50,631 bases of DNA, taken from the NCBI GenBank assembly GCA_021809545.1, contig JAKAYL010000010.1:1-50631 (forward strand), given 5' to 3'. Source of the DNA: Thermoplasmata archaeon (GTDB lineage: Archaea > Thermoplasmatota > Thermoplasmata > Lutacidiplasmatales > UBA184). Below the pieces are notes generated by a model. That model had not been told where the DNA came from, searched no databases, and saw only the letters and a list, made by a program, of their open reading frames with translations. Positions 1 to 50,631 of the stretch are shown here, one piece after another. Each line of letters begins with the position of its first letter. The first letter of the stretch is position 1. The translations under genes were made by a program, and so were the position numbers.

Positions 1-113
1 GCACACCTTCGCCCTGAGACCGCCGTCAGCCTGGTGGTCACGGCTCGGAAACGCGGGTTGAGCCATCCCTCGCCACCGTAAGGCCCCCCTTTCGACACCC
101 TCTTGGTGAGAGG

Positions 114-195
114 CGCTGAGGGGGAGATTTGAACTCCCGCGGCTTGCGCCACTGGCTCTCAAGGCCAGCGCCTTACCGGACTAGGCTACCTCAGC
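114..195 (-). tRNA. tRNA-Ser(UGA)
   Basis: Read on the minus strand this folds as a class II tRNA. The 7-bp acceptor stem is GCTGAGG/CCTCAGC, the anticodon stem is CTGGC/GCCAG around a seven-base loop with anticodon TGA, there is a short variable arm (GGC/GCC), and the T arm is GGGAG-TTCAAAT-CTCCC. The discriminator base is G, as expected for serine. The 3' CCA is not encoded. A weak TATA-like element (RC of 218-227) lies about 27 nt ahead of the 5' end. Confidence 0.93.
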
Positions 196-281
196 AAGGA
201 CACCGGAAAACCCGCCGCTTCTTAACCTCACTCGGACCGGGAACCCCACCCGGGGCTCCCGCCGGGAAGATTTCTGCGGGT

Positions 282-1178
282 TCAGGCTGGGGCGGAGACC
301 ATCGTGATCTTGTTCAGGAGCACGCTCGGGTCGACCATGTGCCGCGGCAGTCCGAGGGTCTTCGGGTCCAACCCGAAGGCCAGGCCGAGGAGCTGGGGAA
401 AGTGGAGGATCGGCATGTCGAGGTTCTCGCCGACGGACTTCCCGGCCTCCTTCTGGTAGGTGTCGAGGGAGATGTGGCAGAGAGGGCAGGGGGTGGCCAT
501 GGCATCGGCTCCGTTCCGCTTCGCGTCCAGGATCTGATTCCCGGCGAGGCGCTGACCGGTCTCCGGCTTGACGAACTGGATGGGGAAGCCACAGCACATC
601 ACGCGGCCCCGGTAGTAGACGGGGGTCGCTCCCAGGGCGGTGATCACGTCCTCCAAGGCGCGGGGTTCCTCAGGGTCGTCGAACTCCATGATGTCGTGCG
701 GACGGAGGATGTGGCACCCATAGAAGGCGCCGATCTTGACCCCCGTGAGCGGACGGCGGACGAGAGGCCGGATCTTCTCTGCACCTCCAAGGTTCTCCAC
801 GATGATCTGAAGGAGGTGCTTGGGCTGGGCCGTCCCCCGGTAGCTGTACCCGATCTTGGAGAGGGTCTGGTCGACCCGTCCCCGGATCACAGGGTCCTTG
901 GCCAAGGTGTGGCGGGCATGAGCGAGCATGCCCTGGCACGTGGAGCACACGGTCATGACGACATCGATCCCGGCCCGCTCGGCGATGGCGAGGTTACGGG
1001 CGTTGAGCGCAACATTGAGGGTCTGGTTCGCCTCGTCGATGAAACCGCTCCCGCAGCACGAGAAGGTGGGGAAGTCGACGATCTCGATCCCGAGCACCTG
1101 AGCGACCGCCCGGGTGGCCATGTCGAGTTCCTTTCCTGACTCTTGCGCTACGCATCCTGGATAGTAAGCTACCTTCAT
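282..1178 (-). CDS. sdhC: Succinate dehydrogenase CCG-domain subunit (SdhC/SdhE type, HdrB-like)
   Basis: Third subunit of a type E succinate:quinone oxidoreductase, 298 aa. It carries two cysteine-rich CCG domains: C9-x31-CC(41,42)-x35-C78-x2-C81 and C155-x39-CC(195,196)-x34-C231-x2-C234, the pattern shared with heterodisulfide reductase HdrB. No transmembrane helix is evident, so membrane contact must be peripheral. In Sulfolobus-type enzymes this subunit replaces the usual heme b anchor. The start is ATG at 1178: it overlaps the sdhB stop as ATGA and has a GGGAGGAG Shine-Dalgarno motif 5-12 nt upstream; the frame stays open further upstream but only as a shadow of sdhB. It is the last gene of the operon, and no small SdhD/SdhF-like gene follows before the tRNA. 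The name sdhE is also used, but it is unrelated to the bacterial flavinylation factor of that name. Confidence 0.9.
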   Translation of the reverse strand: MKVAYYPGCVAQESGKELDMATRAVAQVLGIEIVDFPTFSCCGSGFIDEANQTLNVALNARNLAIAERAGIDVVMTVCSTCQGMLAHARHTLAKDPVIRGRVDQTLSKIGYSYRGTAQPKHLLQIIVENLGGAEKIRPLVRRPLTGVKIGAFYGCHILRPHDIMEFDDPEEPRALEDVITALGATPVYYRGRVMCCGFPIQFVKPETGQRLAGNQILDAKRNGADAMATPCPLCHISLDTYQKEAGKSVGENLDMPILHFPQLLGLAFGLDPKTLGLPRHMVDPSVLLNKITMVSAPA

Positions 1179-2173
1179 TGTTCTCCTCCCTTCACACCCT
1201 TTCCGGCCGGTCGCTGGCGTCCCTTGAGATCCTCGGGCTGGTTCAGATCGGCATAGATGGCCTTGACTTCGGAGACCCCCTGGATCGGCGGGTGCTTCTT
1301 GAGCGACTTTCCGTGCCGCATCATCGAGATTCCCTTCCCCACCTGTCCCAGCATTCCGAAGAGGCCCAGGGTCTCCCGTGCGAGTTTCGTCTCGTTGAGG
1401 ACCCCTCCGTCTTCGATGTTGGTGAGGAACTTCTGGGCGTGCCGGCTCCCGTGCTCCGGGGTCCCGATCTCTTGGACCGCCAGCCGCTTCAGGTCCACGA
1501 TCCGCTCTGCAGGGCGAACGTCCTTCGGGCACGCTTCGACGCAGAGGTTGCAGCGCAGGCAGAGCCAGAGCTTCTGGTTTTGGACGGACTGCAGGCGCTG
1601 GTGGTAGGCCGTATCCCTGGGGTCTACGGTGAACCGGTAAAGCTTGGCGAGCGCCATGGGGCCCAGGAACTCGGGGTCGGATCCCACGGCCGGACAGGCC
1701 GAATAGCAAGCGGCGCAGGCGATGCAACGGGGAGTCTCGTAGAACTGCTCCACCTGCTCGGGGCTCATGCGGGTCTCCTTCCCCTCGGGCATCGGGTGGG
1801 AAGGATCATGGATGAGGAAGGGCTGGACCGCGTTGTACCGGTCCCAGAAGGGGGTCTGGTCGACGACGAGGTCCCGGACCACCATCTGATTCAACATCGG
1901 CTCGATCCGGATCTTGCCATGGGCCCGGAACTCGGGGCCCACCATCGTGGTGCAAACCAGGCGGCTCTTCCCGTTCACCCGCATGGCGCAAGAACCGCAG
2001 ATGGCTTGCCGGCAGGAGTACCGCATCGCAAGCGAAGGGTCTTGTTCGCTGCGGATCTTCAGCAGCGCCGTCAGGATAGCCTGGTTCTCTTCCACGTCCA
2101 CGACGAAGGATTGGAAATGGCTCTGTCCGGATTTCCCGTCGTTCCTCAGGATCTCGAACGGTACTTGCGTCAT
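1175..2173 (-). CDS. sdhB: Succinate dehydrogenase iron-sulfur subunit
   Basis: Iron-sulfur subunit of succinate dehydrogenase (332 aa), passing electrons from SdhA towards quinone. The [2Fe-2S] ligands are C54, C59, C62 and C74. The first C-terminal cluster is C150, C153, C156, C160 ([4Fe-4S]). The second is C205-x2-C208-x2-C211-x3-C215. Canonical SdhB has an aliphatic residue where C208 stands and binds a [3Fe-4S] centre; the extra Cys predicts a second [4Fe-4S] cluster, a known mark of type E enzymes. The tail of about 100 residues after the clusters is longer than in canonical SdhB and ends in a basic Gly-rich stretch. Its start is 1 nt after the sdhA stop and its stop overlaps the next start, so the three genes are one operon. 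Confidence 0.95.
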   Translation of the reverse strand: MTQVPFEILRNDGKSGQSHFQSFVVDVEENQAILTALLKIRSEQDPSLAMRYSCRQAICGSCAMRVNGKSRLVCTTMVGPEFRAHGKIRIEPMLNQMVVRDLVVDQTPFWDRYNAVQPFLIHDPSHPMPEGKETRMSPEQVEQFYETPRCIACAACYSACPAVGSDPEFLGPMALAKLYRFTVDPRDTAYHQRLQSVQNQKLWLCLRCNLCVEACPKDVRPAERIVDLKRLAVQEIGTPEHGSRHAQKFLTNIEDGGVLNETKLARETLGLFGMLGQVGKGISMMRHGKSLKKHPPIQGVSEVKAIYADLNQPEDLKGRQRPAGKGVKGGEQ

Positions 2174-2174
2174 C

Positions 2175-3854
2175 TTAGTACGCCCTCTCCTTGGGTTGGA
2201 ACTCGGTCACGGTCACCGGCAGATACGTGAGGTTCGGTCCCTCCTTCGTCACGCTGGCGAGGGTGTGCCGCATCCATTTCTGATCGTCCCGCTTGGGATA
2301 GTCCGTGCGCACATGGGCGCCCCGGGACTCCGTTCGCGCCAAAGCCCCGGCCACGATGACCTCGGCCAAGTCGAGCATATGCCCGAGCTCGATGGCCTCG
2401 ATCAGGTTCAGATTGAAGGTCGTGGACTTGTCCGTGACGATACACTTCGTGTACCGCACCTTGAGCTGGGATATCCGAGTGATGGCGTTGATGAGGTCGT
2501 CCGGGTGCCGGTAGACCCCGACGAGCTCGTCCATGGTGGACTGCATCTCGGTTCGGATCTTGGCCGGAGTCTCGCCATCCTTCCTCTCGAGCAGGGCATG
2601 TACGGTGTTCTGGCTGGCCTCGACGTCCGCCTGCGACAGCGTGCTGGCCGTGGCCGTCTTGGCGTACGCCGCGGCGTTCTGACCGGCGATCTTGCCGTAG
2701 ACCAGGGTCTCCAGGAGCGAGTTGGCCCCGAGCCGGTTCGCCCCGTGGACAGAAACGCAAGCGGCCTCCCCGGCGGCATAGAGCCCGGAAATATTGGTCT
2801 CGGCCTTCGGATTCGTGGAGATCCCCCCCATCATGTAGTGCTGAGCTGGGAAGACGGGTATGCCCTCGACGACCGGGTCGATGCCGGCGAACGTACGGGA
2901 GTAGCTCACGATCTCCTGGAGCTTGCTCTCGACCTTCTCCTTGCCCAGGTGCATGAGCTCGAGACGCACGGTGCCGTCCGGGAAACCACGGCCCTCACGG
3001 ACCTCGGTCACGATGGCCCTGGAGACGACGTCCCGGGAAGCGAGTTCCTTGAAGTGGGGAGCGTAGCGCTCCATGAACCGTTCTCCCTTGGCATTGCGAA
3101 GAATGCCGCCCTCCCCGCGGGCGCCCTCCGTGATGAGGATGGACGTGTGGGGGAGGCAGGTGGGGTGGAACTGCACGAACTCCATGTCCTTGAGGAAGGC
3201 GCCGGCGCGGTACGCGAGGGCGCATCCGTCTCCCGTCGACTCGTGGGAGTTGGTGGTCTTGCCGTAGATCCTGCCGGCCGGGCCGGTGGCCAAGACCACG
3301 GCCTTCGCGGCGAACCCCTCGATGTGACCGGACTTCCGTTCCATGGCGACAACGCCCTGGACCCGGCCGTCCCTCACGATGAGGTCGATGGCATCCCATT
3401 CCTCGTACACCCGGATCTTGCGGTCCCGTCCGACCTCCTCGTAGAGGGCCTGCAGCAACGCAAGGCCCGTGCGGTCCGCGGCATAGATCGTGCGGTTGTA
3501 GGAAGCGCCTCCGAACGCACGCCGGTCCAGCGAGCCATCTGGGGCACGGTTGAAGATCGTGCCCATGTGTTCCATCTCGATAACCGTGGGCCCGGCCTCC
3601 TTGCAGAGGATTTCGGCAGCGTCCTGATCGGCGAGGTAATCCGACCCTTTCACCGTGTCGTAGACATGGTCTTTGACCGAGTCCTTGGGATCGAGCGCGG
3701 CATTGATGCCTCCCTGGGCTGCCCCCGAGTGAGAGCGCAGCGGATGGAGCTTCGAAAGGACTCCCACGTCCGCTCCTGCCCGGAACGCTTGCAAAGCTGC
3801 GCGTTGACCTGCCAATCCGGCTCCAACAACAAGAACGTCGTGCGAAATTGTCAT
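2175..3854 (-). CDS. sdhA: Succinate dehydrogenase flavoprotein subunit
   Basis: Catalytic flavoprotein of succinate dehydrogenase (559 aa); oxidises succinate to fumarate in the citric acid cycle. Visible features are the N-terminal dinucleotide fold ([12 protein letters not shown]), the [14 protein letters not shown] segment holding the histidine for covalent FAD, the substrate-loop motif HPTCLPH followed by [11 protein letters not shown], the HYMMGGI motif, and [14 protein letters not shown] near the FAD site. It is the first gene of sdhA-sdhB-sdhC. A TATA box about 30 nt upstream of ATG 3854 and the absence of a Shine-Dalgarno motif suggest a leaderless mRNA. Family membership is clear; succinate oxidation rather than fumarate reduction is inferred from the type E partners. 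Confidence 0.96.
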
Positions 3855-3879
3855 ACCGGAGGAACCGACAACCGGCAGA

Positions 3880-3890
3880 TTATAAAATAC
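3880..3890 (-). promoter_or_regulatory. TATA box of the sdh operon
   Basis: On the minus strand the sequence reads ATTTTATAATC, with its centre about 31 nt from the sdhA ATG. That places the transcription start at or within a few bases of the start codon. Confidence 0.65.
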
Positions 3891-3987
3891 GTTCGCTCAA
3901 AACACCCGCCCGGGGTCGGCCGCCGGGGAGAGAGCCCCCAAGGGAGGGGAAGGAGAGGGACCGTGCTTCTCGTGGGAAGGGGGTGCC

Positions 3988-4923
3988 TCAGGCACGGACG
4001 AAGGCGCTCTGCAGTTCACGGAGAAGCCCCCGGCTCCCCACGTAGCAAGGGCTGGTCTCCGCGAGCGCTCGCGGTTCGACCTCGAGAAGGGAACGCCGCC
4101 CATCGCTGGAGGCCCCTCCCGCCAACTCGGCAAGGAAGCCTACGGGGGCGCTTTCGTAGAGCACGCGAAGCTTCCCGTGCGGCTTGTTCGTGAGCTCAGG
4201 ATAGGCGAAGAGGCCCCCTCGCTTGAGGACCTGATTGAAATCCCCGATGAAGGTCCCCCCGTACCGGAGCTTCATGCCTCGCTTCTCGAGCGTTTGCACG
4301 AAGGCTTCCACGCGCGGGGTCCACTTGCCCCGTTCTCCCCCAATCCCATAGACTTCCGGTGTGTCCGGCAGGACCATCCCGTCGTTCGCCAAGACGTAGC
4401 TCCCACGGTGAGGGCCCGAACGTACGGCAACGAATTGGGCGACCTTCTTGCCTGCCGTCAAGGTGAGCGTGAGGGTGGGCCCGTAGGTCACGAAGAGGGA
4501 CGCGAGGAGGGACCTGCCGGGCTGAGGCAGCGGTCCCCTCCAGATCCCGAAGATGGACCCGAGGGGGTTGTTGGTGGCGATGTTCGAGGAGCCGTCCAGG
4601 GGGTCCATTGCCACGGAGAGCCCGTGTTCCCGGAGGGGCCCGGATTCCCGGGGTTGCTCCATTTCCTCCGAGGCCACCTGGCCGACGACCCCGGAGGCGA
4701 GCAGGCTGTCGCAGAAGAGATCGTTGGAGAAGATATCCAGCTGCGCCTGTTGGTCTCCCGAGGGATTGACCCCGCCGGTCATCCCTGTGTGGAAGGGTAG
4801 TTCGTCGGAGAGTCGGAGTGCCGACTGTGCGATCGCCAGGTAGACCTTGACGATCTCCGGCGCGGTCCCTTGTAGGTAGTGCTCTAGCGTCCGAACGTTG
4901 TCCCTAGATCCAGTTTCGTTCAT
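3988..4923 (-). CDS. fbp: Fructose-1,6-bisphosphatase, class I
   Basis: Hydrolyses fructose 1,6-bisphosphate to fructose 6-phosphate in gluconeogenesis (311 aa, slightly short for class I). Diagnostic motifs are the acidic pair EE 86-87, DPLDGSSNI at 107-115 (metal and phosphate binding), and the C-terminal GGTFIGDFNQVLKRGG, GKLRVLYE and LAGGASSDGR segments. It is the third gene of pepQ-mtnA-fbp; its ATG overlaps the mtnA stop (ATGA). Many archaea use the class V fructose-bisphosphate aldolase/phosphatase instead, so a class I enzyme is less usual here. Sedoheptulose-1,7-bisphosphatase activity cannot be excluded from sequence. Confidence 0.94.
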   Translation of the reverse strand: MNETGSRDNVRTLEHYLQGTAPEIVKVYLAIAQSALRLSDELPFHTGMTGGVNPSGDQQAQLDIFSNDLFCDSLLASGVVGQVASEEMEQPRESGPLREHGLSVAMDPLDGSSNIATNNPLGSIFGIWRGPLPQPGRSLLASLFVTYGPTLTLTLTAGKKVAQFVAVRSGPHRGSYVLANDGMVLPDTPEVYGIGGERGKWTPRVEAFVQTLEKRGMKLRYGGTFIGDFNQVLKRGGLFAYPELTNKPHGKLRVLYESAPVGFLAELAGGASSDGRRSLLEVEPRALAETSPCYVGSRGLLRELQSAFVRA

Positions 4924-5927
4924 GAGTGTCCTCTTCGGCCCAGGTGGCGCTCAAGGACGCCCCGGAGCTCGTGGGCCTTGAACACGCCAGTGGGAGTGAT
5001 GAATCCCGCCACGTACTCCGCAGGAGTCACGTCGAAGGCGGGATTCCAAGCAGGCGATCCCCGCGGAGTGCTGCGCACGCCTTGGAAGGAGGTCACCTCC
5101 TCGGGGGAGCGCTCCTCGATGGGGATCTCCTCCCCGGATTCCAGGGCAAGGTCAAAGGTGCTCCAAGGCGCCGCCACGTAGAAAGGGACCTTGTGGGTCT
5201 TCGCGAGGACCGCCTTCTCGTAGGTGCCGATCTTGTTGGCGAAGTCGCCCGAGGCAGTGATCCGGTCCGCACCAACGATGACCAAGTCGACCTTCTTCCT
5301 CTGCAGGAGAAGCCCCGCCGCATTGTCCGCCAGGACGGTGTGGGAGATCCCTTCCTGAGAGAGTTCCCAGGCGGTGAGCCGCGCCCCTTGGAGCAGCGGG
5401 CGGGTCTCATCCACCCAGACATGGGGTTTCCTTCCCTCCTGCTGGGCCACACGGATGGGGGCGAGGGCCGTACCCCATTCGACGGTCGCGAGCGCCCCGG
5501 CATTGCAGTGCGTCAGCACCCGCGCCTCCGCGCCCAACAGCGGGGCTCCGTGGCGGCCTATGCTCTGACATTGACGGACAATGCTTTCCCGGTAGTCCTC
5601 GGCCGCGGCCAGGACATCCTTCCCGGAGGTCCAGGCGGAGAGCACGGTATCCACCCCGACGAACAGATCGTGGGCGGTGGGGCGGGTCGATCGAAGCAAC
5701 TGGGCCGTGGCCTCCGCCGCGGCGGGATCCTTCCGGTGCCCCAGCACCATCCCGTAGGCCGCGGCCACACCGATGGTCGGGGCCCCACGGACGGTCATGT
5801 TCCGAATGGCTTCCGCGGTCTCTTCTGCCGTGGAGAGCTCGAGGACCTTGCGCTCCAGCGGCAACTGGCGCTGGTCCAAGACCGAGAGACGGTCGTCCGC
5901 GAACCAGAGAGCTTTGACCGAGGACAC
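4920..5927 (-). CDS. mtnA: S-methyl-5-thioribose-1-phosphate isomerase (MtnA)
   Basis: Aldose-ketose isomerase of the eIF2B-alpha-like superfamily (335 aa). MtnA converts methylthioribose 1-phosphate to methylthioribulose 1-phosphate in methionine salvage. Motifs seen are RGAPTIGVAAAYG (48-59), THCNAGALAT with catalytic C141, DETRPLLQGARLTAWEL, ADNAAG, and VGADRI with catalytic D221 followed by GDFANKIGTY. Archaeal homologues include ribose-1,5-bisphosphate isomerase, but the THCNAG and DETRPLLQGARLTAWEL pattern fits MtnA better. Translation starts at GTG 5927, 6 nt after the pepQ stop, and no ATG is available nearby in frame. Confidence 0.9.
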   Translation of the reverse strand: MSSVKALWFADDRLSVLDQRQLPLERKVLELSTAEETAEAIRNMTVRGAPTIGVAAAYGMVLGHRKDPAAAEATAQLLRSTRPTAHDLFVGVDTVLSAWTSGKDVLAAAEDYRESIVRQCQSIGRHGAPLLGAEARVLTHCNAGALATVEWGTALAPIRVAQQEGRKPHVWVDETRPLLQGARLTAWELSQEGISHTVLADNAAGLLLQRKKVDLVIVGADRITASGDFANKIGTYEKAVLAKTHKVPFYVAAPWSTFDLALESGEEIPIEERSPEEVTSFQGVRSTPRGSPAWNPAFDVTPAEYVAGFITPTGVFKAHELRGVLERHLGRRGHS

Positions 5928-5933
5928 GGCGCC

Positions 5934-7025
5934 CTATACTTCGAGATAGCCCCTGGGGGCCTTGCTGAGCATCCGGTAGCCGTTCTTCGTGACGAGGACG
6001 TCATCCTCGATCCGGACGCCTCCCATCTTGGGCACGTAGATTCCCGGTTCGACCGTGACGACCATCCCTTCCTGAAGGGCGTCCTTGACCCGGGGGCTGA
6101 CCCCGAATCCATCGTGGACCGCGAGCCCGACCGAGTGGCCGAGCCCATGGATGAAGCGTCCTTTCCAGCGGGAGCCGTCGATCACCTTCGCCGCCGCCTC
6201 GTGCACTTCCGAAGCCGGGACGCCGGCGGCGATCTTGTCGAAGGCGGCTTGCTGGGCGGCCTCGACCGTCTCGTGCATGTCCCGGAACTCTTTCCCGGGG
6301 CGCCCGAAGGCGAACGACCGGGTCACGTCCGAGCAGTATCTCTGGTAGAGCGCTCCGAAGTCGACGACCATCGTCGTCGGTTTCTTGAGACGGGTGGAGG
6401 TAGGTTCGAAATGTGGCTCCGCACCGTGCGCCCCGAAGGCCACGATGGTGCTGAAGGATCGGCCCGAGGCACCGAGCGTACCCATCGAGTGCTCCACCTC
6501 CGCCGCAAGCTCGAGCTCTGTCATGCCCGACCGAAGCATCTTCGGGATGCGCTTCGCCGTCTCGGCGGCGATCTGCGCGGCCTTCGAGATGCGGGCGATC
6601 TCAGAACTGTCCTTGATGGAGCGGGCCTTGCCCACCGCCACCGAAACGTCGAGGAACTTGCCGCCCTTCGCATAGCGCCGGATCCCCCGGTAGCTCTCGT
6701 GGGTTATCTCCCGGTAATTGAGGCCGATCTTCTTCGCCCCCTTGAGGAGCTTTGCGAACTCCTTCCGGAGCTCGTCCCTCGATGCGGCGACGGCGACGTC
6801 AACATCCTTCCCTGCGCGAGCGCTCGTTTCTTCGAGGGGCGAGGTGAGGATGGTGCAGCTCCCGTCCGGATAGGCAGCGGCGAAGGAACCCTCGAAGAGG
6901 CCGCTGGGAACTCCCGTCACATAGAAGAATCCCATGTCGAGGTGCGGTTCGGCGGAGTTGGCGAAGAGGAGGACGTCCGGTGCCTCCGTGGTCTCGGTGA
7001 AGATGCGCCGTATGCGTTCCTTCAT
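5934..7025 (-). CDS. pepQ: Xaa-Pro dipeptidase / M24 family aminopeptidase
   Basis: Cytosolic metallopeptidase of the M24B family (363 aa) that cleaves X-Pro peptide bonds. It has an N-terminal creatinase-like domain (about 1-135) and a C-terminal pita-bread domain. The dinuclear metal ligands are recognisable: two Asp in VVDFGALYQRYCSDVTRSF, His in HGLGHSVGLAVHD, Glu in TVEPGIYV and Glu in VRIEDDV. The start ATG 7025 was chosen because a TATA box lies about 23 nt upstream and the frame further upstream runs into the 23S rRNA leader. It is the first gene of the pepQ-mtnA-fbp operon; the functional link to its neighbours is unclear. Confidence 0.92.
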   Translation of the reverse strand: MKERIRRIFTETTEAPDVLLFANSAEPHLDMGFFYVTGVPSGLFEGSFAAAYPDGSCTILTSPLEETSARAGKDVDVAVAASRDELRKEFAKLLKGAKKIGLNYREITHESYRGIRRYAKGGKFLDVSVAVGKARSIKDSSEIARISKAAQIAAETAKRIPKMLRSGMTELELAAEVEHSMGTLGASGRSFSTIVAFGAHGAEPHFEPTSTRLKKPTTMVVDFGALYQRYCSDVTRSFAFGRPGKEFRDMHETVEAAQQAAFDKIAAGVPASEVHEAAAKVIDGSRWKGRFIHGLGHSVGLAVHDGFGVSPRVKDALQEGMVVTVEPGIYVPKMGGVRIEDDVLVTKNGYRMLSKAPRGYLEV

Positions 7026-7043
7026 GCCTTGGGGTAGGAGCAA

Positions 7044-7052
7044 TTTTATATA
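7044..7052. promoter_or_regulatory. Shared TATA element between pepQ and 23S rRNA
   Basis: TTTTATATA on the plus strand, TATATAAAA on the minus. On the minus strand it sits about 23 nt from the pepQ ATG. On the plus strand it would start 23S pre-rRNA near 7074, about 100 nt before the processing stem. One AT-rich element may serve both directions. Confidence 0.55.
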
Positions 7053-7175
7053 GAGTTGTGGGGATGGTGCTTTGTTGCGAGCGCAAGTTCGCACAACTGA
7101 TGCACTCAGTAAGGGGGGGCCCTTGCTGGGGAAGAGGGGAAGGACCACGGCGTGGATGCCGGGTTCGATGTCCCT

Positions 7176-7211
7176 GTCACACGCAGTTCCTGGACGTTTG
7201 GCGAGTGAGTC
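7176..7211 (+). other. 5' arm of 23S rRNA processing stem (bulge-helix-bulge-like)
   Basis: Pairs with 10179-10213. The outer helix is 17 positions (GTCACACGCAGTTCCTG, one C/A mismatch). Then GACG can pair with CGTT, with TTT left out on this strand and ATA on the other. The inner helix is about 12 positions (GGCGAGTGAGTC, one mismatch). Two unpaired triplets on opposite strands around a 4-bp helix match the archaeal splicing-endonuclease substrate that releases pre-23S rRNA. Confidence 0.8.
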
Positions 7212-10178
<2,967 letters not shown>

Positions 10179-10213
10179 GACTCACTCTCCGTTATACAGG
10201 AACTGCATGTGAC
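10179..10213 (+). other. 3' arm of 23S rRNA processing stem
   Basis: Complement of 7176-7211; see that entry for the pairing. Downstream, CCCCCGGGGG and CTCCCCCGGG at about 10217-10240 form further GC-rich self-complementary sequence that could help end the transcript. Confidence 0.8.
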
Positions 10214-10327
10214 CAACCCCCCGGGGGTCCTCTCCCCCGGGTCTTGAGGCACATTTCTTCAGCGAGAGCCCTCCCGAACAGGAAGACCGAGCGAACTGCG
10301 TGGACCCCGCCCAGGGGTCGACCCTGG

Positions 10328-10774
10328 CTACTGGGAGTGGGCGAGGAAGTCCCGGACGTGGGTCACGTGGCTCGTGGGCTTGAAACCGGATTCGTAGACG
10401 TCCCGGATTGTCCCCTGAGGGTCGATGAGATAGGTCACCCGCTTCGCCATCCCGAAGGCTCCCAAAGAATCGTAGGCGCCGGTGACCTCCTTCTGGGGAT
10501 CGGCGACGAGATGGAAGGCGAGGTTGTACTTGCGGGCGAACTTCTGGTGGGACTCGGCGTCCTGGGTGGAGACCCCAACCACCGTCAGCCCCAGCTTCGT
10601 CAGCGACTCCATGTTGTCACGGAAGGCACAGGCCTCCGCCGTGCACCCGGGAGTGTCGTCCTTGGGATAGAAGTAAAGAGCGACCCAGTGCCCTCGGAGC
10701 TCCGAGAGCCGGAAGGGCGCACCATTCTGGTCGATCGAGGAGATCTCCGGGGCTGCGGTTCCACTTTCCAACAT
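10328..10774 (-). CDS. bcp: Peroxiredoxin, PrxQ/Bcp type
   Basis: Thiol peroxidase (148 aa) that reduces hydrogen peroxide and organic peroxides in the cytosol. It has a thioredoxin fold with FYPKDDTPGCTAEACAF: peroxidatic C44 and, five residues on, C49 as the expected resolving cysteine of the atypical 2-Cys PrxQ group. ATG 10774 gives a normal family length; the frame remains open upstream, but that extension has no family similarity. A TATA-like element (10807-10816, minus strand GATATAGG) would give a leader of about 12 nt. It is transcribed towards the 3' end of the 23S gene and divergently from the coiled-coil gene. Confidence 0.94.
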   Translation of the reverse strand: MLESGTAAPEISSIDQNGAPFRLSELRGHWVALYFYPKDDTPGCTAEACAFRDNMESLTKLGLTVVGVSTQDAESHQKFARKYNLAFHLVADPQKEVTGAYDSLGAFGMAKRVTYLIDPQGTIRDVYESGFKPTSHVTHVRDFLAHSQ

Positions 10775-10806
10775 ATGCTTACGCTCCGGAGGAGGCAAGT
10801 GCGCGA

Positions 10807-10816
10807 CCCTATATCG
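10807..10816 (-). promoter_or_regulatory. TATA-like element of bcp
   Basis: Minus-strand CGATATAGGG, centre about 38 nt from the bcp ATG. Weak match; chosen as the only AT-rich hexamer at a suitable distance. Confidence 0.4.
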
Positions 10817-10956
10817 AGTTTGCGCTAGTAGCAGTGGCGGAATTATCGTGAGGGGGGGCGCGCGAATTGGGCCGTGCGACGCCCGCCGTCCCCGGTAGGA
10901 CGTAATAAAAGGGACGGCCGATGGATGCCTTTCCGTCCTTAGAGGGGAAGCAAAGG

Positions 10957-10965
10957 TTTTTAGTA
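10957..10965 (+). promoter_or_regulatory. TATA box of the coiled-coil gene
   Basis: TTTTTAGTA, centre 32 nt from ATG 10993, predicting a start of transcription about 6 nt ahead of the codon. A second A/T-rich motif, AATAAAAGG near 10903-10911, could be another promoter. Confidence 0.45.
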
Positions 10966-10992
10966 GCTCCTCGCTACAGACCCCAAGGAGCC

Positions 10993-11970
10993 ATGCCAAG
11001 ATCAGACCGTATTCTCTCCGAGGATGACCTCGAGGCGGAGACTCAGACCCGGGAGAAGCGCATCGCAGCGGAAGACAAGCTGGATTCCCTTCGCCACCAG
11101 CGGTACGAGTCCCTGCGCCTCGTCGATCGCCTCTCCGAGGAGATCATGGCCCTCCAGAGCCGCCGGCAGGCCCTCAACGAAGAGGTCCAGAAGATCCACG
11201 ATTCCTTCCGGGAGTTCGGGGACAAGCAGCGCCAGATCCGGGAGACCCGGAAACGCCTCCTCGACCACCTGGACGAACTGATGAAGAGCCTTCGCCACGA
11301 GAAGGGCGAGGGCACGAAGGGCCGGGGACCCTCCTCCCGGAGCATCTCCGCCGAGATCGCCCGGCTTGAACGGGAGCAGCAGACCCGTGTGATGTCCTTG
11401 AAGGACGAGAACGCGCTCATCGACAAGATCCGTCACATGCGCGCCGAGATGACGGAGCGGGAGACGGTGGAGGCGGAGTGGATGAAGGTCGAGTCCGAAG
11501 CCACCAGCGTCAAGCAACAGATCCAAGAGACCCGTCAGAAGCTTCAGGAGGCCAACGTGGAGCTCGACGGATTCCACAAGAAGCGGGACGAGGCGATGGC
11601 CAAGGTCCAGCAATCCCTGACCGAGGTCGGGCACATCCTGAGCGAGATCCGTTCCAAGGGCAAGGTCCGAACCGAGGCCCTGGACAAGGCCCGGGCCACC
11701 GGCGACGAGATGCAGGCCATGGGCAGGGAAGTCCTCGACCTCGAGCGGGAGTCCCGCAAACGCATCTCCGAGGCCCGTTCCCGCCTGGCCGAGCACGGAG
11801 CCCACCACCGGACCAGTTTCAACGAGGGAGCACGCGAGAAGGCGGCCGATGACCTGCTCAGTGCCCTTCTGAAGAACGGCAAGATCGAGATCGGGGTCAA
11901 CGAAACGGATCCCGTCCCTGCGGGGGACTCCGTCCCCGGGGACAAGGACTCACGCCGTCGACGGGCTTGA
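10993..11970 (+). CDS. Archaeal coiled-coil protein (COG1340-like)
   Basis: 325 aa, almost entirely charged heptad-like helix from about residue 5 to 285, rich in Glu, Lys, Arg and Gln, with no membrane segment or signal peptide. A Gly/Ser-rich break (GEGTKGRGPSSRS, about 105-117) splits it into two coiled-coil arms. The C-terminus is acidic and ends in SRRRRA. The pattern matches the widespread archaeal coiled-coil family COG1340, whose function is not established; SMC-like or cytoskeletal scaffolding roles are only guesses. ATG 10993 is preferred because a TATA box precedes it at the right distance. Its last 21 nt overlap the 3' end of the convergent FKBP gene. Confidence 0.7.
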   Translation: MPRSDRILSEDDLEAETQTREKRIAAEDKLDSLRHQRYESLRLVDRLSEEIMALQSRRQALNEEVQKIHDSFREFGDKQRQIRETRKRLLDHLDELMKSLRHEKGEGTKGRGPSSRSISAEIARLEREQQTRVMSLKDENALIDKIRHMRAEMTERETVEAEWMKVESEATSVKQQIQETRQKLQEANVELDGFHKKRDEAMAKVQQSLTEVGHILSEIRSKGKVRTEALDKARATGDEMQAMGREVLDLERESRKRISEARSRLAEHGAHHRTSFNEGAREKAADDLLSALLKNGKIEIGVNETDPVPAGDSVPGDKDSRRRRA

Positions 11971-12864
11971 TACGATACTGTAGACCGAGATCACGAAGAT
12001 CAGAACGTTCCCCTGGACCTCCTGGTTGAAGTCCAGTGTGTAGGTGCTCGCGGTCATGTTCACGTCCGAGAGATAGAACGGCTTGTTGTTCTGAAAGTCC
12101 GTGCCCTTGTACTGGCCCACGTCTTGCGGGGTGAGCTGGTTGGTCAGGGTGATCGTCCCGTTCGGGGACGTGGTGGAACTGACGTTGTTGACGACGATCG
12201 GCCAGCCGAAGGGGTAGACCACCTCGCCCACGTAGGGCGAGTTCTGCACCGTCACGCTGGTGGAGTTCTCATTGAGGATGACGTCCTGCCAGCCGAAGTG
12301 GGGGTCGGTGAAGACCGCACCGTTCTGGGCGGAGATGCCGGAGAAGAGCTTCCCGAAATCCGTGGCGGAGTAGGTGGTCACCATGGGTGCCTGCTGGACG
12401 AGGGGCATCGTCACGAGGTTCGCCGGGTTCGCTGTCCCGTAGCCCTGGGAGGCCGGGATGACCACGGTGTGGGACTGATTGACGGTCAGGCCGATCATGC
12501 CCTTCCAGAAGCCCGTGATGAGGGAGGTGTAGGCACCCTCGGTCTGGGGACCGACGTGGGCCTTGAGGGGAGTGTAACCGCTCGCGCCACGGAACGCGAA
12601 GCTGATGGCCTTGGGATAGGTCGAGTTGTCCTGGGCGACGGAGAGGTAGGAGGTATCGAAGACCTTCCCGGTGTCGAAACCGCTTCCGAAGGTCCCGATG
12701 TAGTTCACCGTCACATTGTCTCCCTCCTGCACCGTCTGGGGCGAAGGGGGCGGGAGCGGCTTGTTGACCACGAGATAGAGGAACGTGCCCGCACCGGCTC
12801 CGGCGGCGACCACGATGATCGCCACAATGATCATCGGCCACGGTGAAATCTTCTGCTCCGCCAT
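11950..12864 (-). CDS. Membrane-anchored FKBP-type peptidyl-prolyl isomerase
   Basis: 304 aa. One hydrophobic helix at about 11-32 anchors the protein, and a Pro-rich linker leads to the extracytoplasmic part. The FKBP core is visible in DNVTVNYIGTF, KVFDTSY, GFWKGMIGLTVNQSHTVVIPASQGYG. A large insertion and C-terminal extension follow, as in the long archaeal FKBPs with an insert-in-flap domain. It probably folds secreted or surface proteins outside the membrane, which fits the large surface proteins in this window. Several N-x-S/T sequons are present. It converges on the coiled-coil gene and overlaps its end by 21 nt. Isomerase activity is inferred; chaperone activity alone is possible. Confidence 0.82.
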   Translation of the reverse strand: MAEQKISPWPMIIVAIIVVAAGAGAGTFLYLVVNKPLPPPSPQTVQEGDNVTVNYIGTFGSGFDTGKVFDTSYLSVAQDNSTYPKAISFAFRGASGYTPLKAHVGPQTEGAYTSLITGFWKGMIGLTVNQSHTVVIPASQGYGTANPANLVTMPLVQQAPMVTTYSATDFGKLFSGISAQNGAVFTDPHFGWQDVILNENSTSVTVQNSPYVGEVVYPFGWPIVVNNVSSTTSPNGTITLTNQLTPQDVGQYKGTDFQNNKPFYLSDVNMTASTYTLDFNQEVQGNVLIFVISVYSIVSSPSTA

Positions 12865-12962
12865 GGCCTTAGAACCCGAGGGGGGTCAGAAAGTCGTATG
12901 GTCTCTTCACTGCTTCGGTGAGACAGGTGCTCATCATTCCCCTGCTTGCGACAAAGTCAGGA

Positions 12963-12970
12963 CTATATAT
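12963..12970 (+). promoter_or_regulatory. TATA box of tRNA-Ser(GCU)
   Basis: CTATATAT, about 53 nt ahead of the tRNA 5' end, giving a predicted 5' leader of about 27 nt. Confidence 0.6.
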
Positions 12971-13019
12971 CCTTTGGAAGGAGGTTTTATCTCCGGTTCC
13001 CGCTCTGGGTTGGCTCTGT

Positions 13020-13103
13020 GCGGGGATGGCCCAGCCTGGTAAGGCGCAGGATTGCTAATCCTGTGGTGCTTGCACCTCAGGGGTTCAAATCCCCTTCCCC
13101 GCG
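13020..13103 (+). tRNA. tRNA-Ser(GCU)
   Basis: Class II tRNA, 84 nt. Acceptor GCGGGGA/TCCCCGC, anticodon stem CAGGA/TCCTG with loop TTGCTAA (anticodon GCT), long variable arm (GGTGC/GCACC), T arm AGGGG-TTCAAAT-CCCCT, G discriminator, CCA not encoded. A run of five T (about 13152-13156) downstream is a plausible terminator. Confidence 0.95.
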
Positions 13104-13238
13104 CTCTCTCTCCGTCAGGAACTGAGCCTGTCGGGCTGGTCCTTCTCCGAGATTTTTGCGGTGACGTTCTCCCGTATCCCAAAGGCTACGTGCCGGACGG
13201 GCGTAGAGCAGCGCAGGAATTCAGACAGAAACAGATAG

Positions 13239-13246
13239 CTTAAATA
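13239..13246 (+). promoter_or_regulatory. TATA box of the first A-type carrier gene
   Basis: CTTAAATA, centre about 36 nt ahead of ATG 13278; predicted leader of about 9 nt. Confidence 0.55.
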
Positions 13247-13277
13247 CCGGCCCGCCGATGAAGAGTATGGAGCGAAC

Positions 13278-13652
13278 ATGTCCAGCAGTATCGTCAAGCT
13301 CGGAGCACCCCCGCCGTCCGCCGAGTCTTTCCAGCTCGAGGTCACCGACCGTGCGGCAGAGCAGCTCCTGAAGATCCGGTCCCAGACCGGTCAGGACGGA
13401 GCCTCGTTCCGTATCGGAGTCCAGGGAGGGGGTTGTTCGGGGTTCACCTACAAGATGGAGTTCGACCAGCAAAAACACGGGGACATCGTGGCGGCCCAGA
13501 AGGACGGGTTGTCCGTCATCGTTGACCCTATCAGCGCCCCCCTTCTCAACCACGCGACCGTGGACTTCGCCCTGTCGCTCGAGGAGTCCGGGTTCAAGAT
13601 CCGGAACCCCAACGCGAAGGAAGTTTGCTCGTGCGGGAAGAGCTTCGGATAA
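13278..13652 (+). CDS. iscA: A-type iron-sulfur carrier protein (HesB/IscA/SufA family)
   Basis: Cytosolic Fe-S carrier, 124 aa, that moves assembled clusters to apoproteins. The three conserved cysteines are present: C53 in GGGCSGF, then C117 and C119 in CSCGKSFG (C-x63-C-S-C), matching the family pattern. The core runs from about residue 17 to the end after a short Pro-rich N-terminus. Another ATG at 13258 and one at 13267 are out of frame. A paralogue follows 41 nt downstream under its own TATA box, so the two may be expressed separately. Likely clients in this window include SdhB, radical SAM enzymes and LeuC. Confidence 0.9.
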   Translation: MSSSIVKLGAPPPSAESFQLEVTDRAAEQLLKIRSQTGQDGASFRIGVQGGGCSGFTYKMEFDQQKHGDIVAAQKDGLSVIVDPISAPLLNHATVDFALSLEESGFKIRNPNAKEVCSCGKSFG

Positions 13653-13657
13653 AAGGG

Positions 13658-13665
13658 TATAAATA
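13658..13665 (+). promoter_or_regulatory. TATA box of the second A-type carrier-like gene
   Basis: Consensus TATAAATA, centre about 32 nt ahead of ATG 13694; one of the best core promoters in the window. Confidence 0.7.
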
Positions 13666-13693
13666 CCTGATTTGAATACGAGAGTGTAGGAAT

Positions 13694-14098
13694 ATGGCAG
13701 CAGTAGCAGAGACCCCAAAGGTCCCGGAGTCGCCGTTCAAGATTGAAGTCACACCGGAAGCGCAGAACCAGTTGCGGGAGGTCCTCAAGGCCCAGAAGCC
13801 CGGACTCGGCGTCCGCGTCTTCGTACAGATAGGAGGCGGCTGCTGCGGTGGGGGCGGAGCCCAGATCGGGATGGCCCTCGACAACCCGAAGACCGGGGAC
13901 ACCACGTACACGGTGGACGGACTCAGCCTTCTCCTCGATCCCTACTCCGTCGAGTACCTCAACGGGGCGAGCATCGAGTTCGTCAAGGAGGGAGAGGAGT
14001 CCGGGTTCAAGATCGACAGTCCCAACCTGCCCAAGCCGACGGAAGGGGATTCCTGCGGGAGCGGCGGTTGCGGCAGCGGCGGCTGTGGGTGCGGATAG
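13694..14098 (+). CDS. HesB-like protein with cysteine-rich C-terminal tail
   Basis: 134 aa paralogue of the preceding carrier. The beta core aligns well (EVTPEAQNQLREVLKAQ..., then GVRVFVQIGGG, and EESGFKI near the end). The first conserved cysteine position is altered to GGGCCGGGG (C50, C51). The usual C-terminal C-x-C is replaced by a flexible Gly/Ser tail holding C121, C126, C131 and C133 in GSGGC units. This suggests a different cluster geometry or metal handling. It has its own strong TATA box and no close downstream partner. Family assignment is good; the role as an Fe-S carrier is inferred. Confidence 0.78.
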   Translation: MAAVAETPKVPESPFKIEVTPEAQNQLREVLKAQKPGLGVRVFVQIGGGCCGGGGAQIGMALDNPKTGDTTYTVDGLSLLLDPYSVEYLNGASIEFVKEGEESGFKIDSPNLPKPTEGDSCGSGGCGSGGCGCG

Positions 14099-14149
14099 AG
14101 CCCCTCCACAAAGCTAACGTTATCTCCCCCGACCCGTTCCCGACCTGCC

Positions 14150-14752
14150 ATGAGATGGGGGTTGGTGCTCCTCGGACTGGCGCTGTGCGCACTTGCGGCA
14201 CTGCTCGTCCTCCTGGGGCTCTTCAGCTATCCTCAGAGCGTTGAGACCCGGAACACCACCAACTACACCCTGACGATCCCCCCCGGAACGACCGGGAACC
14301 TCACCATCCTCGGGGCCAACGGTTTCTCGGGGATCACACTTTCCTACACCACTTCGCTGCCCACGTACGTCTGGCTCACTACGTGCCCCCCCACCGGCTC
14401 GATCCCGCCTCCCTGCGTCGCCTATAGCAATCAAACCGGCTCCCTCTCCGGAAGCTACTCTAGCTCGCACTCGAGCTGGCCCTACTACCTCGTGCTCAGG
14501 AACGTGGGCCGGAGCACTTCCTCTCTCTCGCTGACCGTTGTCTTGACCGAGCACACCGAGAACGGACTCCCGATGTGGGAGGTGATCACCGTCTTCGCGA
14601 GCGCCGGGGTCCTGGCCGCCGGTGGCTCCCTCGCGGCGTTCCTCGGATTCTTCCTCCGGGGAGACCCCTACCAATCTCCGGCACCAGTGGTGACCGATAC
14701 CGGTCCCGAAGGGGAAGATTCAGAGTCCCCAGAAACGGTTTCCCGGCCGTGA
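14150..14752 (+). CDS. Membrane protein with extracellular beta-rich loop, unknown function
   Basis: 200 aa. Hydrophobic helix 1 spans about residues 3-25; an extracellular stretch of about 120 residues rich in Thr, Ser, Asn and Pro follows, with sequons such as NTT and NYT; helix 2 spans about 148-172; the acidic C-terminal tail (about 30 residues) is probably cytosolic. No family recognised. It overlaps the convergent aIF5B gene by 33 nt. A weak TATA-like GTTATCTC lies near 14118. Start ATG 14150 gives a good hydrophobic N-terminus. Confidence 0.65.
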   Translation: MRWGLVLLGLALCALAALLVLLGLFSYPQSVETRNTTNYTLTIPPGTTGNLTILGANGFSGITLSYTTSLPTYVWLTTCPPTGSIPPPCVAYSNQTGSLSGSYSSSHSSWPYYLVLRNVGRSTSSLSLTVVLTEHTENGLPMWEVITVFASAGVLAAGGSLAAFLGFFLRGDPYQSPAPVVTDTGPEGEDSESPETVSRP

Positions 14753-16468
14753 CCGCTGCAGGGTGATGAACTCCTCCAGCACCGAGCGCTCCGCAGGGTT
14801 CAGTTCGATGTGTTTCATCTCCCGGACGGCGCTCTCGGTCAGCGCCACATAGAGGACGTCCCCCTCGTTGAGGTTCCTTCCCACGGTGGCGCCCTCGATC
14901 GCCGCCGCGACCTCGGCCCCCTGGGAAGCTTCCTGGATCGAGTGGTTGCTCTCCTGCATCCCCTTCAGGAGCCCGACTTCCTCCCCGGCGGCGTTCACGA
15001 GCCGCGAGGACGGCCGTACGGTACCCACCAGGATCTTGATCCCCACGATCGCGGGCTTCGAAGAACGGAAGACAAGCCCGGGAAGGACCTGGATCTTGGC
15101 GGGGTGACTGAACTCCTTCCGGCGCTCCTTGTCGACCTCCGACTTTGCCTCCACTTGCCACTGACGGTACTTGTCGATGAGACGGAAGATGACCTCGTCC
15201 GAAAAGATACGGACCCCGGAGGCATCCGCCGCGACCTCAGCCTCGGCGGTGATCACGTTGTTGAAGACGAGGATGGCGCGGGACGAGGCATCCTTCATGG
15301 CGCCCATGATGGTCACCTCCCGCTTGGTCACCGCTCCGACCTCGAGACCCTTGACAGCGATGTGCGCCTCCTGGCACTCGAAGAGGAGCGCGTCCAGACT
15401 TCCGAGGGTGTCGGCCTTGAGCCACACCCCGCTCTCCTGCACGGAACGAGCCGGGCTGGCCTCCATCTCCAATTCCTCCAAGAGCCGGGCACCGTCCGCC
15501 CCCGCCGGAACCACCTTCATGATGCCGCCGGGGAGGGCCTTATCCATATCCGGGGCCGCGACCATGAGGCCCGCCGCGGCGTCCGCATGCTTGACCCCGA
15601 CCAGTTTCTCGCTCGCAGGTTTTCCCGGCTTGTAGAGGGAGCGGATCCGAGAGAGGAAAGGTTTCTCCTGCCCGCTGACGGCGATCGTGTCCCCTTCCTT
15701 GAGCCGACCCCGGTAGAGGACGATGCTGGCCACGGGTCCGAGTCCCTTCTCCTCGCTACATTCGAGGATGGTGGCCTCCACTTGCTCTGAGTCCGCCTTG
15801 AGGTCCTCGGATAAGAACTTCTGTGAGAGCCCAACGAGGAGAAGCGTGATGTCCGGGATGCCGGCCCCGGTCTTGGCACTCACCGGTACCAGGGCCACGT
15901 TGTGGGCATAGTCGGTCACCCGGTCGTAACGGTCGGCGGAGAACCCCGCCTTGTAGAGCTCCTCGGCGATCGCGTAGATACGGTCATCGATGGTCTTCCG
16001 GGTCTCGGGGGGAAGAGACTCCAGCGCCTTCGCGATGGGGACATTCTTCGGAAGGGGCCGGAACCCCTGGATGAGATCGATCTTGTTGACGGCCACCACG
16101 AACGGTGTCTTCTCATGGCGGAGGATCTGGAGCACCTCCTTTGTCTGGGGCATGAACCCCTCGTTGATGGCCACGACCACCACGGCCATGTCGGAGAGGG
16201 AGCCCCCGCGCCGGCGCATGGAGATGAAGGCCCGGTGGCCCGGAGTGTCGATGAAGAGCAAGCCCGGGAGGTTCATCTGGCCGGGCCGGATGAGCCCCTT
16301 GCTCAGTTTCTCAATGGAGGCTGCGGGAACCTCGATGGCATGGATGTGCTGGGTGATCCCTCCGGCCTCCCGCTCGGCCTTCTTCGAGCCGGTGATGAAA
16401 TCGAGGAGGCTCGTCTTCCCATGGTCAACATGACCCATCACTGAGACTATCGGTTGCCTGAGCGCCAT
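14720..16468 (-). CDS. infB: Translation initiation factor aIF5B
   Basis: GTPase that promotes ribosomal subunit joining and initiator tRNA placement, 582 aa, typical of the short archaeal form without the eukaryotic N-terminal extension. GTPase motifs in order: GHVDHGKT (12-19), EAGGITQHI, DTPGHRAF, NKIDLI, SAKTGAGI. The beta-barrel domain II, domain III and C-terminal domain IV follow at expected lengths. The Gly-Arg-rich insertion common in other archaea is absent. ATG 16468 lies 28-35 nt from a TATA box and has no Shine-Dalgarno motif, so the mRNA is probably leaderless. It diverges from tRNA-Gln. Confidence 0.96.
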   Translation of the reverse strand: MALRQPIVSVMGHVDHGKTSLLDFITGSKKAEREAGGITQHIHAIEVPAASIEKLSKGLIRPGQMNLPGLLFIDTPGHRAFISMRRRGGSLSDMAVVVVAINEGFMPQTKEVLQILRHEKTPFVVAVNKIDLIQGFRPLPKNVPIAKALESLPPETRKTIDDRIYAIAEELYKAGFSADRYDRVTDYAHNVALVPVSAKTGAGIPDITLLLVGLSQKFLSEDLKADSEQVEATILECSEEKGLGPVASIVLYRGRLKEGDTIAVSGQEKPFLSRIRSLYKPGKPASEKLVGVKHADAAAGLMVAAPDMDKALPGGIMKVVPAGADGARLLEELEMEASPARSVQESGVWLKADTLGSLDALLFECQEAHIAVKGLEVGAVTKREVTIMGAMKDASSRAILVFNNVITAEAEVAADASGVRIFSDEVIFRLIDKYRQWQVEAKSEVDKERRKEFSHPAKIQVLPGLVFRSSKPAIVGIKILVGTVRPSSRLVNAAGEEVGLLKGMQESNHSIQEASQGAEVAAAIEGATVGRNLNEGDVLYVALTESAVREMKHIELNPAERSVLEEFITLQRSRPGNRFWGL

Positions 16469-16495
16469 GGACCACGGTTACCTCGGTAGGGACCA

Positions 16496-16503
16496 TTATA
16501 TAA
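16496..16503. promoter_or_regulatory. Palindromic TATA box between aIF5B and tRNA-Gln
   Basis: TTATATAA is its own reverse complement. Its edges lie 27 nt from the aIF5B ATG on one side and 26 nt from the tRNA-Gln 5' end on the other. It is therefore placed for leaderless transcription of both genes from one TBP site. Confidence 0.65.
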
Positions 16504-16529
16504 GCAGAACGGATTTAAGGTGATTCTGC

Positions 16530-16602
16530 AGCCCCGTGGTGTAGTGGCCAAGCATTTGGGCCTTTGGAGCCTGCGACGGCGGTTCGAATCCGCCCGGGGC
16601 TA
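16530..16602 (+). tRNA. tRNA-Gln(UUG)
   Basis: 73 nt. Acceptor AGCCCCG/CGGGGCT with A discriminator, D arm TGGTGTAGTGGCCAAGCA, anticodon loop CTTTGGA (anticodon TTG) with two G-U pairs in the stem, T arm GGCGG-TTCGAAT-CCGCC. The 5' AG start is typical of archaeal tRNA-Gln. CCA is not encoded. Confidence 0.93.
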
Positions 16603-16804
16603 CTGCTCGACAAGATTCCGCTGCCAACGCTGAGTCCTGTCGCTCCTCCCACCTCCCTGAAGGGTCGTGGCATCCAGATACTCCCGCCGCCGGACAGGTG
16701 GTGACAGAGGAAGCCGGGAGAAGGTCGATCTCCCCTTGAGAAACGTCTGAATATCGTAGAATAACGAGCGTGCCTATTTGACCACAATCCGATGTCCGGC
16801 ACCC

Positions 16805-18841
16805 ATGGAAAAGACTGCAGAGTGCAGGTCCGAAGGCCAAGAACCCCGCCAGCCAGTGAGCCGAATATCGCTGAGAACCCCGCTCGCAGCCGTGCGTCGC
16901 GCTCCGAGGAGCGGGGCCCTCTTCCTCGCCCTTTTGATGCTGGTGCCGGCCTTCGCCGGCCTTTCGATGCTCCCGGCGCACGGACCCGCCGCCGTTCACA
17001 CTGGTATCAACCTTGAACCCTCCCTCGCCCAGCGCTCCCCGGTTTTCACCGCCTCCCCGCTCGCCTTCACCCAGCAGATCATCGGGAACGTCACCGACCA
17101 GACCCCGTACGATGTGGCCTACGACTCCCAGAGCGGTAACCTCTACACGGCGGATTATACGGCCAACAATGTGAGCGTCATTAACGGAGCGACGGGTCAG
17201 GTCACCCAGAACATCAGCGTCCTCGCCTACATCTCCGACCCGACCAACGTCCTCTACGATCCGATGAACGGGGACATCTACGTCAGTGGGACTAGTCCCA
17301 ACTTGGCGCACGACAATGTCACCATCATCAGTACCGCGTCCAATACGGTGATTGGGACCGTCGACCTCCTGAACCAGTCGCAATCCTGGGGCATGACCCT
17401 CGACACAACGAACGGGTTCATCTACGTGACCGATTCGCAGTCCTACAACGTCTCTGTGATCGACGGGGCCACGAACACCTTCGTGACCAACATCCGTGTC
17501 ATCGGATTCCCAGAGGCCGCCGCCTACGACAGCGCAAACAACGAAGTGTATGTTACGAACCATTCCGGAACCATCATCATCGACCCGACCACGGAAACGG
17601 TTGTGGGAGGCCTCATTTGGGGTACCAGCTCCTTCAACTACCACGTAACCCAGTTTGTCACGTTCGATCCCAAGAATGGGTATCTCTACGTTACCTCCTC
17701 AGGGTACGACTCCGGCAACCCAAACAACGTCTACTACAGCGACGTGCTGGTCATCAACGGAGCCAACAACAGCTTCGTTACCGAGATCGTGCTCGGGAAC
17801 CAGACGGACCCCTTGGGACTGACGTTTGACCCGACCGACGGGGAGATCTACGTGGCCAATTCGGGCCAAGACAACGTGACCGTGATCAACGGGTCGACCA
17901 ACCAGATCGATGCCCTCGTCTCGCTCGATAACCCGCTGGGCGGACAACCCACAGATGTCGCCTACGACGCGTCGAACCAGAACATCTATGTGGCCAACTG
18001 GATCGACGACAGCGTCGGTATCATCTGCACGCACCCAGCCTGTGCGAGCGGCGCCCAGGTCAACTCGCTGACCGTGAATCCCCCAACCGCTTCGGTACAG
18101 GTGGGAACCACGCTCAGTCTCTCGGCCACCCCCACGTGCTCTGGAGGGTCCTGTTCTAACACCATTACCTACGCCTGGACCCTGAACAACACCCTCGGGC
18201 AACTCAGTTCCTCGTCGGGGCAGTCCGTCACCTTCACGGCGTCTTCCGCCGGTCTTACCGCACTGACGGTGACGGCGACCCTGGGAGCCTCCCACGCCCA
18301 GGCGACCGCCAACCTGACCTTGACGACCTCGGCCGTACCGGGCGTGGTCTCGGTGAGCATCACCCCCTCCTCGCTCTCGGTCGTTCCCAACGGAACCCAG
18401 ACCTTCGGTGCGAGTGCCCAGTGCAGCTCGGGCAGTTGCCCCAGCGGTGGGGTCAGCTTTGTGTGGTCGCTCAACAACACCCTCGGACATCTCAGCTCCT
18501 CGACGGGGCAGAGCGTCACCTTCACGGCGGGACCTCACGACGGAGTAGTGACGCTCACCGTCACCGCCACCCTCTCGGGGACCACCCCGAAGTCGAATCA
18601 CGCTGTCATCACGATCGGTTCCAGCGGTGGAGGAGGGAGCGGCGGGGGCTCGTCCAATGGTTGGCTGCTATGGGTACTCGTCGGAGGCATCGCCGGGGTC
18701 GCCGTGGTAGCGGTTGTGCTCGTCTACCTCCTGAAGATTCGCAAGCCCCGGGCTCCCTTCCAACCCTTCGCCCCTGCGCCGCCGCCGGGTAGCTACCCCC
18801 CACCTCCCTCGACAGCGCCTCCTCCTCCGCCACCCGCCTGA
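16805..18841 (+). CDS. Surface-anchored YVTN beta-propeller protein with Ig-like domains
   Basis: 678 aa cell-surface protein. A basic N-terminus leads to a hydrophobic segment (37-56), a signal sequence or anchor. From about 90 to 420 there are six to seven beta-propeller repeats of the YVTN kind (GEIYVANSGQDNVTVINGSTN). Two Ig-like domains follow, about 430-520 and 520-610, each with a Cys pair and the phrase LNNTLG(Q/H)LSSS. Then come a Gly/Ser linker, a transmembrane helix (about 618-643), basic KIRKPR and a tail ending in PPPPPPA. Sequons are frequent, consistent with AglB-dependent glycosylation. An in-frame TTG at 16778 could extend it by 9 residues; ATG 16805 is preferred. Role unknown; adhesion or envelope structure is likely. 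Confidence 0.8.
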   Translation: MEKTAECRSEGQEPRQPVSRISLRTPLAAVRRAPRSGALFLALLMLVPAFAGLSMLPAHGPAAVHTGINLEPSLAQRSPVFTASPLAFTQQIIGNVTDQTPYDVAYDSQSGNLYTADYTANNVSVINGATGQVTQNISVLAYISDPTNVLYDPMNGDIYVSGTSPNLAHDNVTIISTASNTVIGTVDLLNQSQSWGMTLDTTNGFIYVTDSQSYNVSVIDGATNTFVTNIRVIGFPEAAAYDSANNEVYVTNHSGTIIIDPTTETVVGGLIWGTSSFNYHVTQFVTFDPKNGYLYVTSSGYDSGNPNNVYYSDVLVINGANNSFVTEIVLGNQTDPLGLTFDPTDGEIYVANSGQDNVTVINGSTNQIDALVSLDNPLGGQPTDVAYDASNQNIYVANWIDDSVGIICTHPACASGAQVNSLTVNPPTASVQVGTTLSLSATPTCSGGSCSNTITYAWTLNNTLGQLSSSSGQSVTFTASSAGLTALTVTATLGASHAQATANLTLTTSAVPGVVSVSITPSSLSVVPNGTQTFGASAQCSSGSCPSGGVSFVWSLNNTLGHLSSSTGQSVTFTAGPHDGVVTLTVTATLSGTTPKSNHAVITIGSSGGGGSGGGSSNGWLLWVLVGGIAGVAVVAVVLVYLLKIRKPRAPFQPFAPAPPPGSYPPPPSTAPPPPPPA

Positions 18842-18859
18842 GGAGCGGTATTCGGCAAA

Positions 18860-18897
18860 GGGCCCTTCTCCTACGGTCTGCGATAGGGGAAGGGCCC
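18860..18897 (+). terminator. Strong stem-loop after the propeller gene
   Basis: GGGCCCTTCTCCTA pairs with TAGGGGAAGGGCCC: 14 positions with one G-U pair and a 10-nt loop, starting 18 nt after the stop codon. No T-run follows, so it may stabilise the mRNA 3' end rather than terminate in the bacterial manner. Confidence 0.5.
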
Positions 18898-19187
18898 GGA
18901 CAGGGGCAATGGTAGCGGAGAGCCTGCCCCGTCTATGGTCGAAAGCATCGTCCAAGGCCGGCAAGCCAGGGGAGTAGGTTTTCCGAGAAAACCCGAATAG
19001 TCCGTGCGAAACCTCGCAACGCAGGAGTAGCTCAACTGGCGGCCACCCGCATAAAGTGATTTGGTCAGGTCGCGATAATCGGTCCTGGGAACGGGAAAGC
19101 GCTCCCGAACCTGACAAAAGGCCTGTTAAATCTAGGCGAAGTTTTCAGGGAATTGGCAAAGCCGCGGTGAATACCGCGGAATAAAGA

Positions 19188-19208
19188 CCGACCGTTTAAA
19201 TAGGTCGG
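19188..19208 (+). promoter_or_regulatory. TATA box framed by an inverted repeat
   Basis: CCGACC (19188-19193) and GGTCGG (19203-19208) flank TTTAAATA (19195-19202). The TATA centre is about 28 nt from ATG 19227, so a leaderless start is likely. A protein bound to the repeat would cover the TBP site. The paired CCGCGG hexamers lie just upstream. Confidence 0.55.
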
Positions 19209-19226
19209 ACCGTCTAAAATTTCGCT

Positions 19227-22200
19227 ATGGGAATCGTCGTTGAGAAACAGGATACACTGTCTATTGGCCAGACCCACCTTCGCCCCGGTACCTCGTCGAG
19301 GGGCCTTGGGTTGGTTCTCGTATTGATCCTCGCCGCCGTGATGGTCCTGCCGGTATCCCCCGCGCTGGCATCGGCAACTTCGGGTTCGCTCCTTCAGAGT
19401 GGCATCACGAGCCACGCCGAACAACCGTCGGTGGCTGCGGCATTGACCCACCCCTCGGCCGTGCCCACCTCATCGGGATCTCACGTGGCCAGCCACGTCA
19501 GTTCGTCCAACGTTGCAGGGTTCCACTTCGCCTCGGCCGCCCATCCCCTTCCAACGCTCCCTGTGTCGGTCTTGCCGAACCCTGTGCTCCAGGCTCCCCA
19601 AGAGGTCTCCCCCGCACCCGCCGCCATTCCCACAGGGTCGGGAGAGGTCACGCACACGGCAGGGAGCCAGCAATCCATTGTGAGCGTTTCTGTTTCCCCC
19701 CAGGCAGGGATCGGGAACATCCCACAGGTCTCGCCGCAGCCCCACTCGAACGCCATTGGTTTGGGCCATGCGTGGGAGGGACTGGACTACGGGCAGGGCA
19801 CCTCAGGGAATTGGTATCCTCCGGACGGGGCCATCGCTGTCGGTCCCAACTACGTGGTGCAGGGCGTTAATGTGGAGTTGGCGGTGTGGACCACCAGCGG
19901 AACCTTTGTCACCGAGAACAGTTACCAGTCGATGTTCGGAGGCATCGGAGTGCCGTCCACAGATCATCTCAGCGACCCCCAAATGCTCTACAGCGCCTCG
20001 GACCAGCGCTACTTCATCTCTATCTTGGACGTGACGAAGGGAGAGTTCTTCGTCGGCGTCTCCGCCGGCAACTTCTCCAACGGAGGATGGGTCTTGTCCT
20101 GTGACAATATTCACTGGTACTGCAATTATCCGATCAATGGCGGGATTCCCACCGGGGATTTCCCCGACATGCCCAAGCTCGGGATCAGCGCCAACGTCGT
20201 GACGGTTTCTGCCTCGATCTGCGTCATCTCCACCGATTCCTGCAGTGCTGGTGGGATGATCTGGTCGATCGCCAAGGCAGGCATGCTCACCGACTCCGGC
20301 ACCAGCTGGCAGTGGTGGGGGCCGTTCACTACCTGGGGGCTGTATCTTAACCCCGTGAATTCCCTCAGCAGCACCACCACCCAGTACGTGATCGGGCAAA
20401 CGTCGACCAACCTTCAGGTGGTCTCCATCACCGGCACACCTCCCTCGGCGGTTGAGTCGCTCGCTACCCCCGCTGTGGGTACGTTCGTCAGTCCCGTGAA
20501 CGCCCCTCAGGCCGGGAGCGCGTCCCTTGTCTGTGTCGCATGCATCGCGGACCCGACCCGCGCAATGGATGCCGTCTATGAGAACGGGATGGCCTGGGCT
20601 GTCTTTGACGTGGGTTGCAACAACCCCGTTCAAGACTGTGTGCGGTTCATCGAGTACAACACCAACACTGCGACGGTGGTTCAGGACGGCACCTTCTTCT
20701 CCGGCGCCCTATACGACTATTACCCGGTCCTTACCTTAGACCCGAGCGGGGATATGGCGGTCGAGTTCGCCGCCTCAAATGCGACAGTCTACCCAAGTCT
20801 CGCCGTCGCAGGGGAGTCCTATGATGTCACCGGCACCATCTCGGGCTCGTCTTACTTGGTCCAGGGTCTCTCCTCCGAAACCACAGGACGGTTCGGGGAC
20901 TACTTCGAAGCCGCCCAGGACCCCTTGAACCCGTACAGCCTGTGGGTCGAGGGGGAATACGACGGCAACAATGTGTGGAACACGTGGATCGCCAACGTGG
21001 GTATTTCTCCCGCAGGACCGCTACCGATGAGCTTCACGGCCACGCCGACCACGGTCGATGTGGGTCAGCTGGTCAGTTTCGACCTGTCTTCCTCCTCTAC
21101 CCAGTGTGGTTCCGGCCAAGCGGACTGGTGCACATGGTACGTCTCGGGGTACACACCCACCCCGGACAGTTGCAAACAGCAGGGGCCAATTTACGCTTGG
21201 CAATACTACTGGACCTCCCCCCAAACCGTCTACATTGGGAACACGACCTACATTGACGAGTATAATTCCGGAACCTGCTCCCTTTCGAACTATGTGGGAG
21301 GTACTTTGCAATCGCCGGGACTCACCATTACTGTGGATCCTGCGCTCGTTGTTCCTGCTCCGAACGTGACTCGAAATCCCGCGGACATCGGTCAGTCGAT
21401 CACGTTCACGGCCTCTCCCAGCGGAGGCTCCGGCAGCTACACGACCTATGCGTGGAGCGGTCTCCCGACAGGGTGCCTGCCGGTCAACAGTCCCTCGATC
21501 ACCTGTTCATCGAACTCCACCACCGGTTCGCCCTACACGGTAACGGTGGCGGTGACGGACTCGAACACGAACACGGTGACAAGCTCCGCCCTTTCGGTCA
21601 CCGTGGATCCGGCGCTCGTGGTACCGGCCCCGGGAGCCACCTTGAAGGTACTCGACGCAAATCAGCAGAGCACCACGCTCACAGCCGCACCGACCGGGGG
21701 GTCTACGGTCTATACCACCTATGTGTGGACGGGGCTCCCGACCGGATGCAGCTCGGCCAACAACGCCAACATCTTGTGCAGTCCAACCACCGCGGGGAAC
21801 TACTCGGTGACGGCGACGGTGACCGACTCCAATGGGAACTCGGTGGTGAGCCCCGTGACCACGATCTTGGTAGATCCCACACTCACCATCGGGGGCATCA
21901 CGGGACCGTCCTCAGGGTCGATCGGGACCCCGGTCACCTTCACGACCTCCGGAGGCGCGGGAGGTTCGGGTGCGGGCACTTACTCCTATGCGTGGAGCGG
22001 GCTCCCTACGGGCTGCGCGACCGCGAACTCCGCCACCCTAACTTGCACTCCGGCCGGACCGAACGGACTGTCCAACATCAGCGTGTCGGTAACCGACCTC
22101 AATGGCGAGACCCAAGCGAGCCCCGCGCACCCGTTCCTTGTTGGGAACGCGCTTGCTGTCCCCGTTCCCACGGCTTCCAAGCCCTCGGTGGACGTTAACC

Positions 22201-23429
22201 AGATGGTCGTCTTTACCGCGGCACCGACCGGAGGTTCCGGGACGTACACGACCTATCTCTGGCAAGGTCTTCCCACAGGATGCGCTACCGCGAACCAGGC
22301 GAAGCTGAACTGCACTCCAACGTCCGCGGCGGGCTCACCCTACTCGGTCAACGTCACGGTAACCGATAGCCTCGGGAACGTGTACACGAGCCCCGCGCTC
22401 AGCTATACAGTGTATGCCGATCCCTCGGTGACGGTCCCGACACCCTCGACCTCTTCCGGGAAGGTAGGCCAGGCGGTCACCTTCTCCACTACGGGGAGCG
22501 GCGGATCTGGCGGGCTGACGTACGCGTGGACCCCCTCCGGGGTAGGACTGGGATGCGTGACCTCCACTTCGACGACCGTGACCTGCACTCCAACGTCGGC
22601 AGGAAACTACACGCTGCAGGTCATCTTGACGGACTCCAACGGGATGTCCGTGAACGCGACCTCGGCCAACTTCGCCGTATCGGGTGGCTCCGCGAGCGGT
22701 CCCACGATCTCCGCCTTCACGGCGAATCCCGCCACCCTGGCGCTGGGCGCCTGGACCAACCTGACGGTCACTGCCTCCGGGGGCACCGGCACACTGACGT
22801 ACAACTACAGCGGGCTTCCGGGTGGCTGTGCAAGTGCGGATCTCTCCAAGCTGGCGTGCCACCCCTCGCAGACGGGCACGTTCACGGTCAAGGTGACGGT
22901 CACAGACCAGGCAGGAATGACGGGGACGAAGTCCGTGTCACTCACCGTGAATGCCGCGGGAACTAACCCGCTCGCCATCGCATCCTTCCTGGCGAACCCC
23001 TCGTCGGTGACCCTAGGGTCGTCGACCACTCTCACGGTCTCGACGACCGGCGGGAGCGGAACGCTGAGCTACGCTTATACCGGTTTGCCGGCGGGATGTT
23101 CTAGCGCGGACGTGGCAGCCCTCACGTGCAAGCCGACCGCCGCGGGAACCTTCCACGTGACGGTATACGTGAACGACACGGGAGGAGAACATGTGACCGC
23201 GCAGACGACGCTCACAGCAACCACGGGCAGCGGGTCGTCCGGTACTCAGTCCTCGGACCTGATGTTGGTTCTGCTCCTCGTGGCCCTGGCGGCCGTGGTA
23301 GTGATCGTGGTCGTGGTACTGGCCTCGCGACGCAAGAAGGGACATTCTGGAGCACCCGCTCCGTACGCCCCACCCCCCGCAGCACCAGGCACCCCCCCGA
23401 ACACGGCTCCCCCTCCCCCACCGCAGTGA
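19227..23429 (+). CDS. Giant surface protein with PKD-like repeats and proline-rich tail
   Basis: 1,400 aa. The N-terminal hydrophobic segment is about 27-43, followed by a Ser/Ala/Pro-rich stretch to about 170. Residues 175-600 form a beta-rich domain (GNWYPPDGAIAVGPNYVVQ, DPQMLYSASDQRYFISILD) that may be a propeller; its family is not certain. A divergent Cys-rich domain spans about 600-710, then seven PKD/Ig-like repeats of about 89 residues (711-1332), most with GLPTGC plus a second Cys. A transmembrane helix is at about 1342-1365, then SRRKK and a tail ending in PPPPPQ. Same overall plan as the preceding surface protein. Probably a major envelope or adhesion protein; no enzymatic motif seen. 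Confidence 0.8.
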   Translation: MGIVVEKQDTLSIGQTHLRPGTSSRGLGLVLVLILAAVMVLPVSPALASATSGSLLQSGITSHAEQPSVAAALTHPSAVPTSSGSHVASHVSSSNVAGFHFASAAHPLPTLPVSVLPNPVLQAPQEVSPAPAAIPTGSGEVTHTAGSQQSIVSVSVSPQAGIGNIPQVSPQPHSNAIGLGHAWEGLDYGQGTSGNWYPPDGAIAVGPNYVVQGVNVELAVWTTSGTFVTENSYQSMFGGIGVPSTDHLSDPQMLYSASDQRYFISILDVTKGEFFVGVSAGNFSNGGWVLSCDNIHWYCNYPINGGIPTGDFPDMPKLGISANVVTVSASICVISTDSCSAGGMIWSIAKAGMLTDSGTSWQWWGPFTTWGLYLNPVNSLSSTTTQYVIGQTSTNLQVVSITGTPPSAVESLATPAVGTFVSPVNAPQAGSASLVCVACIADPTRAMDAVYENGMAWAVFDVGCNNPVQDCVRFIEYNTNTATVVQDGTFFSGALYDYYPVLTLDPSGDMAVEFAASNATVYPSLAVAGESYDVTGTISGSSYLVQGLSSETTGRFGDYFEAAQDPLNPYSLWVEGEYDGNNVWNTWIANVGISPAGPLPMSFTATPTTVDVGQLVSFDLSSSSTQCGSGQADWCTWYVSGYTPTPDSCKQQGPIYAWQYYWTSPQTVYIGNTTYIDEYNSGTCSLSNYVGGTLQSPGLTITVDPALVVPAPNVTRNPADIGQSITFTASPSGGSGSYTTYAWSGLPTGCLPVNSPSITCSSNSTTGSPYTVTVAVTDSNTNTVTSSALSVTVDPALVVPAPGATLKVLDANQQSTTLTAAPTGGSTVYTTYVWTGLPTGCSSANNANILCSPTTAGNYSVTATVTDSNGNSVVSPVTTILVDPTLTIGGITGPSSGSIGTPVTFTTSGGAGGSGAGTYSYAWSGLPTGCATANSATLTCTPAGPNGLSNISVSVTDLNGETQASPAHPFLVGNALAVPVPTASKPSVDVNQMVVFTAAPTGGSGTYTTYLWQGLPTGCATANQAKLNCTPTSAAGSPYSVNVTVTDSLGNVYTSPALSYTVYADPSVTVPTPSTSSGKVGQAVTFSTTGSGGSGGLTYAWTPSGVGLGCVTSTSTTVTCTPTSAGNYTLQVILTDSNGMSVNATSANFAVSGGSASGPTISAFTANPATLALGAWTNLTVTASGGTGTLTYNYSGLPGGCASADLSKLACHPSQTGTFTVKVTVTDQAGMTGTKSVSLTVNAAGTNPLAIASFLANPSSVTLGSSTTLTVSTTGGSGTLSYAYTGLPAGCSSADVAALTCKPTAAGTFHVTVYVNDTGGEHVTAQTTLTATTGSGSSGTQSSDLMLVLLLVALAAVVVIVVVVLASRRKKGHSGAPAPYAPPPAAPGTPPNTAPPPPPQ
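21360..23223 (+). repeat. Seven tandem PKD-like repeats (protein level)
   Basis: Units of about 89 codons with recurring signatures: VGQ.VTFT near the start, Y.W.GLPTGC in the middle, L.C.PT.AG after about 10-15 residues, and VTVTDSNG before the end. DNA identity between units is moderate, so the array is old rather than a fresh duplication. The sixth unit lacks the GLPTGC wording but keeps both cysteines. Confidence 0.8.
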
Positions 23430-23552
23430 GTCGATACTGATCGAGGGAAGCTCGCAGTCGCCGGAGAACGTAGGATCCCGCCCTAAGCCGGAGGGGCTCT
23501 CCGGGGCAGGGTCATCCGCACCCTGCTAGGTGAGCGTCCGCCGTACCCGGAG

Positions 23553-23576
23553 CCCTGGGGAGCCCGTCCCCCAGGG
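23553..23576. other. Perfect 8-bp hairpin in the gap before osmC
   Basis: CCCTGGGG (23553-23560) and CCCCAGGG (23569-23576) with an 8-nt loop. A weaker 7-bp pairing (CCGGAGA 23461-23467 with TCTCCGG 23498-23504) lies upstream. They may mark the 3' end of the giant surface gene transcript. The rest of 23430-23692 holds only the osmC promoter. Confidence 0.4.
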
Positions 23577-23692
23577 TGACGTGCGGTAACTTCAGCAAGA
23601 ATCCGAAGAGGGCGGCCAGCGACTGGCGGATTCCCCTGAATTTAGCTATCAGGACCAGGAAATATCTTCTACTTCCGCGCCGTGTCCTGCTC

Positions 23693-24133
23693 ATGGCGAT
23701 AGTGCGTAAGGCCCAGGCGAAGTGGCAAGGCGACCTGCTCAGCGGAAACGGAACGGTAAGCTTCGAAGCGGGGGCCCTGCCCGAAGCCCCGGTCACCTGG
23801 AAAGCGCGTTCCCAGAGTGCGGAAGGGAAGACCAGCCCTGAGGAGCTCCTGGCGGGAGCCCATGCCACCTGCTTCGCCATGGCGCTCTCCCATCAGCTGG
23901 CCAAGAACGGTACCCCGGCTCAGCACATTCAAGCGAACGCCGCCTGCACCTTCGACAAGGTGGGAGATGGCTTCCGGGTGGTAAGGATGGAGCTTCATGT
24001 CGAAGCGAAGGTCCCCGGGATCGCGCCCGACAAGTTCGCGGAGTTCGCTCGGACCACAGGTGAGAGCGGTTGCCCCATTTCGGCGGCTTTGCACGGAAAC
24101 GTCCCGATCACGGTCTCGGCCACGCTGCTGTAG
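23693..24133 (+). CDS. osmC: OsmC/Ohr family peroxidase
   Basis: Thiol-dependent (hydro)peroxidase, 146 aa, of the OsmC branch. The catalytic pair is C60 in LLAGAHATCFAMALS and C127 in ESGCPIS, with the expected helix-beta architecture. The upstream frame is open, but ATG 23693 fits the family start and lies about 30 nt from a TATA-like GAAATATC (23659-23666), so the mRNA is probably leaderless. Together with PrxQ it suggests exposure to oxygen. It converges with the proline iminopeptidase gene, 23 nt apart. Confidence 0.92.
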   Translation: MAIVRKAQAKWQGDLLSGNGTVSFEAGALPEAPVTWKARSQSAEGKTSPEELLAGAHATCFAMALSHQLAKNGTPAQHIQANAACTFDKVGDGFRVVRMELHVEAKVPGIAPDKFAEFARTTGESGCPISAALHGNVPITVSATLL

Positions 24134-24156
24134 ACCTCAGTCCCCGAAGGCCCGTC

Positions 24157-25041
24157 CTAGGCCCGGGCTTGCGACGCCCGAAGGAACTCCCGCGCCAATT
24201 CCATGTACCGGGGCCTTTCCTCCCAGAATCCCAAATGGGAGCTCTGGGGGAGGATCTCGAGCCGGGAACCGGGGAGGTTCTCATGGATGAGCTGTCCGAC
24301 GGCAGGCGTGACCTCGTCGTACTTGCCATGGACTAGAAGGGTGGGCACGGTGACCCGGTGCAGGTCGCGAGTGAAGTCGATGGTGCGGATGTTCCCTGTG
24401 ATCGTGAACTCGTTGGGTCCGTTCATCGTGTGATAGACGGGCAGGCTCACGTGCTCCATGGTATGGTTCACCTCCCGCGGCCAAGGGTCGAGCCGACAAA
24501 GGTGCCTCTTGTAGAATGTCTGGACGGCGGCCAGGTACTCGGGATGGTCGAACTCGCCCGATCGCTCATGGACCTGCAGCGCCTCCCGGGCCTTCGGAGG
24601 AAGTTCCTCCCGCAGCCGGTTCATCTCCCGCACCGTGAAGGGCACGTCCGTGAGCCCTCCGGTGCTGATCACCCCGAGGAGAGCTTCAGAGTGCCAGGTG
24701 GCGTACTTGAGGACCAGAAGTCCACCGTAGCTCGATCCCATGAGGAATACCTTGCCCCTCGTGAGCGCGGACCGCACATCGTCGAGCACTCCGCTGTCGT
24801 GCTCCACGGTGAAGAGGCTGTCATCCTCCGGGAGCTCGGACTTGCCGCATCCCAGGGCATCGTAGAAGAGTACCCGGCATCCATCCTTCGCCAAGTCGAC
24901 GAGGGGCAGAAGGTAGTCGTGCGTCATTCCCGGGCCCCCGTGAACGCAGAGCAGGGTACCCTTCTCCCCGGTACCGAAAGACCGGAAGTAGATCCGGTAA
25001 CCGCCGGAGTTCAGGAAACCATCCTTCCCTCGGTCGACCAT
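24157..25041 (-). CDS. pip: Proline iminopeptidase (tricorn-interacting factor F1)
   Basis: Alpha/beta hydrolase of family S33, 294 aa, that releases N-terminal residues, often proline, from peptides. Oxyanion motif HGGPG (34-38), nucleophile S104 in GSSYGG, D242 in GKYDEVTP and H269 in SSHLGFWE form the catalytic set. Segments such as MNGPNEFTITG and HDYLL closely resemble, from memory, factor F1 of Thermoplasma, which works with the tricorn protease downstream of the proteasome. That resemblance supports a Thermoplasmata host. The tricorn core is not in this window. The TATA element shared with polX would give a leader of about 57 nt. Confidence 0.93.
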   Translation of the reverse strand: MVDRGKDGFLNSGGYRIYFRSFGTGEKGTLLCVHGGPGMTHDYLLPLVDLAKDGCRVLFYDALGCGKSELPEDDSLFTVEHDSGVLDDVRSALTRGKVFLMGSSYGGLLVLKYATWHSEALLGVISTGGLTDVPFTVREMNRLREELPPKAREALQVHERSGEFDHPEYLAAVQTFYKRHLCRLDPWPREVNHTMEHVSLPVYHTMNGPNEFTITGNIRTIDFTRDLHRVTVPTLLVHGKYDEVTPAVGQLIHENLPGSRLEILPQSSHLGFWEERPRYMELAREFLRASQARA

Positions 25042-25101
25042 GTAGGGAACAGGCGGGAACGGGCCATAACTCCTTCCCAGAGGGATCCCCCAGGCGATTC
25101 C

Positions 25102-25129
25102 GGACCGCTTTCCCGGTCCTCTTTATACT
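25102..25129. promoter_or_regulatory. polX/pip divergent promoter with inverted repeat
   Basis: GGACCG-CTTTCC-CGGTCC (25102-25119) is a perfect 6-6-6 inverted repeat that directly abuts TTTATACT (25122-25129). The TATA centre is 26-27 nt from the polX ATG, ideal for a leaderless start. Read on the minus strand it can serve pip. Confidence 0.55.
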
Positions 25130-25151
25130 GGAGGAACCCGTACCTTTCCGT

Positions 25152-26780
25152 ATGGCGAACGAGGAGCTCGCCGGCCTGTTCTATGAGATCGCCGACCTCT
25201 TGGACCTCGAGGGGGTCCCTTTCAGACCCGAGGCCTACCGACGTGCCGCCCGAGCCCTGGAGCAGGAGCCCGAAGACCTTGAGATGCTCCGTAAGCAAGG
25301 TCGGCTGAAGGATGTCAAAGGGCTGGGTGAAGCCCTGACGAAGAAGGTCGAGGAGTACCTCGAGAGCGGTAAGGTCAGCTATCTGGAGAAGCTCCGCACG
25401 CAGCACCCCGCGGGGGTCCTCGATCTGCTCCGGTTGGAAGGTGTGGGACCGAAGACGGCAGGGCGCCTCATGGTCGAATTCGGTGTCCAGAGCGTCGAGG
25501 ACCTGAAAAAGGCCATCATGGAGGGTCGGCTCCGCGACCAGAAGGGTTTCGGGGAGAAACGTATCGCCGCCCTTCTGGAAGCTGCCCAGGGGGCTGGGCT
25601 TGCTCATCTCCGACTTCCGCTGCCGAAGGCCCAGCTCATCGCCGACGGTCTCATCGCTGACCTGCAGAAGCGATGTGCCCACCTCCAGCGCATCTCCTAC
25701 GCGGGAAGCCTGCGACGGCGACGTGAGACCGTGGGGGACCTCGATATCGTGACCTCCTCCGCCCGGCCATCGGAGCTCATCGAGGCGTTCACTTCCCACC
25801 CCTCGGTGAAGACCGTGCGCCTGAAGGGAGACACGAAGTCCACCGTGGTCCTCGACTCTGGCCTCCAAGTGGACCTCAGGGTGGTTCCCAACGAGAACTA
25901 CGGTGCGGCGCTGCAGTACTTCACGGGTTCGAAGGACCACAACGTACGGTTGCGCTCGATGGCGCTCCAGAAGGGATTCAGCATCAATGAGTACGGGATC
26001 TCCCGGAACGGCCAGTTGACCCCGATCTCCGAGGAAGAGGGGATCTATGGGGCCCTCGGACTTCCACTCATCCCCCCCGAGCTCCGAGAGGACCGCGGGG
26101 AAGTCGATGCCGCTCTTGCGAAGTCGCTTCCCCCGCGCCCCTCCCTCGGTTCGCTACGGGGGGAGATCCACATCCACCTCAACCCCTCGGCCGGGGTGGA
26201 AATGCTTGCGAAGTGGATCGAGGCCCTGGCAAACAAAGGTTTCGCTTACGGAGGCTTTGTCTTTCCGGGTACCGACCGAAGCTTCCCCGCGGTCCCTTCG
26301 ATCTCCAAGGGAGTACGGATCTTACGCGGTGCAGAAGTTCCGTCGCCATGGGTCACGGTCGGGGAGATCGATTGGAAGGAGCGGGAGTACGCCCTGCTAC
26401 TTCCCCCTCCCCGGGGAGCGTACGATGAGAAAGCCCTCGGGGACGCGCTGCACGAACTTTCCCGGCGGGGTCGCCCAGCGATCCTGGCGCATCTGGAGAC
26501 ACGCGCACCTTCTGAGACCCCGCCTCCCTTCGAACTCCTGGCGAAGCTCGGAGGAGCCCTGGAAGTGGGGATCACCTCCGAGGGGGTGACCCTCGAGAGC
26601 ACTCTCGTGAGGAAGGCCGTTTCCCTGCACGTTCCGCTGTCGGTATCCTCCCGCCCCGAACGGACGGAGGACCTGGGCCGCCTGGGCTTGGCGCTGGACT
26701 TTGCCGTCCGGGGCTGGGCCAAGGAGAGCGACCTCTTCCGGCTGGAGGGAACGCCCGCGCCCCTCGTCAGAGCGGCGTGA
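25152..26780 (+). CDS. polX: DNA polymerase X family protein with degenerate PHP domain
   Basis: 542 aa gap-filling repair polymerase. The N-terminal 8-kDa-like region and two helix-hairpin-helix motifs ([30 protein letters not shown]) bind DNA. The polymerase palm has GS(185-186) and catalytic aspartates D196 and D198 in VGDLDIV plus D241 in QVDLRVV. The C-terminal PHP domain, normally a metal-dependent 3'-5' exonuclease or AP endonuclease, begins [12 protein letters not shown] at 338: H340 and H342 remain but the usual Asp of the SDG motif is Ala, and the final Asp-x-His is missing ([10 protein letters not shown]). PHP catalysis is therefore doubtful while polymerisation looks intact. Leaderless start predicted. 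It overlaps the convergent amrS by 14 nt. Confidence 0.9.
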
Positions 26781-27819
26781 CGTACGTGGGGCGATAATCT
26801 GCCGGGAGCTCGCCCATGATGGGGATCGCCCGTCCGCAGGTGGGGCAGTGGTTCCCCGGCTCAAGATTCCATTCCTCGATGTAGAACCCATTGCGCTTCA
26901 CCACCAGTGTCCCGCACCCGGCGCAATAGGTGTTCTCCAGGGGGTGCCCCCACACGTTCCCGAGATAGACGTACCGGAGCCCTTCCTCCTTCGCCACAGC
27001 ATGGAGGGCTTCCAAGGTGGCGACGGGGGTCTCGGGAAGGTCCCTCATGAGATAGTCAGGATGCCATCGGAGGAGATGGAAGGCAGTGTCCGGGCCCAGG
27101 CTATCCCGGACGGCGGCCGCCAGGGTGCGGAGGGCCTCTTTGCTGTCCCCCACCCGGGGGACGATGAGGTTGGTGATCTCCACATGGGTACCCCCCCGCG
27201 CCAGGCCCCTCATCGTCTCGAGGATGGGCTCACTTCCTTTGGCCGAGATGTACTTCCGCAGGAACCCCGCCTCCCCGCTTCCCTTGAAGTCGATCGACAC
27301 GGCATCGAGGTTCCCTTGGAGAAGGGAGACTGCCTCGGGAGTCATGTACCCGTTCGTGACGAAGTTCGTGAAGAGCCCCCGGGCGTGCGCCTCCCGCATG
27401 ATATCCCGTGCGTATTCGAGGAAGATCGTAGGCTCGTTGTAGGTGAAAGTGATCCCTTGGCATTGTTCCCGGATCGCCCAGTCGACCGCTTCCTTCGGGA
27501 GAAGCCGGCGCCCCCACGCCTCCCGCTCCTGGCTCACCTCGTAGTTCTGGCAGTACTGGCAGCGCCAGTTGCACCCGACCGTGCCGATCCCGAAGACCCG
27601 GCGGCCCGGCATGTAATGGAGAAGGGGCTTCTTCTCGATGGGATCGACTTGGATGGCGGCGGCGGTGCCGTAGACCGTGAGGTAGAGCTTTCCCCCGATG
27701 TTCTTTCGGACGAAGCAGAAGCCCTGCGACCCCTCCGGCACCACGCAGTACCTTGCGCACGCCGTGCACCGCACCTTGCCTTCGGGCAGGCGATCATACA
27801 GGAGGGCTTCCTTGTCCAC
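26767..27819 (-). CDS. amrS: AmmeMemoRadiSam system radical SAM enzyme
   Basis: 350 aa radical SAM protein. The cluster motif is C83-x3-C87-x2-C90 (CNWRCQYC). An N-terminal cysteine set (C18, C21, C25, C35) and a C-terminal zinc-ribbon pair (CAGCG and CPTCG) frame the barrel, as in the AmrS/PflA-like family. The family commonly occurs with AmmeMemoRadiSam proteins A and B, which are not in this window; the substrate is unknown. Translation starts at GTG 27819, about 26 nt from a consensus TATA box, so the message is probably leaderless with a GTG start. Confidence 0.88.
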   Translation of the reverse strand: MDKEALLYDRLPEGKVRCTACARYCVVPEGSQGFCFVRKNIGGKLYLTVYGTAAAIQVDPIEKKPLLHYMPGRRVFGIGTVGCNWRCQYCQNYEVSQEREAWGRRLLPKEAVDWAIREQCQGITFTYNEPTIFLEYARDIMREAHARGLFTNFVTNGYMTPEAVSLLQGNLDAVSIDFKGSGEAGFLRKYISAKGSEPILETMRGLARGGTHVEITNLIVPRVGDSKEALRTLAAAVRDSLGPDTAFHLLRWHPDYLMRDLPETPVATLEALHAVAKEEGLRYVYLGNVWGHPLENTYCAGCGTLVVKRNGFYIEEWNLEPGNHCPTCGRAIPIMGELPADYRPTYVTPL

Positions 27820-27840
27820 GGAGTTTCTAGGCGCGGGTCC

Positions 27841-27849
27841 TTATTTATA
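27841..27849 (-). promoter_or_regulatory. TATA box of amrS
   Basis: Minus-strand TATAAATAA with a preceding CCCC, centre 26 nt from GTG 27819. Confidence 0.65.
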
Positions 27850-27875
27850 GGGGCCCGGCCCGGGGAATCCAGACC

Positions 27876-28748
27876 TCAGTAAGGTATCGGGACCCCGGTG
27901 CTCCGCACCAGTTCGAAGTACCGCTTCTGCAGGTCCTTCGTGACGGGGCCAGGGAGGCCCTGGGCGATCTTGTGACCGTCAATGTCCACCACCGGAGCGA
28001 CCTCGCCGCCGGTCCCCGTGATGAAGACTTCGTCGGCCTTCAAGAGGAAGTCCGTCTTGAACCGCTCGACCTTCGTCTCGTAGTGCCCCTTGGCCAGATC
28101 CATGATGGTGGCCCGAGTGATCCCGACCAGGTTGGTGGTGGTGGGTGGAGTGTAGACGACCCCTCCCTTGACCGCGAAGATATTGTCGGCCGAAGCCTCG
28201 GCAACGAAGCCTTCCTGGTCTAGGAAGATGGCCTCGTCCGCCCCACGGGCGTTGGCCTCGCTCTTGGCCAGGATGTTGTTCAGGTAGTTGAGGGATTTCA
28301 CGTTGGGGTTGATGGACGAGGGCGGGGTCCTCCGGACCGTGGCGATGATCGCGCTGATCCCCGTCTCGTGCTTGTTGCCATAGAGACTGATCGTGGAGCA
28401 GATGATGACGACCGAGGGCTTCTTCGACTTGCGAGGGTCGAGCCCGAGGTCTCCGATCCCGCGGGTCACGAGGGGACGCAGATAGCCGTCCTTCAGACCG
28501 CTCTTTCCCGTCGTCGTCAAGATGGCGCTCGAGAACTCCTCCTTCGAGAGAGGGATCGTGAGGCCGATCATGGAGGCGGAAGAGAACATCCGGTCGACGT
28601 GCTCGGCGAGTTTGAAGATCCTGCTGTTGTAGAAGCGGATGCCCTCGAAGACCCCGTCTCCGTAGAGCAGGCCGTGGTCGAAGACCGAGACCTTGGCATC
28701 CTCCGGCTTGTAGAGCTCACCATCGATGTACACGATTCCAGCGACCAT
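27876..28748 (-). CDS. ilvE: Branched-chain amino acid aminotransferase
   Basis: PLP fold type IV transaminase, 290 aa, catalysing the last step of leucine, isoleucine and valine synthesis. The PLP lysine is K151 in NVKSLNYLNNIL; other signatures are DHGLLYGDGVFEGIRFY near the N-terminus, EASADNIFAV, and the phosphate-binding segment GITRATI. ATG 28748 is chosen because GGAGG stands 4 nt upstream of AAAAATG and a TATA-like GCTATATTG (28783-28791) precedes it; the open frame further upstream has no family similarity. It complements the leu genes at 34-40 kb. D-amino-acid transaminase is less likely. Confidence 0.92.
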   Translation of the reverse strand: MVAGIVYIDGELYKPEDAKVSVFDHGLLYGDGVFEGIRFYNSRIFKLAEHVDRMFSSASMIGLTIPLSKEEFSSAILTTTGKSGLKDGYLRPLVTRGIGDLGLDPRKSKKPSVVIICSTISLYGNKHETGISAIIATVRRTPPSSINPNVKSLNYLNNILAKSEANARGADEAIFLDQEGFVAEASADNIFAVKGGVVYTPPTTTNLVGITRATIMDLAKGHYETKVERFKTDFLLKADEVFITGTGGEVAPVVDIDGHKIAQGLPGPVTKDLQKRYFELVRSTGVPIPY

Positions 28749-28830
28749 TTTTCCTCCGTTGCGACCTCCGCAAGGTGGCAAGCAATATAGCTTTGCTTTC
28801 GAACCCGGCGCGTCCGCGGCTCCCAACGGC

Positions 28831-29730
28831 TCACTTCGTCGGTCGGGTGAGGACGTTCTCTAGCCGGACGAGCTCTTCCGGGGAGAGTTCCTCAGGACGC
28901 TTCTCGGGCCAGTCGGCGGGAAACCCTGCCTTGTCGGGGAGGAGGGCGATCTCCTCCGGGGACAGCTCTGGCCGCAGGCTGGCCAGAACCCGAGGGAGCG
29001 TGTGACGCAGCTTCTTCCTCCGCCAAGAGAAGATCTGGCGCACCAAGGTACGGAAGAGGGCCCGGTCGGAGGGACCTGGTTCCAGCGGGGACCTCCGGAA
29101 GATCACGATCGCCCCCTCCACGCTGGGCTCGGGGTAGAAGGCGTTAGACGGGACCCGTCGGGCAAGCAGGAACTCCCCTTCAACGCGCGAAAGGATCGTC
29201 AGCGGGCCGTACTCCCGGTTGCCGGGAGGGGCCGAGAGTCGCTCGGCCACTTCCCGCTGTACCAGGAAGACCCCGTGGTCCATTCCCGCTTCCAAAAGGC
29301 GTTCCAGAATGGGAGTGCCCGCGGAGAACGGAAGGTTTCCAACGTAAGCCTCTGCGGCGGGGAGGGGGACCGAGAGGGCGTCCCCCAGGATCACCTGGAT
29401 GCGGGGACCGAAGGTTTCCTGAAGAAGGGCCGAGAGCTTGGGCTCGATCTCCACGACGGTGATCGGGCGGAACCCGCGCTCGATCAGTGCCCGGGTCAGG
29501 GCGCCAAAGCCCCCTCCGATCTCCACTACGGGGTGATGGGGGGCCAGGTCGACGAGGGCGGCCTCGGCCTGAGCCACGGACTCGTCGATGAGGAAGCTCT
29601 GTCCCCTCCCGCGGGAGGGGGAGAAACCCAGTGCGTCCAGCGCATCCTGCAGGTCCGCAACGTTCCTTTCGGGGCCCCGGGCAAAGCGGCGCCTACCGGG
29701 GGACGAAGATGCGGTACTTTTCCTCTTCAC
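28831..29730 (-). CDS. rsmA: 16S rRNA dimethyladenosine transferase (RsmA/KsgA/Dim1)
   Basis: SAM-dependent enzyme that dimethylates two adjacent adenosines in the 3' terminal hairpin of 16S rRNA (299 aa). Motifs: GQSFLID, the SAM loop VVEIGGGFGALT, NLPFSAGTPI in place of the common NLPY motif, and QREVAERL. The extra 25-residue basic N-terminus overlaps the end of the DUF655 gene by 38 nt. No later in-frame ATG or GTG before the conserved core was found, so 29730 is kept. It is last in the taw1-pus10-rpl21e-rpo4-DUF655-rsmA operon. Confidence 0.93.
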   Translation of the reverse strand: MKRKSTASSSPGRRRFARGPERNVADLQDALDALGFSPSRGRGQSFLIDESVAQAEAALVDLAPHHPVVEIGGGFGALTRALIERGFRPITVVEIEPKLSALLQETFGPRIQVILGDALSVPLPAAEAYVGNLPFSAGTPILERLLEAGMDHGVFLVQREVAERLSAPPGNREYGPLTILSRVEGEFLLARRVPSNAFYPEPSVEGAIVIFRRSPLEPGPSDRALFRTLVRQIFSWRRKKLRHTLPRVLASLRPELSPEEIALLPDKAGFPADWPEKRPEELSPEELVRLENVLTRPTK

Positions 29731-30238
29731 CGGAAAGTTCTTGCTCGATGCGGGCGACGATAAGCTTCTGGGGGCTCCGGATCTTCACCCGGGCTTCCAG
29801 GTCGGCGAAACTGGAAAAGGGAGCCTTTACCCTCTCCCGGACGATCGTGTCCATGGACTTCTTGCCGACCCCGGGGAGGAGTTCCAGCATGTGGAACCGG
29901 CGGGTGATGGCCTGGGCCTCGTTGAAGAAACGCAGGAACTTCTCAGGATAGGACTCGATGATGGCCTCGATGGCATGGGGGAGTTCCGACCGCGCCGAGG
30001 TCGTGAGGTCCTGGAAGGAAAGGCGACGCTTGACGTGCTCCACGGCCACCGAAGGAGATTCCGTCGGAGGGAGGGTGAGGCGGTCCCCTGGGGAGACCTT
30101 GGCGTTCGGTTTGATCAGGATCTCGAGGAGTTTGAACTCGTCTTCACCGAGGGCGAGGGCTACGGACTCACGGCTGAAGTTCCGGTCCGACGGCCACCCC
30201 GTAGGTAGGAAATCCAGTACGTACGCACGCTTCTCCAT
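29693..30238 (-). CDS. DUF655 putative RNA-binding protein
   Basis: 181 aa member of the archaeal DUF655 family (COG1491). The N-terminal part (ALGEDEFKLLEILIKP, then GDRLTL) resembles an OB or S1-like fold; the C-terminal part carries a helix-hairpin-helix LELLPGVGKKSMDTIVRER, which would bind nucleic acid. In archaea this gene commonly stands between rpo4 and rsmA, as here, suggesting a link to rRNA maturation. The biochemical role is not established. Confidence 0.9.
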   Translation of the reverse strand: MEKRAYVLDFLPTGWPSDRNFSRESVALALGEDEFKLLEILIKPNAKVSPGDRLTLPPTESPSVAVEHVKRRLSFQDLTTSARSELPHAIEAIIESYPEKFLRFFNEAQAITRRFHMLELLPGVGKKSMDTIVRERVKAPFSSFADLEARVKIRSPQKLIVARIEQELSGEEEKYRIFVPR

Positions 30239-30262
30239 TTACATCCTGCCTGTAACAACGTT

Positions 30263-30577
30263 TCACCGGTGTTTTGCAAGCGTCTCGAGTACGGTCTTGA
30301 TCTGAGCTTCGTCGAGGGGCAGACTGTCCTTGGGGAAGAGGAGCCAGACCTCTTCAGGGGTCTCGGGAAGGATGTCCAAGATCTTGACGGTCAGGCTGTC
30401 GCTCAGGAAGGGGAGCGTCTTGAGCTCCTCGGCGAGCTTCTTCGCGACCTCGGGTTCGAGCTTCTGGGCGGCGTCCGCGTGCTGGAGGGCGGATACGCCC
30501 TCCCGCTGGAGCGTCCTCTCTGTGGACACCTGGGTCAACATCTCCTTGACCCTCCAGAGAGCGACGGGCTCCGTCAT
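30263..30577 (-). CDS. rpo4: RNA polymerase subunit Rpo4 (RpoF)
   Basis: 104 aa homologue of eukaryotic Rpb4. With Rpo7 it forms the RNA polymerase stalk. The HRDC-like C-terminal domain is visible in LPFLSDSLTVKILDILPETPEEVWLLFPKD. The ATG at 30577 overlaps the L21e stop as ATGA; the open frame further upstream is a shadow of rpl21e. It keeps the conserved archaeal order rpl21e-rpo4-DUF655-rsmA. Confidence 0.92.
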   Translation of the reverse strand: MTEPVALWRVKEMLTQVSTERTLQREGVSALQHADAAQKLEPEVAKKLAEELKTLPFLSDSLTVKILDILPETPEEVWLLFPKDSLPLDEAQIKTVLETLAKHR

Positions 30578-30876
30578 TCCTTGCTCTCCATCGGAACCAG
30601 GTGCACGGGGTTGGCCAAGACCATCTTGCGCTTGCCGCCGTCGTAGAACTCGACCTCGAAGCAACGGCCGCGCTGCGCCACGATCACACCGACCTTGCCC
30701 TGGTACCGGGGATGGGGCATCCCTTTCTGAAAGGACGCTTCTAACCGGATGATGACCTTGCTTCCCTCAGGGAACTCACGCACGAAGTGGCTGGGCGCCG
30801 GCAGGCCCTTCTCCCGGACCTTCTTCGTGAGGATCCCGCGCGTTCGGCTGTTAAATCCCTTGGAACTCTTCACCAT
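30574..30876 (-). CDS. rpl21e: Ribosomal protein L21e
   Basis: Large-subunit ribosomal protein, 100 aa, of normal family length. Characteristic segments are SSKGFNSRTRGILTKKVREKG at the start and MPHPRYQGKVGVIV followed by a basic C-terminal half. A GAGGGAG motif precedes the ATG. The start overlaps the pus10 stop by 7 nt, so translation is coupled. Confidence 0.95.
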   Translation of the reverse strand: MVKSSKGFNSRTRGILTKKVREKGLPAPSHFVREFPEGSKVIIRLEASFQKGMPHPRYQGKVGVIVAQRGRCFEVEFYDGGKRKMVLANPVHLVPMESKE

Positions 30877-32135
30877 GGTTCTCCCTCAACATTATCATGG
30901 ATCTCCAACACGTCCAGCGAGACGACTTCCAGCGGGGTCCCCACCAGTTCGGAAAGGTTGGGCTGGGTTCGACCGCCATCCCCGGTGACAAGCTCCTTGA
31001 TGTACGTCCCCGCCTCGGCGCGGACCTCCACCGTGAAGAGTTGCCCCTCCTTTTCCGTCATCTTCATCTCTCGGATCTTGCGATGTCTCATCAAGTCGGC
31101 GCGCCGGTGAGCTACGCGCACGGGCGTCCGCTGAACGAGTTCGCATCCGGACAGTAGATTCAGAGCCTCTTTAATCTTTTCCTCTGGAACTTCGCCGCGG
31201 ACCACGACGCGATAGCTCTTGTCGTGAAGCTCTTCCTTGACCTTCCGCACGTCCAGCGCGGCGCATGGGGCGAGTTCCGTGATCTCGATCCTGCCCTCCG
31301 CTCGTGTGTTGATCTCCTGGAGGGCCGCCGCCACATCCAGCGTCCGTACCTTGGGGGAGAGCACCTCCGCAACGAATGGGCGGCCGCGGCCGAGCATCCG
31401 GGCATCGATATCTTCCCGGCCCATCCCATGGAACCGGTGTCCATTCCCCTGGGCGAGCTCGGTGAGGGGACCGGCTGTGAGCTCCTCCACGCTCGTGGGG
31501 TACATCTTGCCGGTGCCTTCGCACCGTTTGCACCCGCGTCCCCGGCAGACACGGCAGGGCCATCGTGTCTGGGGGATGGTCCGGTCGAGCTTTCGGTATC
31601 GGCCCCGGAAGTAGAGCGAGAAGACGGTGGATTCGACCCGCCCGGCGGGAACATCCGCCAAGAGAAGGATCTCAGAACCTTCCTGGAGAGCCACCTTGCC
31701 GGTGGCCCGTGCCAGCGCTTTGCCGAACTCGCGGTTGAAAGCGGTGCGGAGGCTCTCGCCCCATTTCGAGCCCGTGGTCGCCCAGAGGGCTTCCTCCGTG
31801 GCGAGATTCTCGGGCCCCCAGCGGGAGCCGCACAGGAAGGTGCTCCACTCGTACCCTTCGACGACCCGGAGCGCCCGTTCCACCCAGGCATCGATCCTGG
31901 CGAAGGCCCCGCCACAGATGGCACACTCAGAGGGGGTGGGAAGAGGAGCGGGCAGGGTCTCCTGCAGATTGCTCTGGAGGATTTCCCAGCGTTCGGGATT
32001 GCTCATCCCATGCCCGAGCTTGCCGAAGAACCGGCCGCTGCACTCGGTACAGAGGGGCTCCGAGAGGCCGAGGACCTTTCGTGTGACCTCGCGCACCTCG
32101 GGTGAGAGCGGGAGACCTGTGGAAGCGGAGGTCAC
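30870..32135 (-). CDS. pus10: tRNA pseudouridine synthase Pus10
   Basis: 421 aa; forms pseudouridine at positions 54 and 55 of archaeal tRNA. An N-terminal THUMP-containing region has zinc-type cysteines (CTECSGRFFG, CAICGG). The catalytic Asp lies in GREDIDARMLGRGRPF. A Cys-rich stretch CRVCRGRGCKRCEGTGK is typical of the family. The start is GTG 32135, which overlaps the taw1 stop as GTGA; the frame continues open upstream but only opposite the taw1 reading frame. Second gene of the operon. Confidence 0.93.
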   Translation of the reverse strand: MTSASTGLPLSPEVREVTRKVLGLSEPLCTECSGRFFGKLGHGMSNPERWEILQSNLQETLPAPLPTPSECAICGGAFARIDAWVERALRVVEGYEWSTFLCGSRWGPENLATEEALWATTGSKWGESLRTAFNREFGKALARATGKVALQEGSEILLLADVPAGRVESTVFSLYFRGRYRKLDRTIPQTRWPCRVCRGRGCKRCEGTGKMYPTSVEELTAGPLTELAQGNGHRFHGMGREDIDARMLGRGRPFVAEVLSPKVRTLDVAAALQEINTRAEGRIEITELAPCAALDVRKVKEELHDKSYRVVVRGEVPEEKIKEALNLLSGCELVQRTPVRVAHRRADLMRHRKIREMKMTEKEGQLFTVEVRAEAGTYIKELVTGDGGRTQPNLSELVGTPLEVVSLDVLEIHDNVEGEPW

Positions 32136-33100
32136 GTTGGCCGTGTCTCCTTGGGCGAAAGGCCGGGGAGGTATCGGTCCTTCGATCCCCGGCTCAGCAG
32201 CACGACGTTGCCCTCCTCGGATTCGTCCTCGACCCGGTAGCCCAGACGACGAGAGAGCTCCTGGGAGAATCTCCGGATCTCCTCCATCGAGGGCACATTG
32301 TCCCGGGTGAGGCGGTGCCGGGAGCGTCCCATGAAGGCATACGCTTTGATCTCTATGAAATCCGGTTCGGCCAGGGAGTCGAGCCGTGCATACTGCTCCT
32401 CCCATCCCAGGTTCCACCCTTTCACCACCGTATGTCGCAGGACTCGGCGGGTAGGGAGATCGTGTACGATGGAGAGGCTTTCGAGAAGGCTTTCCCATGC
32501 GTCGGGGGTCGGCGGATGGGTCAGCCGTTCGAAGATCTCCCGGTTCGGAGCCGTCACAGAGATGTAGAGTTGCGTGGGCAGGGTCTTCAGGGCGCGTAGG
32601 GCGTCCGGGTGGGTCCCGTTCGTCACTAGGAAGGTGGTCATCCCCCCGGCGTGACAGAGGGCAAGGTACTCGGAAAGCCGCGGGTAGAGCGTAGGTTCGC
32701 CCGTGAGGGAGACGGCCACGTGCCGAGGTTCGAGAGCGGCTGCGAACCGGTCGGAATCGACCCGGGGATCGCCTCCGTACCCGCTCAACAGCGCCCGCTG
32801 GGCCTCTAGGGAACGCGAGAGCACATCTTCCGGGGAGTCGAAGTCCGGAGGACTGTCCGAGTACTCCCAGGCCTGGTCCCGCCAGCAGAAGCGGCAGTGG
32901 AGATTGCAGGAGTCGGCGGCAGGGCTCATCTGGAGGCATCGGTGGCTCTCGATCCCGTAGAAGCGCGACTTGTAGCAGCCCCGTCCTTCCGTGAGCGACT
33001 TCGCCGTCCAGAAACAGACCTTGACCGCAGAGTGACGGCCCGCGGCCTGGTAGCCGGGCACCGTGACGATGTCGTCCCCAAGACTCTCCGAGCCGTCCAT
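32132..33100 (-). CDS. taw1: 4-demethylwyosine synthase (Taw1/TYW1)
   Basis: Radical SAM enzyme, 322 aa, that uses pyruvate to build the tricyclic wyosine base at G37 of tRNA-Phe. The radical SAM cluster is C65-x3-C69-x2-C72; C29, C42 and C55, spaced 13 apart, match the ligands of the second [4Fe-4S] cluster known in the Methanocaldococcus enzyme. FYGIESHRCLQMSP is a family signature. The flavodoxin domain of eukaryotic TYW1 is absent, as usual in archaea. First gene of a six-gene operon; TATA box 33125-33132 predicts a nearly leaderless mRNA. Confidence 0.94.
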   Translation of the reverse strand: MDGSESLGDDIVTVPGYQAAGRHSAVKVCFWTAKSLTEGRGCYKSRFYGIESHRCLQMSPAADSCNLHCRFCWRDQAWEYSDSPPDFDSPEDVLSRSLEAQRALLSGYGGDPRVDSDRFAAALEPRHVAVSLTGEPTLYPRLSEYLALCHAGGMTTFLVTNGTHPDALRALKTLPTQLYISVTAPNREIFERLTHPPTPDAWESLLESLSIVHDLPTRRVLRHTVVKGWNLGWEEQYARLDSLAEPDFIEIKAYAFMGRSRHRLTRDNVPSMEEIRRFSQELSRRLGYRVEDESEEGNVVLLSRGSKDRYLPGLSPKETRPT

Positions 33101-33124
33101 TCAAGCGCGGCAAGATTCCCACGG

Positions 33125-33132
33125 CTATTTAG
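33125..33132 (-). promoter_or_regulatory. TATA box of the taw1 operon
   Basis: Minus-strand CTAAATAG, centre about 29 nt from ATG 33100; the predicted transcription start is within 3 nt of the codon. Confidence 0.55.
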
Positions 33133-33269
33133 TCTTGTTGAACGAGGGGAACTGGGAACGGGCGACCAACGTCGTCCGAGATTCTCGGGCCCAGGGTGAA
33201 CCGGGGACATCCGATGTCTCCGCGGAGGAACAAAGACGATAACCCCCTAGAGAAGCTTGGGTGCTCTGG

Positions 33270-34244
33270 ATGAAAGAAAAGAAGGTCCTCGATTGGCTCC
33301 TTGAGGAGGATCAGCCGTCCATACGCTACCGCACCCTGACGGAACTCTTGGGTCGACCCGAAACGGATCCTGAGGTCCGGGAGGCCCGGGGGGAGATCCC
33401 GGTGCGAGGCTGGGCAGGGGACATCCTCGCCCGCCGGGACCCGGCGGGTTGGTGGTTCCGAGAGAAGAACTTCTACTCGCCGAAATATGTTTCCACGAAC
33501 TGGAACCTGCTCGCGCTCTCTGACCTCGGAGCGACACGCCGGATCCCCGAGGTACGTGCTTCGTGCGAACTCTGGATGGAGCGGTCCCCACTGAAGGGAG
33601 GCGGGGTCGGCGGCAATTCCAATGGGAACGGTCACCTCTGTTACACCGGAAACATGGCCCGGGCGCTGACCCGATTCGGATATGGAGACGATCCGCGGGT
33701 TCGCAAGGCGTTCGAATGGCTCGTCTCCACCTCACACCCGAAGGGTGGATGGACCTGCTGGAACTACGGTGACGGACCCGCCCCTGGGCGAAACCTGGAT
33801 TCTTGGGAGGCTCTGAGCGCCTTTGCAGTCTACCCCCGCACCAAGTGGACCGCCGCCATGACGGACTGTATCGACCGCGGGGCCCAGTACTACCTCGAAC
33901 ATGAGCTGCACCGACAGGGAGCTCGGTACGAACCGTGGTACCGGTTCCATTGGCCCGTGCACTATTACTACGATCTCCTGGTCGGCCTCGAAACTCTGAC
34001 CGCGCTGGGTTACGGGAATGACCCGAGGATGCGGTTTGCCCTGGAGCACCTCAGAAAGAAGCGACGACCCGACGGGCGCTGGAACCTCGATGCCGTCCAT
34101 CCGGATGTCGAAGGGAGCACCGCCCGGTGGTTTCTCGAGCATCCCAAGGACCGGCCCATACCCCTCAGCTTCGAGCTACCTGCCCAGCCGAGCAAGATGA
34201 TCACGCTCCGTGCGCTGCTCGTCCTGAGCCGGGTCGAAACATGA
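33270..34244 (+). CDS. Alpha/alpha-toroid protein (prenyltransferase/squalene cyclase-like fold)
   Basis: 324 aa, predicted cytosolic. Repeated helical hairpins with G-x-x-W/P-D-GRW-like turns (RRDPAGWWF, HPKGGWTCWNYG, RRPDGRWNLDAVH) fit the alpha/alpha toroid of terpenoid cyclases and protein prenyltransferases. The catalytic DxDD or DCTAE motif of squalene-hopene cyclases is not seen, and the length is about half of a cyclase, so enzymatic cyclisation is doubtful. Cys and His residues (HLCYTGN, WTCWN, DCIDRG) could bind a metal. A GTG at 33261 would add three residues. Diverges from taw1; followed by the leu operon 175 nt later. Function unknown. Confidence 0.65.
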   Translation: MKEKKVLDWLLEEDQPSIRYRTLTELLGRPETDPEVREARGEIPVRGWAGDILARRDPAGWWFREKNFYSPKYVSTNWNLLALSDLGATRRIPEVRASCELWMERSPLKGGGVGGNSNGNGHLCYTGNMARALTRFGYGDDPRVRKAFEWLVSTSHPKGGWTCWNYGDGPAPGRNLDSWEALSAFAVYPRTKWTAAMTDCIDRGAQYYLEHELHRQGARYEPWYRFHWPVHYYYDLLVGLETLTALGYGNDPRMRFALEHLRKKRRPDGRWNLDAVHPDVEGSTARWFLEHPKDRPIPLSFELPAQPSKMITLRALLVLSRVET

Positions 34245-34380
34245 ACGAAGGCGGTCGCTCGTGGAGCCCGACAGTGCGCCGTGGACCTTACGGTCTCAGG
34301 GCGGTTCACGGGCCTCTGGAGGAACTAGTTCACGTGTCGTTGACTCAAACCCAGTCCCGTTCTCCCCCTCTCAAGGGAAA

Positions 34381-34388
34381 CTTAAATT
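34381..34388 (+). promoter_or_regulatory. TATA box of the leuACD operon
   Basis: CTTAAATT, centre about 35 nt from ATG 34420; predicted leader about 9 nt. No attenuator or T-box-like structure is visible, and the upstream space is only 175 nt. Confidence 0.5.
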
Positions 34389-34419
34389 ACCCGTGACCTT
34401 CAGGAAGCTGTGGTAAGGC

Positions 34420-35670
34420 ATGACTGACCCGATGCTCACCGAGAACTATCACAACGATACGGCGCCGAAGCGGCACATCCCCCAACACATCACGTTCTGG
34501 GACGAGACCCTCCGGGACGGGGAGCAGATGCCGGGCGTTCACTTCTCCGCCGAGGAGAAGCTTGCCATCGCGGAGAAGCTTGCGGAGGTCGGCGTCGAAG
34601 TGATCAATGCCGGGATCCCGGTCGTGAGCCAGGAGGAGGCGCAGACCGTTCACCGCATCGCCCACGCGGGCATCAAGGCCCACATCCTCGCCGCGGGACG
34701 CACCGTGCCCGGCGATGTCGAAGCCATCATCAACAGTGGGGCCACCCATGCCGCGATCTTCGTTGCCGCCTCCGAGGTCCACCTTCGCTACAAGCTTCGC
34801 ATGACCCAGGACGAGGTCGTCCAGGCGACTGTGAACTCCGTCCGGCGCGCCGCCGAGGCCGGGCTTTCCGTTGCGTTCGTCACGGAAGACACCACGCGCG
34901 CCCCGCTCGACTTCGTGGAGCGGCTCTATTTGAGCGCCCTAGAGGCAGGGGCCAGCCGGCTCGTGGTGAGCGACACCGTCGGGGTGATGACCCCCCTCAC
35001 GTTCCGCTGGTTCCTCCGGGAATTTTCCGCCCGGGTCCATCCGAAGGATTGGTCGGTGCACTGCCACAACGATTTCGGGATGGCGACGGCCAACACCCTG
35101 GCTGCCCTTGAGGAGGGGGTCAACGCCCCGCACGTCTGCGTCAACGGACTGGGGGAGCGGGCCGGAAACACCTCCCTGGAGGAGGTCGTGATGTCCCTCG
35201 AATCCCTTTACGGGATCAAGACCGGCATCAAGACCCACGAGCTCTATGCGCTTTCGCAGTTGGTGGAGAAGTACTCGGGGATTCCTCTTCCCCCCAACAA
35301 GGCCCTGGTCGGCTACAACGCGTTCTCTCACGAGGCGGGGATCCACACCCATGGAGTGCTCCGCAACTCCCTCACCTACGAGCCGCTCCAGCCCGAGATC
35401 CTCGGACGTCAGCGCCGGTTCATCCTGGGAAAGCACACCGGACGGGCCGCCATCCAGGAGAAACTCAAAGAGAACGGCGCGCACGCCACGGACGAGCAGA
35501 TCAACCACCTTGTGGACCTCGTGAAACGCAAGGGGGAGCAAGCGGGTAAGGACGTCAACCAGGAACTTCTCAAGACCTACAAGTCCCAATTCGAACAACC
35601 GGGCCTCAAGGACTCGGAGTTCTGGGACCTGGCCGCCCAGGCCGGCATCGAACGAGGAAAGCAGGCATGA
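34420..35670 (+). CDS. leuA: 2-isopropylmalate synthase-type acyltransferase (LeuA/homocitrate synthase family)
   Basis: 416 aa Claisen condensing enzyme of the DRE-TIM barrel family. The motif WDETLRDGEQMPGVHF holds the catalytic Arg-Asp; HCHNDFGMATAN gives the metal histidines, and GERAGNTSLEEV follows. Residues past about 300 contain NAFSHEAGIHTHG and GKHTGRAAIQ. The C-terminal regulatory domain of leucine-inhibited synthases is absent, as in homocitrate and short isopropylmalate synthases. Linkage to leuC, leuD and leuB argues for leucine synthesis, but homocitrate or citramalate synthesis cannot be excluded from sequence. Its stop overlaps the leuC start (ATGA). Confidence 0.82.
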   Translation: MTDPMLTENYHNDTAPKRHIPQHITFWDETLRDGEQMPGVHFSAEEKLAIAEKLAEVGVEVINAGIPVVSQEEAQTVHRIAHAGIKAHILAAGRTVPGDVEAIINSGATHAAIFVAASEVHLRYKLRMTQDEVVQATVNSVRRAAEAGLSVAFVTEDTTRAPLDFVERLYLSALEAGASRLVVSDTVGVMTPLTFRWFLREFSARVHPKDWSVHCHNDFGMATANTLAALEEGVNAPHVCVNGLGERAGNTSLEEVVMSLESLYGIKTGIKTHELYALSQLVEKYSGIPLPPNKALVGYNAFSHEAGIHTHGVLRNSLTYEPLQPEILGRQRRFILGKHTGRAAIQEKLKENGAHATDEQINHLVDLVKRKGEQAGKDVNQELLKTYKSQFEQPGLKDSEFWDLAAQAGIERGKQA

Positions 35671-36935
35671 GCGGGCAGACCCTGGCGCAGAAGATCTTGG
35701 AGCGGGCCTCCGGGCACGCGGGACCCCGGCCCGGCGAGATCGTCGTGGGGAAGGTCGACCTCGCCATGGGGCACGAGCAGGGAGCCCAGGCCATCGCCCC
35801 CTTCCTCCAGATGGGAGCGCCGCGCGTGTGGGACCCTGACCGCGTGGTCATCGCGATCGACCACTGGGTGCCCGCCTCCACGGAAGGTGCCGCGAAGCTG
35901 CACCAGATGCTCCGCCATTTCTCTGCCGAGTACCACCTCCCGCATTTTTACGACGTGGGAAACCACGGGATCTGCCACCAGATGTTGGCCGAGAACGGTT
36001 GGGTGGTCCCGGGGGACCTCGCGGTCGGGACCGATTCGCATACCAACATGCTCGGGGCCATGGGAGCCTTCGCGGTCGGCATCGGCCCTACCGAATTCGC
36101 CGCGGTGCTGGCTACGGGCAAGATCTGGTTGAAGGTTCCTTCCTCCATCAAGATCAACCTCAAGGGTACCCTCGGGAAAGGGGTCTATGCGAAGGACATC
36201 GTCCTCAAGGTCCTCTCCCAAGTGAAGACAGACGGGGCCCGGTACAAGGCGCTGGAGTACCACGGGAGCACCGCTGAGGGCCTCTCCATGTCCGAGCGGT
36301 TCACCCTTTCCAACATGACGACCGAGATGGGAGCGAAGGCGGGGATGTTCCTACCCGACGCCACCACGAACGAGTACCTCCGGTCCATTGCGAAGCACGA
36401 GTCCCATCCCCTCCTGCCCGACGCCGATGCCACCTATGAGAAGGAATATTCCTTCGACATGAACGGGATGGAACCTCAGGTCGCTTGCCCTCACTCCCCG
36501 GACAATGTCCGACCCATCTCCGAAGTGGTGAAAGAGCACGTGAAGGTCGATCAGGTGTTCCTTGGCTCCTGCACGAATGCGCGGATGGACGATCTCCGCG
36601 AGGCGGCGGGGATCTTCCGGGGCCACAAGGTTGCCCCCGGCGTCCGATTCATCGTCTCCCCGGCCTCCACCCAGATCTACAACCAGTGCCTGAAGGAGGG
36701 GCTGATCGAGCTCTTCACGCAGGGAGGGGCGGTCTTCACGAATTCCAGCTGCTCGGCGTGCTTTGGGGGGAACATGGGCATCATCGCGCCCGACGAGGTC
36801 TGCGCCTCGACCTCGAACCGCAACTTCCCCGGCCGCATGGGCTCCACGAAAGGGAAGATCTACCTCATGTCACCGGCCGCCGTCGCCCTCACCGCGATCC
36901 GAGGGGAGATCAGCGACCCCAGGGAGGTCCTATGA
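35667..36935 (+). CDS. leuC: 3-isopropylmalate dehydratase large subunit
   Basis: Aconitase-family large subunit, 422 aa, typical of the archaeal type. [4Fe-4S] ligands are one Cys in FLGSCTNARMDDL and two in SSCSACFGGN. Other signatures are IDHWVPAS, HFYDVGNHGICHQM, VGTDSHTNMLGAMGAFAVGIGPTE. It isomerises 2- to 3-isopropylmalate together with LeuD, to which it is coupled by an ATGA overlap. Homoaconitase remains possible given the LeuA ambiguity. Confidence 0.92.
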   Translation: MSGQTLAQKILERASGHAGPRPGEIVVGKVDLAMGHEQGAQAIAPFLQMGAPRVWDPDRVVIAIDHWVPASTEGAAKLHQMLRHFSAEYHLPHFYDVGNHGICHQMLAENGWVVPGDLAVGTDSHTNMLGAMGAFAVGIGPTEFAAVLATGKIWLKVPSSIKINLKGTLGKGVYAKDIVLKVLSQVKTDGARYKALEYHGSTAEGLSMSERFTLSNMTTEMGAKAGMFLPDATTNEYLRSIAKHESHPLLPDADATYEKEYSFDMNGMEPQVACPHSPDNVRPISEVVKEHVKVDQVFLGSCTNARMDDLREAAGIFRGHKVAPGVRFIVSPASTQIYNQCLKEGLIELFTQGGAVFTNSSCSACFGGNMGIIAPDEVCASTSNRNFPGRMGSTKGKIYLMSPAAVALTAIRGEISDPREVL

Positions 36936-37435
36936 ACAGCCTCCTCCGAGGAAAGGTCTGGTGCCTCGACGACCAGGTCGACACCGACCAGCTCATCGCA
37001 GGGAAGTACCTCACGATCATCGACCCGAACGAGCTCCGGAAGCACGTCATGGAGGACCTGCTGCCCGAGTTCTCCAAGAAAGCCCAGCCCGGGGACATCA
37101 TCGTTGCCGGAGAGAATTTCGGTTGCGGATCCTCGCGGGAGCATGCCCCGGCCGCCCTCGCGGCCATCGGGCTCGGGGCCGTGGTCGCCAATTCCTTCGC
37201 CCGGATCTTCTACCGGAACTGCATCAACCTGGGTCTCGCCGCCATAGAGGTCCCGGACATCCGTTCCCACTTCCGCGCCGGGGACATCGCAGAGATCCAC
37301 CTCTCCGAGGGCTACGTGAAGAACGTGACCCAGGGGAAGGAAGCGCGGTTCCCCCCGCTCCCCACCCACATCCTTGAGATCCTCGACGCCGGCGGCCTTG
37401 TCAACAAGGTGCGCAAGGAACTAGGGACGGCCTAA
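36932..37435 (+). CDS. leuD: 3-isopropylmalate dehydratase small subunit
   Basis: 167 aa swivelling domain of the dehydratase. Signatures are DDQVDTDQLIAGKYL near the start and GENFGCGSSREHAPAAL, with NSFARIFYRNCINLGL after it. ATG 36932 overlaps the leuC stop. Last gene of the tight leuACD unit. Confidence 0.93.
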   Translation: MNSLLRGKVWCLDDQVDTDQLIAGKYLTIIDPNELRKHVMEDLLPEFSKKAQPGDIIVAGENFGCGSSREHAPAALAAIGLGAVVANSFARIFYRNCINLGLAAIEVPDIRSHFRAGDIAEIHLSEGYVKNVTQGKEARFPPLPTHILEILDAGGLVNKVRKELGTA

Positions 37436-37462
37436 GACCTCCTTTCTCCGCCTCGGAAGACT

Positions 37463-37488
37463 CCCCCGTGGGGGGGACCCCTTTTTAG
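37463..37488 (+). promoter_or_regulatory. GC hairpin followed by TATA-like T-run
   Basis: CCCCC-GT-GGGGG (37463-37474), then ACCCCTTTTTAG. The hairpin plus T-run may end the leuACD transcript, while TTTTTAG (37482-37488), centred 26 nt from ATG 37511, fits the core promoter of the next gene. Both readings are possible. Confidence 0.4.
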
Positions 37489-37510
37489 TCGAGCAGGGCA
37501 TGGGAAGCTG

Positions 37511-38224
37511 ATGGCACCGTTTCCTGAAGGACCTGCTCCTGCGCCCCCCACGGAAGCTCGCTGTGCCACGTATGGCCAGGGGACGCCCCTCCGCGTTCGG
37601 GTCGTCACCGCCACAGAGGTCGCCCGGGGGATGGCCCCAGAACCCTCGGGAAGCGAGGATGCCCGCATCTTCGGGAAGGTCTTTGAGGAAGAGTACTCGC
37701 TGGAGACCCATCTCCAGCGGGACGAGAGGGGGCAGGGAAAGGCCTCCCTCGAACGCTTCGAGAAGTCCTTCTCGGCCCGACTTCGGGAGGAGGGGATCTT
37801 CTCCTCCGAACGGGTCCGAGAGGGCGTGGGGCTCTATCAGTGTCTCTTGCGCGCGGGAGTGCGCGGGAAGAAGCCGAGGACGCGCTTCCGGAAGCTGCGC
37901 GAAGGGGTCTATCTCGCGGCCCAGCCAGATATCGAGTCGCCGACACGCGATCCGAGGTTCGTGGAGTTCAAGACCTACTCCCTCACCCCCTTTGCCCGGG
38001 CGCAGACCCGCGTTTTCGCCTGGGTCCTCCAGGAGACGGTCCGGTTGGTAGGGGTTCGGAAGGAGGGAGACCGGTACGTCCCGGAGGCCGAAAAGATCGG
38101 ACCCGAGGAACTCGGGTCGGTCGACATCCCCGAGGGGGTCGGGACCCCTCAGGAGTTCTGCCCGAAGCACGAGGTCCCGGTCGGCCGCTGCTTTCCGCGG
38201 AGCCAAGGCAAGACCTGGAGGTAA
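37511..38224 (+). CDS. Putative PD-(D/E)XK nuclease-like protein
   Basis: 237 aa, unrecognised at family level. The segment YLAAQPDIESPTRDPRFVE followed by FKTYSLTPFARAQTRVFAWVLQ resembles the PD-(D/E)XK core: Asp in QPDI, Glu-x-Lys in VEFKT, then a helix with the Gln seen in Cas4/RecB-like nucleases. An earlier helical region (about 60-125) rich in Glu and Arg may be the helical cap. C-terminal residues include CPKHEVPVGRC, a possible metal site. No nuclease partner or defence gene is adjacent; it stands alone between leuD and a glycosyltransferase. The start at 37511 fits a leaderless promoter. Nuclease function is an inference. Confidence 0.55.
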   Translation: MAPFPEGPAPAPPTEARCATYGQGTPLRVRVVTATEVARGMAPEPSGSEDARIFGKVFEEEYSLETHLQRDERGQGKASLERFEKSFSARLREEGIFSSERVREGVGLYQCLLRAGVRGKKPRTRFRKLREGVYLAAQPDIESPTRDPRFVEFKTYSLTPFARAQTRVFAWVLQETVRLVGVRKEGDRYVPEAEKIGPEELGSVDIPEGVGTPQEFCPKHEVPVGRCFPRSQGKTWR

Positions 38225-38314
38225 GGCACCCCCTTCGGCCGCCGCCTTCCCCGAGACATATTATAGATTCGAGGGTACGTCCCACGTCAGGGGCCACGGG
38301 GAGAGGGGATCGGC

Positions 38315-39268
38315 ATGGCAGCGCAACGTGTCGGAACCACTCCGCAGGTCTCGGTGCTCATCACCGCCTACAAGCGCAAGGAGTTTCTCCTGAGCGCGGC
38401 CCGTTCCGCTGCGGCGCAGACCCTTTCCCGGGACCGCTACGAGATCGTGGTCATCAAGGCTTTCGAGGATGAGATCATCGACCGGGAACTCCTTTCTCTG
38501 GGATGCCGCTTGGTGCGGGACGATCACGAGAGCATAGGGGAGATGATGCGGGTCGGCTTCCTTGCCTGCCGGGGGGAAGTGGTCTCCGTGCTGGACGACG
38601 ATGACGAATTCGCGGAGGGGAAGCTCGCCGCGGTCCAAGAGGCTTTTTCCTCCGACCCGGGACTCGGCTATCTCCACAACGGCATCTCCCTCATCGACGA
38701 GCAGGGTAGGACGGCGGGTCCCGCAAACCCAGGACCGGGCGATAGGGCCTTTGACATGTCCCGGGACTGGGGCTTTTGCACCAGCGCCATTTCTGTCCGG
38801 CGGGCCGCCCTCGCACCCGTCCTTGCTCACTGGCCCGAGGTGACCAAGGGGGAGGACAGCTTCCTGGACTTCGTCACCCGGGCCCTCGAAGTCCACCGGC
38901 GCCAGATCCTGGACCCCCTCACTCGCTATCGTGTGCACGGGTCCATGTCCTCTCCCCGGACGAACTTCGCCCAGGCGTACCTTGCGACGGCCCGCGTGAT
39001 CCGGACGCTCCCCCGCAGCTCCCGTCGGGACGCCGCGATGGCGTCTTTGCTGGGCAAGTACTTCTCCGCGGCAGTGCGGGGAAGATCCTCCGACCGGGGC
39101 TCCGCCCTATGGGCGCTGCTCCAACTCGCCGGCACCCGCCGCCCCGACTGTGTCCGAGAGGATGCCCGAGAGGTGCTCTGTGGAGGGCTCCTCGTCGTGA
39201 GCCCGGGACTCTCCCTCCGAGTCTACCGGTCGCTCTGCCGCGGCCAGGTGGAGTGGTTGCCCTCCTGA
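38315..39268 (+). CDS. Family 2 glycosyltransferase
   Basis: 317 aa GT-A fold enzyme. N-terminal VSVLITAYKRKEFLLSAARS and EVVSVLDDDDEF, the acidic metal- and nucleotide-sugar-binding motif, identify family GT2. The acceptor region includes GEDSFLDFV and RYRVHGS. No transmembrane helix is clear, so it probably acts at the cytosolic membrane face on lipid-linked or surface glycans. It could supply the AglB glycan, but that link is only proximity within 4 kb. TATA-like CATATTATAG (38257-38266) gives a leader of about 27 nt. Confidence 0.82.
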   Translation: MAAQRVGTTPQVSVLITAYKRKEFLLSAARSAAAQTLSRDRYEIVVIKAFEDEIIDRELLSLGCRLVRDDHESIGEMMRVGFLACRGEVVSVLDDDDEFAEGKLAAVQEAFSSDPGLGYLHNGISLIDEQGRTAGPANPGPGDRAFDMSRDWGFCTSAISVRRAALAPVLAHWPEVTKGEDSFLDFVTRALEVHRRQILDPLTRYRVHGSMSSPRTNFAQAYLATARVIRTLPRSSRRDAAMASLLGKYFSAAVRGRSSDRGSALWALLQLAGTRRPDCVREDAREVLCGGLLVVSPGLSLRVYRSLCRGQVEWLPS

Positions 39269-39336
39269 CCCCGTACCTTCCCGCTCCGAAGCAGACCCTA
39301 TAAGCTGCGAGCGCTGGGGACGGACGAGGAGCCCCC

Positions 39337-40467
39337 ATGTCGAAGAATGTGTATGACATTGTACTGCTTCCCGGAGATGGAACCGGTCCCGAGGTCATTC
39401 GGGAGGGTCAGAAGATCCTCGAGGCTCTGCAGGAGGGTACCCAGGCCCGCTACGCCCTCACCACGGTGCAGGGTGGGGCCCAGTACTATAAGGCCCATGG
39501 TTCCGAATGGGAACCTGGGGGCCGGGAGAGGGTCGAGAAGGCGGATGCCATCCTCCTCGGGGCCGTCGGCTGGCCCGGGGTCGTGCGTCCCGACGGGAAC
39601 ATCGCCGGGTACGAGCTCGTGCTCGGACTCCGGTTCGGACTGGACCTGTACTCGAACGTCCGTCCGTGCCGGCTCTATCCGGGGGTCGTCCATAAGATCG
39701 GGAAGGAGTACAAGCAGGTCTGGAACCCCGAGAACGTCGACATGGTCATCTTCCGAGAGAACACGGAAGGACTGTACACCACGGCCCATGGTGAGCTCAC
39801 CCGGGGCGGAGCGACCGAGGTCGCGATCGACAACCGGATCATCACCCAGAAGGGAGCCGAGCGGATCATCCGCCGGGCGATGGAGTTCGCTCAGAAACGG
39901 GAACGTGGGGCCCCCGAGGACGGAGTCCGCCGGATCACCTGCGTGGACAAATCGAACGTTCTCCGCGGGTGCCAGTTCTTCCGAGAAACCTTCCAGCGGA
40001 TCGCCAAGGAGTTCCCGGAACTCGAGACAGACTACGCTTACGTCGACGCCTTCGCCCAATGGGTCGTGCGCTCGCCGGAACATTTCAACGTCGTGGTGAC
40101 CACCAACATGTTCGGGGACATCGTGACCGATCTTGCCTCGGTCATCCAGGGCGGGATGGGCTTCGCCGCGGGCGGGAACATCGGGGACCGTCATGCGATG
40201 TTCGAACCGGTCCATGGTTCTGCGCCAAAGCACGCGGGAAAGAACGAGGTGAACCCCTTCGCCACTTTCGAGGCTACCCGCATGATGCTCGATTGGCTGG
40301 GCGAGAGATTCTCCGACCCTCGTCTCACCGCCGATGCCCGGCGTGTCGAGCAAGCCATTGTCAAGGTACTCCACGACGGTACGGCCCGTACGTACGACCA
40401 GGGCGGGAAGGTCACCACCTCCCAGGCAGGGGATGTCCTGGCGGCAGCCGTTCGGTCGATCCCCTGA
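39337..40467 (+). CDS. leuB: 3-isopropylmalate dehydrogenase family protein
   Basis: 376 aa NAD(P)-dependent beta-decarboxylating dehydrogenase. Signatures are LLPGDGTGPEVI at the N-terminus, FRENTEGLY, VDKSNVLRG, VTTNMFGDIVTDLAS and MFEPVHGSAPKHAG. The substrate-loop residues (GYELVLGLRFGLDLYSNVRP) are not the classical isopropylmalate LR-K pattern and slightly favour the broad archaeal group, so homoisocitrate or tartrate dehydrogenase is an alternative. It belongs to the leucine gene neighbourhood but is cut off from leuACD by two unrelated genes. TATA CTATAAGC (39298-39305) and GAGGAG before the ATG are visible. Confidence 0.85.
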   Translation: MSKNVYDIVLLPGDGTGPEVIREGQKILEALQEGTQARYALTTVQGGAQYYKAHGSEWEPGGRERVEKADAILLGAVGWPGVVRPDGNIAGYELVLGLRFGLDLYSNVRPCRLYPGVVHKIGKEYKQVWNPENVDMVIFRENTEGLYTTAHGELTRGGATEVAIDNRIITQKGAERIIRRAMEFAQKRERGAPEDGVRRITCVDKSNVLRGCQFFRETFQRIAKEFPELETDYAYVDAFAQWVVRSPEHFNVVVTTNMFGDIVTDLASVIQGGMGFAAGGNIGDRHAMFEPVHGSAPKHAGKNEVNPFATFEATRMMLDWLGERFSDPRLTADARRVEQAIVKVLHDGTARTYDQGGKVTTSQAGDVLAAAVRSIP

Positions 40468-40522
40468 GCCCGCGGAAAGCAAACATAATTACGAAAGGCG
40501 GGTTCGTCTCCTCCCGGTCAAA

Positions 40523-41695
40523 ATGAGGAAAGTGGCACTGGTGGCAGGGGGAATGGCGACCTGGGGCATCCGCCCCGCAACATGGAGCGACCTCGTACAG
40601 GAAGCCGGAACCGCGCTCTTCTCCTCGGTGCCCAACCTCGAGGCGAAGGATGTGGACAGCCTCTTCGTCGGCGCAGCGCAACCGGAGCGGCTGGCCTTCC
40701 AGTCGCACGTGGCCCCGATGGCCGCCGAGCTGCTGGGGATCCGACCGACCCGGTTCATCCGTCGGGTCGAGCTGGCCTGTGCCTCCGGACAGAGCGCGAT
40801 CCATGACGCCTACGCGGCGATCGCCGCGGGGCTTTCCGATGTGGCCGTCGTGCTGGGAGTGGAGAAGATGAACCTCCCCTCCATGGCCGAGGCGACCACC
40901 TCCATGGCCAACGTGCTCGACCGGGCCTGGGACGGGGTCCACGGTGGCACAGCCCCCCCGTTCTTTGCCATGGTCGCCCAGCGGCACATGCAGGAATATG
41001 GCACCACGCCGGAGCAGATGGCTGCGGTTTCGATGAAGAACCACCGTTTCGCGAACACCAACCCCACGGCCCAGTTCTACAGCAAGACGTTCACCCTGGA
41101 GAAGCTCCTGGGGAGCCCCTTCGTCTCCCCACCGCTCCGCCTCGGGGATTGTTCCTCCATGACGGACGGTTCGGCCGCGGTGCTCCTTGTCGGGGAAGAA
41201 CTGGCCCGCAAGTACACGGACACCCCCGCCTGGATCGCGGCCACCTCCCAGTACAGTGACTTCCACAATCTTGCCAACATGCCCTCTCTGACCCACTGGG
41301 TCGGCCTGGAGAAGGCGGCGCAGGATCTCTACCGTCGGGGGAGGACGAGCCCCTCGAACGTGCAGGTGGCCGAGGTCCACGACTGCTTCACGATCTCCGA
41401 GATCATCGAATACGAGGAGCTCGGGTTCTGCGCCAAAGGAAAGGGAGGCGCCTTCGCCGCCGACGGTCAGGGAGACCTGGGAGGCAAGGTCGTAGTCAAC
41501 CCCCGCGGGGGTCTTCTTGGGTGCGGCCACCCGCTCGGGGCGACGGGAGTGGGCCAGGCGGTCGAGGTCCTGCACCAATTCCAATCCAAGGTACCCGAGA
41601 AGCGGCTGGTCTCCGGGGCCCGGGAAGCGCTCACCCACAACCTTTCGGGAAGCGCGAACGCGCATACATTGACCCTCTATCGGAGGGAGAATTGA
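40523..41695 (+). CDS. Thiolase (acetyl-CoA C-acetyltransferase type)
   Basis: 390 aa thiolase of the archaeal SCP-x-like branch. Nucleophile C86 lies in ELACASGQSAIHDAY; His in VHDCFTISE and the GCGHPLGATG motif near the C-terminus complete the site. In many archaea this enzyme acts with a DUF35 protein and HMG-CoA synthase to begin mevalonate synthesis; here the DUF35 partner follows with a TTGA overlap. HMG-CoA synthase is not in the window. ATG 40523 has a TATA-like ACATAATTA about 36 nt upstream. Confidence 0.9.
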   Translation: MRKVALVAGGMATWGIRPATWSDLVQEAGTALFSSVPNLEAKDVDSLFVGAAQPERLAFQSHVAPMAAELLGIRPTRFIRRVELACASGQSAIHDAYAAIAAGLSDVAVVLGVEKMNLPSMAEATTSMANVLDRAWDGVHGGTAPPFFAMVAQRHMQEYGTTPEQMAAVSMKNHRFANTNPTAQFYSKTFTLEKLLGSPFVSPPLRLGDCSSMTDGSAAVLLVGEELARKYTDTPAWIAATSQYSDFHNLANMPSLTHWVGLEKAAQDLYRRGRTSPSNVQVAEVHDCFTISEIIEYEELGFCAKGKGGAFAADGQGDLGGKVVVNPRGGLLGCGHPLGATGVGQAVEVLHQFQSKVPEKRLVSGAREALTHNLSGSANAHTLTLYRREN

Positions 41696-42129
41696 GCGCG
41701 CCAAGCACCCCCTTCCTGCTCGACTTCTTTCCCCAGGAGGATGCGAAGTTCACCCGGGTCGCTCCCTTCTTCACCCATCTCAGGGAAGGACGCCTGACGA
41801 CCACGAAGTGCCCTGCGGACGGATCGGTACATTGGCCCCCCCGGGTCTCCTGCCCTACCTGCCACCGGGACCAGCTCACGTGGATCGATCTGCCCAAAGA
41901 GGGTCGGATCTACGCCTTCAGCGCCCTCTATCTCGGCCTGCCGCTCGGGATGGAGAAGGAGGCGGGGGCCGTCGTCGGCCTCGTAGAACTGGGCGATACC
42001 GGGCTCAGGATCTTCTCCCGTATTGTCGGAAAGAAGTATGAGGAGCTCAAGATTGGGGACCCCGTCCGGCTCGACCCGTTCCCACTCCCGGACGGCCGGG
42101 TCTTCTATCGCTTCATGTCTAAAGTATAA
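41692..42129 (+). CDS. DUF35 (OB-fold, zinc-ribbon) thiolase partner
   Basis: 145 aa. The N-terminal helix is followed by a rubredoxin-like zinc ribbon with C40, C54 and C57; the usual second cysteine of the first knuckle is D43. The OB-fold domain follows (GRIYAFSALYLGLP..., GAVVGLVELGD). In archaea DUF35 bridges thiolase and HMG-CoA synthase active sites and channels acetoacetyl-CoA. The start is TTG 41692, overlapping the thiolase stop; no ATG or GTG fits. Its stop codon is embedded in the aglB TATA box. Confidence 0.85.
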   Translation: MSAPSTPFLLDFFPQEDAKFTRVAPFFTHLREGRLTTTKCPADGSVHWPPRVSCPTCHRDQLTWIDLPKEGRIYAFSALYLGLPLGMEKEAGAVVGLVELGDTGLRIFSRIVGKKYEELKIGDPVRLDPFPLPDGRVFYRFMSKV

Positions 42130-42132
42130 ATA
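42125..42132 (+). promoter_or_regulatory. TATA box of aglB
   Basis: Perfect TATAAATA overlapping the DUF35 stop codon (42127-42129). The centre is 31 nt from ATG 42160 and only about 20 nt from GTG 42148, which favours the ATG as start. Confidence 0.7.
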
Positions 42133-42159
42133 GCCGACGCTTTCTCGGTGGCGGGGAAA

Positions 42160-45100
42160 ATGGACGATAGTCAGCCCGCAGGCTGGTGGCAGCGGCACGC
42201 AACCGCAGCCTTCATTCTCGCCATCGCCGCCGTTACCACGTTCCTCATCCGTACCATCTATGCTTACCAGCTCATCTCCCAGTGCAACATCTCCTACTGT
42301 TTCGCAGGCGGCTCGGATTCTTTCTACCACGCCCGTGTGATGACCTGGATCATCCAGCAGCACACGAATCTGATCAAGGACCCGCTGCTCAACTACCCGC
42401 TCGGCCTGAACAACCCCCGGGAACCCCTCTTTGACTGGATGAACGCTATCCTGGGGATCCTCTTCGCCCCGCTCTTCGGAGGGAACGCCGTTACCGCCGG
42501 GATGTGGTTCCTTGAGATGCAGCCCCCCTTCTGGGCGGCCATGGGCGTCTTCCCGCTCTACTTCCTGGGCAAGGAGGTCAGTTCCAAGCGCACGGGCCTG
42601 ATCGCCGCGGTGCTCTATCCCCTCTTCGTAGGAAGTATCGAGAGCACGGTGGCCACGTATGCGAACTATCTCTCGTTCTATGCCTTCTTCGTCTTCCTCA
42701 ACTTAGCTGTCTACATCCATACCGTCCGCCTCTCCGGCACCCGACGGTGGGTGGAGAACTACATCTCTCCCCGGTCGATCTGGAGCGGGTTCAAGAACTT
42801 CGCACGCGTGGAAAGGAACAGCTTCAACTGGGCGGTGTTCGCGGGAGTCTCATTCGGCGCGACCATGCTCGCCTGGCAGGGGTACACCTACGTCATCGCG
42901 GTCGTGGTCGTCTTCCTCGCCGTCACCCTTCTGGTGGAGCGGATCCGACGGGTCGACTCCTTCGGCACCTACGTCGTGACCTTGATCATGGGGACCATCG
43001 GGTTCCTGATGGCCATGCCCTACTACTACGTCCAGGGGGTCTTCGGCTACTGGTTCGGCCTGCCGATGATGATCTTCTACGGGGCGATGCTCGCCCTGCT
43101 CCCGTTCATGATGCTGAGGGACACGCCGTGGCTCCTCTCCCTCATGGTCATGATCGCATCCATCGCCGGTGCGGCGGGTGGACTTTACCTCTACAACAAG
43201 AACGACTTCAACGCGGTGATCACGGGACAAGGGTACTTCGTGAAGACCCTCATCTACTCCACCGTCGCCGAGGCGCAGGCCCCGAGCTTCGACAGTCTGA
43301 TCGTAGCGTACGGGCCCATCACGTTCTTCCTAGCCATCATCGGCCTGATGGTCTTCATGTTCTACCTCTACAAGTTCAAGTTCCGGCGGGAACACGTCTT
43401 CATGGTCATCCTCGGGCTCGTCGGGATCTACCTCCCCATCTCCGCGGCGAAGTTCTTCCTCATCGGGGCCCCGCTCTTTGCCCTCCTCCCGGCCGAGGTC
43501 ATCCTGATGGCCATGGACCGGATGGGCTACTCCGACATGCGCCACACCGCGACCTCCCTGTCGCAGAACGGCAGCATGTTCTTCGCCTTCAAGCGCTCCT
43601 TCAAGCTGCGCCACCTCTTCATCATCATCATCGCTCTCGGGGTGCTGCTGCCCAATGTCTGGTACGCCGTCGACGCCGGGATCCCCTACAACGAGAAGTC
43701 CACCTACGGAAACCAAATCTACAACACGCTTCCACCGGCCATCCGCTCCACCCTGGGCTCGAGCTCCTACCTGGGGGCCGCGGGCATCGAGACCGACACC
43801 CCGACCCAGTACGACGAGAGCGGGTACAATTGGTTAGCTGCGCAAGATACTAATCAGATTCCTGCCCAACGTCCCGCGTTCGTGAGTTGGTGGGATTACG
43901 GGTTCCAAGCGCTCGATCAAGGGGGCCATCCCACGGTGGCCGACAACTTCCAGGACGGCATCGTACCCTCAGGACACTTCCTCCTGGCCCAGAACGAGTC
44001 CCAAGCCATCGCCGTCATGGCCACCACCCTGCTTTACGCCGAGCAGCAGGTCTCCGGGAAGCCCTACCTCCCCGCGGGTCTCAATGCCCAGCTCCGGGCC
44101 GACGGTCTGAACCTCACCACCCTCCATAACTACATGGTCAACACGTCCAAGGACCAGACCATTGTCATCAACAACCCGCAGATCTACGGGCCGGTCAACG
44201 CCGGCAACCTCCAGGGCACCGGCGGGGCAGAGAACGCGCTGTTCTTCACCATGGACCAGTACCTTGCCAGCGCCCTGAACGAGAACGGGGTCGTCAAGGT
44301 CTACCAAGACGTGCAAAGCTACACCGGCTGGTCCATCGGCTACGCCATGGCGGATACCCGGCTCTTCCCGACCTCGGGATCGAACACGGGGATCTACTAC
44401 GCGCCGGTTGATCTCACCGACGGGGTCATCGGCTCGGGCGGCATTCCCACCTGGTACTTCACGGTCAACGCAACTGGCTCCGACGGCAACACCTACCCGC
44501 TGGGAAGCGTTCCCCCAGGGGTCCAGGTGGTTTCGACCAGCATCAACTATAACAGCCCCTTCTACAACTCGATGATCTACAAGATCTTTGTCGGGTACAA
44601 CGGGACCGACGTTGGCGCCGGGACCGGGATCCCCGGCCTCTCCAACAGCCTCACCTCCTACCCGGTCCAGCCCGGCTGGATGATGCAACACTTCATGATG
44701 CAGTACCGGACAGCGTACTACTGTCCGTACAAGAACTACACCGACCACCCAGGTTGCTTCTCGGCGGTGAACTACGCCCAGGCCCTGCAATACCAGAAGA
44801 ACAAGCAGGGTACGGTGGACGCCTCGAGCAGTTCCTACTTCTCGGGCGGGGAGACTATTCTCCGATACTACCCTGGCGCCACCGTGACGGGGTACGTGGC
44901 CCTCCCCCAGGGGCAACCGATGAAGAACATCCATGTGACCGTCCTCGACCAGTGGGGCACCCCCCACCAAGTGGTGACCACCAACAAGTACGGGGCGTAC
45001 ACCCTCCTTGCTCCCCCTGGGAACGACACCCTGGTCGTCAGCTACGGGGCGGTCGGAGGCCTCCAGCAGACCGGGACGACCCTGGACACCGTGAACCTCA

Positions 45101-48100
45101 CCGTCTCCAACGCCTATGCACTGACGTACAACTCCCCGGCCATCTTCGAGCCCATTACCGTCAAGCCCGCCTCGGTCTCCGGACGCGTCTACTGGAACGT
45201 CGCCAACTCTACGAGCTATTCCCCGGCCGAGGACCTCCCGATCTCTGGGGCCACCGTGACGCTCGAGAACAACAACTCGTTCATCACGAATGTCACGTCG
45301 GACGTCACGGGAACGTACCTGGCGACCGGGCTTCCTCCCGGACTCTACAACGTGAGCGTCTCCCTTGCCCCCGGAAGCTCGTTCTCCACCGGTCAAGTCA
45401 CCCTCTCGAGCGGGGAGAACAAGTCCCAGGACCAAGCGATCAAGGACTCTCACATCATCGGGGTCGTGACCTCGGAACAAGGAGCGCCCGTCGTGGGTGC
45501 CCAGGTGACCCTCACTTCCCCGGGCCAGCCCACGCAGACGCTGACCACAGGGAACACGGGGCGCTTCAACTTCAGCAGTCTCCTCCCGGCACAGTACTCG
45601 GTCCGCGCCGTTACCCAGGCAGGGCTGAACTCCGCCCCCACCGTCGTGGACCTCTTTACCGAGGGTCAGAACACCTCCGTCAGCCTGACGGTGAGCACTC
45701 CCGTCATCACCTCGATCCGGTTCACCTACAACGGTCAACCGATCCCCAACCTGCCCGTGCGGTTCTCCCCCCTCAACGCGGTGGCCAATTTCTCCTCGAT
45801 CGCCATCACCGGGACTGACGGGGTCGCCATAGCGCGGCTTACCCCCGGGATCTGGTCGGTCTACGCCCTCGGCGCCATCAACGGCACCTGGGTGACCTCG
45901 CTCTCCAACTTGGAGATAGGGAACGGTACGCAGACCGTCAGCCAAACCTTCGCTCTTCAATCCGCTCAGGTGCTCCGCGGCACGATCTACGGTCAGGGCA
46001 CCAACCTGCCGCAGAACGGGGTCCAGATGACCCTACGGTCCTCCACCGGGGCCATCCTCGCGGCGGCTACGAACTCGACCGGGCGCTATCAGCTCTATCT
46101 CCCCACCGGGACCTACACGATCCTCGCCAGCTACGCACCCTCGGGAACTACCCCGACCGTCGCTGCCGTGGGAACGGTCGCTCTGGTCACGCCCCGCACC
46201 TTCGACCTCACACTGTCGGCCGCGATGTCCTATGCCCCCCTCGTCGGATACCGGGCCTCCAGCGGCAACTTCATCGCCCTCCCAGGAACCGTCGTGACGG
46301 TGGGGTTCGGTGGGAATTCGCTCCAGTCCATCACGAATGCCTCGGGTTATGCCAGTTTCATCCTTCCCCAGGTGAACTCCACCTTCACCGTCTCCGCGTA
46401 CCACTACGGGTACAACCTCACCCAACCGCTCACCCTTCCGAACCAGCAGGCGCTGCTCAGCGCCGTCAAGATATCCATGGGAGCGGTGCCGGTCGAGGTC
46501 ACCCTGGATCTCGTCTGTTCCGGCTGCACGTCCGCACCCACGGTCAACTTCACCGCGGTCGCACCCCCGGCCAACAGCACGTCTGTGACCGCACAGTACC
46601 AAAACGGGTCCTATGTCGTCCACGCGGCCCTCTCCCCCGGACCCTACACCATCAGCTCGGAGACCATGGTCCTCGGAAACCGTTGGTCTCAGATCGGAAC
46701 GGTCTCTACCTACGTGCCGGTCGGAGCGGGACCGATCACCCTCCCCTCGCTCACCCTGATGCTGCAGAAGCCCTACAACGGCTCGATCGGCCTCCCTCCG
46801 TCGACCAATTCGACCGTGGCGGCGGATGCCAAGGTCCTGCTCTACTCGCCCACGGCCGGCAACATCACCCTTAGCGGAGAGAACTTTACGAACGCTTCCT
46901 CGCCCTTCTATGCACCTCCGGGGAATTACACGGCCTGGATCGTCTCCTTCAACGGGAGCACCCCCTATTCCTTCCTCGGAAACCTCTCCTTCCCGACCCA
47001 GGGGGGAGCACTTCCCACCGTCCAGTTGCACCCGGCGAGCAACTTCACCTTCGTCTTCACCTCCTCCTACGGGAAGACCCAGAACGCCAAGGTCAACGTG
47101 ACGCTGAGCTCCGCGAGCGCCTCTTCGAACGGAGCGCTCATCCACTTCGCCTCCACCTCCTCGGGATCCGTGGGACTCACCCTGCCGAACGGGACCTACC
47201 GGATCTCCGTCAATTCCACCGCACTCCTCAACGTCTCGGGGATCTCCCACTTCGTCACCTTCCGGACCGAACCCAATCCCAACTACTGCACCCTCAACCT
47301 CACCTCGAGCGTCTGCAACATCGATCTCAACACCACCAGCGCCCTGACGAACCTCAACGGGGTGGCCTACCTCGGTTCGCAGGTCTCGGGCGCCAATGGC
47401 CTCGTTAGGATCCTCCCCGCCGGTGGGAACGCTTCCCAGGAGATCGTCCTTCCCCTGGTCCAGGGCCGCTTCTCGACCGCCCTCCTCCCGGGAGACTACA
47501 CCCTCTACACGAGCGAAGACGTCGGGGGCTACGCGGAGGTCAACGTCACGACCGTTGCCCTCTCCTACCAGAGCACGGGATTGAACCTGCGGCTGAACCT
47601 GTCAACGGGATGGCAGGCCTCACTCTTGCTCTCGACCCCGCCGAGCCTCCCCACCGTTTCCACCGCCGTGCTCAACGTCTCCCAGGATGGGAACACGCTC
47701 TTCTACGTCACGGGAATCTCCCCGAACAGCGCGTACACTCTCTCCCTCCCCGCCGGGACCTGGACCCTCTCGGTCCGTGCGTCGACCACGATGGGAGGAG
47801 TGACTGTGCCTCTCCTCGCCAACGCCAGCGTCCCGCTTCACCAGTCCAACGCGGCAGTGAATCTGCCGCTCTTGCCTCAGTGGACCCACACCGCCACCCT
47901 TTCCGTCACAGGTGTGACCACAACCACCATCGCTGGCGGAGGGAACGCGACCTTCTCCTTCGTCGTCAAGAACACGGGGAACAGTGTGGAGACGCTCCGC
48001 TTCAAGGGAGCCCCCGTCACGTGGAACTACACCTTCTACCCAGCCAATGTGACCCTCCAGCCAGGACCGACCGGCAGTTCGGCGAGCGTCAGTGTCAACG

Positions 48101-48717
48101 TCCAGGTCCCGAGGAACACGCTGGTCACCAGCAACTCGGCGACCTTTGAGGCCCTGCTCAACGGAACGGCCGCTCCTCTTGCTTCGGCGAGTGTCACCAT
48201 CAACCTCATTCCCCGCCATGCGATCACGCTGCTCTCGACCCCCTCCTCGGACATTGTCGGCAACAAGTCCCTGGTCCTCGGATACAGCATGGGCGCGTCC
48301 GGGAATGCCATTGAGAACGTTACCGTATCCGTCCTCAACGGTGCGAGCCTCAACCAGCAGGGATGGTCCTATTCCCTCACGGGCACCTTCACCTCGCTGA
48401 CCCCCCAGAACCCCGCCACGATCGGCACCCTCACGCTCTCCGCACGGATCGCCGGGGCAGTCTTGCCCCACACCGTCACCCTCCTCGCAGTGGACCACGC
48501 CGCTCCCGGGCTGACCCAGACCCTCACGATCCAACTCCCGACGGCCAACCTGACCGTGCCCGGGCCTCTCCTCGTGACGGGACCGAGCATCGGTTCACCC
48601 GCCCCGTTCTACATGACCTATCTCCCGATCGTCCTGACCATCGCTCCGGCGATAGCGATCGTGGCCTTTGCCGTGGGCCGACGCTGGTGGAAGACCCGGC
48701 GGTGGGTGCGCAAGTGA
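42160..48717 (+). CDS. aglB: Giant AglB/STT3 oligosaccharyltransferase with extended extracellular region
   Basis: 2,185 aa; transfers lipid-linked glycan to Asn in N-x-S/T sequons outside the membrane. Residues 1-500 hold about 12-13 membrane helices; an acidic metal motif is in GGSDSFYHARVM, a second acidic region in REPLFDWMNAILG. The catalytic signature WWDYG is at 577-581, followed by the mixed globular domain to about 900. Beyond that lie about 1,200 extra residues: four to five carboxypeptidase-regulatory-like beta domains (about 905-1390), further beta-rich sequence, a NEW3-like domain near 1925-2030 and a final membrane helix (about 2150-2175) ending WWKTRRWVRK. Usual AglB proteins have 600-1,000 residues. 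The extension is full of sequons, so the enzyme may glycosylate itself. GTG 42148 is an alternative start. Confidence 0.93.
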   Translation: MDDSQPAGWWQRHATAAFILAIAAVTTFLIRTIYAYQLISQCNISYCFAGGSDSFYHARVMTWIIQQHTNLIKDPLLNYPLGLNNPREPLFDWMNAILGILFAPLFGGNAVTAGMWFLEMQPPFWAAMGVFPLYFLGKEVSSKRTGLIAAVLYPLFVGSIESTVATYANYLSFYAFFVFLNLAVYIHTVRLSGTRRWVENYISPRSIWSGFKNFARVERNSFNWAVFAGVSFGATMLAWQGYTYVIAVVVVFLAVTLLVERIRRVDSFGTYVVTLIMGTIGFLMAMPYYYVQGVFGYWFGLPMMIFYGAMLALLPFMMLRDTPWLLSLMVMIASIAGAAGGLYLYNKNDFNAVITGQGYFVKTLIYSTVAEAQAPSFDSLIVAYGPITFFLAIIGLMVFMFYLYKFKFRREHVFMVILGLVGIYLPISAAKFFLIGAPLFALLPAEVILMAMDRMGYSDMRHTATSLSQNGSMFFAFKRSFKLRHLFIIIIALGVLLPNVWYAVDAGIPYNEKSTYGNQIYNTLPPAIRSTLGSSSYLGAAGIETDTPTQYDESGYNWLAAQDTNQIPAQRPAFVSWWDYGFQALDQGGHPTVADNFQDGIVPSGHFLLAQNESQAIAVMATTLLYAEQQVSGKPYLPAGLNAQLRADGLNLTTLHNYMVNTSKDQTIVINNPQIYGPVNAGNLQGTGGAENALFFTMDQYLASALNENGVVKVYQDVQSYTGWSIGYAMADTRLFPTSGSNTGIYYAPVDLTDGVIGSGGIPTWYFTVNATGSDGNTYPLGSVPPGVQVVSTSINYNSPFYNSMIYKIFVGYNGTDVGAGTGIPGLSNSLTSYPVQPGWMMQHFMMQYRTAYYCPYKNYTDHPGCFSAVNYAQALQYQKNKQGTVDASSSSYFSGGETILRYYPGATVTGYVALPQGQPMKNIHVTVLDQWGTPHQVVTTNKYGAYTLLAPPGNDTLVVSYGAVGGLQQTGTTLDTVNLTVSNAYALTYNSPAIFEPITVKPASVSGRVYWNVANSTSYSPAEDLPISGATVTLENNNSFITNVTSDVTGTYLATGLPPGLYNVSVSLAPGSSFSTGQVTLSSGENKSQDQAIKDSHIIGVVTSEQGAPVVGAQVTLTSPGQPTQTLTTGNTGRFNFSSLLPAQYSVRAVTQAGLNSAPTVVDLFTEGQNTSVSLTVSTPVITSIRFTYNGQPIPNLPVRFSPLNAVANFSSIAITGTDGVAIARLTPGIWSVYALGAINGTWVTSLSNLEIGNGTQTVSQTFALQSAQVLRGTIYGQGTNLPQNGVQMTLRSSTGAILAAATNSTGRYQLYLPTGTYTILASYAPSGTTPTVAAVGTVALVTPRTFDLTLSAAMSYAPLVGYRASSGNFIALPGTVVTVGFGGNSLQSITNASGYASFILPQVNSTFTVSAYHYGYNLTQPLTLPNQQALLSAVKISMGAVPVEVTLDLVCSGCTSAPTVNFTAVAPPANSTSVTAQYQNGSYVVHAALSPGPYTISSETMVLGNRWSQIGTVSTYVPVGAGPITLPSLTLMLQKPYNGSIGLPPSTNSTVAADAKVLLYSPTAGNITLSGENFTNASSPFYAPPGNYTAWIVSFNGSTPYSFLGNLSFPTQGGALPTVQLHPASNFTFVFTSSYGKTQNAKVNVTLSSASASSNGALIHFASTSSGSVGLTLPNGTYRISVNSTALLNVSGISHFVTFRTEPNPNYCTLNLTSSVCNIDLNTTSALTNLNGVAYLGSQVSGANGLVRILPAGGNASQEIVLPLVQGRFSTALLPGDYTLYTSEDVGGYAEVNVTTVALSYQSTGLNLRLNLSTGWQASLLLSTPPSLPTVSTAVLNVSQDGNTLFYVTGISPNSAYTLSLPAGTWTLSVRASTTMGGVTVPLLANASVPLHQSNAAVNLPLLPQWTHTATLSVTGVTTTTIAGGGNATFSFVVKNTGNSVETLRFKGAPVTWNYTFYPANVTLQPGPTGSSASVSVNVQVPRNTLVTSNSATFEALLNGTAAPLASASVTINLIPRHAITLLSTPSSDIVGNKSLVLGYSMGASGNAIENVTVSVLNGASLNQQGWSYSLTGTFTSLTPQNPATIGTLTLSARIAGAVLPHTVTLLAVDHAAPGLTQTLTIQLPTANLTVPGPLLVTGPSIGSPAPFYMTYLPIVLTIAPAIAIVAFAVGRRWWKTRRWVRK

Positions 48718-49523
48718 GGAGCAGCCGGATACTCCAGTTCATCATCTGCCTGGGTTTGCTAGCCACCCTGCTCCCGCTGGCCGGGGCCGCCGCCCCGCAC
48801 CCCGCGGCCTCCTATCCTCCGGTCAAGGCCACCCTCACCGGACCTTCGGTGCTGGCAGTCTCCGCCACGGGCTCCTACGTGCTCAAGGCGTCCGGGGGAC
48901 CGGCCCAGCTCCTCGACGGCTCGTTCGTGGGGAACTACACCTACAATGCCTCCCTCATCGGTGCCAACACGACCGGTGGTAGCGTCTCCCCCGCGTCGGG
49001 AAGCCTCACCAACGAGAGCACGACCCTGAAGGTCACCGCCCCCAACAACACCGGGACCTACACGCTCTCCGTGAACGTCACGAGCACCTTTAGGGGCAAT
49101 TCCACCTCGACGTCGACCGGCTTCACCTTCACGGCGGTCGTCCCCTACGTGGTCTCCGCAAGCCTCGTCAACCACAACAGCTACACGATCAAAGGCGCCT
49201 TGGTCCAGGTCAATCTGGACGGGACGCAGGTCGCGGTCGTGACCCTTCCCTCGATCCAGGCCAACGGGTCCTACAACTTCGTCTACAACTACACCACCAC
49301 CGGGCTTTCCCCGGGGGATCACACCTTCACCCTCACGCTCCAGGGGCCCTACGGTCTCCTGCAGTTCAGCCAGGGCGGCAACTCCATCTCCAGCAGCTTC
49401 TATGTGACTCCGCCTCCTGTCGACTATACGCTCTACTACGTGACGGGAATCTCCCTCGTGGGCTTGGCCATCTTTATATCACTCTTGATTGTGGGTGGAC
49501 GGAAGAGGAAGAAATCGAAATGA
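48714..49523 (+). CDS. Secreted membrane-anchored beta protein coupled to aglB
   Basis: 269 aa. The signal peptide is clear (about 1-25, ILQFIICLGLLATLLPLAGAAA). The mature part is Ser/Thr/Asn-rich with Ig-like beta strands and about ten sequons (NYT, NAS, NTT, NES, NNT, NVT, NST, NGS). A single C-terminal helix (about 240-262) is followed by GGRKRKKSK. GTG 48714 overlaps the aglB stop as GTGA, so the two are co-translated. Possibly an accessory subunit or dedicated substrate of this AglB; no family recognised. Confidence 0.78.
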   Translation: MRSSRILQFIICLGLLATLLPLAGAAAPHPAASYPPVKATLTGPSVLAVSATGSYVLKASGGPAQLLDGSFVGNYTYNASLIGANTTGGSVSPASGSLTNESTTLKVTAPNNTGTYTLSVNVTSTFRGNSTSTSTGFTFTAVVPYVVSASLVNHNSYTIKGALVQVNLDGTQVAVVTLPSIQANGSYNFVYNYTTTGLSPGDHTFTLTLQGPYGLLQFSQGGNSISSSFYVTPPPVDYTLYYVTGISLVGLAIFISLLIVGGRKRKKSK

Positions 49524-49693
49524 GCGCGACCGAACTCAAGAGCTGCACCTCGTGCGGAGTGCCCTTGGTCGGTAGGGGATCGGCCTATTTCCCCTGCCCG
49601 CAATGTGGGAACACCACCGTCGGACGCTGCGCTCGCTGCCGCGACCAGTCCGTCGAATACACTTGCCCCGCCTGCGGCTTCGTGGGTCCCTGA
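49520..49693 (+). CDS. Small zinc-ribbon protein (four CxxC motifs, COG2888-like)
   Basis: 57 aa micro-protein. Four zinc knuckles: CTSCG (9-13), CPQCG (26-30), CARC (37-40) and CPACG (49-53). This matches the archaeal two-zinc-finger family often placed beside aEF1B and described as a translation-related RNA-binding protein; the Haloferax relative HVO_2753 is linked to biofilm and swarming. ATG 49520 overlaps the previous stop as ATGA; the aEF1B start follows 16 nt after its stop. Confidence 0.88.
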   Translation: MSATELKSCTSCGVPLVGRGSAYFPCPQCGNTTVGRCARCRDQSVEYTCPACGFVGP

Positions 49694-49709
49694 ACGGGAG
49701 GTAAGGACG

Positions 49710-49976
49710 ATGGGACAGGTCGGAGTCGTGTACCGGATGATGCCCACGGGAGTGGACGTCGATATGAAACAGTTGGCCGAGAGTGCGCGCCAGGCAGTCC
49801 CCTCCATCGCCAAGCTGAGAGGCATGCAAGTCCAGGACATCGCCTACGGATTGAAAGCGCTCGTGGTCGCCGTCCAGTTGGAAGATGCGGGCGGTGTGGT
49901 CGACCAGGTCGAAGAGGCGCTCCGCAAGGTACCCCATGTCGAAAGCGTGGAGGTCATTGACACCAGCCTCATCTGA
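49710..49976 (+). CDS. ef1b: Elongation factor 1-beta (aEF1B)
   Basis: 88 aa nucleotide-exchange factor for aEF1A. The ferredoxin-like fold is seen in VVYRMMPTGVDVDMKQL, DIAYGLKALVVAVQLED and the C-terminal VESVEVIDTSLI. A strong GGGAGGT Shine-Dalgarno motif (49696-49702) stands 7 nt before ATG 49710. Its length is the family standard. Confidence 0.94.
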   Translation: MGQVGVVYRMMPTGVDVDMKQLAESARQAVPSIAKLRGMQVQDIAYGLKALVVAVQLEDAGGVVDQVEEALRKVPHVESVEVIDTSLI

Positions 49977-49982
49977 TCGAGG

Positions 49983-50631
49983 ATGGACCTCTTCACTCAC
50001 GTCATCGTAGCCTATCTTCTCAGTTTCGGACTCACCTTAGGGAAGAGCCCGGTATATATCGCGGCCGGGGCCTTGGCCGGCGGTTTGCCAGATTCGGACA
50101 TCCTGCTCTTTCCACTCGCCACCCGCTTTCCCCTGCTCCGACACCATGGGATCACGCACTCCTTCCTGGGAGTGACCATCTTCGCCGTTGGGGGAGGTCT
50201 CCTGGGACCGTTCGTGGTCCCGGGAGCCAGCCCCCTGTACCTCTTCCTGTTCATGGAGGTCGGGGGACTTTCCCACATCGCCCTCGACGGTTTCACCAAT
50301 TTTGCCGTCCCCCCGCTCGCCCCCTTCTCCCAAAAGGAGCTTCGCCTGGATGCGGATCGCGCGGTGAACGGGTTCACCCTGGTCCTCAGCCTCGCCGCAT
50401 TCTACATCCTTGCCGGGGAGCGGAATGCCGTCCCCTTCGCAACGTGGATGCTCACCGGATGGGTCTTCATGGCCATCTACGGGGGCTATCTGCTCCTGCG
50501 GGGAGTGGCCCGTTGGCTGGCGGGACGCGAGCTGCGGCGGTCGGGCTACACCGCGATCCTTCCGACCAGCAGCCCCTTCACCTGGGTCCTCATCGAGGAA
50601 CATGAGAGCCCGCATTCGTGGAGCACCCGAT
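49983..50631 (+). CDS. YdjM-family membrane protein, 3' truncated by window end
   Basis: 216 codons visible, open to the window edge. Membrane protein with five or so hydrophobic helices. The family's metal-type motifs are present: THVIVA at the start, GLPDSDIL, RHHGITHSFLG and HIALDGFTN. These mark the YdjM (DUF457) family, often called membrane-bound metal-dependent hydrolase; substrates are unknown. ATG 49983 lies 6 nt after the aEF1B stop, so it continues the aglB-aEF1B operon. Confidence 0.82.
   Translation, partial: MDLFTHVIVAYLLSFGLTLGKSPVYIAAGALAGGLPDSDILLFPLATRFPLLRHHGITHSFLGVTIFAVGGGLLGPFVVPGASPLYLFLFMEVGGLSHIALDGFTNFAVPPLAPFSQKELRLDADRAVNGFTLVLSLAAFYILAGERNAVPFATWMLTGWVFMAIYGGYLLLRGVARWLAGRELRRSGYTAILPTSSPFTWVLIEEHESPHSWSTR

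Follow-up and report, generated by a model that had tools for sequence, protein, structure and literature searches.

The window, a stretch of 50,631 nucleotides of contig JAKAYL010000010.1 (assembly GCA_021809545.1) from a Thermoplasmata archaeon, carries two genes, here called P1 and P2, whose products have, by hydropathy, the anatomy of type I single-pass proteins: a signal-like helix, a large ectodomain and one C-terminal helix (Table 1). The predicted helix is followed by YLLKIRKPRAPF...PPPPPPA in P1 and by ASRRKKGHSG...PPPPPQ in P2, which confirms for both proteins the single helix, basic stop-transfer patch and proline-rich ending described in the first-pass annotation (38 and 35 residues, respectively, measured from the helix end). 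The extracellular parts, which had been said to differ, do so clearly: the ectodomain of P1 is a YVTN/NHL propeller in which PKD matches below threshold, whereas that of P2 comprises an N-terminal domain (N-domain) lacking a Pfam match, and any match in the PDB at E≤1, followed by PKD/Ig repeats. A neighbouring gene encodes aIF5B. When it was used as a query against the contigs of other genomes, 80 loci were kept, mostly encoding distant bacterial factors; the best match, with 42% identity, came from Thermoplasmata archaeon WH2.bin25, and the next three (36-41%) were from Micrarchaeota. At the 14.7 kb WH2.bin25 locus neither of two ORFs with a helix in the last 150 residues displayed a proline-rich tail.

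Table 1. Features of P1 and P2 in the window.
Feature	Coordinates	Strand	Remark
P1, secreted YVTN/NHL beta-propeller and PKD-like part, type I anchored	16778..18841	+	ATG at 16805
P1 N-terminal hydrophobic segment, signal-like	16916..16972	+	hydropathy
P1 C-terminal membrane helix, predicted	18668..18724	+	hydropathy
P1 tail, 38 aa, 45% Pro, terminus PPPPPPA	18725..18838	+	
P2, secreted unclassified N-domain and PKD/Ig repeats, type I anchored	19227..23429	+	
P2 N-terminal hydrophobic segment, signal-like	19311..19367	+	hydropathy
P2 stretch used as N-domain query	19716..21000	+	matches at E≤1e-15 in 29/103 family genomes
P2 C-terminal membrane helix, predicted	23265..23321	+	hydropathy
P2 tail, 35 aa, 37% Pro, terminus PPPPPQ	23322..23426	+	

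The tails look cytosolic, a prediction based on the basic patch and on the distribution of sequons. In the anchored set of the own genome, Lys and Arg number on average 4.2 in the 15 residues after the helix versus 0.33 before it, with more after than before in 26 of 27 proteins. The density of N-x-S/T sequons in this genome is 2.47 per 100 aa for ectodomains, against 0.16 for tails and 0.22 for soluble proteins; frequent outside and nearly absent from the tails, they are distributed as expected if the tails are cytosolic. The cytosolic placement proposed in the first-pass annotation is thus upheld as a prediction, and the extracellular alternative found no support.

Proline enrichment was scrutinized in a 450 kb sample of the own genome, composed, like the later sample, of 20-kb stretches placed regardless of tails but largely on contigs with some search match. 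Genes were called with a home-made codon-score finder and helices by Kyte-Doolittle hydropathy, and some small proteins classed as anchored are doubtful. The 34 anchored tails counted, each of 15 aa or more (median length in the sample, 39 aa), contained 17.5% Pro. The corresponding figures were 7.0% for their ectodomains, 5.8% for soluble proteins and 7.1% for 22 C-terminal tails of multipass proteins; 18 of the 34 tails were Pro-rich, defined as 15% Pro or more. The excess persists when only disordered-like segments are compared (tails 22.1%, ectodomains 7.8%, soluble proteins 12.2%, multipass proteins 12.5%). For the 27 anchored proteins of at least 300 aa, tail Pro exceeded that of soluble disordered-like segments (P = 2e-4) and that of the 40 C-terminal residues in soluble proteins (P = 2e-8; both one-sided Mann-Whitney). 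Enrichment above other regions of this genome, including disordered-like ones, is therefore supported. Further helix-basic-polyproline endings, whose presence elsewhere in the genome the first-pass annotation had made a check on its proposal, are numerous: the P2 helix plus tail found 43 places at E≤10, and among the 30 places read, P1 and P2 included, 28 were anchored with a basic patch and 20 had at least 15% Pro. A tail query that includes the helix may owe some of its matches to helix and basic patch. The other two were a pilin-like protein excluded by hand (L049) and one that fails the anchoring rule (L059). A DNA pattern of poly-Pro codons close to a stop matched the own genome 36 times, and its reversed control 26 times.

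Similar tails were found in relatives, where 13 of 34 sampled anchored tails were Pro-rich. In five sampled genomes from a different genus, Pro made up 14.6% of tails (n=15), 7.1% of soluble proteins and 10.9% of multipass tails; enrichment was milder in the samples of G003/G004 (11.5%, 9 tails) and G009 (10.4%, 6 tails), and the single tail of the G007 sample displayed none. Proteins chosen by their ectodomain alone gave a comparable picture. P2-like proteins, selected by the N-domain, had a Pro-rich tail in 30 of 37 anchored cases and lacked it in seven; this set of 47 comprises 46 of the 47 N-domain matches besides P2 (a G110 fragment was left out) and one protein from another search. P1-like proteins, selected by the propeller, had such a tail in 23 of 43 anchored cases and lacked it in 20; here 53 of about 150 matches listed were taken, mostly top-ranked with some skipped. 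P1-like tails span lengths of 5 to 336 aa, some being rich in Pro and others acidic.

The tails are alike in composition and have no common motif. In 52 Pro-rich tails, a set including some close orthologues, 85 Pro runs were counted versus 54.9 +/- 5.5 in shuffles. The last PPP run lies within three residues of the C-terminus in 22 of the 55 tails having PPP (token-shuffle mean 15.0; 22 or more in 49 of 2000 shuffles), and PPP is absent from 26 of 81 Pro-rich tails. The spaced pair W-x-E headed the 507 gapped pairs when all tails were taken together and came fourth among 271 when only own tails were used, and W-x-E[GSTA] occurred in 14 of 129 tails of the first set (shuffle mean 1.35) and in 6 of 55 own tails (mean 0.69). 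It was rejected as a general motif: eight of the 14 carriers are P2-like homologues, one (L144) is doubtful, and none of 20 later anchored tails carries it. The DNA pattern for P-x-W-D-E was found 258 times in 61 genomes, less often than the reversed control (434), and none of the 27 places read from 30 loci lay behind a predicted helix. Paired CxxC forms the end of some tails. The label zinc ribbon would be based on the Cys pattern only, as Pfam returned no zinc ribbon at E≤0.001 for two proteins with Cys pairs in the tail (L158 and L160).

A common inner partner, as suggested by the first-pass annotation, agrees with the cytosol-like tails and with the many proteins ending in this way, while the search for a partner domain returned none. 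SH3_1 gave no match in the own genome, the sole family genome searched, and its control was weak, with only Bacillus subtilis of 14 control genomes matching, below the curated cut-off. MIT was absent from 13 of 13 family genomes and present in two of eight others, with the control Sulfolobus acidocaldarius matched; WW, GYF and EVH1 each gave no match in 21 genomes, their controls being silent as well, so that these three zeros do not speak for absence.

Substitution rates were compared in 16 pairs, five of them close. Pooled over the close pairs as the codon-weighted mean of rounded per-pair values, dN/dS was 0.17 in tails (367 codons) and 0.30 in ectodomains (4673 codons); four of these five pairs come from the same two genomes, and one has a short tail with 7% Pro. 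The low tail ratio results from dS, which is doubled in tails (0.226 versus 0.113), and not from a lower dN (0.039 in tails, 0.034 in ectodomains). Tail dN exceeded ectodomain dN in four of five close and nine of 11 more distant pairs, and the pair comparison revealed indels in tails. The dN comparison weakens the argument from constraint; it led us to rate a docking role lower and a spacer higher.

Our preferred reading, to which we give a probability of roughly 0.37, is that P1 and P2 are members of a family-wide class of type I single-pass surface proteins whose disordered, Pro-rich, predicted-cytosolic tail serves as a docking arm or carries a terminal module, such that unrelated ectodomains are handled alike inside the cell. 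The tail would project from the membrane as an extended, polyproline-helix-like arm that binds an inner partner weakly and multivalently, or alternatively may carry a small terminal module (paired CxxC, a W-x-E ending). The Pro excess, its recurrence in P2-like proteins, the Pro runs above shuffles, the poly-Pro termini and the tail dN/dS speak for docking; the missing partner, the tail dN, the lack of a common motif, the P1-like and P2-like proteins without Pro-rich tails, the uneven enrichment among relatives and a G+C content favouring Pro speak against it. Docking is ranked narrowly first, before an inert spacer and a translational pause. A more far-reaching version, in which a single, hitherto unnoticed archaeal polyproline-binding protein would read the interchangeable tails of dozens of unrelated surface proteins across the family, in the manner of eukaryotic SH3/EVH1 docking, seems doubtful.

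A passive spacer or anchor is a tentative but serious competitor. On this reading the stop-transfer patch is followed by inert, disordered sequence that Pro, Ser and Ala keep soluble, that drifts at constant composition and that has no dedicated reader. This accommodates the variable P1-like tails, the indels, a tail dN at or above that of the ectodomain in most pairs and the unsuccessful reader search, and Pro is a plausible linker for tails ending in paired CxxC; the spacer accounts poorly for Pro runs in excess of shuffles, for tail Pro above that of other disordered-like regions, and for poly-Pro that is often the protein's very end, with nothing behind it, which a plain spacer does not need. 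The pause reading is unlikely. Here poly-Pro would delay translation as the final helix emerges from the exit tunnel, so that this helix can enter the membrane before synthesis terminates. PMC5811046 proposes such a role and describes polyproline in non-membrane regions of E. coli as enriched at 49-59 residues from the start of the helix (P = 0.035). Positional support in the tails is weak: in 21 of 55 tails the longest PPP run starts 25-45 residues past the helix, against a null of 12.9 +/- 2.9 that attained this count in 15 of 2000 cases, and it did so in 15 of 41 of a smaller, overlapping first set (null 10.2 +/- 2.6). This bin was picked after the tails were read, any PPP run falls there in 25 of 55 (null 24.9), distances from the helix and from the C-terminus are coupled by tail length, and 26 of the 81 Pro-rich tails have no PPP. 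A composition artefact, suggested by CCN proline codons and the 64-70% G+C of the sampled family genomes, is very improbable: in the same genome, soluble proteins, ectodomains and multipass tails contain 6-7% Pro, which largely refutes it. Moreover, G026, an order-level relative from a sampled group with a pooled G+C of 43%, gave four anchored P1-like tails, two of which have at least 15% Pro.

Should the tails have a reader, a proline-based docking code would run from surface to cytosol in these archaea, a kind of docking known mainly from eukaryotes; if they act as pauses, nature would have supplied a case on which to test how polyproline times membrane insertion in archaea. In both cases they provide a simple anatomical signature for many surface proteins of an uncultured lineage. 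No literature on such archaeal tails was found, as judged by titles and the starts of abstracts. In eukaryotes, type I single-pass surface proteins bind SH3, WW or EVH1 proteins through Pro-rich cytoplasmic tails. P1 and P2 resemble these ligands in their secreted ectodomain, one helix, basic stop-transfer patch and Pro-rich, predicted-cytosolic tail, but they are archaeal, no reader domain was found in the searches above, and what they share is composition, not a ligand motif. In archaea, the MIT domain of the Vps4/CdvB system is known to read a Pro-containing peptide, the proline-rich MIM2; unlike for these ESCRT ligands, the reading domain is missing from the family genomes searched. Archaeosortase substrates with PGF-CTERM are archaeal surface proteins with a C-terminal helix and basic residues, as are P1 and P2, but here a tail stands behind the helix, and at E≤0.001 NCBIfam, in which short models may be missed, gave no model for P2 and five for P1, none of them CTERM. 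Finally, the tails share with the polyproline motifs described in PMC5811046 the position of Pro runs behind a membrane helix, and differ from them in that the proteins form one structural class and carry the runs in their C-terminal tails, often at the extreme C-terminus.

The two surface proteins P1 and P2 each carry a signal-like N-terminal segment and, by hydropathy, a single C-terminal helix, and re-reading of the sequence confirmed the first-pass description of what follows, a basic patch and a proline-rich tail. Their ectodomains differ: P1 belongs to the YVTN/NHL beta-propeller proteins and shows a PKD match slightly below cut-off, and P2 consists of an N-domain (428 residues as query), for which Pfam and PDB searches returned no match, followed by PKD/Ig repeats. 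The N-domain also exists alone, since four of its relatives (loci L339, L340, L341 and L343) stop directly after it with no predicted anchor.

Features of the window, with the ends of the encoded surface proteins
Feature	Coordinates	Strand	Basis
23S rRNA, archaeal	7213-10180	+	Rfam
P1, surface protein; tail of 38 aa, 45% Pro, ending PPPPPPA	16778-18841	+	
P2, surface protein; tail of 35 aa, 37% Pro, ending PPPPPQ	19227-23429	+	
2189-residue protein; oligosaccharyltransferase STT3/AglB-like part and long C-terminal part	42148-48717	+	
278-aa single-anchor surface protein; short basic stub GRKRKKSK as end, no Pro-rich tail	48687-49523	+	

The window, contig C45, comes from a genome of 1.96 Mb with a completeness of 98.98%. 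It is archaeal, as its 23S rRNA gene indicates; no 16S match was found in it at the Rfam gathering score. Its G+C content is 65%, that of the sampled members of the family 64-70%, with genome sizes on record of 1.3-3.6 Mb; these values would fit, as a guess at placement, the order Lutacidiplasmatales, for which PMC9287336 gives about 69% G+C and 2.1 Mb. Among the 80 matches kept for the neighbouring aIF5B, the best is from a Thermoplasmata archaeon (42% identity), closely followed by Micrarchaeota (36-41%), and is not enough by itself to place the genome. The 2189-residue protein matches NCBIfam archaeo_STT3 over residues 23-626 (E 1.1e-50, below the model cut-off), with WWDYG at about residue 581, and its long remainder combines domains of the carboxypeptidase-regulatory-like and SdrD-B-like types with a final helix near the C-terminus; the stub-ended 278-aa protein adjoins it.

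Other proteins with an ending of the P1/P2 type are present in the same genome. Helix and tail of P2, used as query, found 43 places at E<=10; among the 30 with loci, 28 satisfied the rule applied for an anchor followed by a basic patch, and in 20 the tail contained at least 15% Pro. One match, L049, has no anchored tail and looks by eye like an archaeal type IV pilin-like protein with an N-terminal helix. Because such a query favours similar tails, a second sample was chosen irrespective of tails. It took in the window and 20 further stretches, each of 20 kb, in which 37 of 317 genes encode a protein with one C-terminal anchor. Here proline made up 17.5% of the 34 tails at least 15 aa long versus 7.0% of their ectodomains, compared with 5.8% in soluble proteins, 6.4% in their last 40 residues and 7.1% in 22 multipass C-tails, and 18 of the 34 tails reached 15%. 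The density of PPP runs per 1000 aa was 11.8 for tails, 0.48 for ectodomains and 0.44 for soluble proteins. Disordered-like segments outside tails are also richer in proline, yet remain below tails (22.1% in tails versus 12.2% in soluble and 12.5% in multipass proteins). Paired CxxC occurred in 3/27 tails of this genome's sample. In one surface protein (L153:10063-15351, minus strand) the cytosolic tail appears by eye to be winged-helix-like instead of proline-rich, and Pfam names no such domain there at E<=0.001.

The tails are predicted to lie on the cytosolic side, as the first-pass annotation had placed them, from charge distribution and sequon scarcity. The positive-inside rule held for 26 of 27 anchored proteins of this genome with 300 aa or more (mean K/R 4.2 in the 15 residues after the helix versus 0.33 in the 15 before), and for 8/9 in another genus. 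Sequons per 100 aa were 2.47 in ectodomains, 0.16 in tails and 0.22 in soluble proteins (2.64, 0.39 and 0.15 in the other genus), a contrast that would be expected, given the predicted topology, if the glycosylation machinery meets ectodomains and not tails.

Five genomes of another genus, sampled later, showed proline enrichment in the same direction with a smaller contrast: 14.6% in 15 tails (7 rich), 7.1% in soluble proteins and 10.9% in multipass tails; in disordered-like segments, 25.1% in tails, 12.4% in ectodomains, 11.5% in soluble and 17.2% in multipass proteins (9 proteins). Tail proline was 11.5% in genomes G003/G004 (3/9 rich), 14.5% in G006/G021 (1/3), 10.4% in G009 (2/6) and 5.9% in G007 (0/1), and over all sampled relatives in the family 13/34 tails were rich. 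The single tail of 15 aa or more sampled outside the family had no proline. The helix and tail query matched in 24/25 family genomes and 7/16 outside at E<=0.01, counts to which the helix may contribute part of the match score.

Related ectodomains often, but not always, retain the tail. The P2 N-domain was matched in 29/103 family genomes; of 47 places fetched, 37 were anchored (5 without helix, 5 off the contig end), 30 of these with a tail of at least 15 aa and 15% Pro and 4 with one under 15 aa. Among 53 P1-like places (43 anchored, 2 without helix, 8 off the contig end) the proline-rich tail was present in 23. Some proteins with related ectodomains carry acidic or charged tails instead, and two tails (L309, L327) exceed 300 aa. 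Six short P2-like tails from one genus (L354, L357, L358, L360, L363, L366) have WDE[GST] at or near the end, after the prolines; L143 and L054, from the same genome as P2, contain stretches resembling these endings.

Sixteen pairs were compared, five of them close (four G006-G011, one G001-G002). Pooled over these five, dN/dS was 0.17 in tails (0.039/0.226; 367 codons) and 0.30 in ectodomains (0.034/0.113; 4673 codons, with one pair raising the ratio). The tail ratio being well under 1, tails seem not to drift freely; they are held no tighter than ectodomains, since their dN was the higher in 4/5 close pairs and in 9 of 11 more distant ones (equal in 1, lower in 1), and they carry indels. Proline runs in 52 tails numbered 85, against 54.9 +/- 5.5 in shuffles of those tails.

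Of the first-pass proposal that an inner partner reads a common proline-rich tail, the tail class stands, and no reader was found: SH3_1 was absent from the genome (its control rang once, below cut-off) and MIT, an archaeal reader of Pro-containing MIM2 peptides, from 13/13 family genomes with a sound control. WW, GYF and EVH1 gave 0/21 genomes, their controls being silent as well. W-x-E was the top gapped pair in 129 tails, an enrichment partly due to common descent; W-x-E[GSTA] was not seen again in the 20 tails sampled later.

We rank first, at a probability of roughly 0.37, the reading of the tail as a docking arm; a passive spacer comes a close second and is likewise tentative. That the tail is a translational pause element ranks third and appears unlikely: the longest proline run starts 25-45 residues past the helix in 21/55 tails (null 12.9), but tails with any run in this range are no more numerous than expected (25 versus 24.9). 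Runs near the C-terminus are also raised (22 of the 55 versus 15.0), so distance from the helix and nearness to the C-terminus are inseparable in these data. A first, smaller, overlapping set gave weaker trends (15/41 versus 10.2, and 16/41 versus 10.9, the latter reached by 100 of 2000). A single tail could fill more than one of these roles. Among the papers listed by the literature searches, none described, judged by titles and the starts of abstracts, such a lineage-wide set of proline-rich tails on surface proteins of archaea; proline-rich cytosolic tails as such are already a familiar kind.
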